Part shown: in pieces, positions 1 to 64,000 of the stretch
Position numbering within the stretch: position 1 is the stretch's first letter
How the letters are laid out: each line of letters opens with the position of its first letter
DNA from: Sphingomicrobium sp.
GTDB taxonomy: Bacteria; Pseudomonadota; Alphaproteobacteria; Sphingomonadales; Sphingomonadaceae
NCBI GenBank assembly: GCA_036563485.1
Contig: DATCMI010000001.1
Location: 890,938-954,937, forward strand
Length of the DNA: 64,000 nucleotides
Direction: 5' to 3'
Made by a program: the position numbers and the translations under genes
The notes under the pieces: model-generated
Databases searched by the model: none
Told to the model about the DNA's origin: nothing
Seen by the model: only the letters and a program-made list of their open reading frames with translations

Positions 1-1621
1 GCAGCATCACCGGCCGGTGCTTGGCGCCGTCTTCGCCGATGTACGTGGCGTCGAGCCGCTCCGGCAGCACGCGGTCGGACTGGATCGTACCGACCTGCCA
101 GGTCCGTCCGATCGCGTCGGTCAGATGCCATTCCAGCTTCGGCGCATAGAAAGCGCCTTCGCCGGGCAGCTCTTCCCAGCCATATTCGTCCGTCGCCATG
201 CCGGCCGCGATGACCGCATTGCGAAGCTCGCTCTCCGCTTTGTCCCAGTCCTCGTCGCTGCCGAACCTGTTGTCGGGGCGAAGCGCCAGCTTCACGGCAT
301 AAGTGAAGCCGAAATCCTTGTAGACGCGGTCGGCGAGCGCGCAGAAGGCCCGCACTTCATCGACGATCTGGTCCTCGCGGCAGAAGATGTGCGCATCGTC
401 CTGCGTGAACTGGCGCACGCGCATCAGCCCGTGAAGCGCGCCGTGCGGCTCGTTCCGGTGGCAGCTGCCGTTCTCGTACAGCCGCAGCGGCAGGTCGCGA
501 TAGCTGGTGATGCCCTGCTTGAAGACCAGCACGTGCGCCGGGCAGTTCATCGGCTTCAGCGCCATCAGGTCGGCCTGGCCCGAAAGCACCGGCGCGTCCT
601 CGTCCGTGCCCGGAATCTCGTCCGGCACGATGAACATGTTCTCGCGATATTTGCCCCAGTGGCCGCTCTTCTCCCACTGCCGCGCGTCCATCAGCTGCGG
701 GGTCTTGATCTCCTGGTAGCCGGCCTCGTCGATGCGGCGGCGCATATACTGCTCGAGCTGGCGCCAGATCATGTAGCCGTTGGCATGCCAGAACACCGAC
801 CCGTGCGCCTCGGCCTGGAGGTGGAACAGGTCCATCTCCTGCCCGAGCTTGCGATGGTCGCGCTTGGCCGCTTCCTCGAGCCGGACGAGATGAGCGTCGA
901 GCTGCTTCTTGTTGAGCCAGGCCGTCCCGTAGATGCGGCTCAGCATCCGGTTCTTGGGATCGCCGCGCCAATAAGCGCCGCTGACCCGCGTCAGCTTAAA
1001 CGCCTGCGGGTCGAGCTTGCCGGTCGAGGCGAGGTGCGGACCGCGGCAGAGGTCGATCCACGCGGTGTCCGCATGTCCCGAACGGTACATGGTGATCGGC
1101 TCGCCCTCGGGCAGCTCCATCACCCATTCGGCCTTGAACCGCTCGCCCTGCTTCTCGAACAAGGCGCGCACGTCCTCGCGCTTCCACACTTCGCGGATGA
1201 GCGGCTCGTCGCGGGCGATGATCCTGCGCATCTCTTCCTCGATCGCCGGAAGCTCTTCCTCGGTGAACGGCCCATGCTCGGCGGTCGGGGCAAAGTCGTA
1301 GTAGAAGCCGTCGTCGGTCGCGGGGCCAAAGGTGATCTGCGTGCCGGGGAACAGGTTCTGCACCGCTTCGGCGAGGATGTGCGCAAAGTCGTGCCGCACC
1401 AGCTCGAGCGCGTCGGCTTCGTCCTTGGACGTGATCAGCGCCAGGCTCGCGTCGCCCTCGAACGGGCGCATGATGTCGCGGACCTCGCCGTCGACGCGCG
1501 CGGCAAGCGCGGCCTTGGCGAGCCCCGGCCCGATCGCCGCGGCGACATCCGCGGGCGTCGAACCTTCCGGCATCTCCCGAACCGACCCGTCGGGGAGCGC
1601 GATCTTGAACATTTTGGTCAT
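1..1621 (-). CDS. thrS: Threonyl-tRNA synthetase, 3' end cut by the window edge
   Basis: Charges tRNA(Thr) with threonine in the cytoplasm. Reading the minus strand from ATG at 1621 gives [20 protein letters not shown], a TGS domain, followed by the editing (SAD) domain with [10 protein letters not shown] and the class II catalytic core. The core shows the zinc-site cysteine in [11 protein letters not shown], motif 2-like [11 protein letters not shown] and, at the very edge, RPVMLH of the histidine zinc-ligand region. About 540 codons are present; the family is usually about 640-670, so the anticodon-binding domain lies beyond position 1. It is divergent from the membrane protein/XRE pair, sharing about 118 bp of upstream DNA. 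The start could also be the in-frame ATG three codons later (MFKIALPDG). Confidence 0.97.
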
Positions 1622-1682
1622 CGCACCGGCATGTAGCGCTGCGGCCCGTTGGCCTCAACCTAAGTAGACGTGGAAAGCTCCC

Positions 1683-1720
1683 TTGACATCCGCAAGAGTA
1701 TCAGTAAAGCTACCTTTACT
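1683..1720 (+). promoter_or_regulatory. Promoter with perfect inverted repeat upstream of the membrane protein/XRE pair
   Basis: A consensus -35 (TTGACA, 1683-1688) is followed 16 bp later by a weak -10 (TAAAGC, 1705-1710). Overlapping the -10 is a perfect 7-bp inverted repeat, AGTAAAG-ctac-CTTTACT (1703-1720). The size and placement fit an operator for a small dimeric XRE repressor, and such a regulator is the second gene downstream, so autoregulation is a reasonable inference. Binding has not been shown. A purine-rich Shine-Dalgarno (GGAAAGGAAG, 1725-1734) follows before the GTG at 1740. Confidence 0.5.
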
Positions 1721-1739
1721 TAGTGGAAAGGAAGCTTAC

Positions 1740-2153
1740 GTGTCCAACTCGAACCCCGCCCAGCGGCGCTACACCATATCGGTGCTGCTGTTGTCCGTGG
1801 CCTACATGCTGATCCTGTTCGGGGTGATCACCTTCTTCAAGAACAGCAACCCGCGGGGCGCGTCAGCCTACGTCGCGGCCGTCCTGCCGGCGCTGCCGAT
1901 CATCGGCATCTTCTTCGCCATGGGCCGCTACCTCATCGACGAGCAGGACGAATATGTCCGCATGCTCGTCGTCCGTCAGACTTTGTGGGCCAGCGGCTTC
2001 GCGCTGAGCATCGCCACGATCTGGGGCTTTCTCGAGAATTTCGATTTGGTCGGCCATGTCGATGCTTATTACGCAGCCGTGCTCTGGTTCGGCGGGCTGG
2101 GTATCGGCTCGCTGATGAACCGCCTGACCCTCGGCTCCAGCGGCCGCTGCTGA
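1740..2153 (+). CDS. Small four-helix membrane protein of unknown function
   Basis: A 137-residue protein with about four hydrophobic helices (around SVLLLSVAYMLILFGVI, VLPALPIIGIFFAMGRYL, ASGFALSIATIWGF and AVLWFGGLGIGSLM) and a charged loop DEQDEYVRM after helix two. The GTG start at 1740 is chosen because a Shine-Dalgarno lies just upstream and the -35/-10 promoter covers any earlier start. The stop overlaps the ATG of the XRE regulator by one base (TGATG), so the two are almost certainly co-translated. Such membrane protein/YozG-like XRE pairs are common in bacteria, but the job of the membrane partner is not established. It could sense the envelope or antagonise the regulator; neither can be read from the sequence. 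Confidence 0.8.
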   Translation: MSNSNPAQRRYTISVLLLSVAYMLILFGVITFFKNSNPRGASAYVAAVLPALPIIGIFFAMGRYLIDEQDEYVRMLVVRQTLWASGFALSIATIWGFLENFDLVGHVDAYYAAVLWFGGLGIGSLMNRLTLGSSGRC

Positions 2154-2368
2154 TGGAAAATCGCCTCAAGGTCCTGCGCGCCGAGCGCAACTGGAGCCAG
2201 CAGGACCTCGCCGAACGGCTCCAGGTCTCCCGCCAGAGCGTGAACGCGATCGAGACCGGCAAGTACGATCCCTCGCTGCCGCTCGCCTTCCGCATCGCCG
2301 AACTGTTCGAGCTCGGCATCGAAGAAATCTTCGTCTCCCCCACCCGGCGAAGCTCCAAGGCCATCTAG
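2153..2368 (+). CDS. Small XRE/Cro-type transcriptional regulator (YozG-like)
   Basis: A 71-residue DNA-binding protein consisting almost entirely of one helix-turn-helix: ERNWSQQDLAERLQVSRQSV is the canonical HTH_3 segment, followed by NAIETGKYDPSLPLAFRIAE. No ligand or oligomerisation domain is present; members of this compact class act as dimers. It starts inside the stop codon of the membrane protein gene. The palindrome at 1703-1720 over the operon promoter is the obvious candidate operator. The next gene starts 31 bp on and has its own strong Shine-Dalgarno. Confidence 0.92.
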   Translation: MENRLKVLRAERNWSQQDLAERLQVSRQSVNAIETGKYDPSLPLAFRIAELFELGIEEIFVSPTRRSSKAI

Positions 2369-2399
2369 GCCACTCAACCACTCACTACAGGAGGAACTT

Positions 2400-3329
2400 A
2401 TGCGTCTTTGCGCACTGATGCTTTGCGCCCTCGCGGCGTCCACGCTCGACTGGTCCGCGCCTGCTCATGCAGCGGCCAAGGCAGCCGCCGCGAGCCAATT
2501 CGCACCGTCGCGGTTCAGCGTCGTCGTCGAGGGCAAGGGCCCCCACGTCATCTTCATCCCCGGCCTGTCGAGCACGCGCGACGTCTGGGCGGCGAGCGTC
2601 CAGGCCCTGAAGTCGAAATACCGCCTGCATCTCGTGCAGCTGAAAGGCTTCGGCGAGGAGGCCGGACCGAATGCGTCCGGACCGGTCCTCAAACCCTTCG
2701 TCGAAGAGCTCGCGGCCTATATCGAGGCCAACAAGCTGAAGTCGCCGGCTATTGTCGGCCATTCGATGGGCGGACTCGCTGCACTGATGCTGGCCGCGGA
2801 GCACCCGCGTGCCGCCGGCAAGCTGATGATCGTCGACGCCTTCCCGTTCATCGGCCCGGTGTTCGGCGCGCCGGATGTCGCGACGATCACCCCGCGCGCC
2901 GAGCAGATGCGCTCCATGGTGCTCGCCCAGGCCGCCAAGGTGACGCCGGCATTCGGCAAGCCGGCGGACTGCCCGGCGACACTCCCCGCACCCGCCAGGA
3001 TCGTCGGCAACATGACCAACAGCGCGGTTGGCGCCTGCATCATGAAGCATGGCGCGACGGCATCCGACATGCGCGTCGTCGCTCAGGCCATGTACGACGA
3101 CATGCTCACCGACATGCGCCCGCGCCTCAAGGACATCGCCGTGCCGGTCACCATGCTTTACCCGCAGGACGACCGCCTGGTGACGAAGGAAGAAGCGGAC
3201 AAGCTCTATGCCGAAAGCTATGCCGGCACGCCAAAGCTGAAGCTGGTGCGGATCCCCGGCAGCTACCACTTCATCATGCAGGACCAGCCCGCATTGTTCG
3301 AAGAGCAGCTGAAGGCGTTCCTGCGCTAG
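2400..3329 (+). CDS. Exported alpha/beta-hydrolase
   Basis: A 309-residue serine hydrolase with an N-terminal signal peptide (MRLCALMLCALAAS...PAHAAAKA, cleavage near residues 24-26), so probably periplasmic. The nucleophile elbow is GHSMGG with Ser122. The oxyanion-side loop is FIPGLSSTRDVW, a likely acid is in YPQDDRLVT, and the catalytic His is in GSYHFIMQDQP near the end. The start has a textbook AGGAGG at 2389-2394. The substrate is not predictable; the fold covers esterases, lactonases and C-C hydrolases. It is convergent with the aldo/keto reductase, with six bases between the stop codons. Confidence 0.88.
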   Translation: MRLCALMLCALAASTLDWSAPAHAAAKAAAASQFAPSRFSVVVEGKGPHVIFIPGLSSTRDVWAASVQALKSKYRLHLVQLKGFGEEAGPNASGPVLKPFVEELAAYIEANKLKSPAIVGHSMGGLAALMLAAEHPRAAGKLMIVDAFPFIGPVFGAPDVATITPRAEQMRSMVLAQAAKVTPAFGKPADCPATLPAPARIVGNMTNSAVGACIMKHGATASDMRVVAQAMYDDMLTDMRPRLKDIAVPVTMLYPQDDRLVTKEEADKLYAESYAGTPKLKLVRIPGSYHFIMQDQPALFEEQLKAFLR

Positions 3330-3335
3330 TCGGCG

Positions 3336-4307
3336 CTACTGCCCGAGCGCTGCCCCGATGATCGCTTCGGCCCGGCTGAACAGCTGCGTGTCGACGGTCA
3401 CGCCGGACGCTGCCGCATTTTCCCGCACCTGTTCGGGGCGCGACGCACCGATGATCGCCGAGGCGACGTTCGGCTCGCGAAGCACCCAGGCAAGCGCGAA
3501 TTGCGGCAGCGTCAGGCCGGCTTCCTCGGCGATCGGCTTCAGCTGCTGCACGGCCCGAAGCACTTGCGGTTCGAGCAGCCGGTCCATGAAGCCGCTCATC
3601 TCGCTGCTGGCCGCGCGCGAGTCCTTGGGCGGCGGCGCATCGGGATCGTACTTGCCGCTCAGCACGCCCTGGCCGAGCGGCGACCAGACGATCTGCGAAA
3701 TGCCGTTGGCCGCGCATAGCGGGATGACCTCGTCTTCCGGCTCGCGCCACAGCAGTGAATATTGCGGCTGGCTCGAGACGAACTTGGCAACACTTGTCCC
3801 GAGCGTCGACGAGGGGCCGGTCATCTCGATCGCCGCCTGGATGCGATCGGCGGGCCATTCCGAAAAGCCGATGTAGCGCACCTTGCCGCTGTCCACCGCC
3901 CGGGTCAGCGCCTCCATCGTCTCCTCGAGCGGCGTGTCCCAATCATAACGGTGACACTGATAAAGATCGATGACGTCGGTCTGCAGCCGCTTCAGCGACG
4001 CATCGAGCTGCTTTTCGACCTGCGCGCGCGATAGCCCGCGGTCGGTGTCGCTCATCGGGAAGAACAGCTTGGCCGCCAGCACGTAGCTGTCGCGCGGCCG
4101 CCCCTTCAGCGCTTCGCCGAGGAACGTCTCGGCGGCACCGCGGCCATAGACGTTCGCGGTATCGATGAAATTGATGCCCTGCTCGAAGGATTCGTCGAGG
4201 CAGGCGCGCGCCTTGTCCGCTTCGACGCCGACGCCATAGGTGAGCCAGGATCCCAGCGAAATCTCGGAAACTTCGAGGTCGCTGTCGCCGAGCTTGCGAT
4301 ATTTCAT
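3336..4307 (-). CDS. Aldo/keto reductase
   Basis: A 323-residue NADP(H)-dependent oxidoreductase of the AKR fold, closest in style to the Kv-beta/YghZ group (N-terminus MKYRKLGDSDLEVSEISLGSW). The catalytic tetrad is intact: Asp49 and Tyr54 in DTANVYG, Lys80 in YVLAAK and His119 in DLYQCHRYDW. The cofactor-binding end is recognisable in ASAIIGASRPEQVREN. Natural substrates of this group are mostly unknown aldehydes and ketones; detoxification is the usual guess. Cytoplasmic. The SGNH hydrolase lies 55 bp upstream on the same strand, so the two may be co-transcribed. Confidence 0.93.
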   Translation of the reverse strand: MKYRKLGDSDLEVSEISLGSWLTYGVGVEADKARACLDESFEQGINFIDTANVYGRGAAETFLGEALKGRPRDSYVLAAKLFFPMSDTDRGLSRAQVEKQLDASLKRLQTDVIDLYQCHRYDWDTPLEETMEALTRAVDSGKVRYIGFSEWPADRIQAAIEMTGPSSTLGTSVAKFVSSQPQYSLLWREPEDEVIPLCAANGISQIVWSPLGQGVLSGKYDPDAPPPKDSRAASSEMSGFMDRLLEPQVLRAVQQLKPIAEEAGLTLPQFALAWVLREPNVASAIIGASRPEQVRENAAASGVTVDTQLFSRAEAIIGAALGQ

Positions 4308-4362
4308 GGCCGTTCCTCCTGAACCTGTGGTCGACGCCAGCTAGGCCGCCTGCCGCACCGCA

Positions 4363-5004
4363 TCAATCTCGGCTCGCCACGACAACCGACCGTTTGGGCA
4401 AGTGCGGAAGCTCCGCCGCCAAGGCGGCAATGGCGGCTGCGATCTTGTCGCCGCCCTGCTCCGAAGGTTCGATCGGGTTCGCATAGTCGCTCGGCTCGCT
4501 GCAGATCAGTCGCAGGTCGATCAGTGGCAAACCGCGGCTGAAGGCGGCGCGGGTAATCACATCGTTGAAAAGCGACAGGGCCGCCGTGATGACCGTTCCT
4601 TCGGGAGGCGGGAAATTCGCATCGTAGATCGTGCATAGGGCCGCCGGAACTCCGGTGGCGGCCAGTTGCTCGACCAGCCGCGCATAGCCATCGCGGAACG
4701 CGGCCTGCGCCTCGGCAAGCATCATCACCGCCTCGCCCACCGACGTGCTGCGCTTCTGTAGCAGGTGCGCTTCGCCCAGCGCGTCATTGCCGCCGGCGCT
4801 CACCACCAGCAATGTCGCATCGGCCGGCAGCCGCCCCAGCTGCGACGAGACGCCTGCGACCACCGCTCCGTCGACTGCGAGAAGGCTGGCACGCGAGTCG
4901 CTCGGCAGCTTCGAACGCAGCTGGCGGACCACGTCCGGCGCCCCGCCGACATAGGCGGCATTGTCGAAGATGGAATCGCCGAGAAGGATGATGTGACCTG
5001 ACAT
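4363..5004 (-). CDS. SGNH/GDSL-family hydrolase-like protein
   Basis: A 213-residue protein beginning MSGHIILLGDSIFDN, which is block I of the SGNH superfamily with Ser11 as nucleophile. Block III is visible as SAGGNDALGE. The C-terminal region, where the family normally carries the DxxH pair, reads PSDYANPIEPSEQGG and contains no histidine, so the usual catalytic base appears to be missing or replaced. No signal peptide is evident. The substrate is unknown; esterases, lipases and acyl transferases all occur in the family. It precedes the aldo/keto reductase and is divergent from the hydrolase at 5073. Confidence 0.83.
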   Translation of the reverse strand: MSGHIILLGDSIFDNAAYVGGAPDVVRQLRSKLPSDSRASLLAVDGAVVAGVSSQLGRLPADATLLVVSAGGNDALGEAHLLQKRSTSVGEAVMMLAEAQAAFRDGYARLVEQLAATGVPAALCTIYDANFPPPEGTVITAALSLFNDVITRAAFSRGLPLIDLRLICSEPSDYANPIEPSEQGGDKIAAAIAALAAELPHLPKRSVVVASRD

Positions 5005-5072
5005 GAGCAGTGCCTAACTCCTCAAGTGGTGCCCCTGTTCACCGCCGCCACGCCTTGGCCTAAGCGGGGCGC

Positions 5073-5828
5073 ATGATCGCAAGTGCAGCCGACCCCGAGA
5101 CCTTCAACGTGAATGGTCGATCGATCGCATACCGCGCGAGGCCGGGCTCTTCCCCGACATTGGTCTTCCTGCCGGGCTATGCCTCGGACATGGAGGGCAC
5201 CAAGGCGCTCGCGCTCGACGGCTTTGCGCAAGAGCGCGGCTCGTCGATGCTGCGCCTGGACTATTCCGGGACGGGCTCCAGCGCCGGCCGATTCGAGGAC
5301 GGCACCCTCGCGCTTTGGCTCGAGGAAGCGCTTGCCGCGGTGGACGAGCTGACCGACGGTCCGCTGATCCTGGTCGGCTCCTCGATGGGCGGGTGGATCG
5401 CGCTTCATCTGGCGCTGCTCAGGCCCGAGCGCGTCCAGGCCCTGGCCGGGATCGCCGCCGCGCCGGACTTTACCGAATGGGGCTTCGGCCCGCCGCAACG
5501 CGCGATGCTGGAGCGCGAAGGCCGGCTCGGCCAGCCCGATCCCGAAGGCCGCGCAACGCCGCATCTGATGACCCAGGCGTTCTGGCAATCGGGCCAGGCG
5601 CTCCGGCTCCTCGACGGAGAGATCGCTATCGACTGCCCCGTCCGGCTGATCCACGGCGAGGACGACCGCGACGTCCCGCTCGACGTCGCCTTCCGCACGA
5701 TGCGCGCGCTGCGTTCATCCGATGTCCAGCTGAACGTCATCAAGGGCGGCGGTCACCGCCTGTCGGAATCGCATGAGATCGCTGCGATCCTGCACACCGT
5801 CGAAGGCCTGCTGGAGCGCCAACCTTGA
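5073..5828 (+). CDS. Cytoplasmic alpha/beta-hydrolase (ABHD10-like)
   Basis: A 251-residue serine hydrolase without a signal peptide. Visible elements are the oxyanion loop FLPGYASDMEGTKA, the strand LRLDYSGTGSS, the nucleophile elbow GSSMGG (Ser104), the acid-containing HGEDDRDVPLD and the terminal GGGHRLSE with the catalytic His. The pattern resembles the alphaproteobacterial relatives of mitochondrial ABHD10 (a thioesterase-like enzyme), but the substrate is inference only. Its TGA overlaps the TTG start of the TPR gene, making it the first gene of a compact run ending with gloB. Confidence 0.88.
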   Translation: MIASAADPETFNVNGRSIAYRARPGSSPTLVFLPGYASDMEGTKALALDGFAQERGSSMLRLDYSGTGSSAGRFEDGTLALWLEEALAAVDELTDGPLILVGSSMGGWIALHLALLRPERVQALAGIAAAPDFTEWGFGPPQRAMLEREGRLGQPDPEGRATPHLMTQAFWQSGQALRLLDGEIAIDCPVRLIHGEDDRDVPLDVAFRTMRALRSSDVQLNVIKGGGHRLSESHEIAAILHTVEGLLERQP

Positions 5829-6511
5829 TCCTTCTTCTTGCCGCCGCCGTCGCCGCAGCCGCGCCGCAAACGGCCAAATGCCCGGACCTCGTCACTCCCG
5901 AAGCGCTCGTCTGCCGCGCCCTCAGCGCGCAGTCGGGCGGCGATCCCGCCGGCGCCGCACGCGCGTTCGAAGAAGCGGCGAAGGCTGCCTCCGACACCGA
6001 CCCGGCCACGGCGCGCCTGTGGGCGGCAGCCGGCAATATGTGGATCGCGGCGGACCAGCCCGGGAAGGCGGCCGTCGCGCTGGACAAGGCGCTGGCGATG
6101 CGCGGCCTCGTTGCCGAGCAGCGCGGCGAAGCGCTTCTCGACCGCGCCCGCGCAGCCGAGGCGCAAGACGATCTCAAGACGGCCCGTGCGAAGCTCGACG
6201 AGGCGGGACAGACCATCTCCGCAGATCCCTTCTACTGGTATTTTGCCGCGGCGCTGGCGATCCGCGAAGGCGACGGCAATGCCGCGCAGACGGCGATCAA
6301 CAAGGCGCTGGCGCTCGCGCCGGGCGATCCGACCATCTTGTTCGAAGCCGGCCACGTCGCCCATTTCCGGGGCGAGACCGACAAGGCGCGCAGCTACTGG
6401 ATGCGTGCGGCGGGCAGCGACAATGGCGAGATCGGCAAGGCTGCGGCGAAGGCGGTCGAAATGCTCGGCGTGACGCCGGTCGTGAAATCCGGCGTGACGC
6501 CGCCTAAATAG
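5825..6511 (+). CDS. Exported TPR-repeat protein
   Basis: A 228-residue protein with a short hydrophobic leader ([15 protein letters not shown]) and alternating Ala-rich helix pairs typical of tetratricopeptide repeats, e.g. [18 protein letters not shown] and [23 protein letters not shown] domains hold protein partners, so a scaffold role in the periplasm is likely, though no partner is identifiable. The start is TTG at 5825, inside the previous stop. The helical repeats cover roughly residues 40-205. It sits five bases upstream of gloA. Confidence 0.8.
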
Positions 6512-6516
6512 GCGCG

Positions 6517-6936
6517 ATGCGCTTCCTCCATTCCATGCTGCGGGTCGCCGACCCCGACGCCACCCTCCGCTTCTTCAACCTGCTCGGCCTCGAAGAGCGC
6601 CGACGCATGGAGAATGAAGCGGGCAAATTCACCCTCATCTTCCTCGGCGTCCCCGGCGACGAAGGCGGCGAGGTCGAGCTGACCTACAATTGGGGAAAGG
6701 ACGAGCCCTACGGCGGCGGCCGCAACTTCGGCCATCTCGCCTATCAGGTCGACGACATCTACGAGACCTGCCAACGACTCATGGACGCGGGCGTGACGAT
6801 CAACCGCCCGCCGCGCGACGGCCGCATGGCCTTCGTCCGCAGCCCCGATAACATCTCCGTGGAGTTGCTTCAGAAAGGCCAGGCGCTCGCCCCGGCCGAG
6901 CCCTGGGCATCGATGCCGAACACGGGCGAGTGGTAG
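6517..6936 (+). CDS. gloA: Lactoylglutathione lyase (glyoxalase I), VOC family
   Basis: Converts the hemithioacetal of methylglyoxal and glutathione to S-lactoylglutathione. The 139-residue protein has all four metal ligands of the bacterial enzyme in the expected places: His5 ([10 protein letters not shown]), Glu54 (EVELTYNW), His73 ([11 protein letters not shown]) and Glu116 (ISVELLQ). The length matches the Ni/Co-type GloA of about 135 residues. It overlaps the start of gloB by seven bases, so both steps of the glutathione-dependent methylglyoxal pathway are made together. Confidence 0.95.
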
Positions 6937-7655
6937 TGCTGGAGATCGTCCCCGTCTCGGCATTTTCCGACAATTACATCTGGCTGGTCCACGATTCCGA
7001 CAGCGGCGAGACCGCGGTGGTCGATCCCGGCGACGCCGCCCCGGCGCTTGCCGAGGCGGAGCGGCGCGGCTGGACCATCGGCCAGGTCTGGAACACCCAC
7101 TGGCACCCGGACCACACCGGCGGCAACCTCGCGATGAAGGATGCGACCGGCACGGTCATCTCGGGACCTGCCGGCGAGCGGATCCCGGGGCGGGACGCGG
7201 TCCTGCGCGAAGGCGATGAAGTGCGGCTGGGGCAACATCGCGGACGGATCGTCGAAGTGCCGGGCCACACGCTCGACCACATTGCCGTCGTCTTCGACGA
7301 AGAGCGGGTGGCGTTCGTCGGCGACACCTTGTTCGCCATGGGCTGCGGCCGGTTGTTCGAAGGCACGCCGGAGCAGATGTACGGCTCGCTGCAGCGGCTC
7401 GCCGGCTTGCCGGACGACACGAAGCTCTATTGCGCGCACGAATATACGCTCTCGAACGCCCGCTTCGCCGCCCATGCGGAGCCGGAGAACACGGCCATTG
7501 CGGAGCGCGTCCGAAACGTCGAGCAACTGCGCGCACGAGGCGAAATCACGCTGCCGACCACGATCGCGCAGGAACGGGAGACGAACCCCTTCGTTCGTTC
7601 TTCCAGCGTCGCTGAGTTTGCGGCGCGCAGGGCCGCCAAAGACAGCTTCAGTTAA
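6930..7655 (+). CDS. gloB: Hydroxyacylglutathione hydrolase (glyoxalase II)
   Basis: Hydrolyses S-lactoylglutathione to D-lactate and glutathione, completing the pathway begun by GloA. The 241-residue metallo-beta-lactamase-fold protein carries the binuclear metal site [10 protein letters not shown], then [25 protein letters not shown] and [10 protein letters not shown]. The C-terminal glyoxalase II domain ends with TNPFVRSS, the usual substrate-binding tail. Translation may start at GTG 6930 or GTG 6936; both lie in the gloA overlap. Confidence 0.96.
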
Positions 7656-7701
7656 GCCTTAGCGGGGCTGGATGCGGCGGATCAGAATCGGGAGATTGGA
7701 G

Positions 7702-8124
7702 ATGAGGAAGTTCGCGTTGCTCGTGGTCGGAGCGTCTCTCGGCGCGTGCACGGCGGCGCCGCCCTCGCCTTACCCCTATGGATATGCCGGCACTTCGCCG
7801 ATCAACGACCCGCGTCTGGGCCAGCTGCTTGCCGGCCGGGTTGCGGGCCAGCCTCGCCAGTGCCTCAACGCTTCGCGATCGGCGGACCTCCTCCCGGTGG
7901 CAGGCAATTACGTCGCCTACCGCGACCTCGGCACCATCTACGTCAGCCGGACGGACGGGATCTGCGACACCCGGCGTAGCAGCAACACGCTGGTGACCAG
8001 GTCTGTCGGCCTGTCGTCGGGCCCCTGCCGTGGCGACACCGCTTATGTGGTGGATTCCGGTTCAGGGATGACCGTCGGCAGCTGCACGTTCGGCGATTTC
8101 GTCCCTTACGACCGCGCCCGCTAG
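7702..8124 (+). CDS. Putative lipoprotein of unknown function
   Basis: A 140-residue secreted protein. The ATG at 7702 is preferred over the longer reading because it is preceded by GGAG and begins a clean lipoprotein signal, MRKFALLVVGASLGAC, with the lipobox cysteine at residue 16. The mature part has several cysteines (QCLNAS, GICDT, GPCRG, GSCTFG), which could form two disulfides, and the tail is FGDFVPYDRAR. No family is recognised. Its end overlaps the convergent acyl-CoA synthetase by four bases. Confidence 0.7.
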   Translation: MRKFALLVVGASLGACTAAPPSPYPYGYAGTSPINDPRLGQLLAGRVAGQPRQCLNASRSADLLPVAGNYVAYRDLGTIYVSRTDGICDTRRSSNTLVTRSVGLSSGPCRGDTAYVVDSGSGMTVGSCTFGDFVPYDRAR

Positions 8125-9875
8125 CTCCGGTAAAGCGCGTCTAGCCTCGGCGCATATTGCTTCGAGATGACGTGCCGCCGGATCTTCAAAGACGGCGTCA
8201 GCTGCTCGTTTTCGATCGTGAAGCCCTCGTCGGCGAGCACGAAGCGCCGCACCTTCTCGATCACGGACAAGTCCGCGTTCACGCGGTCGACCGCTTTCTG
8301 GAGCCGCTGCTGGACGTCGGGCTTGCCGGCGATCTCCGGATCGGGAACCAGCAGGGCGACGAGGTGCGGGCGGCGGTCGCCATAGACCATTGCCTGGGCG
8401 ATCTCAGGCTGCAGCGTCAGCATGCCTTCGACGCGCTGCGGCGAGACATTGTCGCCCTTGTCGTTGACGATCAGGTCCTTCTTGCGGTCGGTGATAACGA
8501 TCCGGCCCTTGTCGTCGAAATGGCCGACGTCGCCCGTCGCAAGCCAGCCGTCGGGGCTTAGCACCCGCTCCGTTTCTTCCGGGTTGCGCCAATAGCCGTG
8601 CATGACCAGCTCGCCGCGGACCATGATCTCGCCGTCCTCGGCGATCCGCACTTCGGTGTCCTTGATCGGCGGCCCGACGGTCTCCAGGCGGATGCCGACG
8701 CTCGGCCGGTTGGCGCTGATCACCGGCGCCGCCTCGGTCTGGCCATAGCCCTGCAGGAAGGTGATCCCGAGCGACTGGAAGAAAATGCCGATCTCGGGAT
8801 TGAGCGGTGCGCCGCCCGACACCCAGGCCTTGGTGCGGCCGCCGACCTTTGCGCGCAGCTTCTTGCGCAAGGTCATTTCGAGGATGCGGTCCATCGGCAC
8901 GTTCCACGGCTTCAAGCGCCCTTCATATTTCTCGGCGCCGATCGCCATCGCCCGCTTGAAGAGATAGTTCGAAATGCCGCCGCTGCCTTCCAGCCCCTTG
9001 AGGATGCGGCTGCGAAGCATTTCGAACAGCCGCGGCACGACGATCATGATCGTCGGACGCGTCTCCTCGATGTTCGCGGCGAGCTTCTCCAGGCTCTCGG
9101 CATAATAGATCTCGGCGCCGAGCCCGATCGGGAACATCTGCCCGCCGGTATGCTCGAGCGCATGGCTCGCCGGCAGGAACGACAGGAACACCTCGTCGGC
9201 CCAGCCGAAATCGCTGGAGATGACGTCCGTCGCGCCCGCGACATTGTGCAGGATCGCGCCATGGTGCTGCATCACGCCGCGCGGCGCGCCGCCGGTGCCG
9301 CTGGTGTAGATGATGCAGGCGAGATCGCGGCGGCCGACGCTCTTCATCCGCTGGGCCAGCGCTTCGACATCGCTCTTGCCGCCGGCCAGCGTGCTCCAAT
9401 CGTGGAATGCGACCCAATCAGGCGCCTGGATCGCCCGCAGCGGCTCCATCGACACCACATGGTGGCAGTCGGCGGAAGTCAGCACCGCCGGCACCAGATT
9501 CTTCGCCAGCTTCTGGTTCGACACGATGACCGCCCGCGCGCCCGAATCGCCGAGGATGTGCGCGTGGTCGCGGGTGGTGTTCGTCGTGTAGGTCGGCACC
9601 GTGACGCAGCCCGCGGCCATGATGGCGAGGTCGGCGATCAGCCATTCCGGCCGGTTCTCGCTGACCAGGCAGACTCGATCGCCCGGGTGGAGCCCCATCG
9701 CCTTGAGCGCATCGGCAAGCGACGCGACCTGCCGCGCCGCCTCGGCCCAGCTGATCGAGCGCCATTCCCGTTCGCGCTTCGCCCACAGGAAGGGCGCGTC
9801 GCCTTTCTCCCGTGCGCGAGTGAGGAACATCTCGACCAGATTGTCGAAATGCTCGAGCTGCCGAGCCTGCTTCAT
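8121..9875 (-). CDS. Long-chain acyl-CoA synthetase (AMP-forming)
   Basis: Activates fatty acids to acyl-CoA via an acyl-adenylate. The 584-residue ANL-superfamily enzyme resembles the FadD15/ACSL branch. The phosphate loop reads YTSGTGGAPRGVMQHHG, where the usual second Thr is Gly and the usual Lys is Arg. Other motifs are present: GYGQTEAAPVIS, the hinge DGWLATGDVGHFDDKG, and ITDRKKDLIVNDKGDNVSP. The last part lacks a typical PTGK lysine motif; the tail SLKIRRHVISKQY probably supplies it. It overlaps ggt by four bases (ATGA), suggesting coupled translation. Confidence 0.92.
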   Translation of the reverse strand: MKQARQLEHFDNLVEMFLTRAREKGDAPFLWAKREREWRSISWAEAARQVASLADALKAMGLHPGDRVCLVSENRPEWLIADLAIMAAGCVTVPTYTTNTTRDHAHILGDSGARAVIVSNQKLAKNLVPAVLTSADCHHVVSMEPLRAIQAPDWVAFHDWSTLAGGKSDVEALAQRMKSVGRRDLACIIYTSGTGGAPRGVMQHHGAILHNVAGATDVISSDFGWADEVFLSFLPASHALEHTGGQMFPIGLGAEIYYAESLEKLAANIEETRPTIMIVVPRLFEMLRSRILKGLEGSGGISNYLFKRAMAIGAEKYEGRLKPWNVPMDRILEMTLRKKLRAKVGGRTKAWVSGGAPLNPEIGIFFQSLGITFLQGYGQTEAAPVISANRPSVGIRLETVGPPIKDTEVRIAEDGEIMVRGELVMHGYWRNPEETERVLSPDGWLATGDVGHFDDKGRIVITDRKKDLIVNDKGDNVSPQRVEGMLTLQPEIAQAMVYGDRRPHLVALLVPDPEIAGKPDVQQRLQKAVDRVNADLSVIEKVRRFVLADEGFTIENEQLTPSLKIRRHVISKQYAPRLDALYRS

Positions 9876-11569
9876 TGTGCGACCGCGACCCCCTCGCTGC
9901 GCGGGTCGGCACCGCCCGACCAGCTTCCATTGACCAGTCCCACCGCATTCGCCTTGAACGTCATCGGCGATTGCGTGCGCACGTCGGCATGGCCGAGCGC
10001 TCTGAGCTGCGGGATCATCGTTTCCAAAGTGGTGCCGCTCTCGACGAAGACCGTGTCCCCCGGCGCGAAGATCGTCGGCAGTGCGATCGCTTCCTGCGGC
10101 GTCATCTTGAAGTCCGTGTAGCCGATGATCGCCTTGATCACCTGCGCCGGAATGGTCGATCCGCCGGCAGCGCCCACGGTCAGCACCGGCTTGCCCTCAG
10201 GTCCATAGACGATGGTCGGCGCCATCGAGCTGCGCGGCCTTTTGCCGCCCTCAACCCGGTTGGCCACGGGACAGCCGTCCTTCTCCGGAACGAAGCTGAA
10301 ATCCGTCAGCTCATTGTTGAGATAATAGCCGTTCACCATCAGCCCCGACCCGAACACGCTCTCGATCGTCGAGGTTTCCGACGCGACATTGCCCCAGCGG
10401 TCCACCACCGAGAAATGCGAAGTGCCGCGCTCCACCTGGGCCGGCGGCGGGCAGGTGGCCGGCGCGCCGGCAGGCACGCCTGCGACGACACTAGCCATCG
10501 TCGATGTCGGCGAGATCAGCGCCGAGCGCGCGGCGAGATAGGCAGGGTCCGCCAGTCCGGCGAGCGGCACGCGCACGAAGTCCGGATCGCCTATATATTT
10601 GTCGCGGTCGGCATAAGCGAGCCGCTCGGCTTCGGCGAGCAAGTGCCATGCGGTCGGCGACTGCGGCCCCAGCGCCGCGAGGTCGAACCGCTCCAGCATC
10701 TTCAGCGTAGCGAGAACGATAAAACCGCCCGACGAGGACGGGCCCATCCCGCACACCCGGTAGGAGCGATAGGTGCCGCACACCGGCGGCCGCGGCTTGG
10801 CCTCGTAGCTCGCGAGATCGCGCGCGGTCATCGGCGCCGGATTGTGCGCCGCGCCGGAGACGGCGGCAGCGACAGCCTGCGCATTCGGCCCGACGTAAAA
10901 GCTGTCCGGCCCCCGACGTGCAAGCTGCTCCAGGAAGCGGGCGAGCGCCGGGTTCTTGATCGTCGCGCCCACCGGCTTCGGGCTTCCGTCCGGCAGATAA
11001 TAGATCGCCCGCGCCTCGGCCGTCAGGCCGCCGATTGCGCGCCCGCGCTCCAGCGTCGCGTGGAACCGCGGCGTGACCGTGAACCCGTCGCGCGCCAGCC
11101 GGATGGCCGGCTGGAACAAGGCCGCCCAGTCGAGCTTGCCGTAGCGCTTGTGGGCCAGCGCCATCATCCGGATGTTGCCCGGCACGCCGACGCTCCTGCC
11201 GCCCGGCTGCGCGTCGCTGAAGGCCATCGGCTGGCCGTTCACCAGCCACCAGTCGGGCCGCGCCGCCGCCGGCGCTTTCTCGCGCCCGTCGAAGGTGACC
11301 GGCTCTGCGCCGGCTTTCGAATATACCAGGTAACCGCCGCCGCCGATGCCGGAGCTTTGCGGCTCGACCACGGTCAGCGCCAGCATCGTCGCGAAGGACG
11401 CGTCGACAGCATTGCCGCCCTTGCGCAGGATTTCGGCGCCGGCCTCTGCCGCCCGCGGATCGGCCGCGCTGACCATCCCTGAAGCGGCAGTCTGCGCCGG
11501 CCGCGCCGAGGCATTGGTGCCCGAAAGTGCCAGCGCGCCGGCAAGCAGAAGCGAGTGAAGGGTCCGCAT
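9872..11569 (-). CDS. ggt: Gamma-glutamyltransferase/glutathione hydrolase
   Basis: Periplasmic Ntn-hydrolase that cleaves the gamma-glutamyl bond of glutathione. The 565-residue proenzyme has a signal peptide (MRTLHSLLLAGALALSGTNASA). Autoprocessing should occur before the catalytic Thr of the ERGTSHFSVVD motif, with WGNVAS following. Substrate-binding SSGIGGGGYLVY and, in the small subunit, RPRSSMAPTIVY are both present. The length is typical. It lies between pyrD (9 bp upstream) and the acyl-CoA synthetase, apparently one minus-strand operon without an obvious common pathway. Confidence 0.95.
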   Translation of the reverse strand: MRTLHSLLLAGALALSGTNASARPAQTAASGMVSAADPRAAEAGAEILRKGGNAVDASFATMLALTVVEPQSSGIGGGGYLVYSKAGAEPVTFDGREKAPAAARPDWWLVNGQPMAFSDAQPGGRSVGVPGNIRMMALAHKRYGKLDWAALFQPAIRLARDGFTVTPRFHATLERGRAIGGLTAEARAIYYLPDGSPKPVGATIKNPALARFLEQLARRGPDSFYVGPNAQAVAAAVSGAAHNPAPMTARDLASYEAKPRPPVCGTYRSYRVCGMGPSSSGGFIVLATLKMLERFDLAALGPQSPTAWHLLAEAERLAYADRDKYIGDPDFVRVPLAGLADPAYLAARSALISPTSTMASVVAGVPAGAPATCPPPAQVERGTSHFSVVDRWGNVASETSTIESVFGSGLMVNGYYLNNELTDFSFVPEKDGCPVANRVEGGKRPRSSMAPTIVYGPEGKPVLTVGAAGGSTIPAQVIKAIIGYTDFKMTPQEAIALPTIFAPGDTVFVESGTTLETMIPQLRALGHADVRTQSPMTFKANAVGLVNGSWSGGADPRSEGVAVAQ

Positions 11570-11578
11570 CAGGTGGCG

Positions 11579-12604
11579 CTACCTTGTGCCAACCGCCTCG
11601 GCAATGTTGGCCATGCCTTCGCGCTCCAGCCGCTCCGCCAGGCCGAGCGCGATCCGCCTCGCGATCCCCGACCCATGATAGACCATCGCGCTGTACAGCT
11701 GCACCAGGCTGGCGCCGGCGCGGATCCGCTCCCACGCGTCGTCTGCGGTGGCAATCCCCCCGACCCCGATCAGCGGAATCTCCCCGCCGCTCGCCGAGCG
11801 GAAAGCGCGCAGCGCCTTCACCGCCAGCGGCTTCAACGGCGCGCCCGAAAGCCCGCCACTCTCCCCGCGATGCTTGGACTTCAGCGGTGGCCGCGACACA
11901 GTCGTATTGGCGACGATGATGGCGTCGATTCCCTCATCGCTCGCCACCCGCACGATCTGCTCGGGTTCATGCTCTCCAAGATCCGGCGCCACCTTCAAAA
12001 AAATTGGCGGCCCACCGTTCCCCCGCGCCTCCCGCACCGCCGCAAGCAGCGCCTTCAGCGCCCCCTCGTCCTGCAGCTGGCGCAGCCCCGGCGTGTTCGG
12101 CGAACTGATGTTGATCGTGAGGTATCGCGCGACTGGGCTCATCGCCCGCACCCCTTCGGCATAATCGGCGATCCGGTCGGCGCTGTCCTTGTTAGCGCCG
12201 ATATTGACGCCGATGAGCCCCGTCACCCGCCGCAGCCGCGCGAACGCTGCCTGCTGGCCCTCATTGTTGAAGCCCAAGCGGTTGATCACGGCCGCGTCCT
12301 CGACCAGCCGGAACATCCGCGGCTTTTCATTGCCCGGTTGCGGCCGTGGCGTCAGTGTCCCCACCTCGACGAAGCCGAAGCCGAGCCCCAACATCTGCGC
12401 CGGAACCTCGGCATTCTTGTCGAACCCCGCCGCAAGCCCGACCGGGCTCGGGAACTCGAGGCCCCCGACAACCGAGCGAAGGGACGCCGGGAAAGGCGCC
12501 GGGCGTCGCGCCGGTAGCCGCTTCAGCGTCGCGATCGTCGCGCCATGCGCACGCTCGGCGTCGAGCGCGAAAGCGGCGGGGCGGATGAGCGGATAAAGAC
12601 GCAT
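11579..12604 (-). CDS. pyrD: Dihydroorotate dehydrogenase (quinone), class 2
   Basis: Oxidises dihydroorotate to orotate in pyrimidine synthesis, passing electrons to membrane quinone. The 341-residue enzyme shows the N-terminal membrane-associated helices (MRLYPLIRPAAFALDAE), FMN-binding LAAGFDKNAE, the class 2 catalytic serine in INISSPNTPGLRQLQ, the KVAPDL segment and the phosphate loop LIGVGGIATADDAWE. The serine, rather than cysteine, base and the N-terminal extension indicate class 2. It is divergent from the suf operon, with 84 bp between. Confidence 0.97.
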   Translation of the reverse strand: MRLYPLIRPAAFALDAERAHGATIATLKRLPARRPAPFPASLRSVVGGLEFPSPVGLAAGFDKNAEVPAQMLGLGFGFVEVGTLTPRPQPGNEKPRMFRLVEDAAVINRLGFNNEGQQAAFARLRRVTGLIGVNIGANKDSADRIADYAEGVRAMSPVARYLTINISSPNTPGLRQLQDEGALKALLAAVREARGNGGPPIFLKVAPDLGEHEPEQIVRVASDEGIDAIIVANTTVSRPPLKSKHRGESGGLSGAPLKPLAVKALRAFRSASGGEIPLIGVGGIATADDAWERIRAGASLVQLYSAMVYHGSGIARRIALGLAERLEREGMANIAEAVGTR

Positions 12605-12660
12605 CGCCGAGCGCCTAGACTATTCCGGCGCGAAGGTTGAGTTTCCCGGTGCAACGCACT

Positions 12661-12685
12661 AAATCGGACTGGAAAGCTCCGAATA
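12661..12685 (+). promoter_or_regulatory. Candidate Rrf2-type operator in front of the suf operon
   Basis: The half-sites TCGGA (12664-12668) and TCCGA (12678-12682) form an imperfect dyad, extended as AAATCGGACT on one side and TATTCGGAGCT on the complementary strand. The site covers the ribosome-binding region just ahead of the ATG at 12689. Rrf2 regulators of suf operons bind dyads of about this size and commonly repress their own operon. Assignment rests on position and symmetry only. Confidence 0.4.
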
Positions 12686-12688
12686 GCC

Positions 12689-13093
12689 ATGCGTCTTACC
12701 CACCTCGCCGATTATGCGGTCGTGATGATGACCGCCGCCGCCCGCAGGGGCGAAGGCGAACGGCTGTCCGCGACCGAGCTCGCCGAGGAAACCGGCGTGC
12801 CGCTCCCGACCGCGCAGAAGCTGATGGGCAAGCTCGCCGCCGCGGGCCTGCTCGACAGCGTGCGCGGCGCCGGCGGCGGCTTCACGCTCGCGCGGCCCGG
12901 GCAGCAGATCAGCCTCGCCGACATCATCGAAGCGGTCGAGGGCCCGATCGCCATGACCCAGTGCAGCGGCTCGGACGAAAGCTCGGACTGCGCACTCGAT
13001 GCGCACTGCCGTGTGAAGCCGCACATGAACATCGTCAGCAACGCCGTCCGCGGCGCGCTCGGCGCCGTCAGCCTCACGGAACTGGCACGATGA
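12689..13093 (+). CDS. Rrf2-family SUF operon regulator
   Basis: A 134-residue winged-helix regulator ([14 protein letters not shown] start, helix-turn-helix around [20 protein letters not shown], wing [12 protein letters not shown]). Three cysteines near the C-terminus, in [17 protein letters not shown], match the cluster-binding cysteines of IscR-type proteins. It therefore probably reads Fe-S status through a bound cluster and adjusts transcription of the operon it heads. Its TGA overlaps the sufB ATG. The ATG at 12689 is the natural family start. Confidence 0.93.
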
Positions 13094-14559
13094 CAGACGA
13101 CGTCGCCAACGCCGAAATCCGCGAGAAGATCGCGCAGGATTACGAATGGGGCTTCGTCTCCGACGTCGAGCAGGAGTTCGCGCCCAAGGGTCTCAATGAG
13201 GACACCGTCCGGTTCATCTCGGCCAAGAAGAAGGAGCCCGAGTGGATGCTCGAGTGGCGCCTCAGGGCCTATCGCGCCTGGCTGGAGATGGAGGAGGTCA
13301 GCTGGGCCAAGCTCGACATCCCGGCGATCGATTTCCAGGACGCTTATTATTACGCCGAGCCCAAGAAGAAGCCGACGCTCGCGTCATTGGACGAGCTCGA
13401 TCCGGAAATCCGCCGCACCTATGAAAAGCTCGGCATTCCGATCGAGGAGCAGAAGGTGCTCGCCGGCGTCGAAGGCGCGCGCAAGGTCGCGGTCGACGCA
13501 GTGTTCGACAGCGTCAGCGTCGCGACCACCTTCCGCGAGGAACTGTCGAAGGCGGGCGTCATCTTCCTGTCGATCTCGGAAGCCATCCGCGAGCATCCGG
13601 AGCTGATCCGCAAATATCTCGGCTCGGTCGTTCCGCAGCGCGACAATTACTTCGCCTGCCTAAACAGCGCGGTCTTCTCCGACGGTACCTTTGTCTACAT
13701 CCCTGAGGGCGTCCGCTGTCCGATGGAGCTGTCGACCTACTTCCGCATCAATGCCGAGAATACCGGCCAGTTCGAGCGTACTTTAATCGTCGCCGACAAG
13801 GGCAGCTACGTCAGCTACCTCGAAGGCTGCACCGCGCCGATGCGCGACGAGAACCAGCTCCACGCCGCGGTCGTCGAAATCTTCGCGCACGAGGACGCGG
13901 AGGTGAAATACTCGACGGTCCAGAACTGGTACCCGGGCGACGCCGAAGGCAAGGGCGGCATCTTCAACTTCGTCACCAAGCGCGCGCTATGCAGTGGCGA
14001 CCGCTCGAAGGTCAGCTGGACCCAGGTCGAGACCGGCAGTGCGATTACCTGGAAATATCCGAGCTGCATCCTCAAGGGCGACGGCAGCGTCGGCGAATTC
14101 TACTCGGTCGCACTGACCAACAACCGCCAGCAGGCGGACACCGGCACCAAGATGATTCACATCGGCGCCAACACCCGCTCGACGATCGTCAGCAAGGGCA
14201 TCAGCGCCGGCCGCAGCGACAACACCTATCGCGGCCTCGTTCGCGTGCTCCCGAAGGCGGAGAACGTCCGCAATTTCACGCAGTGCGATTCGCTGCTGCT
14301 CGGCGACCAGTGCGGCGCGCACACCGTGCCCTACATCGAGGTCAAGAACCCGACCGCGACCATCGAGCATGAAGCGACGACGTCGAAGATCAGCGAGGAC
14401 CAGCTCTTCTACGCGATGAGCCGCGGCCTCGATCAGGAAGCCGCGGTCGCGCTGATCGTCAACGGCTTCGCCCGCGAAGTGCTCAAGCAGCTGCCGATGG
14501 AATTCGCGGTCGAGGCGCAGAAGCTGCTCGGCATCAGCCTCGAAGGGAGCGTCGGCTGA
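13090..14559 (+). CDS. sufB: Fe-S cluster assembly scaffold SufB
   Basis: Core of the SufBC2D scaffold on which Fe-S clusters are built in the cytoplasm. The 489-residue protein begins [20 protein letters not shown] and has the right-handed beta-helix core with [44 protein letters not shown] and the conserved C-terminal cysteine stretch [16 protein letters not shown]. The length and motifs are fully conventional. The in-frame open reading extends much further upstream, but the family start and the ATGA overlap with the regulator fix the start at 13090. Confidence 0.98.
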
Positions 14560-14852
14560 TGGCGCGCGCCCTTGTCGTCGCCAACATCCGCTTCAAGGAT
14601 CGCGCTCGCTACGATGCCTATGCAGCGGCCTTCCCTGCCGTGTTCGCAAACAGCGGCGGGAAGATGCTCGCGGCGGACGAAGCACCGCAACTCGAAAGCG
14701 GCGACGGCTCGGGCGTCGACAAGATCGTCGTCATGCGGTTCGACAGCGAGGAAGCGGCGCGCTCCTTTCTCAACTCTCCTGAATATGTGCGGATCGCCGA
14801 AGACCGCGATGCCGGCGCGGACGTGACCGCGTGGATTGTGAAAGCTTTTTGA
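14559..14852 (+). CDS. DUF1330-family small protein inside the suf operon
   Basis: A 97-residue ferredoxin-like-fold (dimeric alpha/beta barrel) protein. Family features are the initial strand ALVVANIRFKDRARYDAYAA, the phrase KIVVMRFDSEEAARSFLNSP and EYVRIAEDRD. The biochemical role of DUF1330 is not known. It is joined by TGATG overlaps to sufB on one side and sufC on the other, so it is translated with the Suf machinery. It has no cysteines, so it is unlikely to hold a cluster itself. It is not one of the standard Suf components. Confidence 0.85.
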   Translation: MARALVVANIRFKDRARYDAYAAAFPAVFANSGGKMLAADEAPQLESGDGSGVDKIVVMRFDSEEAARSFLNSPEYVRIAEDRDAGADVTAWIVKAF

Positions 14853-15682
14853 TGCTCCAGATCAACAACCTCCAGGCGACGGTCGCTGACAAGCCGATCC
14901 TCAACGGCATCACCCTCGATGTGCCGGCCGGCGAAGTGCACGCGATCATGGGGCCGAACGGCTCCGGCAAGTCGACGCTGGCCTACGTGCTCGCCGGGCG
15001 GCCGGGCTATGAAGTGACCGGGGGGTCCGTGATGTTCACCACTTCCGTTCGCCCTGAGCCTGTCGAAGGGCTGTCCTTCCCTTCTGAAGGCAAGAGCGAG
15101 GACAGTGCTTCGACAAGCTCAGCACGAACGGTGGATCTGTTGTCCCTCGAACCGCACGAGCGCGCCGCCGCGGGCCTGTTCCTCGGCTTCCAGTACCCGG
15201 TCGAAATCCCCGGCGTGTCGTACCTGCAGTTCCTGCGCGAAAGCCTCAATTCGCAGCGCCGTGGGCGTGGCCAAGCGGAGCTGTCAGGCGGTGAGTTCAT
15301 CAAGCTCGCGCGTGCGCAGGCTGCGGAACTCGGCATGGACGTCGAAATGCTCAAGCGCCCCGTCAACGTCGGCTTTTCCGGCGGCGAGAAGAAGCGCGCC
15401 GAGATGGTCCAGATGGGCATCATGGACCCGAAGTTCGCGATCCTCGACGAAACCGACAGCGGCCTCGACATCGATGCGCTGAAAGCCGTCGGCGCCGGCA
15501 TCAACCGCATCATGCGCGCCCCCGGCAAGGGCGTGCTCCTCATCACTCACTATCAGCGCCTGCTCGACTATGTGCAGCCGGACCGCGTCCACGTCCTTCG
15601 CGCCGGCCGCATCGAACGCAGCGGCGGGCCGGAACTGGCGCTGGAGCTCGAACGCGAAGGCTATGCCGAGGTCGCGGCTTGA
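14852..15682 (+). CDS. sufC: SufC ATPase carrying an in-frame palindromic-repeat insertion
   Basis: ABC-type ATPase that powers the SufBC2D scaffold. The ATG at 14852 gives 276 residues against about 248 for E. coli SufC. Walker A is GPNGSGKST (residues 34-42), Q-loop FQYP near 113, signature FSGGEKKR, Walker B FAILDETDSGLD and switch TH in LLITHYQR, all intact. The extra length is a segment at about residues 65-93, SVRPEPVEGLSFPSEG continuing to SSARTV, encoded exactly by an 87-bp palindromic repeat (15045-15131). Removing those 87 bases leaves F-TTL-DLLSLEPHERA, aligning without gaps to F-KGK-DLLALSPEDRA of E. coli. The insertion lies in the beta-strand region between Walker A and the Q-loop, where a surface loop could tolerate it. 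Confidence 0.95.
   Translation: MLQINNLQATVADKPILNGITLDVPAGEVHAIMGPNGSGKSTLAYVLAGRPGYEVTGGSVMFTTSVRPEPVEGLSFPSEGKSEDSASTSSARTVDLLSLEPHERAAAGLFLGFQYPVEIPGVSYLQFLRESLNSQRRGRGQAELSGGEFIKLARAQAAELGMDVEMLKRPVNVGFSGGEKKRAEMVQMGIMDPKFAILDETDSGLDIDALKAVGAGINRIMRAPGKGVLLITHYQRLLDYVQPDRVHVLRAGRIERSGGPELALELEREGYAEVAA
15045..15131. repeat. 87-bp palindromic repeat inserted in sufC
   Basis: Two 32-base arms, 15045-15076 and 15100-15131, are near-perfect inverted copies with a 23-base loop. Each arm contains the core TGAGC(C/T)TGTCGAA. Within each arm a 5-bp stem can also form: GCCCT..AGGGC on the left and GTGCT..AGCAC on the right. Between arms these stem bases differ but stay paired, which suggests selection for folding. 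The element is 29 codons long, has no stop in the sufC frame, and is the type of dispersed repeat seen in sphingomonad genomes. Confidence 0.92.
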
Positions 15683-15700
15683 TGAAACGCCTGAACAAGA

Positions 15701-15762
15701 GCGCTCACATTGAGCTTGTCGAAATGCGGGCGCTCGCCCTTCGACAAGCTCAGGGTGAGCGC
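15701..15762. repeat. Second palindromic repeat, between sufC and sufD
   Basis: Arms 15701-15726 and 15737-15762 are inverted copies (GCGCTCAC..TGAGCTTGTCGAA) with a 10-base loop. They differ only at two pairs of positions: AT/AT in one arm and CC/GG in the other, each still paired within its own arm. The core is the same as the copy in sufC. It fills nearly the whole sufC-sufD gap and ends six bases before the GTG chosen for sufD, so it will shape the mRNA just ahead of sufD. Confidence 0.9.
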
Positions 15763-15767
15763 GGTTG

Positions 15768-16514
15768 GTGCCAGTGACCGCACCCTTCCCTACCCACGCC
15801 CATGAGGACTGGCGCTACGCCGACCTCGACGCGCTGAAGCCCGTATGGGAGCAGTTCGCCGAGCCGGTGACGGTGGTCGTTGCGCCGGGAGAAAGCCTCG
15901 AGGAAGTGTGGCTGCCGGTCGCCGACGAGGTCCAGGTCCGGCGCGTCCAGCTCTCGCTCGGCGAAGGTGCGCGCGCTCGCATCTTTGCGCTGAACAACGC
16001 CCCGGTTTACGGCCGCGTCGAGCTTGAGGTCAGCCTTGCGACAAGCGCCGATTTCGAACTGTACGGCGCCAATATCGGCGGCGGGCTTTCGACGAACGAG
16101 TTCGTCACCAAGGTACGCCACCTCGGCCCCAACGGCCGCTCGCGCCAGACCATCCGCTCGGTGCTTAACGGCAAGGCTACCGGCTCCTATCTCGGGAAGG
16201 TCGAGGTCGCGCGCGGCGCCCAGCAAACCGACGGCGAGCAATCGATCAAGGCGATGCTCCTCGACCGCGGCGCCACCGCCAACGCAAAGCCCGAACTCGA
16301 AATCTACGCCGACGACGTGAAATGCGCCCATGGCGCCACCGTCGGCGAGCTCGACCCCATGCAGCTCTTCTACGCCCAGAGCCGCGGCCTCGACCCGGCA
16401 AGCGCTCGCGCGCTCCTGCTCGAAGGCTTCATCATGGGCCTGTGGGATAGCGCCGCGCACGCGGACGCGATTGCCGAGGCGGCCCGTGACGCGCTGCGCA
16501 AGGTGGTCGCATGA
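15768..16514 (+). CDS. sufD: Fe-S cluster assembly protein SufD
   Basis: Partner of SufB and SufC in the scaffold complex. The protein of about 248 residues has the SufD C-terminal beta-helix pattern: GANIGGGLSTNEFVTKVRHL, DGEQSIKAMLLDRGATANAK, and KCAHGATVGELDPMQLFYAQ with the conserved His. It is much shorter than E. coli SufD (about 420), lacking most of the N-terminal helical domain; it still begins with the family WRYADLDAL motif. Start candidates are TTG 15765, GTG 15768 and GTG 15774, all directly after the palindromic repeat; none has a strong Shine-Dalgarno, so the exact start is uncertain. Confidence 0.92.
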   Translation: MPVTAPFPTHAHEDWRYADLDALKPVWEQFAEPVTVVVAPGESLEEVWLPVADEVQVRRVQLSLGEGARARIFALNNAPVYGRVELEVSLATSADFELYGANIGGGLSTNEFVTKVRHLGPNGRSRQTIRSVLNGKATGSYLGKVEVARGAQQTDGEQSIKAMLLDRGATANAKPELEIYADDVKCAHGATVGELDPMQLFYAQSRGLDPASARALLLEGFIMGLWDSAAHADAIAEAARDALRKVVA

Positions 16515-17704
16515 ACGCGCCAAGCCGCATCAACGCGCGCCTGAACGTGCGCGACCAGTTCCCCGGGATCGGGGACTGGCATTATCTCGACAGCGCCGCG
16601 ACCGCGCAGAAGCCGCAGGCGGTGATCGACGCCATCGCGCAGGCCTATGGACCCGATTACGCGACCGTCCACCGCGGGGTGTACCAGCGCTCGTCCGACA
16701 TGACCGGCCGCTATGAAGCCGCGCGCGCCGCCGCAGCGTCGCTGATCGGCGGAAAGCCGGAAGAGCTGGTCTTCACTCGCGGTGCGACCGAGGCAATCAA
16801 CCTGGTCGCCCAGTGCCTTCCGAAGAACGGCCGGACCCGGGTGCTCCTCTCGCAGCTCGAGCATCACAGCAACATCGTCCCGTGGCAGCTCGCCGGCTTC
16901 GAAGTGGACGTCGTGCCGCTGACCGCGGACGGGCAGATCGACCTCGACGCCGCGGAAGCGATGCTGACCGAAGAACATTCTATTGTAGGATTCGCCCACG
17001 TATCCAACGTCTTGGGTTCGATCCTCGACGCTCGCCGAGCGGCGGAGATCGCCCATTCCAAGGGCGCGCTGCTGTTGCTCGACGGCTGTCAGGCGGTGCC
17101 CCGATTGGCCGTGAACATCGCGTCCCTGGGCGCGGACTTTTACGCCTTCTCCGGGCACAAGCTTTACGGCCCCACCGGCATCGGCTGCCTTTGGGGGCGG
17201 GCCGAGCTCCTGGCGCAAATGGCGCCCTGGCAGGGCGGCGGGGCGATGATCGAAAAGGTCACATTCGAAGGCTCGACCTACCTCGACGGACCCGCGCGGT
17301 TCGAAGCCGGAACGCCGCACATCGTCGGTGCGATCGGCCTGCACGCAGCCATCGACTGGGCGAGCCATCTCGGGTTCGACGCCATCCATGCCCATGAATC
17401 GGCGCTCGTGTCGGAATGCCGCGCGGCGCTTTCGGCCATGGGCGGCGTGACGCTCTACGGTCCCGAGGACAGCGCCGGAATTGTCAGCTTCAACGTCGAT
17501 GGCGTGCATCCGCACGACACCGCCACCATATTGGACGATGCGGGCGTCGCGGTCCGCGCCGGCCACCATTGCGCCCAGCCTTTGATGCGGGTGCTCGGCG
17601 TCGAGGCGACCGCTCGGGCGAGCTTCGCCGCGCATAGCGACGAGAGCGACATCGAGGCGCTCGTGCGCGGCATCGAGCAAGTAAAACGGATTTTCGCCAG
17701 GTGA
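16511..17704 (+). CDS. sufS: Cysteine desulfurase SufS
   Basis: PLP enzyme that takes sulfur from cysteine as a persulfide for cluster assembly. The 397-residue, group II protein has HYLDSAATAQKP at the N-terminus, the PLP lysine in SGHKLYGPTG (Lys217) and the catalytic cysteine in RAGHHCAQPLM (Cys354). GATEAINLVAQ and LEHHSNIVPWQ are also typical. No sufE is seen in the operon. ATG overlaps the sufD stop by four bases. Confidence 0.97.
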   Translation: MNAPSRINARLNVRDQFPGIGDWHYLDSAATAQKPQAVIDAIAQAYGPDYATVHRGVYQRSSDMTGRYEAARAAAASLIGGKPEELVFTRGATEAINLVAQCLPKNGRTRVLLSQLEHHSNIVPWQLAGFEVDVVPLTADGQIDLDAAEAMLTEEHSIVGFAHVSNVLGSILDARRAAEIAHSKGALLLLDGCQAVPRLAVNIASLGADFYAFSGHKLYGPTGIGCLWGRAELLAQMAPWQGGGAMIEKVTFEGSTYLDGPARFEAGTPHIVGAIGLHAAIDWASHLGFDAIHAHESALVSECRAALSAMGGVTLYGPEDSAGIVSFNVDGVHPHDTATILDDAGVAVRAGHHCAQPLMRVLGVEATARASFAAHSDESDIEALVRGIEQVKRIFAR

Positions 17705-17711
17705 TTTCGAG

Positions 17712-18170
17712 ATGAGTGAGGAACGGAAGATCGAAATTGTCGAAACCGACAAAGCCGACACACCTCCCCGGGCCCGCGTGTCGCCGGAGTTTGAGCGCAA
17801 GCGCGACTATCTCGCCGGCTTCCTCGCCGGCGAGACCGAGACTCAGCCTGCGGGCGAGATCCCGAACGAAGAGCTGCGCGACGCGGTCATCGAGGTGATG
17901 AAGTCGATCTATGATCCCGAGATCCCGGTCGACATCTACGAGCTCGGCCTGATCTACGACGTCGCGATCAGCGAGGATGGCGACGCGACAATCACGATGA
18001 CGCTCACCACGCCGCATTGCCCCGTCGCCGAATCGCTGCCGCAGGAAGTCGAGCTACGAGCGCTTGCCGTACCGGGCATCCGCGACGCGGTCGTGAACCT
18101 CGTCTGGGATCCGCCTTGGGACCCGTCGAAGATGAGTGACGAGGCGCGGCTCGAATTGGGAATGCTGTGA
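17712..18170 (+). CDS. sufT: SUF-associated DUF59/MIP18 protein (SufT-like)
   Basis: A 152-residue protein whose C-terminal two thirds is the DUF59 domain: DAVIEVMKSIYDPEIPVDIY, GLIYDVAISEDGDATITM, LTTPHCPVAESLP and VNLVWDPPWDPSKMSDEARL. This family assists Fe-S maturation; the cysteine in TPHCP is the conserved residue. The first 50 residues are charged and probably flexible. It lies seven bases after sufS and overlaps sufA by one base. Confidence 0.93.
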   Translation: MSEERKIEIVETDKADTPPRARVSPEFERKRDYLAGFLAGETETQPAGEIPNEELRDAVIEVMKSIYDPEIPVDIYELGLIYDVAISEDGDATITMTLTTPHCPVAESLPQEVELRALAVPGIRDAVVNLVWDPPWDPSKMSDEARLELGML

Positions 18171-18529
18171 TGACGACCGAAGTGAAGACCCGCGCTCGTC
18201 CGGCCGCGATCAACCTCACCGCGGCGGCGCAAGCGCGCATATCCGACCTCATGGCCCGCGCACCCGAAGGCGCCATCGGGGTCAAGCTGTCGACCCCACG
18301 CCGCGGCTGCTCGGGCCTCGCCTATTCGGTCGACTATGTGACCGAAGAGCAGAAGTTCGACGAAAAGATCGAAACGCCCGGCGGCACATTCTACGTCGAC
18401 GGCGCCTCGGTCCTTTACCTGATCGGCTCGACCATGGACTGGCGCGAGGACGATTTCACCGCCGGCTTCGTGTTCGACAATCCGAACGCCAAGGGCGCTT
18501 GCGGCTGCGGCGAAAGCTTCACCGTCTAG
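18170..18529 (+). CDS. sufA: A-type Fe-S carrier protein
   Basis: Receives clusters from the SufBCD scaffold and passes them to apoproteins. The 119-residue HesB/IscA-fold protein has the three cluster cysteines in RRGCSGLAYSVDY and GACGCGESF. The ATG at 18170 overlaps the sufT stop (TGATG) and is preferred over the GTG one codon earlier. The N-terminal MTTEVKTRARPAAINLT extension is typical for alphaproteobacterial members. It is the last recognisable suf gene. Confidence 0.94.
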   Translation: MTTEVKTRARPAAINLTAAAQARISDLMARAPEGAIGVKLSTPRRGCSGLAYSVDYVTEEQKFDEKIETPGGTFYVDGASVLYLIGSTMDWREDDFTAGFVFDNPNAKGACGCGESFTV

Positions 18530-18567
18530 TCCTTGAGTGCTATTCTCCGCGCCACAGGAGGTAGGCC

Positions 18568-18840
18568 ATGCGTATCGCTGCAATGCTCTTGGCAAGCGCA
18601 CTCATCAGCGGCTCTGCCGTGGCGGAGCCCAGAAGCGCGCCGCCGCTCTCGAAAAGTCCTGAGTGTAAGAAGACGACCAGCTACCTAGCCGAACAGACGG
18701 GCAGCTATCGCGGGCAGCGCATTCAGCCGAAGAAGCTGACGGAGCTTCCGCCGCCAACCGCCTACATGGCCGTTCATCGCAAGATCGACGGCTGCGAAGC
18801 GCCGCTGACGATGGTCGATTACCGCAGCCCGCGCCGATGA
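18568..18840 (+). CDS. Small exported protein of unknown function
   Basis: A 90-residue protein with a signal peptide (MRIAAMLLASALISGSAVAEP) and a strong AGGAGG Shine-Dalgarno ahead of ATG 18568. The mature part has two cysteines (SPECKKTT and DGCEAPLT) that could form one disulfide, and is basic (YRGQRIQPKKLTEL). No family is recognised. It lies 38 bp after sufA and may be transcribed with it. A hairpin follows that also serves the convergent subtilase. Confidence 0.68.
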   Translation: MRIAAMLLASALISGSAVAEPRSAPPLSKSPECKKTTSYLAEQTGSYRGQRIQPKKLTELPPPTAYMAVHRKIDGCEAPLTMVDYRSPRR

Positions 18841-18875
18841 AAAGCAGGCGCCGGAGCCGAAGCTCCGACGCCTGA
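18841..18875 (-). terminator. Rho-independent terminator for the subtilase gene
   Basis: A strong hairpin: CAGGCG and CGGAGC pair with GCTCCG and CGCCTG around a CGAA loop, with one mismatch (18846-18875). On the minus strand the stem is followed by CTTTT, giving the U-tract expected for the gene ending at 18898. On the plus strand the following bases are CCCTCT, so it is a poor terminator in that direction. Confidence 0.7.
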
Positions 18876-18897
18876 CCCTCTCCCCAACTTTGAGCGG

Positions 18898-21174
18898 CTA
18901 GAAACCGAGCGTGAAGCGGATCGCCGCGCCGACATCGTCGGGCGACTTTGCGATGTGACCCGGATCGCGGCGGTAGAAGAGGTTGCCGCCGACCCAGCCC
19001 TTGCCGCCGAACATCGCCGAGCCGTAGCTGATCTCACCGTCAAGCTCGCGCCCTGTCGGCCGCAAGGACATATGGGACCGCGAGTTGGTCACCGCGCCCG
19101 TCGTATAATCGTAAGCGGTTGGCAGCAGCATCGAGAAGCCGCCTTGCTCGACACGCAGCGGCTGGGCGATGCGCAGGCCGAGCTTGTCATTGCTGCCAAG
19201 CACGCCGGCCTTGGTCAGGTCGAGGCCATAGGCGCCGCTCTGGAACTTGCCGGCCGCAAAGCTGGTCCACCCGCGCCGCGCGGTCAGCCCTGCGCTCCAG
19301 CCACTGCCGAAGTCGCGGCGCGCTTCGGCGTCGATGAAGGTCGAGCTCGCACCACCGCCGCCGAGCACCTCGCTCATGCGCCCGCCGAGCAGCGACTGCT
19401 TCTCGTCGAGCCGGCTCATGCCGAGCTGCAGCCAATTACTGCCGAAGTGCCGGTCCAGCGCAACGCTGCTCCAGCGGTACGGCGAACCGGTCGCGCTGGT
19501 CGTGATCTCTTGCCAGACGTTGCCGCTCTCCGAGGACAATGTCAGCCCGGTGCCGCCGAACTCGCGGCGCAGTGCCACGCTGCCGTTGCGCCTCGCCGCG
19601 AAGCCAGGATTAGCCGCAACATCGCTGGCAATCAGGAACGCGCCCGCGGACGCACCGGACAGGCGCCGCTCCATCGCCTTCGCACCCTCGGCGAAGCCGA
19701 AGGCAATCGCGGTCCGCTTGTCGAGCCGAGCGACGGCGGAGCCGGCCATCAGCCGCGACTTGCGCGCGTCGTCCGGACCGATCCGCATCCGTTCGAGCCC
19801 GAAGCCCTGCGCAAGGTCGTGCCGCTCGCGGACCGTCATCGCAATGCTTAGCGGACCGGCGCGGCCGGCCGCGGTCTTCACGTCGTTCTGCAGCGACCGG
19901 CTGAGTGGACGGTCGACCTGCGCGCGGCGCAGCGTTGCCGCCAGGTCGAGCGCGTAAGCGCGGTCGTAGCCGTCGAGGATAATCGCACCCATGCCTTGGC
20001 TCGACGCAGCGTCGCCGGCCGCGCTCGGCAGGTCGCCGTTGCTGCCCGTCACCGGCGTCTGGGTGCCCGCAAGGCTCGTGGTACCGATCGGCTGCATCGC
20101 CTTGGTGATGTTCAAGGCGCCATGCCCATAGACGTCGTCGACGCCGGCCGCGCCGAGGTCGGTGCCGCTATTGAGCAGGATCGATACGATCTGCTTGCCG
20201 CTGAGGTTCGGGAACGCCTGCGCGAGCAATGCGGCCGCGCCGCTGATCGTCGGCGCGGAGAAGCTGGTTCCCGACCACAGATATTGCTTGCCCGTCTCAT
20301 CGGGCGCCCGATTGTCGACGCCGAGCGCCGTCAGGTAATAGGCCGAGCCGGTCCCGGCCCGATTCGAAAAGCTTGCGATCGCCTTCGCGCTGTCGGTGGC
20401 GCCGGCGATAATCACCGAGCCGGGGAATTTCGTCGCTGGAGACAGCGCGAACGGATCCGGATTCGCGATGCCGTCGTTGCCCGCCGAGATCACGAGGACG
20501 ATGCCCGCGTTCACTGCGCGCTGCATTGCGCCAAGAAGCTGCGAGTCGGGCGCCGACCCGCCGAGCGACATGTTGATCACCTTCGCACCAGCCACGCGAG
20601 CGGCATCGATCCCGACGGCGATGGCGTCGTCGTAAAATTGGCAACCATCTTCGGTAGGGCAGGTACCAGGGTCGTCGGCCCGCTGGCTGACGATCGTCGC
20701 ATCAAATGCGACGCCCATGGTGTTCGATCCGTTGCGCGCAGCAGCGATCACGGCGCTCACTGCGGTCCCGTGGCCTCCCTCGTCGCTAACGCCTCGGCCC
20801 CCGCCTGCGGCATCGCCGCTGCTGGGGTCGATCCGACCCGCGAACTCGGGAAGGGCCGGGTTGATGCCGCTGTCGATGACACCGACTTTTACACCCTTGC
20901 CGGTCGCGCCCGCATTGTACGCGGTGATAGCACCGGCGAGCACCGAGTAGGTCGACGATTGGTACTCGCCCGTATTGTAGTTGACGCTGGTCGGCGTGGG
21001 CGTGGGCGTCGGTGTGGGGGTTGGAGTCGGCGTCGGTGTCGGCGTCGGGGTGGGGGACGGAGTCGGCGTCGAGCTGATGGGCGCGGGACCCCCGCCGCCG
21101 GCACCGCCGCACGCGCTCACGCTGAAGCCCAACACGACCGCCGTTGCAGTCGACACCAGGAGCCGTTTCGTCAT
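18898..21174 (-). CDS. Subtilisin-family (S8) autotransporter-like lipoprotein protease
   Basis: A 758-residue secreted serine protease. The ATG at 21174 has GGAGG eight bases upstream; a TTG two codons earlier is less likely. In order: signal with lipobox GFSVSAC (Cys22), a Thr-Pro repeat linker (about residues 36-62), and the S8 domain with Asp in VGVIDSGIN (near 101), His in GGHGTAVSAVI (near 135), and Ser in SGTSFSAPTISGA (near 304). A C-terminal region of about 350 residues has alternating beta-strand pattern ending AAIRFTLGF, the aromatic-terminated signature of an outer-membrane barrel. The layout (lipobox, subtilase, barrel) is that of the Neisseria NalP type, so surface display or release of the protease is inferred. 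Confidence 0.9.
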   Translation of the reverse strand: MTKRLLVSTATAVVLGFSVSACGGAGGGGPAPISSTPTPSPTPTPTPTPTPTPTPTPTPTPTSVNYNTGEYQSSTYSVLAGAITAYNAGATGKGVKVGVIDSGINPALPEFAGRIDPSSGDAAGGGRGVSDEGGHGTAVSAVIAAARNGSNTMGVAFDATIVSQRADDPGTCPTEDGCQFYDDAIAVGIDAARVAGAKVINMSLGGSAPDSQLLGAMQRAVNAGIVLVISAGNDGIANPDPFALSPATKFPGSVIIAGATDSAKAIASFSNRAGTGSAYYLTALGVDNRAPDETGKQYLWSGTSFSAPTISGAAALLAQAFPNLSGKQIVSILLNSGTDLGAAGVDDVYGHGALNITKAMQPIGTTSLAGTQTPVTGSNGDLPSAAGDAASSQGMGAIILDGYDRAYALDLAATLRRAQVDRPLSRSLQNDVKTAAGRAGPLSIAMTVRERHDLAQGFGLERMRIGPDDARKSRLMAGSAVARLDKRTAIAFGFAEGAKAMERRLSGASAGAFLIASDVAANPGFAARRNGSVALRREFGGTGLTLSSESGNVWQEITTSATGSPYRWSSVALDRHFGSNWLQLGMSRLDEKQSLLGGRMSEVLGGGGASSTFIDAEARRDFGSGWSAGLTARRGWTSFAAGKFQSGAYGLDLTKAGVLGSNDKLGLRIAQPLRVEQGGFSMLLPTAYDYTTGAVTNSRSHMSLRPTGRELDGEISYGSAMFGGKGWVGGNLFYRRDPGHIAKSPDDVGAAIRFTLGF
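20990..21070 (-). repeat. Low-complexity Thr-Pro codon repeat
   Basis: About 80 bases of degenerate six-base repeats (GTCGGC/GTGGGC on the plus strand) encode the Thr-Pro linker of the subtilase. Third-position variation shows that the peptide, not the DNA, is conserved. Slippage here could change linker length, in steps of two residues without breaking the frame. Confidence 0.8.
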
Positions 21175-21288
21175 CCCCAAAACCTCCGCTCAAGCCGTTG
21201 AAAACGCACGGCTTCCCGCCGCAGCTTATGGTTATTCAATCCTTTCAGTTTGCTTAAGCCGTTGAGTTCTCTAGGGCTCGCCCCGGCC

Positions 21289-21960
21289 ATGGACCCGCGC
21301 TTCGCCCACATCCGGGACTGGATTTTCGACCTTGATAATTGCCTGTATCCAGCCAATTGCCGGCTCTTCGATCTCATCGACGAACGCATGACAGCCTACA
21401 TCCAGCGCCTTCTCGGCGTCGACCCGGTCGAGGCGCGGCGGGTGCAGAAGATGCATTTCCACGGATCCGGCACAACACTCGCAGGGCTGATGAAGCATCA
21501 TGATGTGGACCCCCATCATTTTATGGGCGACGTCCACGACATCCCGCTCGACCGCGTCGCCCGTGACGACCGCCTGATCGGCGCAATCGCGAGGCTCCCC
21601 GGCCGCAAGTTCATCCACACCAACGGCAATGCCGATTATGCGTGGAAGGTGCTCGACCGGCTCGGCATCGCCGCGGAGATCGACCATCTGCACGACATCT
21701 TCGCCGCCGATCTTACGCCGAAGCCGGAGGTGCACGGCTATCGCAAACTGCTCGACCAGTTCGGCATCGACCCGCGCTCCGCGGTGATGGTCGAGGACAT
21801 GGTCCGCAACCTTGCGCCGGCCAAGCAACTCGGCATGACGACCGTGTGGGTCGACAACGGCTCGGAACGCGGCTCTCACGGCTATGACGACAGCATCGTC
21901 GACCTGCGCGTGACCGACACCGGCGAATGGCTGGGATCAATTCTGGGGGACGAAGAATGA
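21289..21960 (+). CDS. HAD-family pyrimidine 5'-nucleotidase-like hydrolase
   Basis: A 223-residue HAD phosphatase of the SDT1/pyrimidine 5'-nucleotidase type. Motif I is [11 protein letters not shown], motif [15 protein letters not shown], motif [13 protein letters not shown] and motif [12 protein letters not shown]. Relatives dephosphorylate nucleoside monophosphates; the substrate is inferred. ATG 21289 ([11 protein letters not shown]) is chosen because the upstream in-frame ATG at 21250 has no ribosome-binding site and adds residues not typical of the family. It overlaps dapD by four bases. Confidence 0.88.
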
Positions 21961-22781
21961 CTGACGAGCTGCAGCCGGTGATCGACCGGGCGTGGGACGA
22001 GCGGGATCAGGTCGGCCCGCAAACAAGCGGAGAGATCCGCAAGGCAGTCGGCCGCGCCCTAGCAGCCCTGGATAGTGGCGAGCTGCGCATCGCCGAGCAG
22101 CAGGACGGCGGCTGGACGGTCCACCAGTGGCTGAAGAAAGCCGTGCTGCTGTCGTTCCGCCTCAACCCGATGGAGGCAATCTCCGGCGCTCCGGGCGGCG
22201 CCCACTGGTGGGACAAGGTGCCGTCGAAGTTCGCCGGCTGGGGCGAAAAAGAGTTCACGGCTGCCGCGTTCCGCGCCGTCCCGGGCGCAATCGTCCGCCG
22301 CGGCGCTTATGTCGCGCCCGGCGCCGTGCTAATGCCCAGCTTCGTCAATATCGGCGCTTATGTCGGCGAAGGGACGATGGTCGATACCTGGGCGACGGTC
22401 GGTAGCTGCGCGCAGATTGGCCGCAACGTCCACATTTCCGGCGGCGCCGGCATCGGCGGCGTCCTCGAGCCGCTCCAGGCCGGGCCTGTGATCATCGAGG
22501 ATGATTGCTTCATCGGCGCCCGTTCGGAAGTCGCCGAAGGCGTTATCGTCGAACGCGGTTCGGTCCTGTCGATGGGCGTGTTCCTCGGCGCCTCGACCAA
22601 GATCGTTGATCGAGCCACCGGCGAGGTCCACTACGGCCGCGTGCCGGCTTATTCGGTTGTGGTCCCCGGAAGCATGCCGGGGAAGGATGGGGGCCCGAGC
22701 CTTGCCTGCGCGGTCATCGTCAAGCGTGTCGACGAGCGCACGCGATCGAAAACCAGCATCAATGAGCTGCTGCGGGACTAA
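21957..22781 (+). CDS. dapD: Tetrahydrodipicolinate N-succinyltransferase
   Basis: Catalyses the succinyl-CoA-dependent step of lysine/diaminopimelate synthesis in the cytoplasm. The 274-residue protein has the N-terminal helical domain, [19 protein letters not shown], the active-site loop [13 protein letters not shown], and the left-handed beta-helix hexapeptides around [18 protein letters not shown] and [16 protein letters not shown]. The C-terminus [19 protein letters not shown] is diagnostic. It functions as a trimer. The length is the family norm. Confidence 0.98.
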
Positions 22782-22853
22782 TAAGCACGCCTTATCGGCA
22801 GGCGCCGAGCATTTGTTGGCGCAGGCAACAGCAGCAGCCTAGCTCAATGGGCC

Positions 22854-23861
22854 ATGAAGCCCGTCGATCCGAAATCCTTTGAACGCAACCGGGCGGACGC
22901 TGGGACTGCGCTCGGCGCCGATAAAGCGCCGATGATCCGCACTCAGATGAACGGCCGCGACTGGCTCATCCTCTTGGCTCTGGCGTTCATTTGGGGCGGC
23001 TCCTTCTTCTTCATCGGCGTCGCCGTTCGCGAGGTGCAGCCGCTGACCTTCGTCTGGACTCGGGTGACGGTCGCCGCCGCGGCCCTGTGGTTCTACTTAT
23101 GGGCGTCCGGTCAGTCGCCGCGGGTACCGCGGGCCGCGATCGCACCGTTCGCGTTGCTCTCGGTCCTCAACAACATCGTGCCCTTCGCGCTTTATGCCTG
23201 GGCGCAGCAGACGATCCCGAGCGGCCTCGCCTCCATCCTCAACGCGACGACGCCGATCTGGGGCGTTCTCGTCGCCCACATGCTGACCCGCGACGAGCCG
23301 CTGACCGGCCGCAAGCTCAGCGGCGTCATCCTCGGCTTTGCGGGCGTCGCGGTGATGATCGGCCCGGCTTTCCTCCACAAGCTGGACGGCGCCGGGCTGG
23401 CGATGCTCGGCTGCCTCGTCGCGACCCTTTGCTACGCTTTCGCCGGCGTCTGGGCGCGCCGCTTCCGGGCGATGGGCGTGACACCGACGCAGGTAGCGAC
23501 CGGCCAGCTTACCATGTCCGCAATCGTCATGCTCCCTGTTGCGCTCGTCGTCGAACATCCATGGGCCGCCGCCACGCCTTCGCTCGGCGCGGTGGGTGCG
23601 ATCCTCGCCATCGCTCTGCTTTCGACCGCGATCGGATACATCCTCTACTTCCGGCTGATCGACACGGCGGGCGCGACCAATGCGCTGCTCGTTACCTTGC
23701 TGGTGCCGCCGATGGCGATCGTCCTGGGCGCGGCCTTCCTCAGTGAAGTGCTGGCGCCGCGCGACTTCGCCGGCATGGCGCTGATCGCGCTCGGCCTGGC
23801 AGCCATCGACGGACGGCTGCTCCGACTCCTGGCTAGCCGCCGGCCTCGGCCAGCAGCTTAG
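22854..23861 (+). CDS. EamA/DMT-family transporter
   Basis: An inner-membrane protein of up to 335 residues with ten predicted helices in two EamA repeats. Landmarks are LALAFIWGGSFFFIGVAVRE, LALNATTPIWGVL-like SILNATTPIWGVLVAHML and LLVPPMAIVLGAAFLSEVL in the second repeat. Members export small metabolites such as amino acids or nucleosides; the substrate is unknown here. The ATG at 22854 gives a 26-residue charged extension; ATG 22932 (MIRTQMNGRDWL) is an equally good start. Its 3' end overlaps the convergent TlpA gene by 29 bp. Confidence 0.88.
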   Translation: MKPVDPKSFERNRADAGTALGADKAPMIRTQMNGRDWLILLALAFIWGGSFFFIGVAVREVQPLTFVWTRVTVAAAALWFYLWASGQSPRVPRAAIAPFALLSVLNNIVPFALYAWAQQTIPSGLASILNATTPIWGVLVAHMLTRDEPLTGRKLSGVILGFAGVAVMIGPAFLHKLDGAGLAMLGCLVATLCYAFAGVWARRFRAMGVTPTQVATGQLTMSAIVMLPVALVVEHPWAAATPSLGAVGAILAIALLSTAIGYILYFRLIDTAGATNALLVTLLVPPMAIVLGAAFLSEVLAPRDFAGMALIALGLAAIDGRLLRLLASRRPRPAA

Positions 23862-24384
23862 CGGCTTCGGGCCCCGTCCAGTTGAGGTCGCCGACGTAGC
23901 GCCAGACCTCCTTGCCCCCCGCATCGTAGAGGATGGACGTCGGCAGGACTTGCGCCTGGAGCGCGCCGGACAGCGCCATCTTCGGATCCTGATAGGCACC
24001 GAGGTTCGAGATCTTGTGGCTGTCGAGGAATGCTTCGACCGACGCATGCGGCCCCGTGTCCTGGCTGATCGCGAGGACGTTCAGCTTGCCCTGCCTCTCG
24101 CGCGCTAGCCGGTCGAGCGTCGGCAGCTCCTTGACGCAGGGCGCGCACCAGCTCGCCCATAAGTTCACCAGCGTCGGCTTGCCGGCAAACTCTGCAAAGC
24201 TCGTTACCTCGCCTTCCGAATCGTTGAACGGCGTCGTCGGCGCGGCACTTCCCTTGTGGCTTCGGTCGACGCCCTTGACCGACTCAGCGGTCGCCGCTGC
24301 CTCCTCTTCGGCTGCTTGATTGTCGGCAGGATTTCCGCATGCGCCGAGCGCCAGGATTGCAAAGCCGATCGTCAATATCCGCAT
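23833..24384 (-). CDS. TlpA-like thioredoxin-fold lipoprotein
   Basis: A 183-residue envelope-anchored disulfide reductase. The signal peptide ends in the lipobox ALGAC (Cys16), followed by an acidic Ala-rich spacer. The thioredoxin fold has active site WCAPC (Cys80, Cys83) in LVNLWASWCAPCVKELP and the cis-Pro segment VLPTSILYD. Such proteins keep periplasmic cysteines reduced, for example in cytochrome maturation; the specific client is unknown. It is divergent from the small lipoprotein at 24431. Confidence 0.92.
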   Translation of the reverse strand: MRILTIGFAILALGACGNPADNQAAEEEAAATAESVKGVDRSHKGSAAPTTPFNDSEGEVTSFAEFAGKPTLVNLWASWCAPCVKELPTLDRLARERQGKLNVLAISQDTGPHASVEAFLDSHKISNLGAYQDPKMALSGALQAQVLPTSILYDAGGKEVWRYVGDLNWTGPEAAKLLAEAGG

Positions 24385-24430
24385 GCCGGCGCCGCTAGCC
24401 TAAGCGCGCCCGAGCGGCTAGTCGGCAGGC

Positions 24431-24760
24431 ATGATCGCGCCGCGCATCCTTGGCCTCGCCGCCGTTCTGCTCGTGTCGGCATGCGGGCGCGTTGCCGATC
24501 TCGAGCCGGCGCCGGGGCAGCCGCTGCCGGTCAAGCCGCTGATGGCGCGAACCACGCCGACGCCGGAGGAACTGCTCGAAATCCCGACCTACGCCCGCGC
24601 CGATCGCGTTGACGAGCTGATGAAGCGCTCCGAACCGCGTCAGCAGGATCCGTTTAACCTACCGCCGCCGACCGGCGGTACGGTTCCCGGCGTCCCCGCC
24701 GGTTCCGACCCGCAGCCGGTGGACACCACCACCACCGGTCCAGTCCCGCCCGGAGCATAG
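24431..24760 (+). CDS. Small proline-rich lipoprotein
   Basis: A 109-residue protein with a lipoprotein signal MIAPRILGLAAVLLVSAC (lipobox cysteine at residue 18) and a mature part rich in Pro, Thr and Asp. It contains a conserved-looking segment, PTPEELLEIPTYARADRVDE, and a disordered tail. It resembles the small lipoprotein that sits between argH and lysA in many alphaproteobacteria, but here it is followed four bases later by galU. Function unknown. Confidence 0.72.
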   Translation: MIAPRILGLAAVLLVSACGRVADLEPAPGQPLPVKPLMARTTPTPEELLEIPTYARADRVDELMKRSEPRQQDPFNLPPPTGGTVPGVPAGSDPQPVDTTTTGPVPPGA

Positions 24761-24764
24761 ACCC

Positions 24765-25625
24765 ATGCCAAAACCCGTCCGCAAGGCGGTCTTCCCCGTC
24801 GCCGGCCTCGGCACGCGCCTCCTTCCCGCCACTAAGACGATCCCGAAGGAAATGATCACCGTCGTCGACCGGCCGCTGATCCAATATGCGGTCGACGAAG
24901 CGCGCGAAGCCGGCATCGAACAGCTGATCTTCGTCACCGGTCGCGGCAAGTCGGCGCTAGTCGATTATTTCGACCAGGCGTTCGAGCTCGAAGCGACGAT
25001 GAGCAGCAAGGGCAAGAGCCTAGACGTGCTGCAGCCGTCGCGCGCGAGCTTCGGCGAGGTCGTGACCGTCCGCCAGCAGCAGCCGCTCGGCCTCGGCCAC
25101 GCTGTCTGGTGCGCGCGCCACATCGTCGGCGACGAACCCTTCGCGGTGCTGCTCCCCGACGAGCTGATGTACGGCCAGCCCAATTGTCTCGCGCAGATGA
25201 TCGAGGCATACGATCGCGTCGGCGGCAATATCGTCGCCGCGCTCGAAGTGCCGGAAAGCGAAACGCACAAATATGGCGTCATAGAGCCTGGAGCCGTCGA
25301 CGGCCGGCTCACCGAGATCCGCGCCATGGTCGAAAAGCCCGCGCCCGGCACCGCGCCGTCCAACCTAATGCTGCCGGGCCGCTACATCCTCCAGCCGGAA
25401 GTCATGCGCGAACTCGATGCGCAGGAAACCGGCGCCGGCGGGGAAATCCAGCTGACCGACGCGATGGCCAAGGTGATCGGCAAGCAGCCGTTCCACGCCT
25501 ATCGCTTCGAAGGCGAACGCTACGACTGCGGGAGCGCCGCGGGCTTTGTCATCGCGAATATCGCGATGGGCCTTCAGCGCCAGGATGTCGCGCCGGCCGT
25601 GCGGGAGTTCCTGGACGCCTCCTAG
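24765..25625 (+). CDS. galU: UTP-glucose-1-phosphate uridylyltransferase
   Basis: Makes UDP-glucose for exopolysaccharide, lipopolysaccharide and glycolipid synthesis. The 286-residue protein starts with the nucleotidyltransferase signature VFPVAGLGTRLLPATKTIPK and continues with VVDRPLIQYAVDEAREAG, PLGLGHAVWCAR, LLPDELM (metal-binding Asp) and VEKPAPGTAPSN. Near the end FEGERYDCGSAAGFV is the usual GalU ending. It overlaps the convergent HNH gene by four bases. The UDP-sugar supply is relevant to the glycosylation locus at 33-44 kb. Confidence 0.97.
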   Translation: MPKPVRKAVFPVAGLGTRLLPATKTIPKEMITVVDRPLIQYAVDEAREAGIEQLIFVTGRGKSALVDYFDQAFELEATMSSKGKSLDVLQPSRASFGEVVTVRQQQPLGLGHAVWCARHIVGDEPFAVLLPDELMYGQPNCLAQMIEAYDRVGGNIVAALEVPESETHKYGVIEPGAVDGRLTEIRAMVEKPAPGTAPSNLMLPGRYILQPEVMRELDAQETGAGGEIQLTDAMAKVIGKQPFHAYRFEGERYDCGSAAGFVIANIAMGLQRQDVAPAVREFLDAS

Positions 25626-26188
25626 GGTTCCAGCTCGACGTCCCAGTAGAGGTAGTCCCGCCAGCTCTTGTGCAGATAGTTCGGCGGGAAGGCGCGGCCG
25701 TGTTCCTGCAATTGCCAGCTGGTGGGCCGGATCGGCTCGCGCTGGATATGCATGTGCGCTTCGGCCGGAGTCCGCCCGCCCTTGCGCAAATTGCACGGCG
25801 CGCAGGCGGTCGCGACATTCTCCCAGGTCGTTCGGCCGCCATAGGCCCGCGGCACCACATGGTCGAAGGTCAGTTCCCGCGCCGTCCCGCAATAAACGCA
25901 GCGAAAGCGGTCGCGCAGGAACAGATTGAACCGCGTGAACGCCGGATATTCGTTCGGACGCACATAGTCGCGCAGCGCGATGACGCTCGGCAGCTTCAGC
26001 GCCATGCTGGGGCTGTGCACTTCCCGATCGTAATGGGCGACGACGTCGACGCGTTCGAGGAACATTGCCTTGACCGCCGTCTGCCACGGCCACAGCGACA
26101 GCGGATAATAAGACAAGGGCGTATAGTCCGCGTTGAGGACCAGCGCCGGGCAGCTTTCGGGATGTCGGATCAGCTCAGGGTGATACAT
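25622..26188 (-). CDS. HNH endonuclease-domain protein
   Basis: A 188-residue protein with a central HNH nuclease motif. The zinc knuckle is in RCVYCGTARELTFDHVVPRA and CAPCNLRKGG, with the HNH histidine and asparagine positions at DHVVP and ENVATAC. This small HNH type is very widespread as a single chromosomal gene in alphaproteobacteria (start MYHPELIRHPESCPALVLNA). The biological role is unknown; it is not linked to a visible defence system. Starts from ATG 26188. Confidence 0.9.
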   Translation of the reverse strand: MYHPELIRHPESCPALVLNADYTPLSYYPLSLWPWQTAVKAMFLERVDVVAHYDREVHSPSMALKLPSVIALRDYVRPNEYPAFTRFNLFLRDRFRCVYCGTARELTFDHVVPRAYGGRTTWENVATACAPCNLRKGGRTPAEAHMHIQREPIRPTSWQLQEHGRAFPPNYLHKSWRDYLYWDVELEP

Positions 26189-26371
26189 GCGAGCGCCACT
26201 AGCCTTTCGTTCGGTCGGTCCGAACTCCAGCTCTCCGGCCTCGTCGCACGCTCAATCGAGCCAAGGAGGAGAAGGCGCACGGCCCGCTTCCCTTGTTGCC
26301 AGCCGGATGCCAACCCGGCGTGACATGGCGGTGAATCGAAGATTGCAGACTCGCCGTCAAGGGGCGGAACG

Positions 26372-27220
26372 ATGATCGCGACACGCTTCGCGCCGTCTCC
26401 GACGGGACGGTTGCATCTCGGCCACGCTTATAGCGCCGTGCTCGGCCATGGCGCCGCGCAAGCGAGCGCCGGCAAGTTCCTGCTGAGGATCGAGGACCTC
26501 GACCAGACCCGTGCCCGGCCCGAGTTCGTTGACGGCATCATCGAGGACCTGAAATGGCTGGGGCTGGACTGGGACGAACCCGTCCTCGTCCAGTCACAGC
26601 GCACCGCTGCCTATGAAACAGCTCTTGCCGAATTGCGCGAGCGGGGGCTCGCTTATGCCTGCTTCTGCACCCGCGCCGACATCGCTCAGTCGGTGACCGC
26701 TCCGCACGGCGATGCCGCCACCTCATACCCAGGCACCTGCCGCGATCTGCCGGACGATGCGTCGCGGCGCGCCTCGACTCCGCACAGCTGGCGCTTGAAC
26801 GCGCCGCGCGCACTCGAACTGGCCGGCCTGCCGAGCTGGCGCGAGTATGACGGTCAGCACTTCCAGGCGTCGCCCGAGGAGATCGGCGACGCCGTCCTGG
26901 CGCGCAAGGACGCGCCGGCCGCTTATCACCTCGCCTGTGTTGTCGATGACGCGGCAAGCGGCGTGACGCTGGTCACCCGCGGCGCCGACCTACGGCCTTC
27001 GACCCCGACGCAGCGGCTGCTGCAAATCCTGCTGGGGCTTCCCGAACCGACCTACCTGCACCATCGCCTCGTGGCTCACGAAGACGGCCGCCGCCTCGCC
27101 AAGCGGGACCTTGCGCCGACGCTCGCCGCGATGCGCGAAGCCGGTGTCGACCCTGGGCAGCTCGTCGAGCAACTTTCCACCGGCCATGTGCCGTCTGGTT
27201 TTCGGCTTCAAGACGCCTAA
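26372..27220 (+). CDS. gluQRS: Glutamyl-Q tRNA(Asp) synthetase
   Basis: Attaches glutamate to the queuosine base at position 34 of tRNA(Asp). The 282-residue protein is a truncated glutamyl-tRNA synthetase without an anticodon-binding domain: FAPSPTGRLHLGHAYSA carries HLGH (the HIGH motif), KRDLAPTL stands for KMSKS, and the zinc site is in CFCTRADI and YPGTCR. The upstream 183 bp (26189-26371) holds only its leader; a weak GCCGG/CCGGC hairpin and no RNA gene were seen there. It is followed nine bases later by the HIG1 gene. Confidence 0.96.
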   Translation: MIATRFAPSPTGRLHLGHAYSAVLGHGAAQASAGKFLLRIEDLDQTRARPEFVDGIIEDLKWLGLDWDEPVLVQSQRTAAYETALAELRERGLAYACFCTRADIAQSVTAPHGDAATSYPGTCRDLPDDASRRASTPHSWRLNAPRALELAGLPSWREYDGQHFQASPEEIGDAVLARKDAPAAYHLACVVDDAASGVTLVTRGADLRPSTPTQRLLQILLGLPEPTYLHHRLVAHEDGRRLAKRDLAPTLAAMREAGVDPGQLVEQLSTGHVPSGFRLQDA

Positions 27221-27229
27221 ATAGCCAGC

Positions 27230-27436
27230 ATGAACATCCTCCTCATAATCCTGCTCGTCATCGCCATGGGCGCGACCGCTTACGTCCTCGTCCGCGGCGT
27301 CATGGCCATGGCTTCGGGCAAGGACATCAGCGGGGAGCAGCAGCAGAGCTACATGCGCAAGCGCGTGCTCTATCAGGGCGTCGCCATCATGATCATCGCC
27401 CTGATCCTTCTCGTGGCCGGCGCCGCCGGGCGCTGA
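27230..27436 (+). CDS. HIG1-domain twin-transmembrane protein
   Basis: A 68-residue inner-membrane protein with two helices (NILLIILLVIAMGATAYVLV and LYQGVAIMIIALILLV) joined by a short basic loop containing YMRKRV. This is the bacterial HIG1/hypoxia-induced family pattern; in mitochondria relatives associate with respiratory complexes. A respiratory role here is inference. Only four bases separate it from the adenosyltransferase gene. Confidence 0.85.
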   Translation: MNILLIILLVIAMGATAYVLVRGVMAMASGKDISGEQQQSYMRKRVLYQGVAIMIIALILLVAGAAGR

Positions 27437-27440
27437 GCCT

Positions 27441-28001
27441 TTGGTCAAGCTCAACAAGATCTACACGCGGACCGGCGACGGCGGCAGCGCCGGCCTGGTC
27501 GACGGCAGCCGCGTCAGCAAATCCGGGCTCCGCATGACTGCGATCGGCGAGGTCGACGAGGCCAATGCCGCGGTCGGCGTTGCGATCTCGGCGCTCGGGA
27601 CCGACGATGTCGCCCAGCAACTCGTGCGCATCCAGAACGAGCTGTTCGACCTCGGGGCCGACCTCGCCACGCCCGGCGAGATGGAAGGCGCACTGCGAAT
27701 CGTCGCCAGCCAGGTCGAGCGTCTGGAACGCGATATCGACGAGATGAACGGGACCCTCGAGCCGCTGACGAGCTTCATCTTGCCGAGCGGCCCCGCTGCG
27801 GTCTCCGCCCTCCATCTCGCCCGTGCCGTCGTCCGCCGCGCCGAGCGCGCCTGCGTCGCGCTTCACGAGGCCGAGCCGCTCAACCCCCAGCTCCTCGCCT
27901 ATATCAACCGCCTGTCCGATCATCTGTTCGTCGCCGCTCGCTTCGTCGCGACGCGTCAGGGTGGGGATGTGCTGTGGCAGCCGGGCGCCACCCGGGCCTA
28001 G
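27441..28001 (+). CDS. Cob(I)alamin adenosyltransferase, PduO type
   Basis: Transfers adenosyl from ATP to cob(I)alamin to make coenzyme B12. The 186-residue protein starts at TTG 27441 (MVKLNKIYTRTGDGG) and shows the ATP-binding segment TRTGDGGSAGLVDGSRVSK. FILPSGPAAVSALHLARAVV and CRRAER-like VVRRAERACVAL are followed by YINRLSDHLFVAARF, the family C-terminal signature. It implies cobalamin use in this organism. The next gene starts 77 bp downstream. Confidence 0.95.
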   Translation: MVKLNKIYTRTGDGGSAGLVDGSRVSKSGLRMTAIGEVDEANAAVGVAISALGTDDVAQQLVRIQNELFDLGADLATPGEMEGALRIVASQVERLERDIDEMNGTLEPLTSFILPSGPAAVSALHLARAVVRRAERACVALHEAEPLNPQLLAYINRLSDHLFVAARFVATRQGGDVLWQPGATRA

Positions 28002-28078
28002 GCGAAAGGCGGTAGCGTCGAAGGCGGCACAAAGAGTCGAAACAGCCGTTCCAGACCCGTACCAGCGGGAGGTATCCA

Positions 28079-28702
28079 ATGCCGCTCACGGCAGTCGCCA
28101 TCAATTGCAGCCTCAAGAAATCCGCCGGGGAGGATAGCTCCACCGATGCCATGATCGGGCTGCTGGTCAGCGAGCTGAAGAAGCATGGCGTCGAAGTCCT
28201 CGAGACGATCCGCATCGCCGACTACAACGTCCCGCCAGGCGTCAGCTCGGACGAAGGCGAAGGCGACGACTGGCCGGACATTCGCCGCCGCATCCTCGCC
28301 GCTGATATCTTCATCTTTGGCACGCCGATCTGGCTCGGGCACATGAGCAGCCTCGCTCAGCGGGTGCTCGAACGGATGGACGCGTTCCTCAGCGAGACGG
28401 ACGAGCGTGGCCGAATGCCGAGCTACGGCAAGGTCGCGCTGGCGGCAATCGTCGGCAATGAGGACGGCGCCCACCACGTCACCGCCGGCTTGTTCCAGGG
28501 CCTGAATGACGAAGGGTGGACGATCCCCGCCGGCGCCTCGTCCTACTGGGTCGGCGAAGCGCTCCACAAGACCGACTTCAAGGATATCCCGCAAATTCCC
28601 GACGCGGTCGAGCAAGGGGCGGCAATGCTCGCGTCCAATGCCGCTCATCTCGCAAATCTGCTAAAGGGAAGCGCTTATCCCGGGGTACCGCAGCAGCAGT
28701 GA
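28079..28702 (+). CDS. Flavodoxin-like NAD(P)H-dependent oxidoreductase
   Basis: A 207-residue flavodoxin-fold protein. The FMN phosphate loop is INCSLKKSAGEDSSTDAMI, and the second flavin loop is FGTPIWLGHMSSLAQRVLER. AIVGNEDGAHHVTAGLF forms the third. It is probably an FMN reductase or quinone reductase; the donor is unknown. Its TGA overlaps the GTG start of egtB, so it is the first gene of an egt operon and may supply reducing equivalents there, which is inference. Confidence 0.87.
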   Translation: MPLTAVAINCSLKKSAGEDSSTDAMIGLLVSELKKHGVEVLETIRIADYNVPPGVSSDEGEGDDWPDIRRRILAADIFIFGTPIWLGHMSSLAQRVLERMDAFLSETDERGRMPSYGKVALAAIVGNEDGAHHVTAGLFQGLNDEGWTIPAGASSYWVGEALHKTDFKDIPQIPDAVEQGAAMLASNAAHLANLLKGSAYPGVPQQQ

Positions 28703-29931
28703 ACGCGCCCGCCGCCATTCGCCATTCGAGGCTTCAGGAACGCCTGCGCGCCACGCGCGAGCTGACGCTCGCTCTTGCCGAGCCGCTCAGCGACGCGGAT
28801 GCGACCATTCAACCCTTCCCCGACGCCTCGCCCGCAAAATGGCATCTCGCACATACGACCTGGTTCTTCGAAACCTTCGTGCTGCGCGACCATGAATCGG
28901 CCTATCGACCGTTCGACGAGCGCTACGCTTTCCTGTTCAACAGTTATTATGAGGCCGAAGGGCCGCGCCACGCCCGACCGCGACGGGGCATGCTCAGCCG
29001 GCCTTCGCTCGACGAAATCCGCGCCTACCGCGGGCATATCGACGAAGCGCTCGACCGCGCGTTCCCGTCCTTGCCCCAAGCGGCGCTTGAGCTGGTCGAG
29101 CTCGGGATCAATCACGAGCAGCAGCACCAGGAGCTGTTCCTCACCGACATTCTCGCGACGCTGGCCGAGAACCCGCTCCAGCCTCCCTATGCCGAGCTGC
29201 CGCCAGTCGCCTGCTTCGCCACCGAGCCTCTGTCCTGGCACCAAGGCCGGACCGGCGTCGTGGAGATCGGCGCCGCCGACACCAGCTTTGCCTTCGATGC
29301 CGAGCGCCCGCGCCACCAGGTTCTGCTTTCTCCGCACGAGATCGCCGGCCGCCGCGTCACCAATGGCGAGTGGCAGGCCTTCGTCGATGACGGCGGCTAT
29401 TCGACGCCATCGCTCTGGCTGTCGGAAGGCTGGGACTGGGTGCAGCGCGAAAGCATCGCAGCCCCGCTCTACTGGCGCGACGATGGCAAGCAGTTCACGC
29501 TCGGCGGCCTACGCGACATCGACTGGGCGGCGCCGGTGGCGCACGTCAGCTATTTCGAAGCCGACGCTTATGCCCGCTGGGCCGGCGCGCGGCTTCCGAC
29601 CGAATTCGAGTGGGAGGATTTCGCCGCCTCCGCCGATCCGATGATTGGCAACCAGCTCGATGCCGCCGGCGCGGTCGTCCCGCGCCCGGGCGGCGGCATG
29701 TTCGGCGATGTCTGGGAGTGGACGCTAAGCGCCTTCGCTTCCTACCCCGGCTTCGCGCCCGCGCCCGGCGCGGTCGGCGAGTACAATGGCAAGTTCATGT
29801 GCGGCCAGTTCGTGCTGAAGGGCGCCAGCTGCGCCACTCCGCGCGGGCACACCCGCGCCTCCTACCGAAACTTCTTTCCGCCTCATGCACGCTGGCAATT
29901 CACAGGGGTCCGCCTTGCTCGCGACACTTGA
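28699..29931 (+). CDS. egtB: Ergothioneine synthase EgtB (sulfoxide synthase)
   Basis: Iron-dependent enzyme that couples hercynine (made by EgtD) with a thiol in ergothioneine synthesis. The 410-residue protein (GTG 28699) has a DinB_2 domain with the iron ligands His52 (AKWHLAHTTW), His139 and His143 (GINHEQQHQE) and a C-terminal formylglycine-generating-enzyme-like domain (EIAGRRVTNGEWQAF, GARLPTEFEWEDF, GDVWEWTLSAF, TRASYRNFFPP). The in-frame upstream reading is excluded because it would bury the previous gene. No egtA, egtC or egtE is nearby. Confidence 0.95.
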   Translation: MNAPAAIRHSRLQERLRATRELTLALAEPLSDADATIQPFPDASPAKWHLAHTTWFFETFVLRDHESAYRPFDERYAFLFNSYYEAEGPRHARPRRGMLSRPSLDEIRAYRGHIDEALDRAFPSLPQAALELVELGINHEQQHQELFLTDILATLAENPLQPPYAELPPVACFATEPLSWHQGRTGVVEIGAADTSFAFDAERPRHQVLLSPHEIAGRRVTNGEWQAFVDDGGYSTPSLWLSEGWDWVQRESIAAPLYWRDDGKQFTLGGLRDIDWAAPVAHVSYFEADAYARWAGARLPTEFEWEDFAASADPMIGNQLDAAGAVVPRPGGGMFGDVWEWTLSAFASYPGFAPAPGAVGEYNGKFMCGQFVLKGASCATPRGHTRASYRNFFPPHARWQFTGVRLARDT

Positions 29932-30874
29932 TCCGCAGACCCGCGCGTTTCGCGAGGACGTGCTCGCCGGCCTTTCGTCGCGGATCCCGGCGATCCCTGC
30001 GCGTTGGCTTTACGATCTGCGGGGGTCGGAGCTGTTCGACGAGATCACGCGGCTGCCCAGCTATTATCCGAGCCGCACCGAAACCGCCCTTCTCCACACC
30101 ATCATGGCCGACGTCGCGGGGCGCGTGCCCAAAGGCGCCGCGGTGGTCGAGTTCGGCGCCGGCTCCGCGACCAAGACTCCGATCCTGCTCGAGGCGATCG
30201 CCCCCGCCGCCTATGTGCCGGTCGACATCTCCGGCGACTATCTCGAACAGAGCGCCGCCGAGCTTCAGGGCGGCTTCCCCTCGCTCCATGTCATCCCCGT
30301 GACGGCCGATTTCGCGCGGTCATTCACGCTGCCCGACGGGATCGCCGAACTGCCGAAGCTGGGCTTCTTCCCCGGCTCGACCATCGGCAATTTCGTGCCC
30401 CGAAGCGCAACCGACCTGCTGCGGCAATTCCGCGCTTTGCTCGGCCCCGGCGCGCAGCTGCTGATCGGCATGGACCGGGTGAAGCCCGTCGAGCGCCTCA
30501 TCGCCGCTTATGACGACGACCGGGGTGTCACGGCTCAGTTCAACCTCAACCTCCTCCACCGCATCAACCGCGAGCTCGACGGCGACGTGCCGATCGACGC
30601 CTTCCGCCACGAAGCGCGATGGAACGACATCCTGTCGCGCATCGAAATGCACCTCGTCGCTACGCGCGACGTGAGCTTCTCGATTTCAGGCCGTCGCTTC
30701 CGCTTCGCCCAGGGATCCTCGATCCACACCGAGAACAGCCACAAATACGGCCCGCGCGGCGGCCGCGTGCTGCTGCTAGCGGGCGGCTGGACGCCGGTTG
30801 CCGAGTGGACCGACCCCGCCCATGACTTCGCCCTCATCCTCGCCGCTGCAGAGCCGGAGAGGTTTGCGCCCTAG
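29885..30874 (+). CDS. egtD: L-histidine N(alpha)-methyltransferase EgtD
   Basis: Trimethylates histidine to hercynine with S-adenosylmethionine, the first step of ergothioneine synthesis. The 329-residue protein shows [31 protein letters not shown], the SAM motif [26 protein letters not shown] and the substrate-site ENSHKYG. ATG 29885 overlaps egtB by 47 bp; TTG 29915, with AGGGG ahead of it, is a good alternative start. The pair egtB-egtD makes up a minimal ergothioneine operon. Confidence 0.95.
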
Positions 30875-30898
30875 AAGGCTCGCGGCTAAGCCCGCCTT

Positions 30899-31201
30899 AT
30901 GGTCCACGCACTCTTCCAAGTCGCTCACATCCTGCTCGACGTCCTGTGGTGGATCGTCATCATCCAGGCGGTGCTGAGCTGGCTGCTGGCGTTCAACGTC
31001 CTCAACACAAGCTCGCAGGGCGTGCGCTCCTTCGCCAATGCGCTCGACCGCATTACGCGCCCGCTTTACCGGCCGATCCGCGCCATGCTCCCGGACTTCG
31101 GCGGCATCGACTTCTCGCCGCTCGTGGTCTTAATTCTCATCCAGATAATCGACACTCTTCTTACTGGCGCAGAAACGAGCCTCCTGACGGGGACGATGTG
31201 A
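30899..31201 (+). CDS. YggT-family membrane protein
   Basis: A 100-residue inner-membrane protein with two helices ([20 protein letters not shown] and [17 protein letters not shown]) separated by [20 protein letters not shown], the family signature. YggT proteins are implicated in osmotic tolerance, cell shape or division in other bacteria, but the mechanism is unknown. Its TGA overlaps the GTG of folD by three bases, so the two are co-translated. Confidence 0.92.
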
Positions 31202-32085
31202 CCGCGCGGCGGATCGACGGAAAGGCAGCCGCCCAGGCGATCCGCGAGCGCGTCGCGGAGCTGGTCCCCGAGTTCGAGCGGCAGGCGGGCCGCGCGCCGG
31301 GCCTCGCGACCGTCCTTGTCGGCGAAGATCCCGCAAGCGCCGTCTACGTCCGGTCCAAGAACCGGGCGACTGCCGAAGTCGGCATGGCGAGCTTCGCCCA
31401 CAACCTGCCCGACACGATCAGCGAGAGCGAGCTCCTCGACCTCGTCATCAGACTCAACGTCGACGAGCGGGTGGACGGGATCCTCGTCCAGCTTCCGCTG
31501 CCTCGCCAGATCAACGAGCGGCGCATCATCGAGACTGTCGACCCCTCGAAGGACGTCGACGGCTTCCACCCGGTCAACGCCGGGCGGCTGGCGAGCGGCC
31601 TTCCCGCGCTCGTGCCCTGCACGCCTTACGGCTGTCTCTATCTCCTCAAGCAGGAGCTCGGCGATTTGAGCGGCCTCGACGCCGTGGTGATCGGCCGCTC
31701 GAACATCGTCGGCAAGCCGATGGCCCAGCTGCTGCTCGGCGAGAATGCGACGGTCACCATCGCCCATTCCCGTACCCGCGACCTCCCGGAGGTTGTGCGC
31801 CGCGCCGATGTGGTCGTCGCCGCCGTCGGCCGTGCCGAGATGGTGCGCGGCGACTGGATCAAGCCCGGCGCTTGCGTCATCGACGTCGGCATCAACCGCG
31901 TGGCGAGCGACGACGGCAAGGGCGGGCTGGTCGGCGATGTCGCCTACGACGAAGCGGCTGAAGCCGCCGCAGCGATCACGCCGGTCCCCGGCGGGGTCGG
32001 GCCGATGACGATCGCCATGCTGATGCGCAACACCCTGGTCGCCGCGTACCGCCGCGCCGGCCTTAAAGATCCGGAGGGCCTATGA
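31198..32085 (+). CDS. folD: Bifunctional methylenetetrahydrofolate dehydrogenase/cyclohydrolase
   Basis: Interconverts 5,10-methylene- and 10-formyl-tetrahydrofolate in one-carbon metabolism. The 295-residue enzyme begins at GTG 31198 ([18 protein letters not shown]). The active-site [13 protein letters not shown] contains the catalytic Lys; [26 protein letters not shown], the NADP-binding [17 protein letters not shown] and [18 protein letters not shown] are all conserved. The length is usual. It overlaps the next gene by four bases. Confidence 0.97.
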
Positions 32086-32723
32086 TCGCCGCTCTTTTCC
32101 TTGCCGCCGCTGCACCGCTGCCGGCCGCCGTCCAGGCCGAGCTTGCCTTTGCCCGCGACTCCCAGCGCCTTGGCCAGTGGACCGCGTTCCGGAAATATGC
32201 CGATCGCGACGCGGTGATGTTCAATCCCCAGGCAGTGTGGGCGCGCGACTTCCTCAAGGGCCGCAAGGATCCGCCGAAGTCGGTGCGCTGGTGGCCGACC
32301 CACGCCTTCATGTCGTGCGATGGCCGAACCGCCGTGACGACCGGCCCGTGGATCGCTCCCGATGGGAAAGTCCATGGCTCATTCACGACCGTCTGGCAGG
32401 CGAGGGGCCGCAGCTGGCGCTGGGTCTATGATGCCGGCCAGGAAGCTGACGGACCGGCTCCCGCGCCGACGGCGGTGCGCATCCACCGCGCCAATTGCCG
32501 CAGGAAAGCGCCCGGCGTGCCGGCGCTTGCCACGCGGCCGCTGACGACCAGGGAAGCTCGCTCGACGCCCGAAGACAGCGGCTTCGGCCAGTCCGCCGAC
32601 CGCACACTCGGCTGGGACTGGAAGGTCCAGGGGACCGGCGCACGCCAGTTCCGCGTTCTGCAATGGAACGGCTCCAACTATGCCCAGGTGCTGTTCAACG
32701 ACGTGCCGCCCCGACCTAAATGA
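32082..32723 (+). CDS. Exported protein of unknown function, NTF2-like N-terminus
   Basis: A 213-residue protein with a hydrophobic leader ([17 protein letters not shown]). The following stretch [20 protein letters not shown] and [18 protein letters not shown] resembles exported SnoaL/DUF4440-type proteins of sphingomonads. The region after residue 110, [20 protein letters not shown], fits the same fold. The C-terminal half has [18 protein letters not shown]. No catalytic residues can be named. It is between folD and marC in a run of overlapping genes. Confidence 0.72.
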
Positions 32724-33352
32724 TCGAGCTGTTCGGATCGGCGCTGGTCACCTTCCTGGTGATCATCGATCCGCCGGGCTGCGCGCCGATCTTCGCCAGC
32801 CTGACGCGGGGCACCGACGCGGCGCATCGCCGGGCGATGGCGATCCGCTCGAGCCTGATCGCCTGGGCCATCCTGATGTTCTTCGCGCTGCTCGGCCGGC
32901 CGATGCTCCACGCGCTCGGCATCAGCCTCGCCAGCTTCCGCATCGCCGGCGGCATCATGCTGTTCATGATCGCGCTGGACATGGTGTTCGAACGCCGCAC
33001 CGAGCGCCGAGAGAAGCGCGCCGAGGAGATCGAGGGCACGCCGGAAGCCGAAGACATCAGCGTCTTCCCGATGGCCATTCCGATGATCGCCGGCCCCGGC
33101 TCGATCGCCAGCGCCATGCTGTGGGTCTCGCGCACGGAAGGCACGACCGAAACCCTGATCGTGCTCGGCGCAATTACCGTCGTCATCCTGCTGACGCTCA
33201 TCTCGCTCCTTGCCGCCGGGCCGCTGATGCGGCTCGTGGGCGAGAAGGTTGAAGCGATGATCACCCGCATCCTCGGCGTCATCCTCGCCGCGCTTGCCGC
33301 GCAATTCATCGTCGACGGCCTCAAGCAGAGCTTCCCGCAGCTCCTCGCCTAG
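32720..33352 (+). CDS. MarC-family integral membrane protein
   Basis: A 210-residue protein with six predicted helices and the MarC pattern: FLVIIDPPGCAPIFASLTRG in helix one, SFRIAGGIMLFMIALDMVF and FPMAIPMIAGPGSIASAML. The long charged loop RRTERREKRAEEIEGT separates the two halves. The transport function is unproven; the family name from multiple antibiotic resistance has not held up. It ends convergent with the GT-C gene, overlapping by four bases. Confidence 0.93.
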   Translation: MIELFGSALVTFLVIIDPPGCAPIFASLTRGTDAAHRRAMAIRSSLIAWAILMFFALLGRPMLHALGISLASFRIAGGIMLFMIALDMVFERRTERREKRAEEIEGTPEAEDISVFPMAIPMIAGPGSIASAMLWVSRTEGTTETLIVLGAITVVILLTLISLLAAGPLMRLVGEKVEAMITRILGVILAALAAQFIVDGLKQSFPQLLA

Positions 33353-35172
33353 GGGACCACCTTCCACATCCGGAACGGGGAATCCTCCGGCATCGCGACC
33401 GGCTGGAGCCAAGGCGGAACCTGCCCGCGCTGCAGCTGACCGTAAAAGCCTTTCGGCGCTTCCGACATGAAAATGGTGGTGGTCGAGCTGTTCGGGCAGC
33501 TCAGCACATAATCGGCGCGATATTTGCCGGCGATGATTTGCCGCGCCTGCTCCGCGCTTCCCCGCCACGCCGTCATCACGTCGACGATCTGCTGATAGTT
33601 GCGGTGATATGGCCCGGCGATCGCATTGTGCGGCGTGACCGCGATCAGCCGCGGGCCGAGGTCGACGAAGGTGAAAACCGTGCCTTTCGGCTGCATGGCC
33701 ACCGGGCGCAGACCCCACAGCGAAGCGCAGCGGCTGTTCGCCTGTCCGATCGCCCGGCTGAACGCGGTCGGCTTCTCCTGGGGCACGAAATAAAGCGCGA
33801 ACTGCACCGCGGCGCCGGCGCCGAGAATAAGCGCGGGGATCGCCAGAACCACCGGCAGCCAAGCTCCTGTCGACGGAACGCTCCGCAGCCGCGCTTTCCA
33901 GGCGAGCGGCACCAGGATCCAGCTGAGCGCGGCGGCGCCCGGGATCGCCAGCATCTGCGCCGCCGGCCCGGTCCGGGTCTGCCACAGCAGCAGCGTCGTC
34001 GCGACCAGCGCGGGCACCGCTGCGGCCACGATCCGCCGCAGCGATTCGCGGTCCTGCCGCCGCACCCAAGCGAGCAGCGCCCAACCGATCAGGCCCGTGA
34101 CCGGCAACGCGACGATCTGCAGCGCCGTGCGCCATCCATGGCGATAGACGGGCCGCGCTTCCTTGACGTGGCTCATCCACAGCTGCTGCGCTTCGGGCGA
34201 GATCCGCTCGGGCTTCTGCAGGCACTGCGGCCACATGCCGGCATGAAATGCGGCGATTACGATGGCTGCGACGGCCGCAAGCAGGAGCCGCCGCTTCCAG
34301 TCTGCCGGCGACAGCCATGCGATGCCGAACAGCAAGGCGCTGCCGAGCAGCGCGTCCGATAAATAGACCGGCGACAAGGCGTCGCAGACCGCCGCGCGAT
34401 TGTCGTTCGAAGCGAACAGCAGATAGCCGAGCGCCACCGACGCGCTCAGCGACAGCGCGTAAGCGCGGAGCCTCGGCGTCTCGTCCCGGTCAGTGATCCA
34501 GAACAGCACCATCGCGGCTCCGCCGAGCGCGAGATAGATGATCATCTCGAGCCCGATCGACAGCGAGAGCGCCGAGCTGAGGCCGAGCACCAAGCCGCCA
34601 CGCACCCTGTTCGGATCGGCGATCGCGGCGATGCCCGTCGCGAGCAGCGCCAATTGCCAGCCGTGGTGGTCGATCCGCTCCGGCATGAACATGCCGTTGG
34701 TCGATCCGGCGAAGAATAAGGCTAGTAGCGCCAGCGGATAGGCGCGCGGATGGACCAGTCGCCGGGTCGTCAGCGCCAGGGAGAAGAGCAGCAGCAGATA
34801 GGGCAGCAGCGGCGCGATCGCGACCGCCCAGCGCTCGGCTGCCGGCCCGCCAAGGAACGGTCGAAGCCCAAGTACCAGCCCGGCAATCGGCAGGTCGACC
34901 AGCCGCGACCAGTGAATGTTGGCGCCGAACGGCGGGTTCATCCGATACTGGCGAAGGTCGAACCAGCCCTGCCCATGAAGCAGGCCGCGGACCTCCATGA
35001 TCCGCATGTTGTCGTCGGTATCCGGCAGCGCGAAATATGCGATCGCGGTCCACTTCTGGAAGATGTACCAGCCGGCCAGCGCCAGCCAGGTCAGCACCAC
35101 CACCAGCTTCCAGTGTCGCTCGAGCAGCTCGAGGGATCGGCGCTCCAGTGCCTCGAACTTGCCTTCGCTCAT
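33349..35172 (-). CDS. GT-C-like polytopic membrane glycosyltransferase A
   Basis: A 607-residue inner-membrane protein with about a dozen helices. After the first helix the external loop carries PDTDDNMRIMEVRGLL and WFDLRQYRMNPPFGANIHWS, with RLVDLP following (residues 50-95), which places acidic residues where GT-C enzymes bind lipid-phosphate sugars. ERIDHHGWQL (about 165-174) and, in the C-terminal domain, TPHNAIAGPYHRN and YVLSCPNSST follow. The gene at 38977 shares all these signatures. No family with a known substrate is recognised; transfer of a polyprenyl-phosphate sugar to an envelope acceptor is inferred. Last gene on the minus strand of the glycosylation locus. Confidence 0.8.
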   Translation of the reverse strand: MSEGKFEALERRSLELLERHWKLVVVLTWLALAGWYIFQKWTAIAYFALPDTDDNMRIMEVRGLLHGQGWFDLRQYRMNPPFGANIHWSRLVDLPIAGLVLGLRPFLGGPAAERWAVAIAPLLPYLLLLFSLALTTRRLVHPRAYPLALLALFFAGSTNGMFMPERIDHHGWQLALLATGIAAIADPNRVRGGLVLGLSSALSLSIGLEMIIYLALGGAAMVLFWITDRDETPRLRAYALSLSASVALGYLLFASNDNRAAVCDALSPVYLSDALLGSALLFGIAWLSPADWKRRLLLAAVAAIVIAAFHAGMWPQCLQKPERISPEAQQLWMSHVKEARPVYRHGWRTALQIVALPVTGLIGWALLAWVRRQDRESLRRIVAAAVPALVATTLLLWQTRTGPAAQMLAIPGAAALSWILVPLAWKARLRSVPSTGAWLPVVLAIPALILGAGAAVQFALYFVPQEKPTAFSRAIGQANSRCASLWGLRPVAMQPKGTVFTFVDLGPRLIAVTPHNAIAGPYHRNYQQIVDVMTAWRGSAEQARQIIAGKYRADYVLSCPNSSTTTIFMSEAPKGFYGQLQRGQVPPWLQPVAMPEDSPFRMWKVVP

Positions 35173-35245
35173 TTTTCGCGCTCTAGCCGCTCGACCTCAA
35201 ACGGCAAGCAGCCGCTCCTGGCGATTTTCCGAGCCTTCACCGCTT

Positions 35246-35662
35246 ATGCTCAATCAGATCACCGCCGAACACCGGTCCATGCTCGGCCAGATCGTCCGTT
35301 TCGGGATGGTCGGCGGCTTTGTCACCGGCCTCTACGCCTTGGTCTATTCGCCGCTCGCCAAGTTCGGGATCACCTCTCCCCAGGTGGCAAATTTCTGCGG
35401 TTATCTGGTGGCGATGATCACCGGCTATCTGCTGCACAGCCGCTGGAGCTTCCGCGGTCACGGACGGCGCGACAATCCGGCCCGGACCACCGTGCGCTTC
35501 TTCATCGTTTCGATCATCAGCTATTTGCTCAACGCCGCCTTCGTGTTCGTCCTCACCAATCGCGCGATGCTTGCGGGACCCTGGTGGTGGCCGCTGGTGC
35601 CGATCCTGTTTGTGACTCCGGCGGTGACCTTCACGCTCAATCGGCAGTGGGTTTTCCGCTGA
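35246..35662 (+). CDS. GtrA-family membrane protein (first copy)
   Basis: A 138-residue protein with four helices: RFGMVGGFVTGLYALVYSPL, ANFCGYLVAMITGYLLHSRW, FFIVSIISYLLNAAFVFVLT and PILFVTPAVTFTLNRQWVF. GtrA proteins are proposed to flip polyprenyl-phosphate sugars. ATG 35246 is the natural start, divergent from GT-C A by 73 bp. It overlaps the methyltransferase (TGATG), so both are made together. The two are the only plus-strand genes in the locus. Confidence 0.9.
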   Translation: MLNQITAEHRSMLGQIVRFGMVGGFVTGLYALVYSPLAKFGITSPQVANFCGYLVAMITGYLLHSRWSFRGHGRRDNPARTTVRFFIVSIISYLLNAAFVFVLTNRAMLAGPWWWPLVPILFVTPAVTFTLNRQWVFR

Positions 35663-36390
35663 TGGAACGCGTCGTTTATGAGCAGATGGCCGAGCTCGAC
35701 GACCGCCATTGGTGGTACCGCGCCCGCCGCAAGGTGCTTGCCGACCTGATTCGCCGCGCCGTCCGCCCTGCAGCCAATGCCGCGGTCCTCGAAATCGGCT
35801 GCGGCACCGGGCACAATCTGCCGATGCTCGGCCAGTTCGGCGCGATCGACGCGCTCGAACTCGACGACGAGGCGCGCGCGATCGCCGAACGGCGGATCGG
35901 CCGCAAGGTGATGAGCGACCCCCTGCCGGAGCTCGCCGGGGTGCGCGACCGCCACTACGACCTGATCGCCGCCTTGGACGTCATCGAACATATCGACGAC
36001 GATGCCGCCGCCCTTCGCTCAATTTCGACCAAGCTGAAGCCGGGCGGCAAGTTCCTGATGACCGTTCCGGCCCACCAATGGATGTGGTCGGCGCATGATG
36101 TCGTCAATCATCACAAGCGGCGCTATTCGAAGCGGCAGCTTCGCGCACTCGTCGACGCGTCGCCGCTGCGGCTGGAGAAGATCGGCTATTTCAACAGCCT
36201 GTTGTTCCCGATCGCGGCGGCGGAGCGTCTGTCATCCCGGCTGCGCGGCAAGGACGATGCCGACGTCAAGCTCCCGCCCGCGCCGCTCAACGCCGCGCTG
36301 GAGGCGGTGTTCGCCGCCGAACGTCACCTGGTCGGGCGCTTGCCTTTGACTCCGGGCGTTTCGCTGTTCGCGGTCGCGTCGGCGACATAG
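35662..36390 (+). CDS. SAM-dependent methyltransferase of the glycosylation locus
   Basis: A 242-residue class I methyltransferase. Motif I is VLEIGCGTGHNLPML, the acidic end of strand two is DALELDDEA, and the motif IV region is YDLIAALDVIEHIDDD, followed by LKPGGKFLMTVPAHQWMW. HDVVNHHKRRYSKRQLRAL is the typical pattern of methyltransferases acting on sugars or lipid-linked intermediates. The substrate is unknown. Its 3' end runs 67 bp into the convergent GT2 gene. Confidence 0.88.
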   Translation: MERVVYEQMAELDDRHWWYRARRKVLADLIRRAVRPAANAAVLEIGCGTGHNLPMLGQFGAIDALELDDEARAIAERRIGRKVMSDPLPELAGVRDRHYDLIAALDVIEHIDDDAAALRSISTKLKPGGKFLMTVPAHQWMWSAHDVVNHHKRRYSKRQLRALVDASPLRLEKIGYFNSLLFPIAAAERLSSRLRGKDDADVKLPPAPLNAALEAVFAAERHLVGRLPLTPGVSLFAVASAT

Positions 36391-37343
36391 CCTAGCCGCG
36401 AGCCGCCCCGGCGTTCCCCGCCGGCGATCTCCTGCACGATGTACAGCGGCCGGCCCTTCGCTTCATTGTAGAGCCGGCCGATATATTCGCCGAGCAGCGC
36501 CAGCACGAACATCTGCACTGCGCCGAGGACGACGACCACCAGCATCAGTGAGGTCCAGCCGGGAATGCTCCGGCCCGCTAGCCAGGCATAAGCGATGTAG
36601 AGGACCAGGATCGCCGAGCCGATCGACAGCGCCAGACCCGCGAGGCTGGCGAGCTTCAGCGGCGCCGAGGAGAAGCCGGTCAGCGCATCGAAGGCGAAGC
36701 GCATCATCTTCTTCAGCGGATATTTGGTCTCACCGGCGAACCGTTCCTGCCGGTCGTACGTGAAGGCGACCTGCCGGAAGCCGATCCACGCGACCATGCC
36801 GCGGATGAACCGCGCCTGCTCGGGCATCGCCAGCAGCGCGTCGAGCGCTCGCCGGCTCATCAGCCGGAAGTCGCCGGCGTCGAGCGGAATGTCGACATCG
36901 GTTGCACGCGACAGCAGCCGGTAAAAGGCATGCGCCGTTGCGCGCTTGAACGCCGTCTCGCCCGCGCGGCTCTTGCGCACGCCATAGACGACGTCCGCCT
37001 GTTCCTCGCGCATCACCGCCATCATCTCCGGCAGAAGCTCCGGCGGGTCCTGCAGGTCCGCATCGATGATCAGGATTGCGTCGCCGCGGCAGACGTCGAG
37101 CCCCGCCGTCAGCGCCAGCTGGTGACCGTGATTGCGCGACAGGTTCACCGCGACGACATGGCTGTCGGCGGCTGCGAGATCGCGCATGATCGGCCAGCTG
37201 CCGTCGCGCGATCCGTCGTTGACCAGCACGATCTCGAAGTCCTCGCCGACCGCCTTGCGTGCGGCGGCGCTCAGCCGCCCGTGCAGCGCGGCAAGGCAGG
37301 CTTCTTCGTTGAAGCAGGGGACGACGATCGAAAGCGCGGTCAT
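36324..37343 (-). CDS. Polyprenyl-phosphate glycosyltransferase, GT2 (GtrB/ArnC-like)
   Basis: A 339-residue membrane enzyme that should load a sugar from a nucleotide donor onto polyprenyl phosphate on the cytoplasmic face. Features are SIVVPCFNEEACLAALHGRL, ILVNDGSRDGSW-like EIVLVNDGSRDGSWPIMR, the metal-binding AILIIDADLQDPPELLPEMM and YGVRKSRAGETAFKR, then two C-terminal helices (LAGLALSIGSAILVLYIAYA and LMLVVVVLGAVQMFVLALLG) followed by EYIGRLYNEAKGRPLY. This is the usual partner of GtrA. ATG overlaps the preceding GT-C stop by one base. Confidence 0.94.
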   Translation of the reverse strand: MTALSIVVPCFNEEACLAALHGRLSAAARKAVGEDFEIVLVNDGSRDGSWPIMRDLAAADSHVVAVNLSRNHGHQLALTAGLDVCRGDAILIIDADLQDPPELLPEMMAVMREEQADVVYGVRKSRAGETAFKRATAHAFYRLLSRATDVDIPLDAGDFRLMSRRALDALLAMPEQARFIRGMVAWIGFRQVAFTYDRQERFAGETKYPLKKMMRFAFDALTGFSSAPLKLASLAGLALSIGSAILVLYIAYAWLAGRSIPGWTSLMLVVVVLGAVQMFVLALLGEYIGRLYNEAKGRPLYIVQEIAGGERRGGSRLGYVADATANSETPGVKGKRPTR

Positions 37344-38896
37344 TATTGGATCTGATAGAGGATGCTGCCCGGCCCGCGCCAGACCGGTCGCAGCCCGATC
37401 ACATTTTCCGGATCGTAGGGCGGCACATCGACCAGCCAGACGAAGTCGAAATCCTGCCGCGGCAGCGCGCCCAGGGACTCGCTGATCGTCCGGTGAATCG
37501 GGTCGCGGCAGCGGTCGGGGCGAACCAGCTGCGACGGATCGGCGGCGAAATAACCGGCGCGATTATATTTGAGGTCGAGGAGGTTGATGCCTTCGAGCAC
37601 CCATTGGTCGTTCGAAAAGCCTTCGCGCCGCACCATGGCCATCGCGCCGATGTGGCTGTTGCGAAGCAGGGGCCAATGCCCGCCGCAGGTCATCCCCGTG
37701 AGCGTGATCACCCGCGCCCCGCGCGGCACATGGTCGAGCGCTGCCAGCTTCGCGGTTTGGTCGTCGGCCGCTCTCGCCAGGCTCACCGTGTTGGCAGCGG
37801 TCCGAGCGCCGAAGAAGATCAGCCCGAGGACCGCGAGGACCTGCGCGGTCCGGCGGTCCGGCGCGCCGCGGAAGCGGATCGCCAGCAGCATCACCGCCAT
37901 CACAAAAGGCGCAAGGCGCATGTCGGCGTAAGCGGAACCGAACACGACACGCGGAACGACCGCGAAAGCCGCGGCAAGGACGATCGCCGAAAAGCCCAGC
38001 ATCCGCGACAGCGTCAGTTTGCGGCTGACGATCGCGAACAGGAACACCAGCGCCGTGGCGACTAGGGAGCCCATGTCGAACAGCTTCCACTGGTCGCGGA
38101 GCGCCGACTTGATCCACATCCACTTCAGCTTCCAGTTGAACCAGTCGATGGTTCGCCCGCCGTGCGCCTCGCTGCGCCAGATCAGCATGATCAGGATCGG
38201 CAGGCTCATCACCGACGTGCGCAGCGCCGCCTCGAGCCCCGCCTTCCACCAGCTGCGGCCCTTGTCGTGAAGGCGCACAGCCTCGCCCGAGAAGCACAAA
38301 AGCCCCAGCAGCCCCCATCCGTAGGTGTGGCAGAAGAAGATGACGATCGAGATCGGCACGAACAGCCATTCGCGAAGCACCGTGCGCTCGAGCCGCCCGA
38401 GGCGCAGCCAAAGGCCGAATGCAAGGAACGCCAGCGCCACCGACAGCGCATAGTTCACGAACCCGAACATGAACGGGAAGCCGTAAATGAACGGCAGCGC
38501 GAAAAAGGCGGTCGGCGGGATTCGCCCGTGCACTTCGCGCGCCACCCACAGGAACCCGGCGGCGGTGAGCGGCGGGATGAGGACTACGATCAGCTTCACC
38601 GCAGCTTCGAGCCCGAACAGCTTCCCGAGCGGGAACATCAAAAGGTCGACGCCAAGGTTGCCGATCGCCGCCCAATGATAGTCGAAATAACGCTGCAGAT
38701 AGGGCGAGTGGTGAAGGTCGAGCTCTACCCGGTAGCGGCCCATGTGCCCGAACAGGTCGACCAGCGGCGGGATCGGCGGATAGAGCAAGGGGATCGCGGT
38801 CGCGAAGATCAGCAAGGCGAGGAACAAGGGCGATTCCCACCAGGCGCGGCTCGCCGCACCTGCCTGATCGCCGCCGATGTTGCTGCCCCCGGTCAT
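37343..38896 (-). CDS. Polytopic GT-C-like membrane protein B
   Basis: A 517-residue protein with about eleven helices. Its first external loop reads PPLVDLFGHMGRYRVELDLH and SPYLQRYFDYHWAAIGNLGV, a different arrangement from the other two large proteins of the locus, although the overall plan (first loop with acidic residues, soluble C-terminal domain) is alike. The C-terminal part has TCGGHWPLLRNSHIGAMAMV. No established family was recognised. It is translated just ahead of the GT2 gene and probably uses the same lipid-linked sugar. Confidence 0.72.
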   Translation of the reverse strand: MTGGSNIGGDQAGAASRAWWESPLFLALLIFATAIPLLYPPIPPLVDLFGHMGRYRVELDLHHSPYLQRYFDYHWAAIGNLGVDLLMFPLGKLFGLEAAVKLIVVLIPPLTAAGFLWVAREVHGRIPPTAFFALPFIYGFPFMFGFVNYALSVALAFLAFGLWLRLGRLERTVLREWLFVPISIVIFFCHTYGWGLLGLLCFSGEAVRLHDKGRSWWKAGLEAALRTSVMSLPILIMLIWRSEAHGGRTIDWFNWKLKWMWIKSALRDQWKLFDMGSLVATALVFLFAIVSRKLTLSRMLGFSAIVLAAAFAVVPRVVFGSAYADMRLAPFVMAVMLLAIRFRGAPDRRTAQVLAVLGLIFFGARTAANTVSLARAADDQTAKLAALDHVPRGARVITLTGMTCGGHWPLLRNSHIGAMAMVRREGFSNDQWVLEGINLLDLKYNRAGYFAADPSQLVRPDRCRDPIHRTISESLGALPRQDFDFVWLVDVPPYDPENVIGLRPVWRGPGSILYQIQ

Positions 38897-38976
38897 GAGG
38901 GGCGCGTCCTAGCCCTGTGGGGTCGATTGGCCAACCACCCGGCTGCCGCCGCGCATGCAGCGTCGAACGCCGGCGG

Positions 38977-40776
38977 TCAGCCTTTTGCCGTGACCGGGAC
39001 GCGGGGCTTTACCTCCCACACGCGCAGGAACTTGAGCCCGTCGATCTTCACCGGCGCCAGCCAGGAAGGCGCCTTGCCCTTGCTCAGCGCGGCGGCGAGC
39101 CCCTTGGGGCCATTCCCGGCCCACCAGCCGGCCTCGGCCGTACCGGGGCAGAAGACGACATAGCGGATGTGCCGCCGGGCGATGATCTCGTGCTGGTTCT
39201 TCTCCGGCCCGACGAACAGCATGATCATGTCGCGGATGCCGGTGACGTTGCGATGGTGGCCGCTGCCGATTGCCGTATGCGGCGTCTCGGCGATGATCGC
39301 CGGCGTGATGTCGAGCGGCGATGCGATGATGCTGGCCGGCAGCGCATTCAGATGCGTGATCTCGCTCTGGCGCGCGCATTCGGCGCCGAAGTCGGGCTCG
39401 TTGCCGCTGTCGGGGTCCTGCGGCATCGTCGCCGCCGGCACGGCATAGGCCGGCGCCATGATGCACAAGGCTCCCGCAGTTGCGAGCACTCGCTTGGGCA
39501 TGCGCGGGACGGCGCGCGCCCGCGACAGGGCGAAATCGCACAGGAAAGCGGTGCCCGGCAGGCTGACGACGCTCGCCAGCGTCGCTTCGCGAGTCACTGC
39601 GATCGAAACCAGGGTCGCGGCGCCCAGGAGGAAGGCGAACGCGCCCCACAAGCGCCGCTCTTCGCCCTCGGTCTTCCACATCGCGAACAGCGCCGCGGCC
39701 AGACCGACGACCTGCTGCGACATGGCCACCGCCATGTCCTTGAACGCCAGGTTCCAGACCGGCTGCCCCTCGTCGACGGCATTGTACCACATGCGCGTGA
39801 CCAGCGGGTCGAGCGCGTCGAACGGCTTGATGAAGTGGGGATCGACCGAGAAGATCGCCGCGGTCGCAAGCACGGCGATCGCGGCCAGCGCGGCAAAGCG
39901 GCGGCGGATGGCCTCGAACCCGCTGCGGATCACCAGCAGCCCGCAAAGCGCCGCCGCAGCGAAGGCTGCGAGATGGCCGCCATTCAAGGAATCGTGGTGG
40001 ATGACTCCCCAGGTCGCCGGCAGGTGCGTCGCGCCGAATAGCAACGAAGCCGAGGCCGCCAGCGACAGGAGATAGGCCTTCAGCCGCTCGGTCGCGGTGG
40101 CGTCCAACAGCCATTGGAGCGCGAACAGCGCCGCCACCGCAACGGCAAACGGCAGGGCCTCGACCGAGATGTTGAGCCACAGGCCGATGCCGACGCCCGC
40201 GAGCAGTCCCGACCGGCGCTTGTTCCCGTCGAGCGCGGCAAGCACCACGACCAGCGCCAGCACGATCTGCCACCCATGATGGTCGATCCGCATTGATCGC
40301 ATCTGCGTCATTGCGCCGAGCGACGCCGGTGCGCCGATCGTCGCGAGCAGGGCCATGCGCGGCGTGCCGAGACGGAGCGCGATCCGGTAGACGAGGACCA
40401 TCGCTGCGCCGAGCGTCAGCATAGGCACGATCACCAGCGCTGCGGTCTCGGCATGATATTGGCCGACGAACGGGCGGAACAGCAGGACCACCGCGGCGAT
40501 CGGCAGGTCGACAAAGCGCGACCAGTGCATCGGCCCGCCGTAGGGCGGATTAAGCCGGTGCTGCGAAACGTCGAACCAGCTCTGCCCCGCCAGCCAGTCG
40601 CGCACCTGCAGCAGGCGCATGGCGTCGTCCGGATCGGGAAAGGTGCGGTCGGAAAGGTCCGGGAAGGCGCTGACCGTTTTGGCGAGCGCAACCACCAGCC
40701 AAATGACGAACAGCATCTTCAGCTCGCGCGAAAAAGTGCTGCGGGGCTGTGCTTCACCGCTCTCTTGCGAAGTCAT
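38977..40776 (-). CDS. GT-C-like polytopic membrane glycosyltransferase C, paralogue of A
   Basis: A 599-residue protein from ATG 40776 (MTSQESGEAQPRST); the longer open frame upstream is non-coding in character. First loop: FPDPDDAMRLLQVRDWL, then WFDVSQHRLNPPYGGPMHWS and RFVDLP (residues 47-92). RIDHHGWQIV lies near 163-172 and the C-terminal domain has TPHTAIGSGHHRN and YVVFCPGTAE. These match the protein at 33349 position for position, while intervening helices have drifted. The pattern is compatible with STT3-like oligosaccharyl or glycosyl transfer; the acceptor is unknown. Confidence 0.8.
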   Translation of the reverse strand: MTSQESGEAQPRSTFSRELKMLFVIWLVVALAKTVSAFPDLSDRTFPDPDDAMRLLQVRDWLAGQSWFDVSQHRLNPPYGGPMHWSRFVDLPIAAVVLLFRPFVGQYHAETAALVIVPMLTLGAAMVLVYRIALRLGTPRMALLATIGAPASLGAMTQMRSMRIDHHGWQIVLALVVVLAALDGNKRRSGLLAGVGIGLWLNISVEALPFAVAVAALFALQWLLDATATERLKAYLLSLAASASLLFGATHLPATWGVIHHDSLNGGHLAAFAAAALCGLLVIRSGFEAIRRRFAALAAIAVLATAAIFSVDPHFIKPFDALDPLVTRMWYNAVDEGQPVWNLAFKDMAVAMSQQVVGLAAALFAMWKTEGEERRLWGAFAFLLGAATLVSIAVTREATLASVVSLPGTAFLCDFALSRARAVPRMPKRVLATAGALCIMAPAYAVPAATMPQDPDSGNEPDFGAECARQSEITHLNALPASIIASPLDITPAIIAETPHTAIGSGHHRNVTGIRDMIMLFVGPEKNQHEIIARRHIRYVVFCPGTAEAGWWAGNGPKGLAAALSKGKAPSWLAPVKIDGLKFLRVWEVKPRVPVTAKG

Positions 40777-40855
40777 TCTTGAACGAACCTTCCCCCACGC
40801 GGGCTGCGCCCGTCGATCGATGGGCGGATGGTGAAGAAGATTGGTTAGCGGACGG

Positions 40856-42370
40856 TTAAATCGCCGCGCGGCCGGACAGACGCACCGCGACGCAGCCGTC
40901 GAAGCCGACAGGCTCTGCGCCGACTGCGACCAGGTCTTTGGCGGCTTCGGAATTGCAGCTGACGGCAAGGCCGCCGCCGACAAGCTGTCCACGCCGTTCG
41001 ACGCGCGCAATGTTCATGTCGCGCCGGCTCCAAAGCAGCGCGTAGAAGTCGAACTGGGGCGCGTAGGCGCGGATGCCGCTGACGTCGAAACCGGGCTCCA
41101 CCACGGTCACTTGCCGGACGCCGCGGTCGTGAAGCGTGGTGAACAAGCTGCCGTAGCTCGCCTCAGGATAATAATCCTGCTGCGGCAGGAGCTCATAGCG
41201 AAGGCGGCCTGCCGTTACGCATGCGCACAGCACAGTGATCGCCAGCAAGGCGTTCGCCGGGTTGAGGAGGGCGCCCTTGTCCGAACCGACGAAGCGGGGA
41301 AGACGATCGGCCATGGCGATCGCGCAAGCGATGGCGAGCCACGGCAGCGCGGGCGCCATATATTGGATCAGCCGCGTTTCGGGCAGGCTGATCAGCACGA
41401 TCTGGGTGACGACGCAGCACAGCGCGAACACCAAAGCTTGCCGCGAGCGGCCCTTGCGCCCGAGGAGGCCCAGCGGCGCCAACATCGCCAGCGGCCCGGC
41501 GCTGAACATCCAGTCGTCGGCAAGCTCCTGGAAGTAAAACCAGGGCGAACGCTGCATAGGCCCGAGCTGGGCCTGATATCGCCCGGCGAAATCGTTGAAC
41601 CAAACCGCAGCGAGATAGCCGGGCGCCGCAAGCTCACGCGCGACGTAGAAGAGCAACAGCGGAAGGGCGGCCGCAACGACCATCAGCACGTACCGCGGAT
41701 CGCGTAGCGCACGCCCAAGTCGGCGCGTCAGCAGCAGGTAAACGGCAACCCCGGCCCCGGGAACGAAGGCCGCGATCGTCTTGGTCAGCGCCGCTGCGGC
41801 GACGAGCGCGCCGATCAGGATGAGCAGCCGCGTCGAGGGCCGCCGCCGGTGCACGGCGAAGAACAGCAGCGCCAAATAGGATGTGGTGAAGAAGACGAGC
41901 AGCGCGTCAAAGTCAGCTGCGCGCGCGCCATGGCGTCCGAAGAAGGCGACGCTGGTGCTGAGCAGAAACACTGCGAAGGCTGCCGCGACCGTGGAGTGGG
42001 TCACCCGGCCGACGAAGGCATAAACGACCAGCAGTGTACCGAGCGCCCCCACCATCGACGGCACGCGAAGCGCGACTTCCGAAGGGCCGAATAGCCAGAT
42101 CGAGGCATTCATCAGCCAGATCATCAGCGGCGGCTTGGTGTTCCACAGGTCCGGCGCGAAGCCGTAGGTCGTCACCAGGCTCCACCCGCTGTGGTACATT
42201 TCGAGCGCGTTCACCGCGAGGCGCGACTCGTCCCACAAATAGATGGGCGGCACCCGCGCATCGACGAACATGAACAGCGAGCACAGCAGCAGGAGTGCCG
42301 CCGGGACCGCCCAGCCGGGTAACGCGCGACCTTTGGCCGGCGCGGCTGCGATTGCTTGGGAAGCCTGCAT
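40856..42370 (-). CDS. ArnT/PMT-like glycosyltransferase
   Basis: A 504-residue GT-C enzyme with the family's first-loop motif YLWDESRLAVNALEM (Asp-Glu pair near residues 46-47). WNTKPPLMIWLM matches the ArnT KPPL motif. Further helices include FFGRHGARAADFDALLVFFT and SLPETRLIQYMAPALPWLAI. ArnT-type enzymes move a sugar from undecaprenyl phosphate to lipid A or to proteins on the periplasmic side. It follows the second GtrA gene by ten bases. Substrate unknown. Confidence 0.9.
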   Translation of the reverse strand: MQASQAIAAAPAKGRALPGWAVPAALLLLCSLFMFVDARVPPIYLWDESRLAVNALEMYHSGWSLVTTYGFAPDLWNTKPPLMIWLMNASIWLFGPSEVALRVPSMVGALGTLLVVYAFVGRVTHSTVAAAFAVFLLSTSVAFFGRHGARAADFDALLVFFTTSYLALLFFAVHRRRPSTRLLILIGALVAAAALTKTIAAFVPGAGVAVYLLLTRRLGRALRDPRYVLMVVAAALPLLLFYVARELAAPGYLAAVWFNDFAGRYQAQLGPMQRSPWFYFQELADDWMFSAGPLAMLAPLGLLGRKGRSRQALVFALCCVVTQIVLISLPETRLIQYMAPALPWLAIACAIAMADRLPRFVGSDKGALLNPANALLAITVLCACVTAGRLRYELLPQQDYYPEASYGSLFTTLHDRGVRQVTVVEPGFDVSGIRAYAPQFDFYALLWSRRDMNIARVERRGQLVGGGLAVSCNSEAAKDLVAVGAEPVGFDGCVAVRLSGRAAI

Positions 42371-42380
42371 GGCCTTGCGC

Positions 42381-42803
42381 TTAGTGAACGGCGAGCCGGT
42401 CGGACCGAAACACGATCCAGCGCCGCGCCAGCCAGGTCAGGGTAAAGCTCGCGCCGACCGCAACGGCCTTCGTTACGGCGAGGTTGATGCCGAGCGCGTC
42501 ACCGGCGCTGACGATCCCCGTCGTCAGTGCAAGGCCGCCGAGCGCGGAAATGACGAACAGCATCTTCTGGCGCGTGCGCGCCGGCCCCCGTTCGGCAAGC
42601 TCATGCGCGAACACCGCGCGGCTGCTGATCAGCCAGTGCGCGGCAATGCCGATCGCATAGCCGACTGCCGCTGCAACGCCCGGCTGCGCGCCCGCGGCGA
42701 CCAGCGAGAAGAAGCAGCTGGCGTCGACGCCGAGGGCAATGCCGCTCGCCGCGACATAGCGCAGGAACGTGTCGTTCCACAGCCGCGTGGCGACAAGCCG
42801 CAT
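42381..42803 (-). CDS. GtrA-family membrane protein (second copy)
   Basis: A 140-residue protein with four helices: YVAASGIALGVDASCFFSLV, VGYAIGIAAHWLISSRAVF, MLFVISALGGLALTTGIVSA and AVAVGASFTLTWLARRWIVF. It has the same plan as the GtrA at 35246 but little sequence identity, so the locus encodes two candidate flippases. ATG overlaps the stop of the flavoprotein gene by one base and the ArnT-like gene follows closely, so it likely pairs with that enzyme. Confidence 0.88.
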   Translation of the reverse strand: MRLVATRLWNDTFLRYVAASGIALGVDASCFFSLVAAGAQPGVAAAVGYAIGIAAHWLISSRAVFAHELAERGPARTRQKMLFVISALGGLALTTGIVSAGDALGINLAVTKAVAVGASFTLTWLARRWIVFRSDRLAVH

Positions 42804-44320
42804 CAGGCGGCCTTCAGGCGCTTGGGCACCAGCCGCTCGGAAGCGAGCGCGGCCTGTTCGCCTTCATCGCCGCTCTCGTGATATTCGGCGTCTTCGTTGA
42901 CCGCCCAGATATCGTACGTCTTCCGGCCGGCGATGATGTTCCGGACGGTCAGCATCGCCGTCATCATCGCATGGTCCTGGTTGTTGTAGCGGTGCATGCC
43001 GTTGCGGCCGATCAGGTGCAGCGTCGGATAGGCGGTCTCCAGCTCGTCGCGGATCGCCTCGACATTCTCGCGATACTGGTCGTCGTAGACGGGATAGGCC
43101 TTCTCCTGACGAACCACGACGCCGCCCACGACGTCCTTGGGATCGCACAGGCCGAGGATCGCCATTTCCTTCTTGGCGAGTTCGACGAGGTCCTCGTCTT
43201 TCGACGCCCACAGCCCGTCATTCTCGAAGCAGAAATATTCGAGGCCAACGCAGGCTAGGCTCTCGTCCGGCACCATTTCGGGCGACCAGCTGCGGTAGTT
43301 TTGGATGCGGCCGACCTTCACCTTCGAATCGTGGATGTAGATCCAATTGTCGGGGAAAATGTCTTCCGAACGGATCATCAGCGCGACGGTCAGGAAGTCG
43401 CGATATTTGAGGTCGTAGGCGCGCGGCATTGCCTTGGGCAGCGGATGGATGCGGCTGACGAGCTCGCGGATCGGCGCCGATGAAATCACGTGCGCGGCGC
43501 TGATGATGACGGTCTTGCCTTCACCCGTGGTGGCGGCAACGCGCCAGCGATCGAGCTTATGGTCGAACGACAGCTGCTGAAGCGCGTGGTTCATCAGCAC
43601 CGTGTTGCCGTTCTCAACGACATAGTCGCGCGCTGCATCCCACATCATGCCGGGACCTTTCCGCGGATAGCGGAAGGTCTCGAGCAGGGTCTTCGTTTCC
43701 ATGCCGTCGTTCGGCTTCTTGTTGAGGCCGAGCGAGCGCTTCATGCCGTCGAGCACCGCGCCCCCGAGGCTCAGCCCCTTGATGCGCTGGGCCGCCCAAT
43801 CCGCGCTGATCTCGTCGCACGGCATGCCCCAGACCTTTTCGGTGTAGGTCTTGAAGAAGATGTTGAAGAGCTGCTGGCCGAACTGGTTGATCGTCCAGTC
43901 CTGGAAACTCTTCACGTCCTTGTTGGGGAACAGCTGGGCATAAGCGTAGGACGCCATGCAGCAGGTCGAACGCCAGATGCCGAGGTTGCGAAGCGCCTCG
44001 AACCCGCGCAGCGGATAAGAATAGAATTTGCCGTCGTAGAAGATGCGGCTCATCCGCGGGCGCTGGATGAAGTCGTCCGGCAGGATCTCGTTCCAAAGGT
44101 CGACCACTTCGCGCGACTTCGAAAAGAAGCGGTGGCCGCCGATGTCGAAGCGGAAGCCTTCGTGCTCGACGGTGCGGCTGATGCCGCCGACGTAGACGGG
44201 GTCTTTCTCGATGATGATGACCGAGTAACCGGCCTTGGTCAGCTGATAGGCGGCGGTGAGGCCCGCAGGTCCGGCACCGATGATTGCGACATCGGCCGCG
44301 GCTTCGCTCGTCTTTGGCAT
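42803..44320 (-). CDS. FAD-dependent oxidoreductase, UDP-galactopyranose-mutase-like
   Basis: A 505-residue flavoprotein. The ATG at 44320 (MPKTSEAAADVAIIGAGPAG) has GGGGAAAGC upstream; an earlier in-frame ATG is unlikely. Features are the Rossmann motif IIGAGPAGLTAAYQL, YVGGISRTVEHEGFRFDIGG and FFSKSREVV, YSYPLRGFEAL, WGMPCDEISADWAAQRI and the terminal NGMHRYNNQDHAMMTAML. The HRFFSKS and YPL motifs resemble the NAD-binding-8/UGM group, which rearranges or oxidises sugar nucleotides. It begins the minus-strand run of the glycosylation locus. The substrate is not determinable. Confidence 0.88.
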   Translation of the reverse strand: MPKTSEAAADVAIIGAGPAGLTAAYQLTKAGYSVIIIEKDPVYVGGISRTVEHEGFRFDIGGHRFFSKSREVVDLWNEILPDDFIQRPRMSRIFYDGKFYSYPLRGFEALRNLGIWRSTCCMASYAYAQLFPNKDVKSFQDWTINQFGQQLFNIFFKTYTEKVWGMPCDEISADWAAQRIKGLSLGGAVLDGMKRSLGLNKKPNDGMETKTLLETFRYPRKGPGMMWDAARDYVVENGNTVLMNHALQQLSFDHKLDRWRVAATTGEGKTVIISAAHVISSAPIRELVSRIHPLPKAMPRAYDLKYRDFLTVALMIRSEDIFPDNWIYIHDSKVKVGRIQNYRSWSPEMVPDESLACVGLEYFCFENDGLWASKDEDLVELAKKEMAILGLCDPKDVVGGVVVRQEKAYPVYDDQYRENVEAIRDELETAYPTLHLIGRNGMHRYNNQDHAMMTAMLTVRNIIAGRKTYDIWAVNEDAEYHESGDEGEQAALASERLVPKRLKAA

Positions 44321-44471
44321 TGCTTTCCCCGTCGAAGTGACGGGAACAAGGTGAGCAGGAAGTTCTAAAAGCTGGTTAACGCCGCGGTCACTTCTTTGCC
44401 CGCGCTCCATTCAATCCGCCGACAGGTTCGCTCTGCTAGGAGCCGGTCAACGTTTTCCACGAGGTATCCTT

Positions 44472-45041
44472 ATGAAAAAGCTACTGATCGGCGGTGCTGT
44501 TGCCGCTGCAATCCTGGGCGGCGGCGCCGCGGTCGCGCAGAACGCTGCGCCCGTCCGAGCCAATGCCAAGCCCATGGCCCGAGCCGATGTCCAGGCCCGC
44601 GTCGCGACCATGTTCGCGCGGGTCGACGTCAACAAGGACGGTTTCATCACCAAGGCCGAGGCCGAAGCGATCAAGGGCCAGGCGAGCGGCCGCAGGGCCG
44701 AGCGGATGCAGGCGCGCCAGGCTGGCAATCACGCCCGCCGGTTCGACCGCATCGACGCCAACCATGACGGCATGATCACCCGCGCCGAGTTTGACGCGGC
44801 GCACCAGGGTGCCGGCAAGGCGATGCACCGGCGCGCGATGCGCGGCGGCGCGGCAGGCTTCGGCGGCCGCATGTTCGACCGCGCCGACGCCAACAAGGAC
44901 GGGCGGGTCAGCCTCGGCGAAGCGCAGCAGGGGGCACTTGCTCGTTTCGACCGAGCCGACCTCAATCGGGACGGCACCGCCACGCCTCAGGAGCGGCAGC
45001 AGTCACGCCAGCTGCGCAAGGCGCAGCGGACCGCGAGCTAG
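44472..45041 (+). CDS. Exported EF-hand calcium-binding protein
   Basis: A 189-residue protein with a signal peptide (MKKLLIGGAVAAAILGGGAAVAQ) and four EF-hand loops: DVNKDGFITKAE, DANHDGMITRAE, DANKDGRVSLGE and DLNRDGTATPQE. All have acidic residues at positions 1, 3 (or Asn), 5 and 12, so calcium binding is expected. The rest is rich in Ala, Arg and Gln. This calmodulin-like periplasmic family is common in sphingomonads; its target is unknown. It ends five bases ahead of a strong terminator. Confidence 0.9.
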   Translation: MKKLLIGGAVAAAILGGGAAVAQNAAPVRANAKPMARADVQARVATMFARVDVNKDGFITKAEAEAIKGQASGRRAERMQARQAGNHARRFDRIDANHDGMITRAEFDAAHQGAGKAMHRRAMRGGAAGFGGRMFDRADANKDGRVSLGEAQQGALARFDRADLNRDGTATPQERQQSRQLRKAQRTAS

Positions 45042-45045
45042 AAGG

Positions 45046-45072
45046 AAAGGCCCGGCACACGCCGGGCCTTTT
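45046..45072. terminator. Bidirectional rho-independent terminator
   Basis: A perfect 11-bp stem, AAAGGCCCGGC-acac-GCCGGGCCTTT, follows the EF-hand stop; with TTTT and CATTTT behind it on the plus strand and AAAA leading, it works in both directions. It separates the EF-hand gene from the convergent cyclopropane synthase gene, whose stop begins at the edge of the stem. Confidence 0.92.
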
Positions 45073-46346
45073 CATTTTGAGGCCGTTGTGGCGCTCCGCT
45101 TCCGCTTCGCGGCGGTTTTCGCCGGCTGCGGAGCGGCCTTGCGGTAGCACGCTTCGGCTTCCGCAATATAGTCGCGGGTGATCGGGATCGCCCGGCGGTC
45201 GCGGATATATTGCACCTGGTAATTGCACATCGCGCCATTCTCGAACGCGACGATCCCGCCCGCGAGATAGAATTCCCACATGCGGAAGAAGCGGGCGTCG
45301 TACAATTTCTCGATCTTCGCGCGGTTCCTGGTCGCGCGCTCCAGCCAGGCGCGCAGGGTGTAGCCATAATGGAGCCGCAGCGTTTCCACGTCGCTGACGA
45401 TCATCTTCACCTTCTGGCTCGCTTCGCACATCTGGGCGAGGCTCGGGATGTGATAGCCGGGGAATATCCACTTGTCGGTGAACGGGTCGGGGAGCCCGTG
45501 GCCGCCGAGCTTGCCGATGGTGTGCAGCAGCATCACCCCGTCGGGTTTCAGCAGCTCCCGGCATTTGGCGTAGAATTCGTCATAATGTTTCGCGCCCACA
45601 TGTTCGAACATGCCCACCGAGACGATGCGGTCGAACTGTTCGGTGACGTTGCGATAGTCGATCAGTTCGAACTTCACGTGGTCTGACACGCCGGCCGCCG
45701 CGGCCCGCTCGCGCGCTTTGCGGATCTGCTCCTCCGACAAGGTGACGCCGAGCACATCGACGCCCGCCACCTGGTGCAGATAGATCGCCATGCCGCCCCA
45801 GCCGCAGCCGATGTCGAGCACGTGCTGTCCCGGCTTCAGGTCGAGCTTGGCGGCAATATGCGCCTTCTTGTCGAGCTGCGCCTGTTCGAGGCTGTTGTTC
45901 GGGTCGCTGTAATAAGCGCAGCTGTACTGCCAGTCCTCGTCGAGGAAGAGCTCGTACAGCTCATTGCCGATGTCATAATGGTGGGCGACATTCTTGCGCG
46001 CCTTGCCGGTGTCGTTCCGGCGGAAGAAGCGCTTCACCCAAGTCGCCTTGCCGCGCCCCAGCGCCTTGCGTCCGACGCCGGCTTCCCACGGCTTTGCGGC
46101 GATGATCATTTCGAGCAGGTCGAGGATCGATCCGTCCTCGACCGTCACTCGCCCGTCCATGTACAATTCGCCGAAGCGCAGGCGCGGGTTGCGGAAGATG
46201 TCGAAGGCGACGCGCTTGTCGTGAAGCTTCACCGTCACATGCTTGCCCCCGCCGGGGCCGTGCGTCGCCCGGCTTCCGTCGGGCGAGATGATCGTGATGC
46301 TTCCAACGGGAAGGATCTGGTCGATGAAGCGGCCGATCAGGGACAT
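45072..46346 (-). CDS. cfa: Cyclopropane-fatty-acyl-phospholipid synthase family protein
   Basis: Adds a methylene group from SAM to double bonds of membrane phospholipid acyl chains. ATG 46346 (MSLIGRFIDQILPVGS) has GAGGAGAGG upstream; the longer open frame is rejected. The 424-residue protein has an N-terminal SCP-like domain, NVAHHYDIGNELYELFLDED, WQYSCAYY, the SAM loop VLDIGCGWGGMAIYL, VGMFEHVGAKHYDEF and WIFPGYHIPSL. The bicarbonate-binding residues around EHVG are retained. The C-terminal tail is Lys/Ala-rich. It is separated from the MpaB gene by 47 bp. Confidence 0.94.
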   Translation of the reverse strand: MSLIGRFIDQILPVGSITIISPDGSRATHGPGGGKHVTVKLHDKRVAFDIFRNPRLRFGELYMDGRVTVEDGSILDLLEMIIAAKPWEAGVGRKALGRGKATWVKRFFRRNDTGKARKNVAHHYDIGNELYELFLDEDWQYSCAYYSDPNNSLEQAQLDKKAHIAAKLDLKPGQHVLDIGCGWGGMAIYLHQVAGVDVLGVTLSEEQIRKARERAAAAGVSDHVKFELIDYRNVTEQFDRIVSVGMFEHVGAKHYDEFYAKCRELLKPDGVMLLHTIGKLGGHGLPDPFTDKWIFPGYHIPSLAQMCEASQKVKMIVSDVETLRLHYGYTLRAWLERATRNRAKIEKLYDARFFRMWEFYLAGGIVAFENGAMCNYQVQYIRDRRAIPITRDYIAEAEACYRKAAPQPAKTAAKRKRSATTASK

Positions 46347-46393
46347 TGCGAACCTCTCCTCTGCGCCCGACCTGCCACGCGCACGGCCACGCC

Positions 46394-47242
46394 TCAATCC
46401 CCGCGGCGGTAACGCTCGCCGGCAAAGGCCCACCGGATGGTGCCGGCAATGCCGAATGTCGCGCCGCGTACCACCGGCTGGAGCAGCGGGCGCGAAAGGC
46501 CGTGCATGGCCCGGGCGAACGGCGGCAGCAGATCGACGGCGGCATTCATCAGCAGTGACTGAACCGGCGCAGCCGTTGCCGATTGTGGGGGCGCCCTGAG
46601 CACGAGGTCCCGAAATGCGCGCGTGCGGTCGTCGGCGACCAGCTCTGCTCGGAACTCGCGGATCAGCCGTTCCGCTTCCGCCCGCGTCCGCGGCACGGGA
46701 TCGGCGTTGAGCAGCCGCGCGACCTCGCCGGTTTCGGCGAAATAGACATCCTGGTCGGCCATGCTCATCCGCGGCTCGGCGTAGCGCCGCCAACCGTCGA
46801 GGAAGTTGATGGCGCCCGCGACATGGACCCAGGCGAGCAGGCGCGGATCGGTTGCCCGATAGGGCCCGCCGCCGGGTAAGGTGCCGCTGACCTGCTCGTG
46901 AATCGCATTGACCTTGGCGATGGCCTTCAGCGCGTCGTCCCGATGTGCGTAAGTCGTCGTCGCGATGAACCGCGCCGTCCGCCGCAGCCGCCCGATCATG
47001 TCGTTTTGAACGTCGCTGTGATCCCAGACACCTGCAAGCGCCTGTGGGTGAAGCATCTGGGTGAGCAGCGCGGCGATACCGCCGACCATCATCGAGGTGA
47101 CATCGCCGTGGACGCGGCGGATCACCGATCCCGGCGGGAACAGCGCCTGGTCCGACGCCGGTACCGGCCGCTCGCCCCTGGCCTTGTCGTTGAAGGTGTT
47201 GCGGACCTGCCGGACCAGCAAGTGGCGGACCGGCGACAGCAT
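46394..47242 (-). CDS. MpaB-type oxygenase (DUF2236)
   Basis: A 282-residue protein with the heme-oxygenase-like DUF2236/MpaB pattern: VIRRVHGDVTSMMVGGIAAL, LTQMLHPQALAGVWDHS, ARFIATTTYAHRDDA and WVHVAGAINFLDGWRRY. The histidines in VHGD, MLHP and WVHV are the expected heme-binding positions. Relatives are rubber oxygenases and a mycophenolic acid enzyme, but bacterial roles are mostly unknown. It lies four bases after rlmN and ahead of cfa, hinting at co-transcription. Confidence 0.88.
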   Translation of the reverse strand: MLSPVRHLLVRQVRNTFNDKARGERPVPASDQALFPPGSVIRRVHGDVTSMMVGGIAALLTQMLHPQALAGVWDHSDVQNDMIGRLRRTARFIATTTYAHRDDALKAIAKVNAIHEQVSGTLPGGGPYRATDPRLLAWVHVAGAINFLDGWRRYAEPRMSMADQDVYFAETGEVARLLNADPVPRTRAEAERLIREFRAELVADDRTRAFRDLVLRAPPQSATAAPVQSLLMNAAVDLLPPFARAMHGLSRPLLQPVVRGATFGIAGTIRWAFAGERYRRGD

Positions 47243-47246
47243 GCCC

Positions 47247-48422
47247 CTAGGCGGCTTCCCGGCTTCGCCGCCGCCGCTCGGCCGCGGTCTTCAGCTGGCC
47301 GCAAGCGGCATCGATGTCGCGACCGCGCGGCGTTCGCACCGGCGCCGAAATACCGGCTTCGAAAATGATGTTGCTGAACGCCTTGATCCGCTCGTCGGTC
47401 GAGCACTCATAAGGCGCCCCGCCCCACGGGTTGAACGGGATCAGATTGACCTTCGCCGGCAGCTTATAGTGACGGATCAGGCGAACGAGTTCGCGCGCAT
47501 GCTCGTCGCTATCGTTCTTGTCCTTGAGCATCACATATTCGAACGTGATGCGGCGCGCGTTGTTCGCGCCGGGATAAGCGGCACAAGCCTCGAGCAATTG
47601 CTCGATCCCGTACTTGCGGTTGAGCGGCACGATCTCGTCGCGGATTTCCTTGGTCACCGCGTGCAGCGACACCGCGAGATTGACGCCGATCTCGGCGCCC
47701 GCGCGCTCCATCATCGGCACGACGCCGCTGGTCGACAGCGTGATCCGCCGCCGCGACAGGCCGAGCCCGTCGCCGTCCATCACAATCTTCAGCGCGTCGC
47801 GGACATTGTCGAAATTGTAGAGCGGCTCGCCCATGCCCATCATGACGATGTTGGTGAGCATCCGGCCTTCCGGCTGGCTCGGCCATTCGCCGAGCGCGTC
47901 GCGCGCCAGCATCACCTGACCGACGATTTCCGCCGGCTCGAGGTTGCGGACCAGCTGCATCGTTCCCGTGTGGCAGAAGCGGCAGTTGAGCGTGCAGCCG
48001 ACCTGGCTCGACACGCAGAGCGTTCCCCGGTCCGCGTCGGGAATGAACACCATCTCGAAATCATGCCCGTCGTGAGTCTTGAGCAGCCACTTGCGGGTGC
48101 CGTCGGACGATACCTGGGCTTCCACCACATCCGGGCGCGAGATCACGAAATGCTCGGCGAACCACGGCCGCTGCGCCTTGGCGATATCGCTCATCGCGTC
48201 AAAGTCGCTGACCCCGCGATTGTAGATCCAGTGCCAGACCTGCTTGGCGCGAAGCTTGGCCTGCTTGCCCTCCAGCCCCGCCGCCTCGAAAGCGCCACGG
48301 ATCGCATCCTTGGACAGGCCGACCAGGTCGACCCGGCCGTCGGCGCGCGCGGTCGCCGGCCTGGGCACGGGCACAGGGTCGATGGCGCCGGGGATCGGCA
48401 TCAGGTTGGTGTCGGCACTCAT
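47247..48422 (-). CDS. rlmN: 23S rRNA (adenine-2503-C2)-methyltransferase RlmN
   Basis: Radical-SAM enzyme that methylates C2 of A2503 in 23S rRNA and A37 of certain tRNAs. The 391-residue protein has the cluster motif [11 protein letters not shown], the SAM-binding [39 protein letters not shown] and the C-terminal [17 protein letters not shown] with the catalytic cysteine. The N-terminal [14 protein letters not shown] is also typical. It starts the minus-strand rlmN-mpaB-cfa run. Confidence 0.97.
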
Positions 48423-48440
48423 AGCGAGGCGCCTATCTAG

Positions 48441-48935
48441 TTATCGCCGCTGGATTTTGCCAGCGCAGGCCGCGGCTGCCGCATCGATCGCCGTTGCCGC
48501 GCCTTCGAGGCCATAAGGGTCGATGAAGCGCCGCCCGTCGCCATCCCTCGCCTCGACCGTCATCCCCGTCGCATTGCGCAGCGCGGCAATGATCGCCTGG
48601 TCCTGCCGCGGGCTCTCGCTCCAGGCGTAATTGCCGCGGGTGGTGAGGAGGAATGGCTGGCCGCCGACACGCAGCATCACCGTCGCGCCGGCCCGCGGCA
48701 TGCGCCGAAGCCGCGCGTGAAATTCGCCCCAGCGGCGGCGGTCGGCGGAAAACGTGAAACCGGCGACGGCCTGCACTTTACCCTTCGCCGCGACCCGCGC
48801 CGATCGCCCGATCGCCTCGCAGGTCGCGCCGCGGTCGATCGCCGCCCACGATCCTCGCGCCATGATGACGGTGCCGCGCGCCCCGGCGAACGCCGGGAGA
48901 GCCATCAAGAGCGAACAGGCGACAAGTGCGCGCAT
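48441..48935 (-). CDS. Exported protein with IalB-like pattern, unknown function
   Basis: A 164-residue periplasmic protein; ATG 48935 gives a clean signal peptide (MRALVACSLLMALPAFAGA), unlike the longer frame. GSWAAIDRGATCEAIG, MLRVGGQPFLLTTRGNYAWS and the tail FIDPYGLEGAATAIDAAAAA plus a terminal Cys recall the IalB (invasion-associated locus B) fold, with the two cysteines likely disulfide-bonded. This relation is inferred from the pattern alone. It is 18 bases upstream of rlmN. Confidence 0.7.
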   Translation of the reverse strand: MRALVACSLLMALPAFAGARGTVIMARGSWAAIDRGATCEAIGRSARVAAKGKVQAVAGFTFSADRRRWGEFHARLRRMPRAGATVMLRVGGQPFLLTTRGNYAWSESPRQDQAIIAALRNATGMTVEARDGDGRRFIDPYGLEGAATAIDAAAAACAGKIQRR

Positions 48936-49073
48936 GTCGGGGACGCTAAACGCCGCGGCCGCCGACGCCAACTGCCAGCAGCAAGCGCCACTCCGGATGA
49001 ATATTGTTGTTTAACTTTCGCTATGTCATTGGCGGTTCTGCTCGGTTTTGGATGATTCGCCAGGGGAGGCGTC

Positions 49074-49115
49074 ATGAACCGGGTCCCATTCAGCCGCACC
49101 GCGCCCGAAGTTTAG
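49074..49115 (+). CDS. 13-codon leader ORF ahead of the NfrB-like gene
   Basis: ATG 49074 is preceded by AGGGGAGG, a far better Shine-Dalgarno than that of the main gene, and encodes MNRVPFSRTAPEV then TAG. The frame is the same as that of the glycosyltransferase starting at 49125, nine bases later. It could be a leader peptide that couples translation or the remnant of a longer N-terminus closed by a stop mutation. An AT-rich block at 49000-49030 (TATTGTTGTTTAAC, TATGTC) is the likely promoter. Confidence 0.4.
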   Translation: MNRVPFSRTAPEV

Positions 49116-49124
49116 CGCCTGACC

Positions 49125-50495
49125 ATGGTGCTTGCCGAACTTGTCAGCCGCATTGCGGCCGAACTCGCCTTGTTCGCGGGAATCGGTTTCCTGCTTTTTG
49201 CGGTCAACGACCTGCTCGTGGACTTGATTTACTTCGGGCGGACGATCTGGCGCTCGCTGGCCATTTACACCCGCTATCCGCGAGCTTTCGCAACTTCGCT
49301 GCCCGGCAAGCAGGATCCAGGGTTCATCGCGATGTTCGTTCCGGCCTGGGACGAATCCGCGGTCATCGCGTCGATGCTGCGCGCCACGGCAAAGCGGCTC
49401 GACTATCCCAATTACCGAATATTCGTCGGTTTTTACCGCAATGATCCGGCGACGGAGGCGGCAATTGCCTCAGTTCGCGACAAAAGGATCGAAGCGGTGG
49501 AAGTCGAGCGGGACGGCCCGACCACGAAGGCGGATTGCCTCAACGCCCTGTACGATGCCCTGATCGCTTACGAGGTGGAGACCGGCAAATCCGCGGCTGC
49601 GGTGGTCCTCCACGATGCCGAGGACGTCGTCCATCCGCTCGAGTTCAAATTGTTCGACAGCCTCGGCGACCGCGCGGTCGTGATCCAGCTTCCGGTCCTG
49701 CCCCTGCCGGACCCGACCTCGCGCTGGGTCGCCGGACATTATTGCGACGAATTCGCCGAGGTTCACGTCAAGGAGTTGGTCGTGCGGGAGGCAGTCGGCG
49801 CCGCGATCCCGCTCGCCGGCGTCGGCTGCGCGATCAACCGCAATGCGCTCGCCCAGCTTGCCGCCATGCAGGAAGGGCGCCCGTTCGCCGGTGCCAGCAT
49901 GACCGAGGATTATGAGCTCGGCCTTCGTCTCGGTGCGCTGGGCCTCAAGACCATGTTCGTGCGCCTGCCCGCCGCGCCCGGGCAGCGCGGCGTGGTCGCC
50001 AGCCGCGGCCACTTCCCGTCAACGCTGGGCGCGGCCGTGCGGCAAAAAGCCCGCTGGCTTGGCGGCATCGCTTTGTCCGGCTGGGACCGGCTCGGCTGGA
50101 GCGGCGGCATCGGCGAACGATGGATGCGCCTGCGCGACCGCCGCGGGCCCATCGCCGCGCTGCTGCTGGTCGCCGGCTATGCCGCCGCATTCCTATGGTC
50201 GCAGATCTGGGTCGCCGAAGCGCTCGGCGCGCCGATCGAGGCGCGGCTCGATCCGGCCATGGTGATGCTGCTGACCGTCACCGGCTGGCTGCTCGTCTGG
50301 CGGATCTTCATGCGCGCTTGCTTCACGGCTTATGCCTATGGGTGGCGCGAAGGCTTGTTCTCGATTCCGCGCCTCGTCGTCGGCAACGTCATCGCGATGC
50401 TCGCCGCGGCGCGCGCCATTTCGATCCACATCGGGGGCGGCGCCAAGCGCTGGGACAAGACGCGGCACATCTTCCCGGTAGAGCTTCCGCGGTGA
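49125..50495 (+). CDS. NfrB-like GT2 membrane glycosyltransferase
   Basis: A 456-residue inner-membrane protein like the N-terminal part of NfrB (phage N4 receptor component, an exopolysaccharide-type transferase). A helix GIGFLLFAVNDLLVDLIYFG precedes the GT-A core: FVPAWDESAVIASML, ERDGPTTKADCLNALYDALI, LHDAEDVVHPLEF (DxD-like), MTEDYELGLRLGALG and RQKARWLGGIAL (QxxRW). Two further helices follow. The MshEN-type cyclic-di-GMP-binding C-terminus of E. coli NfrB is absent. Start ATG 49125 has no clear Shine-Dalgarno. The GTG of the next gene overlaps its stop. Confidence 0.88.
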   Translation: MVLAELVSRIAAELALFAGIGFLLFAVNDLLVDLIYFGRTIWRSLAIYTRYPRAFATSLPGKQDPGFIAMFVPAWDESAVIASMLRATAKRLDYPNYRIFVGFYRNDPATEAAIASVRDKRIEAVEVERDGPTTKADCLNALYDALIAYEVETGKSAAAVVLHDAEDVVHPLEFKLFDSLGDRAVVIQLPVLPLPDPTSRWVAGHYCDEFAEVHVKELVVREAVGAAIPLAGVGCAINRNALAQLAAMQEGRPFAGASMTEDYELGLRLGALGLKTMFVRLPAAPGQRGVVASRGHFPSTLGAAVRQKARWLGGIALSGWDRLGWSGGIGERWMRLRDRRGPIAALLLVAGYAAAFLWSQIWVAEALGAPIEARLDPAMVMLLTVTGWLLVWRIFMRACFTAYAYGWREGLFSIPRLVVGNVIAMLAAARAISIHIGGGAKRWDKTRHIFPVELPR

Positions 50496-51558
50496 GCCCG
50501 TCGCTCAGGTTCCTTGGCCTCGCCGTGATCGGCTGGGCGGGCTTGCGGGCAGCGACGCTCAGCGCGCTGCCTGGCGCCGAGCTGTTCCGCATCGACCAAA
50601 GCGAAGCCAAGGCGCCGGCGATCATGGCGACGCAATTCCCGCCCATCGAGCCGCTTGCCGCGGCACCGCCACAGCTCGACCCACAAGCATTCACCCCGTC
50701 TTCCGGCTCACCCGTCATCTATTACCAGATCGCGGCGCCGCCGACGCGCAGCGCTGCTTTCCCCGCGCTCGACAGCCTCCGTCCCACACCGCAGCCCAGC
50801 TTTTATGCGCCGATCCCGCGCCTCGACGAATGGCCGCTGTCGCGGATCGCCGCTTCCGCCTTGCCGCCGCTTCAATCCAGGGTAGTCGAGGCGCCGATCA
50901 GCATCCCCGAAGCGCTTCAGCCCAAGAAGCTCGACCGGCTCCAGCTGACCTCATGGGCGATGCTTCGCTCGCAGCGCGCCGGCGTCGCCGGAACCCCGTC
51001 GCTCTCCGGCGGCGGCTCGCTAGGCGCCAGCCAGGCCGGCGCACGGCTGATGTACAACTTCTCGCCGCAGGTCGCCGCGGTGCTGCGCAGCTCGTCCCAA
51101 GTCGGCCGGCGCGGCGGGGAACTGGCGGCCGGAGTCCGCGTACAGCCGCTGCGCAGCTTGCCCGTCTGGCTGACGGCCGAACGGCGCCAGCGCATCGGCC
51201 GCTATGGCGGCGGCACCAGCGCCTTCGCTATCTTCTTCGAAGGCGGGCTCTACGGCCAGTCGATGCCGATGGACTTCCTCCTCGACGCCTACCTCCAGGG
51301 CGGCGTCGTCGGCGCCCGCGGCGCGACAAGTTCATCGACGGCGGCTTCACCCTGACGCGCCCCGTCTACAAGCAATTCTCCGCGGGATTCGGCGTCTGGG
51401 GCGGCGCGCAGCCGGGCGTCTACCGCGTCGATGTCGGCCCGCGCGTCAGCATGCGCGTGCGCGACAATGTCCGCGTCCATGTCGACTGGCGGCAGCGCGT
51501 CGCCGGCAACGCTCTGCCCGGCTCCGGCCCCGCGCTGACGCTCGCCGGCGACTTTTAA
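50492..51558 (+). pseudogene. NfrA-like outer-membrane partner, apparently frameshifted
   Basis: From GTG 50492 the frame encodes a signal-like helix (SLRFLGLAVIGWAGL), a proline-rich spacer and a domain reading SGGGSLGASQAGARLMYNFS, LPVWLTAERRQRIGRYGGGT and MDFLLDAYLQGGVVG, then runs into a stop at 51353. At about 51317-51325 the sense switches to the next frame, which continues DKFIDGGFTLTRPVYKQFSA, VYRVDVGPRVSMRVRDNVRV and ends ALTLAGDF at 51558. One missing base in a GC-rich run (GCGCCCGCGGCGCG) accounts for it. The composite of about 355 residues resembles the C-terminal domain of NfrA. It may be a real lesion or a sequencing error. Confidence 0.75.
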
Positions 51559-51608
51559 CCCCCGGCCTTGGCCGCGGCTCGGCTTTGCGGCTAGGCTCCC
51601 GGGCGCCG

Positions 51609-52523
51609 ATGCACATCTACCTCCCCATCGCAGGTCAGTCGGTCAATGCGCTGCTGATCGTGCTGCTCGGCCTCGGCGTCGGCTTGCTGTCCGGCATGTT
51701 CGGGATCGGCGGCGGCTTCCTGACGACGCCCTTGCTCATCTTCTACGGCATCCCGCCGACGGTCGCGGTCGCATCGGCAACGACGCAGATCACCGGCGCC
51801 AGCGTGTCGGGCGCGATGGTCCACATGCGGCGCGGCGGCGTCGATTTGAAAATGGCCGCGGTGATGATCGTCGGCGGCTCGCTCGGCTCGGTCGTCGGCG
51901 CCGCAATTTTCCGAATGCTCCTCGCCAGCGGTCAGGTCGATGTCGTGATCGCCTTCATCTACGTGATCCTGCTGACCTTCATCGGCGGACTGATGCTGAA
52001 GGACGCGGTGATCGCATTGGGCTGGGTCGAGCGGCCTCCGCCGGAGACAGCCGAGCCGCGGCGACGCCACCGCTGGGTCACGACATTGCCGTGGCGCTGG
52101 CGCTTCGAAGGGTCCGGCCTGTTCATCTCGCCCGTCGCGCCGCTCGCCATCGGCTTCCTCGCCGGCATCCTCACCGTTCTTCTCGGCATCGGCGGCGGGT
52201 TCATCCTGGTGCCGGCGATGATCTACATCCTCGGCATGCCGGCCCGCGTGGTGATCGGCACCAGCCTGGTGATGGTGCTGGCGGTCAGTGCCGCGACGAC
52301 CATGATCCATGCGGTCACCACCCGCGCGGTTGACATCGTCCTTGCCGGCCTGCTGCTCCTCGGCGGCGTCGTCGGCGCCCAATATGGCGCGCTCCTCACC
52401 ACCCGCCTCAAGCCCGACTACCTCCGCCTCGCGCTCGCCATCATCATCCTGCTCGTCTCCCTCCGCATGTTCCTCGGCTTGTTCTGGCGGCCGGACGAAA
52501 TCTTCTCGATCGAATATCTGTGA
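51609..52523 (+). CDS. TauE/SafE-family sulfite exporter-like permease
   Basis: A 304-residue inner-membrane protein with eight helices in two repeats. Each repeat has the family motif: GLLSGMFGIGGGFLTTPLLI and GILTVLLGIGGGFILVPAMI, with ATTQITGASVSGAMVHMRRG after the first. Between the halves is a loop with RRRHRWVTTLPW. Relatives export sulfite, sulfoacetate or other organic anions. It overlaps the TIGR02186 gene by four bases, a pair conserved in alphaproteobacteria. Confidence 0.92.
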   Translation: MHIYLPIAGQSVNALLIVLLGLGVGLLSGMFGIGGGFLTTPLLIFYGIPPTVAVASATTQITGASVSGAMVHMRRGGVDLKMAAVMIVGGSLGSVVGAAIFRMLLASGQVDVVIAFIYVILLTFIGGLMLKDAVIALGWVERPPPETAEPRRRHRWVTTLPWRWRFEGSGLFISPVAPLAIGFLAGILTVLLGIGGGFILVPAMIYILGMPARVVIGTSLVMVLAVSAATTMIHAVTTRAVDIVLAGLLLLGGVVGAQYGALLTTRLKPDYLRLALAIIILLVSLRMFLGLFWRPDEIFSIEYL

Positions 52524-53287
52524 CTGCGCGCTCGCTAAGCCTCCTTCTCGCCCTCGCCGCGCCGCTGATGGTCGGCGCGACCAAGCCGGTGCTGGTGCCG
52601 GACATCTCGGCGAGGCAGGTCCAGATCCGCTACAGCTTTTCCGGTGCTCAGCTGCTGCTGTTCGGCGCCATCGTTTATCCCGGCGGCCGCACCCCCGACC
52701 GCCCGGCGGACGTCGCGGTCGTTCTTCGCGGCCCCGTCCAGCCAATCCTGATCCGCGAAAAGCAGAAGATTGCCGGCGTCTGGATGAACGCCGATTCCAA
52801 CCGCTTCCGCTCGGCGCCCAGCTTCTACGCCGTCGCTTCGTCCAGGCCGATCCCGCAGCTCGTCGACGAGCGCACCGCCTCGATCTACGAGCTCGGGATC
52901 CACAATCTCCAGCTTTCGCCCGGCGGCGGCGCGCTTCCGGAAAAGGAGCGGCGCTTCGAGGCCGGCCTCATCGACCTGCGGACCCGCTCCGGGCTGTTCG
53001 CCGAAAGCCCCCACGGCGTCGAGATCACCGACGGCATCCTCTACCGCGCCGTCATCACAATCCCCAGCCAGGTGCCGGTCGGGACCTACACCGCCGAAAC
53101 CTTCCTGATCGACCGCGGTAAGGTGATCGCCGCCGCCACGCGCGAGATCCAGATCAGCAAGTCAGGCTTTGAGCGCGACGTCGCTTTGGCCGCGCGCCGC
53201 CACCGCTTCCTCTACGGCCTCGCCTGCGTCGCTTTGTCGCTCGGCCTCGGGTGGGCCGCCGCCGCCGCGTTCCAGCGCCGCTTCTAG
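52520..53287 (+). CDS. TIGR02186-family membrane-anchored protein
   Basis: A 255-residue protein of unknown function that regularly accompanies TauE-type permeases. It starts at GTG 52520 with a signal peptide (VTARSLSLLLALAAPLMVGA), has an external beta-rich domain (ISARQVQIRYSFSGAQLLLF, ADVAVVLRGPVQPILIREKQ, TDGILYRAVITIPSQVPVGT) and ends with a helix RFLYGLACVALSLGLGWAAA plus a basic tail. This is a type I membrane topology. A role as periplasmic partner of the permease is inferred from the constant pairing. Confidence 0.88.
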   Translation: MTARSLSLLLALAAPLMVGATKPVLVPDISARQVQIRYSFSGAQLLLFGAIVYPGGRTPDRPADVAVVLRGPVQPILIREKQKIAGVWMNADSNRFRSAPSFYAVASSRPIPQLVDERTASIYELGIHNLQLSPGGGALPEKERRFEAGLIDLRTRSGLFAESPHGVEITDGILYRAVITIPSQVPVGTYTAETFLIDRGKVIAAATREIQISKSGFERDVALAARRHRFLYGLACVALSLGLGWAAAAAFQRRF

Positions 53288-53363
53288 ACCCTTCCCCTAA
53301 GTTAATTTTAACCGCTCCTCGCTAACCCGCTCGCGAGCCGATTTGCTTTGGAGCGATACGAAG

Positions 53364-55046
53364 ATGGACGAACAGCCGAACCTGCGCGAATTCCTGAACG
53401 AGGTGAGCAGCTTCACCGAGGAAGCGGCGCCTGCTCCGGCAAAAGCCCCGCCGGCCAAGGTGTCGGCGATCGGCAAGGTCCTCGAAATCGCCGGCTCCGG
53501 CTCGAAGATCCGGATGGAAGCACAGGCGATTTCGGCCCTTCAATCGCACAGCGACGCGTCGGTCGCCATGTCCGGCCAGGTCGGCAGCCAGGTGAAGATG
53601 GTCGTCGGCAATGCCTGGCTGGTCGCCAACGTCCGCACCCTTCGTGCCGATGACGACGGCCAGCTCGTCGCCCTCGTCGACTTCCTGGGCGAAGGCTCGA
53701 AGGACGCGGCCGGACGGATGAGCAACTTCCGCCGCGGCGTCACCCGCTATCCGATCCCGGGCGCCGAAGTGATGCCCGTGACCACCGACGACCTCCGGTC
53801 TGTCTTCGCTGCCAGCGACGAGCCGAATATCGAGATCGGCACCGTCTACCCGACCGACGACATCCGCGGCGCGCTCTACGTCGATCCGATGCTCTCGAAG
53901 CATTTTGCGATCCTGGGCTCGACCGGTACCGGTAAGTCGACCTCCGTGGCGCTGATCCTGCACCGGATCTCGCAGCTCAGCCCCGAGGGTCACATCCTGA
54001 TGATCGACCCGCACGGCGAATATTCCGCCGCGTTCAAGAATTGCGGCGAGCTGTTCAACGTCGACAATCTGCAGCTGCCCTACTGGCTGATGAACTTCGA
54101 AGAGCATTGCGAAGTACTTCTGACGACCCAGGGGCAGGAGCGGCAGCGCGATGCCGACATCCTCGCCAAGTGCCTGCTCGCCGCCCGCACCAAGGGCAAG
54201 GACTTGAGCACGCTCGGCAAGGTCACGGTCGACAGCCCGATCCCCTATCTGCTGACCGACCTCAACGGCATCATCGTCAACGAAATGGGCAAGCTCGACC
54301 GCGCTGGCGATACGCTGCCGTTCCAGCGGCTGAAGACCAAGCTCGACGAGCTTCGCGCCGACCCGCGTTACACCTTCATGTTCTCGGGCATGCTGGTGTC
54401 GGATTCGATGCCGACGCTCATTTCCAAGCTGTTCCGCCTGCCGAGCAACGGCAAGCCGATCTCCATCGTCGACGTGTCCGGCGTCCCGTCGGAAATCACC
54501 TCGGTCGTGGTCTCCGTGCTCGCCCGGATGGTCTTCGACTATGCGATCTGGTCGCGGACCGAAGCGCAGCGCCCGCTGCTGCTCGTCTGCGAAGAAGCGC
54601 ACCGCTACGTGCCCAAGGACGAACATTCGGGCGCCCAGGCGGTCCGCAAGATCCTCGAGCGCATCGCCAAGGAAGGTCGTAAATATGGTGTTTCGCTCGG
54701 CCTCATCACGCAGCGCCCGTCCGACTTGGCGGAAGGCGTGCTGTCGCAGTGCGGCACCATCGTCTCGATGCGTCTCAACAACGACCGCGACCAAGCCTGC
54801 GTGCGGGCCGCGATGCCCGAAGGCGCGCGCGGCTTCCTCGACGCCATCCCGGCGCTCCGCAATCGCGAATGCATCGTCTGCGGCGAAGGCGTCGCGATCC
54901 CAATCCGCGTCCGCTTCGACGATCTCGAGCCCGAGAAGCGTCCGGCATCGTCCGACCCAAGCTTCGCGCGCCTGTGGCGCGAGAGCGGAGACGAAGCCGG
55001 CATCATCAGCCGCACCATCAAACGTTGGCGCGGCCACGGCCGCTAA
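53364..55046 (+). CDS. HerA-type AAA+ ATPase/helicase
   Basis: A 560-residue DNA-pumping ATPase of the HerA/FtsK class. ATG 53364 (MDEQPNLREFLNEVSSFTEE) is the likely start. An N-terminal HAS-barrel-like domain (residues 30-130) precedes Walker A GSTGTGKST (185-193), MIDPHGEYSAAF, Walker B LLLVCEEAHRYVP and the arginine-finger region KEGRKYGVSLGLITQRPSDL. HerA proteins partner with NurA nucleases in archaea and with other effectors in bacterial defence; no nuclease or effector is adjacent here. Upstream is an AT-rich stretch, TAAGTTAATTTTAA (53299-53312). Confidence 0.9.
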   Translation: MDEQPNLREFLNEVSSFTEEAAPAPAKAPPAKVSAIGKVLEIAGSGSKIRMEAQAISALQSHSDASVAMSGQVGSQVKMVVGNAWLVANVRTLRADDDGQLVALVDFLGEGSKDAAGRMSNFRRGVTRYPIPGAEVMPVTTDDLRSVFAASDEPNIEIGTVYPTDDIRGALYVDPMLSKHFAILGSTGTGKSTSVALILHRISQLSPEGHILMIDPHGEYSAAFKNCGELFNVDNLQLPYWLMNFEEHCEVLLTTQGQERQRDADILAKCLLAARTKGKDLSTLGKVTVDSPIPYLLTDLNGIIVNEMGKLDRAGDTLPFQRLKTKLDELRADPRYTFMFSGMLVSDSMPTLISKLFRLPSNGKPISIVDVSGVPSEITSVVVSVLARMVFDYAIWSRTEAQRPLLLVCEEAHRYVPKDEHSGAQAVRKILERIAKEGRKYGVSLGLITQRPSDLAEGVLSQCGTIVSMRLNNDRDQACVRAAMPEGARGFLDAIPALRNRECIVCGEGVAIPIRVRFDDLEPEKRPASSDPSFARLWRESGDEAGIISRTIKRWRGHGR

Positions 55047-55067
55047 GCAGCCGAGCGACACGACTGA

Positions 55068-55103
55068 CGTCACGCGGATTCACTCCGCGTGACGCAGCGT
55101 TTT
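55068..55103 (+). terminator. Terminator-like hairpin after the HerA gene
   Basis: CGTCACGCGG (55068-55077) pairs with CCGCGTGACG (55085-55094) around a 7-base loop, a perfect 10-bp stem. It is followed by CAGCG and TTTT (55100-55103). The U-tract is displaced by five bases from the stem, so termination efficiency is uncertain. Confidence 0.6.
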
Positions 55104-55140
55104 CCCTAATCTTCCACCCCGCCCACCGCTGGTGTTATGA

Positions 55141-55159
55141 CCCCTGTTAACAACAGGGG
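55141..55159 (+). promoter_or_regulatory. Inverted repeat overlapping the DUF305 gene ribosome-binding site
   Basis: CCCCTGTTAACAACAGGGG is an 8-bp perfect inverted repeat with a 3-base centre. Its right half includes AGGGG, the Shine-Dalgarno of the gene starting at 55167. As RNA it would hide the ribosome-binding site; as DNA it has the size of a dimer operator. Either reading implies control of the copper-binding-like gene downstream. Confidence 0.5.
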
Positions 55160-55166
55160 AATCATC

Positions 55167-57608
55167 ATGGCTGCTCGCCTGCGTACGCTCGCTACCGCTC
55201 TCACCGCCTCCGCCCTCGTCCCGCTCGGCGCGGCAAGCGCCCAACAAGCGCCGATCGTGCAGCCTGGCGCGCCGGGGCAGCCGTCTCAGCAGCTGACGCC
55301 GGATCAGGCGATCCGGATCGCGAACACCCGCTACACGGCCGACGACGTTCGCTTCATGCAGGCGATGATCGTCCACCACAGCCAAGCCGTCGAAATGGCT
55401 GCGCTGGTGAAGGGCCGCACCAATCGCCAGGCGGTGATCGACGCGGCGCGGCGCATCGACGCGTCGCAGGACGACGAGATCGCCTTCATGCGCAAATGGC
55501 TGACCGACCGCGGCCAGCCGGTCGCCAACCCCGCGGCGATGCACGACATGCATGCGATGCACGCCATGCCGGCGGTCGCGCCGGTCAGCGGCCTTACCGA
55601 CAATCTTGCGTCCATGGGCATGGCGACGCCCGAACAGATGGCCGCGCTCGCCGCCGCCAAGGGCTCGGACTTCGACCGCCAGTTCCTGGAGCGGATGATC
55701 AACCACCACCAGGGCGCCGTGACCATGGCGGACGCGCTGCTTCACCGCGGCGGTTCGGCCGCCGACCCGACCCTCTATGATTTCGTCAATGACGTGATCA
55801 ACGAGCAGAAGGCGGAAATCCGCAAGATGACCGACCTGCTCGTCGGCCTTCGCGACGACCCGCGCTCGACGCTCAAGGCGGGCTTCACCGACGCCGGGCA
55901 GGCGGCCAGCAACATGCGCCTGCTCGCCTCGCTCCCCAAGCCGACCGGCTTCTTCGACCCGAAGAACCCGATGGGCACGCCGTTTCCGAAACCGGGCGCG
56001 AAGGGCAAGGCAGCAGCGCCGGCGGGCGACGACGGCCGCTTCCCGCTGCTCAGCTTCGCGCAGACCGACATGGCGTTCGCCGGCAATTTGCTGGCCGTCG
56101 GCAATTACCACGGCTTCAATCTCTATCGCCTGACCGCCGATCCCAAGCCGCAGCTGCTGAGCTCGGTGATCTGCCCGGGCGGCCAGGGCGATTTGTCGAT
56201 CGTCGGTAACCTCGTGATCATGTCGGTCGAGCAGACCCGCGGCCGCGTCGATTGCGGGCGTGAGGGCGTCCGTCAGGACGTCAGCCCTGAACGCTTCCGC
56301 GGCATCCGCATCTTCGACATCAGCGACGTGACGCGTCCGCGCCAGGTCGGCATTGTCCAGACCTGCCGCGGCTCGCACACCCACTCGGTCGTGTCCGCCG
56401 ACCCGCGCTCGATCATCGTCTATGTCTCGGGCACGGCCGGCGTCCGCAAGGGTGAGGAACTGGCGGGCTGCGTCGGCGAGGTCGCGAGCCCGCAGACGGC
56501 GTTGTTCCGCATCGATGTCGTCGAGATCCCGGTCGCCAACCCGGCCGCAGCCCGCATCATCGACAGCCCGGCGGTCTTCGCCGACCCGAATACGGGCGAC
56601 CTCGCCGGCCTGTGGCGCGGCGGCACGCACGGCGAAGGAACTCAGGAAACGGGGCGCACGGACCAGTGCCACGACATCACCGTCTTCCCGGCTCGCCGAA
56701 TCGCCGCGGGCGCCTGCTCGGGCAACGGCATCATCTTCGACATTTCGAACCCGCGTAAGCCGCGCCGGATCGACGCCGTGTCGGACCCGACCTTCTCCTA
56801 CTGGCACTCGGCGACCTTCAACAATGACGGCACCAAGGTGCTGTTCACCGACGAATGGGGCGGCGGCGGCCGACCGCGCTGCCGGGTCCAGGACCCGCGC
56901 ACCTGGGGCGCCAACGCCATCTACGACATCGTCGACGGCAAGCTTCGCTTCCGCAGCCACTACAAGCTGCCGGCCGCCCAGTCGGAGCAAGAAAATTGCG
57001 TCGCCCATAACGGCTCGATCGTGCCCGTTCCCGGTCGCGACCTGTTCGTCCAGGCCTGGTACCAGGGCGGCATTTCGGTGATGGATTTCACCGATAGCGC
57101 CCGCCCGGCGGAGATCGCCTTTTTCGATCGCGGACCAGTCGCCAAGGACAATCTGGTGATGGGCGGCTTCTGGTCGAGTTATTGGTACAATGGTCGCATC
57201 TACGGCACCGAGATCGCGCGCGGCCTCGACATTCTCGCGCTGACGCCGAGCGCGCAGCTGTCGGATAATGAAATTGCGGCTGCGTCGCTCGCTAGCCAGG
57301 GCGCGGTGTTCAACCCGCAGCAGCAATTTCCGGTCACCTGGCCCGACCATCCGGTCGTCGCGCTCGCTTATCTCGACCAGCTGGAGCGGAGCGGCGCCTT
57401 TACTGCCGCGGCAACCGCGCCGCTGCGCCAGGCGCTCACCGCAGCACGGGCGTCGGTCGACGGTCGCCAGCGCAACGGCGCGCTCGCGGCCCAGATCGGT
57501 GCGGCGGCAGGGACGCTCCCGCCGGTCGCGGCCAGTAACGTGATTGCGATGCAGCGGCTTGCGGCGCTCCGCCGGACGCTCGGCGGGATTGCCGCACAGC
57601 TCCGCTAG
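55167..57608 (+). CDS. Secreted DUF305 and LVIVD-repeat protein with Met/His-rich linker
   Basis: An 813-residue exported protein. Signal peptide MAARLRTLATALTASALVPL is followed by two DUF305-like halves: MIVHHSQAVEMAALV (His70-His71) and MINHHQGAVTMADALL (His180-His181). They are joined by a Met/His-rich linker AMHDMHAMHAMP (about 124-134). From about 300 onward the segments TDMAFAGNLLAVGNYHGFNL, GIRIFDISDVTRPRQVGIVQ and WYQGGISVMDFTDSARPAEI fit LVIVD beta-propeller blades. DUF305 proteins are linked to copper, so metal binding in the periplasm is the best guess. ATG 55167 has AGGGG upstream. Confidence 0.88.
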   Translation: MAARLRTLATALTASALVPLGAASAQQAPIVQPGAPGQPSQQLTPDQAIRIANTRYTADDVRFMQAMIVHHSQAVEMAALVKGRTNRQAVIDAARRIDASQDDEIAFMRKWLTDRGQPVANPAAMHDMHAMHAMPAVAPVSGLTDNLASMGMATPEQMAALAAAKGSDFDRQFLERMINHHQGAVTMADALLHRGGSAADPTLYDFVNDVINEQKAEIRKMTDLLVGLRDDPRSTLKAGFTDAGQAASNMRLLASLPKPTGFFDPKNPMGTPFPKPGAKGKAAAPAGDDGRFPLLSFAQTDMAFAGNLLAVGNYHGFNLYRLTADPKPQLLSSVICPGGQGDLSIVGNLVIMSVEQTRGRVDCGREGVRQDVSPERFRGIRIFDISDVTRPRQVGIVQTCRGSHTHSVVSADPRSIIVYVSGTAGVRKGEELAGCVGEVASPQTALFRIDVVEIPVANPAAARIIDSPAVFADPNTGDLAGLWRGGTHGEGTQETGRTDQCHDITVFPARRIAAGACSGNGIIFDISNPRKPRRIDAVSDPTFSYWHSATFNNDGTKVLFTDEWGGGGRPRCRVQDPRTWGANAIYDIVDGKLRFRSHYKLPAAQSEQENCVAHNGSIVPVPGRDLFVQAWYQGGISVMDFTDSARPAEIAFFDRGPVAKDNLVMGGFWSSYWYNGRIYGTEIARGLDILALTPSAQLSDNEIAAASLASQGAVFNPQQQFPVTWPDHPVVALAYLDQLERSGAFTAAATAPLRQALTAARASVDGRQRNGALAAQIGAAAGTLPPVAASNVIAMQRLAALRRTLGGIAAQLR

Positions 57609-58702
57609 GCGCTCTTCCGGCCAACCTTCAGCAACGCCTGAAGCCGCGCCTTCACCGCGCTTGCCAGCTGCGGGTCGAAGGCCGGCGCGCTGACCAGGCG
57701 CACGCCGAGCGGGTTCACCGGCGTGCCGCCTTGGCGGACTTCGAAATGCAGGTGCGGCCCCGTCGATAGGCCCGAGGAGCCGACATAGCCGATCACTTGC
57801 CCCGCCCGGACATATGTGCCCGGCTCGGCCGCGATCGAGCTCATGTGGCTGTAGCTGCTGACCAGCCCGGCGGCATGGGCGATCTGGACCTGCCGGCCAT
57901 AGCCGCCCGCCCATCCGGCGCCGATTACCCGCCCGTCGGCGGCAGCGACGATCGGGCTGCCCCAGCCCGCCCCAATGTCGAGCCCGGCATGGAATCGCGT
58001 GAATCGAAGGATCGGGTGAACCCGATAACCGAACGTCGATGTGATATGGCCGGCCGCCGGCATCATCATACCGCTCGGGACCGGCGCCGGCCGTTCGACA
58101 TTGGCCGCGTCGATCCACTCGCTGCGCCCGTTCGCTTGCCATTTGACCAGCTGCATCGGCTTTTCGCCGAACTGCGTGATGCCGGCGTAGAGGAGCTCGC
58201 GGTTCTTGCCGAGCACCAGGTCGAAACTGTCCGAAACGCCGATTTCCCCGACGTCGATCTTGGTCGCGAGCGCCTGCAAATAAGCCGCCGCGACGTCCGG
58301 CGTCGCGCCGGCGGTGCGCAGCGACCAATAGAGACCATCATTCGCACGCCCGCTGATGCGGATCGGTCCGTTCGCCGGCGCCGGTGCAGTCGCCGGAGCG
58401 GGAGCAGGCTCAACCGGCGCCACATAGGGCCGCTGCGGCGCATAATCGATCGCTTCGGCAGCATCGGTCGGCGCCATCGCCATGCCGGTCGCGCCGCCGC
58501 TCGCCAGCGGCGCGACGCCCAGCGCCTCCCACTGGTGCGCATCATCGGCGACGCTGCTTCCAAGCCCCGGAAGCGAAGCCCAGGCGACGGTGCTGCACAG
58601 CAACGCCAGCGCGCCAGCGCTCTTCCACCCCGGCCGCGGCCAGGAGCGGGAAAGCGAGCGCCGCAACGGATGCGCCTTGGCGTGGAGCGTCAACACGCCC
58701 AT
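57605..58702 (-). CDS. M23-family peptidoglycan endopeptidase
   Basis: A 365-residue envelope protein with one N-terminal helix (SAGALALLCSTVAWASLPGL), a middle domain with DSFDLVLGKNRELLYAGITQ, and the LytM domain. The zinc ligands are all there: FHAGLDIGAGWG (His and Asp), SYSHMS and GPHLHFEVRQG (HxH). It should cleave peptide cross-links or stem peptides in the wall, so growth or division is the likely role. It overlaps the DUF305 gene end by four bases and is divergent from the helicase. Confidence 0.93.
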   Translation of the reverse strand: MGVLTLHAKAHPLRRSLSRSWPRPGWKSAGALALLCSTVAWASLPGLGSSVADDAHQWEALGVAPLASGGATGMAMAPTDAAEAIDYAPQRPYVAPVEPAPAPATAPAPANGPIRISGRANDGLYWSLRTAGATPDVAAAYLQALATKIDVGEIGVSDSFDLVLGKNRELLYAGITQFGEKPMQLVKWQANGRSEWIDAANVERPAPVPSGMMMPAAGHITSTFGYRVHPILRFTRFHAGLDIGAGWGSPIVAAADGRVIGAGWAGGYGRQVQIAHAAGLVSSYSHMSSIAAEPGTYVRAGQVIGYVGSSGLSTGPHLHFEVRQGGTPVNPLGVRLVSAPAFDPQLASAVKARLQALLKVGRKSA

Positions 58703-58784
58703 CCGTCTGCCGAAACAAGGTTAAGGCCCGCCTAAAATCGCGCCTTGGAACCTTGCCTTCCCTTCGGGCGCTGCCACATTCGTC

Positions 58785-61292
58785 ATGATGGCGCCGCGTT
58801 CAGACGCTCACGTCCGGGCAATCCTCGGGCCGACCAATACCGGCAAGACCCACTTGGCGATCGAGCGAATGTGCGCCCATTCTTCGGGCGTCATCGGCTT
58901 CCCGCTCCGTCTCCTCGCCCGCGAAGTCTACGACCGTGTCGTCGGCATGAAGGGCGAGGCGCAGGTCGCGCTGCTGACCGGCGAAGAGCGCATCGTGCCG
59001 CCGCAGGCGCGCTATTTCCTCTGCACCGCCGAATCGATGCCCGTCGGCAATGAAGGCGAGGAGAAGCGCGAATTCGCCTTCGCCGCGATCGACGAGGCCC
59101 AGCTCGGCATCGATCCCGAGCGCGGCCACGTCTTCACCGACCGCATGCTCCGCGCCCGCGGCCGCGAGGAGACGTTGATCCTCGGTTCCGACACGCTGCG
59201 CCCGCTGATCCGCGAGTTGCTGCCCGAGGCCGAGATCGTCACCCGACCGCGCTTCTCGACTCTTCGCTATGCCGGCAGCGCCAAACTATCGCGCCTGCCG
59301 CCGCGCTCGGCCGTCGTCGCTTTCTCCGCCGAGCAGGTTTACGCGCTCGCCGAAATGCTGCGCCGGTTTCGGGGCGGCGCCGCCGTCGTCATGGGCGCGC
59401 TTTCGCCTGCGACCCGCAACGCACAGGTGGCGATGTTCCAGCGCGGCGAGGTGGACTATCTCGTCGCCACGGACGCCATCGGCATGGGACTCAACATGGA
59501 CGTCACCCATGTCGCCTTCGCCGGACTCGAGAAGTTCGACGGCCGCCGCGACCGCAGGCTGACCATCTCGGAAATGGCGCAGATCGCCGGCCGCGCCGGC
59601 CGCCACCAGAAGGACGGCACCTTCGGGACCCTCGGGCTCAGCGAAGAATCGGGCGGCTTCAGCGACGAGGAAATCAGCGCCATCGAGGAGCATCGATTCC
59701 GCCCGCTCGACTTCCTCTACTGGCGCAACGCTGCGCTCGATTTCACCGATGTCCGCTCGCTGATTGCCAGCCTGGAGATGAAGAGCGACGACCCCGTCCT
59801 TCGCTCCGCGCCCGAAGCGATTGACCTCGCCGTCCTGAAGCATGTCGCCGAGGACCCGGCGATCGCCGCCCGCAAGAGCGTCGCCGCCCGGCGCCTGTGG
59901 GCGGTTTGCGGCCTTCCCGATTTCCGCAAGGTCGGCCCGATGCACCACGCCCGCATGGTCCGCCGCGTCTTCAGCTATATCGAGGAAGGCGGCCACGTTC
60001 CCCACGAATGGTTCGCCGCCGAAGTGTCCCGCCTCGACAATATGAGCGGCGACATCGAAGCGCTCGCCGACCGCCTCGCGGGCATCCGCAGCTGGGCCTA
60101 TATCGCCCACCGTTCGGACTGGCTGAAAGAGCCGGCGAAATGGGCCGAACGCACCCGCGAGGTCGAAGCGCGCCTGTCCGATGCCCTCCACGAGCGCCTC
60201 ACCCAGCGCTTCGTCGATCGCCGCACCGCGGTGCTCGTCCGCGACATCGGCGCCCGCGGTGCCGATGCGCTTCCGGTCACCGTCGCCGCCGACGGCGAAG
60301 TCAGCGTCGGTCCCGAGCCGATCGGCCACCTGCTCGGCTTCGAGTTCCGCGTCGACCAAACGGCCCGACTCGCTGACAAGCGCCTGCTCCTGGCTGCCGC
60401 CGAGCGCCGCCTCGGCGATGAGCTCGACCGCCGCGCCAACGCGTTGATCGACGCGCCCGACCACGCCTTCACGCTCGCGGCCGATGACAAGGGCAGCCCG
60501 GCCCTGTTCTGGGATGGGCACCTGCTCGCCCGCCTCGCACCGGGCCGCTCCTTGCTGGAGGCCGCGATCCGCACCGCCCGCCCGCTTGACCGCCTGTCCG
60601 CCGACACCCGCGCCCGCCTGCGCGCCCGGCTCGAAACATGGGTGGACGCCCAAGTCGCCAGGCATTTAAAGCCGCTGCAGGTCCTCGCCGCTGCGGCCAC
60701 CGATGCGGCAAGCTCGCCGGGCGTCCGCGCGCTCGCCGCAATGCTCACCGACGCGGGCGGCCTGCTCCCGCGCAAGGCTGCGCTCGGCGCGATCGCCCAT
60801 CTCGAGCAGCCCGACCGCCAGGCGCTGCACGGCCTTCGCGTCCGCCTAGGCCCGCTCGACGTCTTCCTGCCGCCGCTGCTCAAGCCCGCCGCCCAGCAAT
60901 GGCGCGCGGCGCTGCTGGCCGTTCGCCAGAACCAGCCAATGCCCGTGATCCCGCCACCCGGCGCCGCAAGCCTCGGCGGCGATGCCGATCCGCGCGGCGC
61001 CGCGCTCGCCTATCGCCGCGCCGGCCGGATGTGGGTGCGTGTCGACCTTGCCGACCGCCTCGCCAGCCACGCCCGTCAGGTCCGCTCCGCCGGCGGCGAG
61101 GATCCGGTCAATGCCGAGCTCGCAACATCGATCGGCCTTGACCAGGAGTCGCTCGGGCGGCTGATGAACGACATCGGCTTCACTCGCGCCGGCGAAGCCT
61201 GGAAATGGCGCGGCCGGCGGCAGCAGCGGCCGGACAAGCCGTCGCGCCATTCCCACGCTTTCGCCGAACTTGCGAAGCTCAAGAAGCCGTGA
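58785..61292 (+). CDS. SUV3-like DExH helicase
   Basis: An 835-residue helicase of the mitochondrial SUV3 type, common in alphaproteobacteria. Motif I is GPTNTGKTHLA (residues 15-25), Ia GFPLRLLAREVYD, II FAAIDEAQLG (DEAQ at 103-106), and motif VI QIAGRAGRHQKDG. The C-terminal third, rich in Arg and Ala, contains RRRAGRM-like YRRAGRMWVRVDLADRLA and a final motif [15 protein letters not shown]. In mitochondria SUV3 unwinds RNA for degradation; a similar RNA role is inferred. Its stop overlaps the S4 gene start. Confidence 0.93.
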   Translation: MMAPRSDAHVRAILGPTNTGKTHLAIERMCAHSSGVIGFPLRLLAREVYDRVVGMKGEAQVALLTGEERIVPPQARYFLCTAESMPVGNEGEEKREFAFAAIDEAQLGIDPERGHVFTDRMLRARGREETLILGSDTLRPLIRELLPEAEIVTRPRFSTLRYAGSAKLSRLPPRSAVVAFSAEQVYALAEMLRRFRGGAAVVMGALSPATRNAQVAMFQRGEVDYLVATDAIGMGLNMDVTHVAFAGLEKFDGRRDRRLTISEMAQIAGRAGRHQKDGTFGTLGLSEESGGFSDEEISAIEEHRFRPLDFLYWRNAALDFTDVRSLIASLEMKSDDPVLRSAPEAIDLAVLKHVAEDPAIAARKSVAARRLWAVCGLPDFRKVGPMHHARMVRRVFSYIEEGGHVPHEWFAAEVSRLDNMSGDIEALADRLAGIRSWAYIAHRSDWLKEPAKWAERTREVEARLSDALHERLTQRFVDRRTAVLVRDIGARGADALPVTVAADGEVSVGPEPIGHLLGFEFRVDQTARLADKRLLLAAAERRLGDELDRRANALIDAPDHAFTLAADDKGSPALFWDGHLLARLAPGRSLLEAAIRTARPLDRLSADTRARLRARLETWVDAQVARHLKPLQVLAAAATDAASSPGVRALAAMLTDAGGLLPRKAALGAIAHLEQPDRQALHGLRVRLGPLDVFLPPLLKPAAQQWRAALLAVRQNQPMPVIPPPGAASLGGDADPRGAALAYRRAGRMWVRVDLADRLASHARQVRSAGGEDPVNAELATSIGLDQESLGRLMNDIGFTRAGEAWKWRGRRQQRPDKPSRHSHAFAELAKLKKP

Positions 61293-61585
61293 GGATCGAC
61301 CGCTTCCTCCACTGCATCCGCCTCGTGAAGAGCCGCACGCTTGCCCAAGGCGTGGTCGAAGGCGGCTATGTCCGCATCGACGGCAGGCGCGTCGAGAAAG
61401 TCAGCGAGGAAGTGCGCATCGGCAGCGTCGTCGCGCTGCCCCTCCACGGCCAAGTCCGCATCCTCAAGGTCCTCAGCCTTCCCGAGCGCCGCGGCCCCGC
61501 CGCGGAAGCGCGCGCCTGCTACGAGGAATTGACGGAGGCAGCGCCGCGACTTAGCGAACCCGCAAAGGGAGCCGCTCACTCATGA
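61289..61585 (+). CDS. RNA-binding S4-domain protein (Hsp15-like)
   Basis: A 98-residue protein from GTG 61289 ([20 protein letters not shown]). The S4 fold is followed by [20 protein letters not shown] and [20 protein letters not shown]. Hsp15-type proteins rescue stalled large ribosomal subunits; helicase and S4 together suggest RNA or ribosome work. It overlaps both the helicase (TGA/GTG) and fdxA (ATGA). Confidence 0.9.
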
Positions 61586-61920
61586 CCTATGTCGTCACCG
61601 ACGCCTGCATCCGCTGCAAATATATGGACTGCGTCGAGGTCTGCCCCGTCGACTGCTTCTACGAGGGCGAGAACATGCTCGTCATCAACCCCAACGAGTG
61701 CATTGACTGCGGCGTGTGCGAGCCGGAATGCCCCGCCGAAGCCATCCTCCCGGACACGGAGAGCGGCCAGGAAAAGTGGCTCGAGCTCAATGCCACCTAT
61801 TCGGCGGAATGGCCGAACATCACCCGCAAGAAGGACAGCCCCGCCGACGCCGACGAGCACAAGGGCGAGGAAGGCAAGTTCGACAAATATTTCACGCCCG
61901 ACCCCGGCACCGGCGACTAA
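61582..61920 (+). CDS. fdxA: 7Fe-8S ferredoxin FdxA
   Basis: Small electron carrier with one [3Fe-4S] and one [4Fe-4S] cluster. The 112-residue protein has the cysteine pattern [17 protein letters not shown] (Cys9, 12, 17, 21, 25) and [12 protein letters not shown] (Cys40, 43, 46, 50), followed by the longer C-terminal half with [20 protein letters not shown] that marks FdxA. In many alphaproteobacteria fdxA precedes carD; here it is followed by repeats instead. It depends on the Suf machinery encoded at 12.7-18.5 kb. Confidence 0.96.
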
Positions 61921-61940
61921 GTCAGCGCATCAGCTAGCGC

Positions 61941-62019
61941 CGTCATTGCGAGGCTCCGCAAGGAGCCGCGGCAATCCAGCGGCGCGACACTGGATTCCTT
62001 CGCTGCGCTCGCAATGACG
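61941..62019. repeat. Dispersed palindromic repeat, GTCATTGCGAG type
   Basis: A 79-bp element with perfect 12-base ends CGTCATTGCGAG (61941-61952) and CTCGCAATGACG (62008-62019). It contains nested hairpins: GGCTCC-gcaa-GGAGCC (61952-61967) and AATCCAG/CTGGATT (61973-61996). The type is a widespread dispersed repeat of proteobacteria and is unrelated to the one in sufC. It fills the space between fdxA and mipA. Confidence 0.85.
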
Positions 62020-62042
62020 CGCGATCCAGGGCTTTGGAAAAA

Positions 62043-62090
62043 CCGCTCATCCTGAGTGGCCGCGCAAGCGGCGTATCGAAGAATCAGCGC
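62043..62090. repeat. Second palindromic repeat of the cluster, overlapping the mipA stop
   Basis: The stretch beginning CCGCTCATCCTGAGTGG contains the hairpin GCCGC-gcaa-GCGGC and ends GTATCGAAGAATCAGCG; outer bases pair imperfectly. It is another common dispersed repeat type (CATCCTGAGT..TATCGAAG). The mipA stop codon at 62084-62086 lies inside it, so the repeat supplies the last residues or the 3' end of that gene. Confidence 0.75.
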
Positions 62091-62863
62091 TTGATCGTAA
62101 ACGTATAATTTAGCCCGGCGCCGACCGACACCTGGTTGCGCGACCCCAGCTCGCGGACGATCGGCGACTTGGCCGCATCGCCGACCAGCCGCTCGTAGCG
62201 GGCGAAGCCGAACATGCCCCAGCGCGGGTTGAACTGCAGCGAAAGCCCGCTCGCCATCGCGACGCCATGGACTCCGCCGCCTGGCTGGTAAGCCGGCAGG
62301 CCGCTCGCCAGCGCCGCAACCGGAGTCACGCCGAAATAGGCTCGCTGATACTTCTTGTCCGAAAACAGCAGCCGCGGGCCTACCGAGAAGACATATTTGT
62401 CTCCGTCGCGCCACACGTGATCGGCGCCGATCTGGCCGACCAGCCCTTCATGGCCGCCGAGCCCCTTCACCAGCTCGCCCCGAAGATGAAGCGACCGGTT
62501 GATCTCATAGCTTGCGAACGCACCCGCTTCGAAGGTCCGCTTCACCTTGCCGAGCGGCGCGCCGACATCCGAGTCCTTGCGGGCGTTTGAGAGGCTGGCG
62601 GCGGGGCCGAACTTGAACCCGCCCGTCGAGACGACGGGGATGCCGAACCGGTAATCAGGCGCTTCGAAGCCAAACTCGTTGCTGCCGCGGTCGATGTCGA
62701 CGTCCCATAGCGGGCCCACTTCCATCTTGTCGGAGCCGACGAAGTCCGGCCGCAGCTGCGCGCCGGCACCGACGCGAACGCGGATGTCCTTGCGTTCCTG
62801 CGCCAGGGCCGGGGTCCAGGCCGGCGCCAACGCCACGGCCGCGATCAAAAGCTTCTTCATCAT
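62084..62863 (-). CDS. MipA/OmpV-family outer-membrane protein
   Basis: A 259-residue outer-membrane beta-barrel. ATG 62863 with GGGCGAG upstream starts a signal peptide (MMKKLLIAAVALAPAWTPALA). Barrel-type alternating strands follow, e.g. IRVRVGAGAQLRPDFVG, YRFGIPVVSTGGFKFGPAAS and YVFSVGPRLLFSD, ending SVGAGLNYTFTIKR. MipA was named for an interaction with a peptidoglycan transglycosylase in E. coli; the role in other bacteria is uncertain. The terminal Arg after the last strand is unusual and derives from the repeat. Confidence 0.88.
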   Translation of the reverse strand: MMKKLLIAAVALAPAWTPALAQERKDIRVRVGAGAQLRPDFVGSDKMEVGPLWDVDIDRGSNEFGFEAPDYRFGIPVVSTGGFKFGPAASLSNARKDSDVGAPLGKVKRTFEAGAFASYEINRSLHLRGELVKGLGGHEGLVGQIGADHVWRDGDKYVFSVGPRLLFSDKKYQRAYFGVTPVAALASGLPAYQPGGGVHGVAMASGLSLQFNPRWGMFGFARYERLVGDAAKSPIVRELGSRNQVSVGAGLNYTFTIKR

Positions 62864-62932
62864 CTCGCCCAAACAGCCTTTGTGGAACTTGGTTGCACCT
62901 GCGTATCGGTTTCTAGACCCAAAGACCACGCT

Positions 62933-64000
62933 TCAGCGCCGCTCCATCAGCTTTTCGACGATCAGCTCGGCCGCCTGTTCGGCGCTGAGCTTGGTCGTGT
63001 CGATATGGATTTCCGCCTGTTCGGGCGGCTCGTACGGGCTGTCGATCCCGGTGAAATTCTTGATCTCGCCGGCCCGCGCCTTGGCATAGAGCCCCTTCAC
63101 GTCGCGCTTTTCGGCTTCGGCGATCGGCGTGTCGATGAACACTTCGATGAACTCGCCGTCGGGAAGCATCTGACGGACCATCTCCCGTTCGGCCCGGAAG
63201 GGCGAGATGAAGGCCGTCAGCACGATCAGGCCGGCGTCGGCCATCAGCCGCGCGACCTCGCCCACGCGGCGGATATTCTCGATCCGGTCGGCTTCGGTGA
63301 AGCCGAGGTCGCGGTTGAGCCCGTGGCGGACATTGTCGCCGTCGAGCAGGAAGGTGTGCCGCCCGCGCGCCGCAAGTTTGGTCTCGACGAGGTTGGCGAT
63401 GGTCGACTTGCCCGCGCCCGACAGGCCGGTGAACCACAGCACCGCCGGCTTCTGGCCCTTGAGCGCCGCATGGGTGTCGCGCCCGACGTCGAGATGCTGG
63501 CGGTGGATGTTCATGGCGCGGCGGAGCGCGAAATGGAGCATGCCGCAGCCGACGGTGGCATTGGTCAGCTTGTCGATCAGGATGAAGCCGCCGAGCGCCT
63601 TGTTCGGGCTCGTGCCTTCCACCGCATAAGGTTCGAACACGATCTCGCGGTCGGTCGCGATCTCGGCGACGCCAATACCGTTCAGCGCCAGCCGCTTGGT
63701 CGCGAGATGTTCGAGCGTGTTGACGTTGATCTCGTACTTCGGCTCCTGGACCGTTGCCGTGACGGTCTGCGTGCCGATCTTCATCCAATAGCCGCGGCCC
63801 GGAAGCAGCTCCTCATCGGCCATCCACACGATCGTGGCTTCGAACTGGTCGGAAACTTCGGGCGGGTCGCCGGCGGCTGCAATGACGTCGCCGCGTGAGC
63901 AATCCACCTCGTCGGTGAAGGTGACCGTCACGGACTCGCCCGCGGTCGCCTCGGTGAGGTCGCCGGTCAAGGTGACGATCCGGTCGATATGCGTCGTGCG
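62933..64000 (-). CDS. cysNC: CysNC: sulfate adenylyltransferase large subunit fused to APS kinase, 5' end missing
   Basis: Sulfate activation enzyme; the window holds the last 356 codons. Positions 64000-63530 encode the C-terminal beta-barrels of CysN ([60 protein letters not shown]). They are joined to an APS kinase with P-loop [45 protein letters not shown] and [13 protein letters not shown], ending at 62933. The kinase makes PAPS for assimilation or sulfation. The GTPase domain and cysD would lie to the right. It is 69 bp upstream of mipA on the same strand. Confidence 0.96.

Follow-up and report, generated by a model that had tools for sequence, protein, structure and literature searches.

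REP/RAYT systems and BIMEs are built from inverted pairs of two unit types. Repeats of this kind inside genes are also known, as Rickettsia palindromic elements (RPEs) and as CGTC REPs, the latter also in sphingomonads. RPEs are palindromic repeats that are inserted in frame into genes (PMC10969869). CGTC REPs, which are defined by a CGTC tag (or TGTC/CCTC), an 8-9 bp stem and a 4-5 nt loop, are mostly head-to-head dimers, predominate in alphaproteobacteria, including S. wittichii, and are described as having no dedicated transposase (PMC3733652). The same account places REPs inside tRNA synthetase and pseudouridine synthase genes of S. alaskensis and “E. lithoralis”, and at about the same recB site in two Xanthomonas species, the only same-site case that its section 15 names (PMC3733652). 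Nematomorpha mitochondria likewise carry inverted repeats within coding sequence (PMC6649704), and the insert in sufC described here resembles these in being made of inverted repeats inside a coding sequence. What is new, as far as we have seen, is the recurrent occupation of one turn of SufC by many repeat families across a bacterial family. The main text of PMC3733652 does not mention sufC (its supplementary gene list might name it), and our search of the literature did not find sufC as an insertion site.

The window, a 64,000-nt stretch of Sphingomicrobium sp. DNA, carries a suf cluster in which sufB precedes sufC, and sufD, sufS and more genes follow; the neighbours bear the names that we presume for them. 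The sufC gene (14852..15682, forward strand) encodes a Fe-S assembly ATPase of 276 aa, insert included, and was recognized from its open reading frame, TIGR01978, PF00005 and an alignment with E. coli SufC. We took ATG 14852 as its start (the ORF listing has an upstream GTG at 14831), and the reading frame from 14852 to 15682 is stop-free in that listing. Its product scores 308 bits against TIGR01978, the NCBIfam SufC model (cut-off 212.8), and 279 against a second SufC model, NF007134, which is under the latter's threshold of 400. In the alignment with E. coli SufC, query residues 1-62 correspond to 1-62 and residues 94-272 to 65-242, a net gain of 29 residues. The open reading frames taken as sufB (13090..14559, forward strand, start set within the listed ORF) and sufD (15765..16514, forward strand, TTG start as listed) provided context and served as control genes.

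An 87-nt element (15045..15131, forward strand), delimited by its complementary ends, its hairpin and comparison with empty-site relatives, starts at position 2 of codon 65. It begins with CCGTTCG and finishes with CGAACGG, and 28 of the 33 outermost nucleotides of its arms are complementary, compared with 22 of 33 for the next-best 87-mer in the window. Its fold, computed with 5 nt more at either end, has an energy of -56.8 kcal/mol (z -8.3), a value equalled by none of 200 shuffles. The shuffles, together with the arm complementarity measured against the rest of the window, rule out a chance hairpin. An automated inverted-repeat search of 14800-15400 reported no pair, in our opinion because the arms are imperfect, and Rfam gave no matches at gathering score across 14800-15900 and six below it. 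An assembly artefact is also ruled out: the genome (G000, 2.33 Mb) is one contig, and the remaining filled sites were assembled independently, one of them on a complete Sphingopyxis chromosome (L053). By its arms, fold, frame and alignment, the in-frame 87-nt palindromic repeat that the sequence-only reading had described as adding 29 residues to SufC is real. The further proposal that it could be deleted exactly holds only in part. Without it the turn keeps 9 nt of flank, 7 nt on the left (15038..15044, forward strand) and 2 nt on the right (15132..15133, forward strand) that finish the Val codon preceding DLL, both delimited by comparison with empty sites; but the nine differ from the bases at the empty sites of congeners, which read GACGGCCGG in L132 and GACGGGCAG in L129.

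The element had also been taken for one long palindrome; judged by its sequence, it is instead two inverted REP-like units. The left arm (15045..15077, forward strand), recognized by its unit pattern and within-unit complementarity, is one unit of the form CGTTCG-CC-CTGAGC-CT-GTCGAAG-GG. A spacer (15078..15098, forward strand), whose sequence differs among relatives, separates it from the right arm (15099..15131, reverse strand), an inverted unit whose pattern is of the other dinucleotide type (TG/CA). Of 32 units from SufC inserts of this repeat family, hereafter family A, 30 have complementary variable dinucleotides to the two sides of the core, as have 19 of 19 other units of the G000 genome (shuffled maxima 17 and 12, respectively). 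Both units of one element were never of the same type (0 of 15 in SufC, 0 of 8 elsewhere), where 3.8 would be expected (P 0.011, treating related sequences as independent). These opposite types account for four of the five arm mismatches, and with 0 of 23 same-type pairs it is as if identical arms were avoided within family A elements.

Outside SufC, 8 of the 11 copies that we looked at in this genome have two inverted units and 3 have one, the 11 excluding variants such as L001, L005, L010 and L042. Of the 32 SufC units, 22 have CGTTCG ahead of the core, as do 17 of the 19 other G000 units; none of the remaining listed variants is CGTC. The core CTTCGACAAGCTCAG has four matches in the window at up to two mismatches (0.13 expected), and the whole 2.33-Mb genome has 17 occurrences of its 14-mer (reversed controls, 0); going by such matches, the element belongs to a genome-wide family of inverted REP-like pairs. 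A second, related inverted pair lies in the gap between sufC and sufD (15701..15762, no strand assigned), with core matches at 15710-15724 and 15739-15753 and ends set by eye, in a region that folds at -48.6 kcal/mol. Variants like this second pair are present elsewhere in the genome at L001, L005 and L042.

Family A resembles CGTC REPs in that inverted dimers prevail and in that G000, by a search for PF01797 alone, lacks that transposase. It differs from them in carrying CGTT rather than CGTC, in the 5-bp stem and 11-nt loop into which both window units fold, and in lacking a CCA tail. As in REP/RAYT systems and BIMEs, the family A element is an inverted pair of two unit types; the RAYT domain (PF01797, Y1_Tnp) has no match in G000, and nine of the matches that it has in other genomes are over the cut-off. 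With RPEs, the repeat shares its in-frame position within conserved genes (in G000 those for SufC, Uup, an E2 acyltransferase and an AMP-binding enzyme). RPEs, however, comprise several families over many genes, whereas at SufC many families share one site. No RPE models were among the NCBIfam matches listed, from a release that may not hold such models.

The same surface turn of SufC is also filled in relatives. We read 46 distinct filled sufC sites in sphingomonads, and one more at a contig edge, from loci that comprised the best 80 of 574 confirmed, a set skewed to the query, plus further genomes. The strand-ending Phe and DLL are usually separated by three residues in empty sufC genes, compared with 27-53 residues (median 34, n=45) in filled ones. 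All 45 parsed inserts are in frame and without a stop, although the reading passed over frames with stops, so that they are open partly by construction. No sufC locus was found to have been lost through this stop filter, and 36 full-length matches of a rescreen are stop-free. The +1 frame is likewise open in 37 of the 45, making the open frame weak evidence of translation. Nearly all inserts (42 of 45) fold with z below -3 (40 base shuffles each).

Within Sphingomonadaceae, 38 of 397 genomes are filled, spread over 17 of 96 genera. Among the 397, 77 were rescreened, with extra regions read, 299 were called empty by score, with the places printed in part, and 21 were left out of the rescreen (17 because their matches were fragmentary or poor, and 4 others). 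A class-wide draw of 142 genomes gave a SufC match at cut-off in 90 and none in 52; by their printed coordinates, none of 88 SufC matches outside the family has an excess of 12 or more codons, the largest being 6. In control genes from the same loci, inserts of at least 12 aa were found in 0 of 98 SufB (loci with near-full coverage), 0 of 77 SufS, 1 of 100 SufD and 5 of 72 SufT sequences, and these six, of which the SufD insert is 13 aa long, are non-palindromic by eye.

Nine sub-families of insert can be told apart by eye: A, that of the window (VRAEPVEA/STSSGRT); B (RHCEERSDEAI/LLRSARND); C and E, counted as one (PGESRGP and PGEGRGP, with FRRG or LRRG); D (RHPRESG/RFRGND); F (PVLDTG/QVRG); G (PGLEPGS/PDQVRGD); H (SEVET or SEVEG); I (PLAGGAGGG/PPLTPPASGRG); and J (CSGEGRS). 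There are resemblances among C/E, D and J and between F and G, and perhaps between A and H, which leaves at least five groups that are unrelated by eye, the means by which both the labels and the merging into groups were made. Genus g54 alone accounts for six sub-families, in seven filled species. A CGTC start is present at this site in B, D, F and G. In folds of one unit each, cut by hand from CGTC to CCA, a sub-family G unit (L190) has the CGTC, 8-bp stem, 5-nt loop and CCA tail of a CGTC REP, and a sub-family D unit (L056) has CGTC, a 7-bp stem, a 4-nt loop and CCA, for which the CGTC REP comparison value is an 8-bp stem and a 4-nt loop.

These relatives alter how the insert is to be seen. 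The likeness to RPEs drawn by the sequence-only reading stands insofar as an in-frame repeat, apparently of a different kind, lies in a housekeeping gene of a sphingomonad, but the insert is no one-off, as several groups occupy the turn in relatives. Unrelated repeats at the same position, which that reading had named as counting against it, are what we found, and they broaden the finding without removing it. REPs inside genes also have precedents outside Rickettsia, including in sphingomonads (PMC3733652).

The ends of the filled loops follow a pattern of their own. Among 45 filled and 95 empty parsed loops, from which L179 and some divergent loci were excluded, Pro is among the first three loop residues in 38 of 45 filled and 0 of 95 empty loops, and DLL is directly preceded by Ile, Val, Leu or Met in 44 of 45 filled and 9 of 95 empty loops; 92 of the 95 empty loops have Gly at the second turn residue. 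Residues are associated with the filled state by 0.6-0.9 bit within the loop, and nowhere outside it by more than 0.21 bit, with small residual association at scattered positions from -25 to +14. This suggests a tight turn that was locally remodelled into a loop start and a loop end, and the sharing of the end pattern across repeat families, a point against the tolerance reading given below, could reflect a shared short cassette or positive selection. Within family A, the phase is constant in 18 of 18 SufC inserts, and the flanks vary by codon steps (4, 7 or 10 nt on the left; 2, 5, 11, 14 or 17 nt on the right).

On a tree of 147 rows built without the insert columns, parsimony counts 26 changes between filled and empty, and 36 with sub-families as states. 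For the 132 better-covered rows the counts are 24 (22-26 over 300 of 1000 bootstraps) and 30 (29-31), and shuffled labels give 28-38 filled/empty changes on the same rows. Fewer changes than with shuffled labels, yet about 24 of them, point to some inheritance and much turnover. Drift of an ancestral loop into a palindrome is ruled out, with filled genes interspersed among empty ones and the families recurring elsewhere: A, B, C/E and G, the sub-families covered by the counts (D, F, H, I and J were left out), have 1 to 144 further matches in the searched genomes that carry them in sufC. In the L194 insert a second palindrome appears to be nested inside the first, with the frame still open, and L059 has a 9-residue loop with filled-type ends that looks like a remnant. 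Candidate excision scars in G119 and G396 proved to be ordinary empty sites.

Occupancy goes with the repeat load of the genome. Matches summed over four repeat cores reach a median of 65 among 37 filled genomes, against 7 among 36 empties, a roughly 9-fold difference (P 5.5e-6), where the empties were hand-picked from the same genera and P values are uncorrected for relatedness. For family A, the median number of copies other than the one in sufC is 46.5 in 14 A-filled genomes versus 1 in empties. Two observations count against the load reading. Relative to other filled genomes, a genome is significantly enriched in its own family in the case of A alone (P 0.03; B 0.13, C/E 0.055, G 0.11). 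In addition, G295 and G350 are filled with three or fewer matches to the four cores, and G042, G171, G265 and G050 are empty despite 82, 76, 66 and 61 family A copies, respectively.

AlphaFold2, run on 42 sequences, returned a model (pTM 0.82, mean pLDDT 83.3) whose best fold matches in the PDB are the SufC structures 2d3w and 5awf. Residues 67-75 and 81-88 have pLDDT below 50 and are flanked by strands 53-64 and 92-95. Modelling had been proposed as a check when the insert was first read, and it places most of the insert, at low confidence, between these two strands, as a predicted disordered loop. Across seven pairs, with one row used twice, pN/pS is 0.49 in inserts and 0.11 in flanks, and pS is 0.29 and 0.33; the L181/L186 pair was excluded from these sums since its ungapped flank comparison looked misaligned. 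The higher pN/pS at similar pS suggests that the peptide is weakly constrained and that the RNA is under no additional constraint. Selection for a hydrophilic frame is unsupported, with a median GRAVY of -0.86 in the used frame and -0.81 in the +1 frame.

We consider it probable that the SufC turn is a permissive beta-turn at which repeats pass a selective sieve, with turnover, through tolerance and repeat pressure combined. The beta-turn between two strands of the ATPase domain would be the insertion-permissive site, reached by inverted pairs of REP-like units as these spread through sphingomonad genomes. In-frame copies at the turn would survive because a disordered loop of some 30 residues spares the ATPase fold, and those landing elsewhere in such genes would mostly be purged, so that occupancy would come to track the repeat load of the genome. 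A surviving copy would be translated and its ends would shift to the Thr-Pro ... Ile/Val/Leu pattern, after which the filled loop would drift under weak constraint until lost, invaded or replaced. The site might instead be kept filled for a function, as a regulatory loop or as an mRNA hairpin that tunes output, with any repeat co-opted for the purpose. Loop ends that are alike whatever the repeat family, the strong hairpins formed by most inserts, the length range of the inserts and the many changes on the tree are all compatible with such a role, but the majority of relatives are empty, the groups' peptides look dissimilar, occupancy tracks repeat load, and the near-equal pS of inserts and flanks in the seven pairs gives no sign of constraint at the RNA level. 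We regard a maintained function as unlikely, if the least unlikely of the alternatives. We are similarly doubtful that a docking turn is repeatedly and adaptively filled, with selection favouring a loop or mRNA hairpin built from any mobile palindrome; were this true, unrelated selfish repeats would have been convergently domesticated as one protein part.

Filled and empty genes might also be two old alleles that are swapped between species by short-tract recombination, with few true insertions. In the 60-nt windows next to the insert, filled L176 and empty L064 have mostly 94-98% identity, and yet all three turn codons differ; simple insertion into a preserved target would not give this, and short-tract exchange is a fair rival. 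L057 and L176 hold a homologous insert with empty relatives placed between them, and L181 and L186, far apart on the tree, have 22 of 30 spacer bases in common, a hint that a filled allele was passed on or that both inherited one old insertion. Exchange of old alleles is nonetheless unlikely, given the six sub-families inside genus g54 and the sharp drop outside the loop of the association with the filled state; beside the L176 insert, moreover, no divergent tract is seen against L064, nor is a wide recombination tract. A mobilizing machinery that prefers this DNA site would turn the hotspot into targeting rather than tolerance, in keeping with the turn being always the same and with the single phase of family A. 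This is distinctly unlikely: the site is common to different repeat groups, family A flanks differ by codon steps, the same repeat in the same phase is present in other G000 genes, and PF01797, absent from G000, has a match in only 10 of 73 genomes. It is very improbable that the insert is missing from the protein through ribosome bypass or removal from the RNA or DNA. Hairpins in coding sequence may recall bypassed elements, but the kept frame, stop-free in 45 of 45, the one family A phase and a pN below pS would all be needless if the insert were skipped.

Translated as a flexible additional loop, the repeats would make the SufC turn a natural record of repeat DNA turning into protein. It offers a replicated natural experiment, with one site in one conserved ATPase, several repeat groups, about 24 changes and close filled/empty pairs, in which tolerance and co-option of such insertions become directly testable. 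Annotators can take the long SufC variants of this family as repeat insertions, and for protein engineering the turn is a candidate insertion-tolerant site.

Three conserved G000 genes besides sufC hold a family A repeat in frame, and the in-frame copies read VRxEPVE and/or STSSxRT, in the phase of the SufC insert. One encodes the ABC-F protein Uup (G000:C1:1467506-1469416, L200). In the linker of an E2 acyltransferase (L011 1040-2383) the copy is degenerate, with one recognizable unit, and in an AMP-binding enzyme (L004 791-3013, minus strand) it lies within the PF00501 match, in the SufC phase. The remaining G000 copies that we inspected are, by eye, apparently intergenic. We searched for Uup in 99 genomes and read 30 loci, leaving 69 genomes unread; the same turn is filled in 3 of the 30 (G000, G028 and G066, from three genera), each time by family A as judged by eye and with a loop starting Phe-Pro. 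Uup of G039 had appeared filled by score and was empty on reading. The filled Uup turn of the three genera is documented by L014, L200, L201 and L217, and in Uup of G066 (L217) the left half of the insert has grown in tandem.
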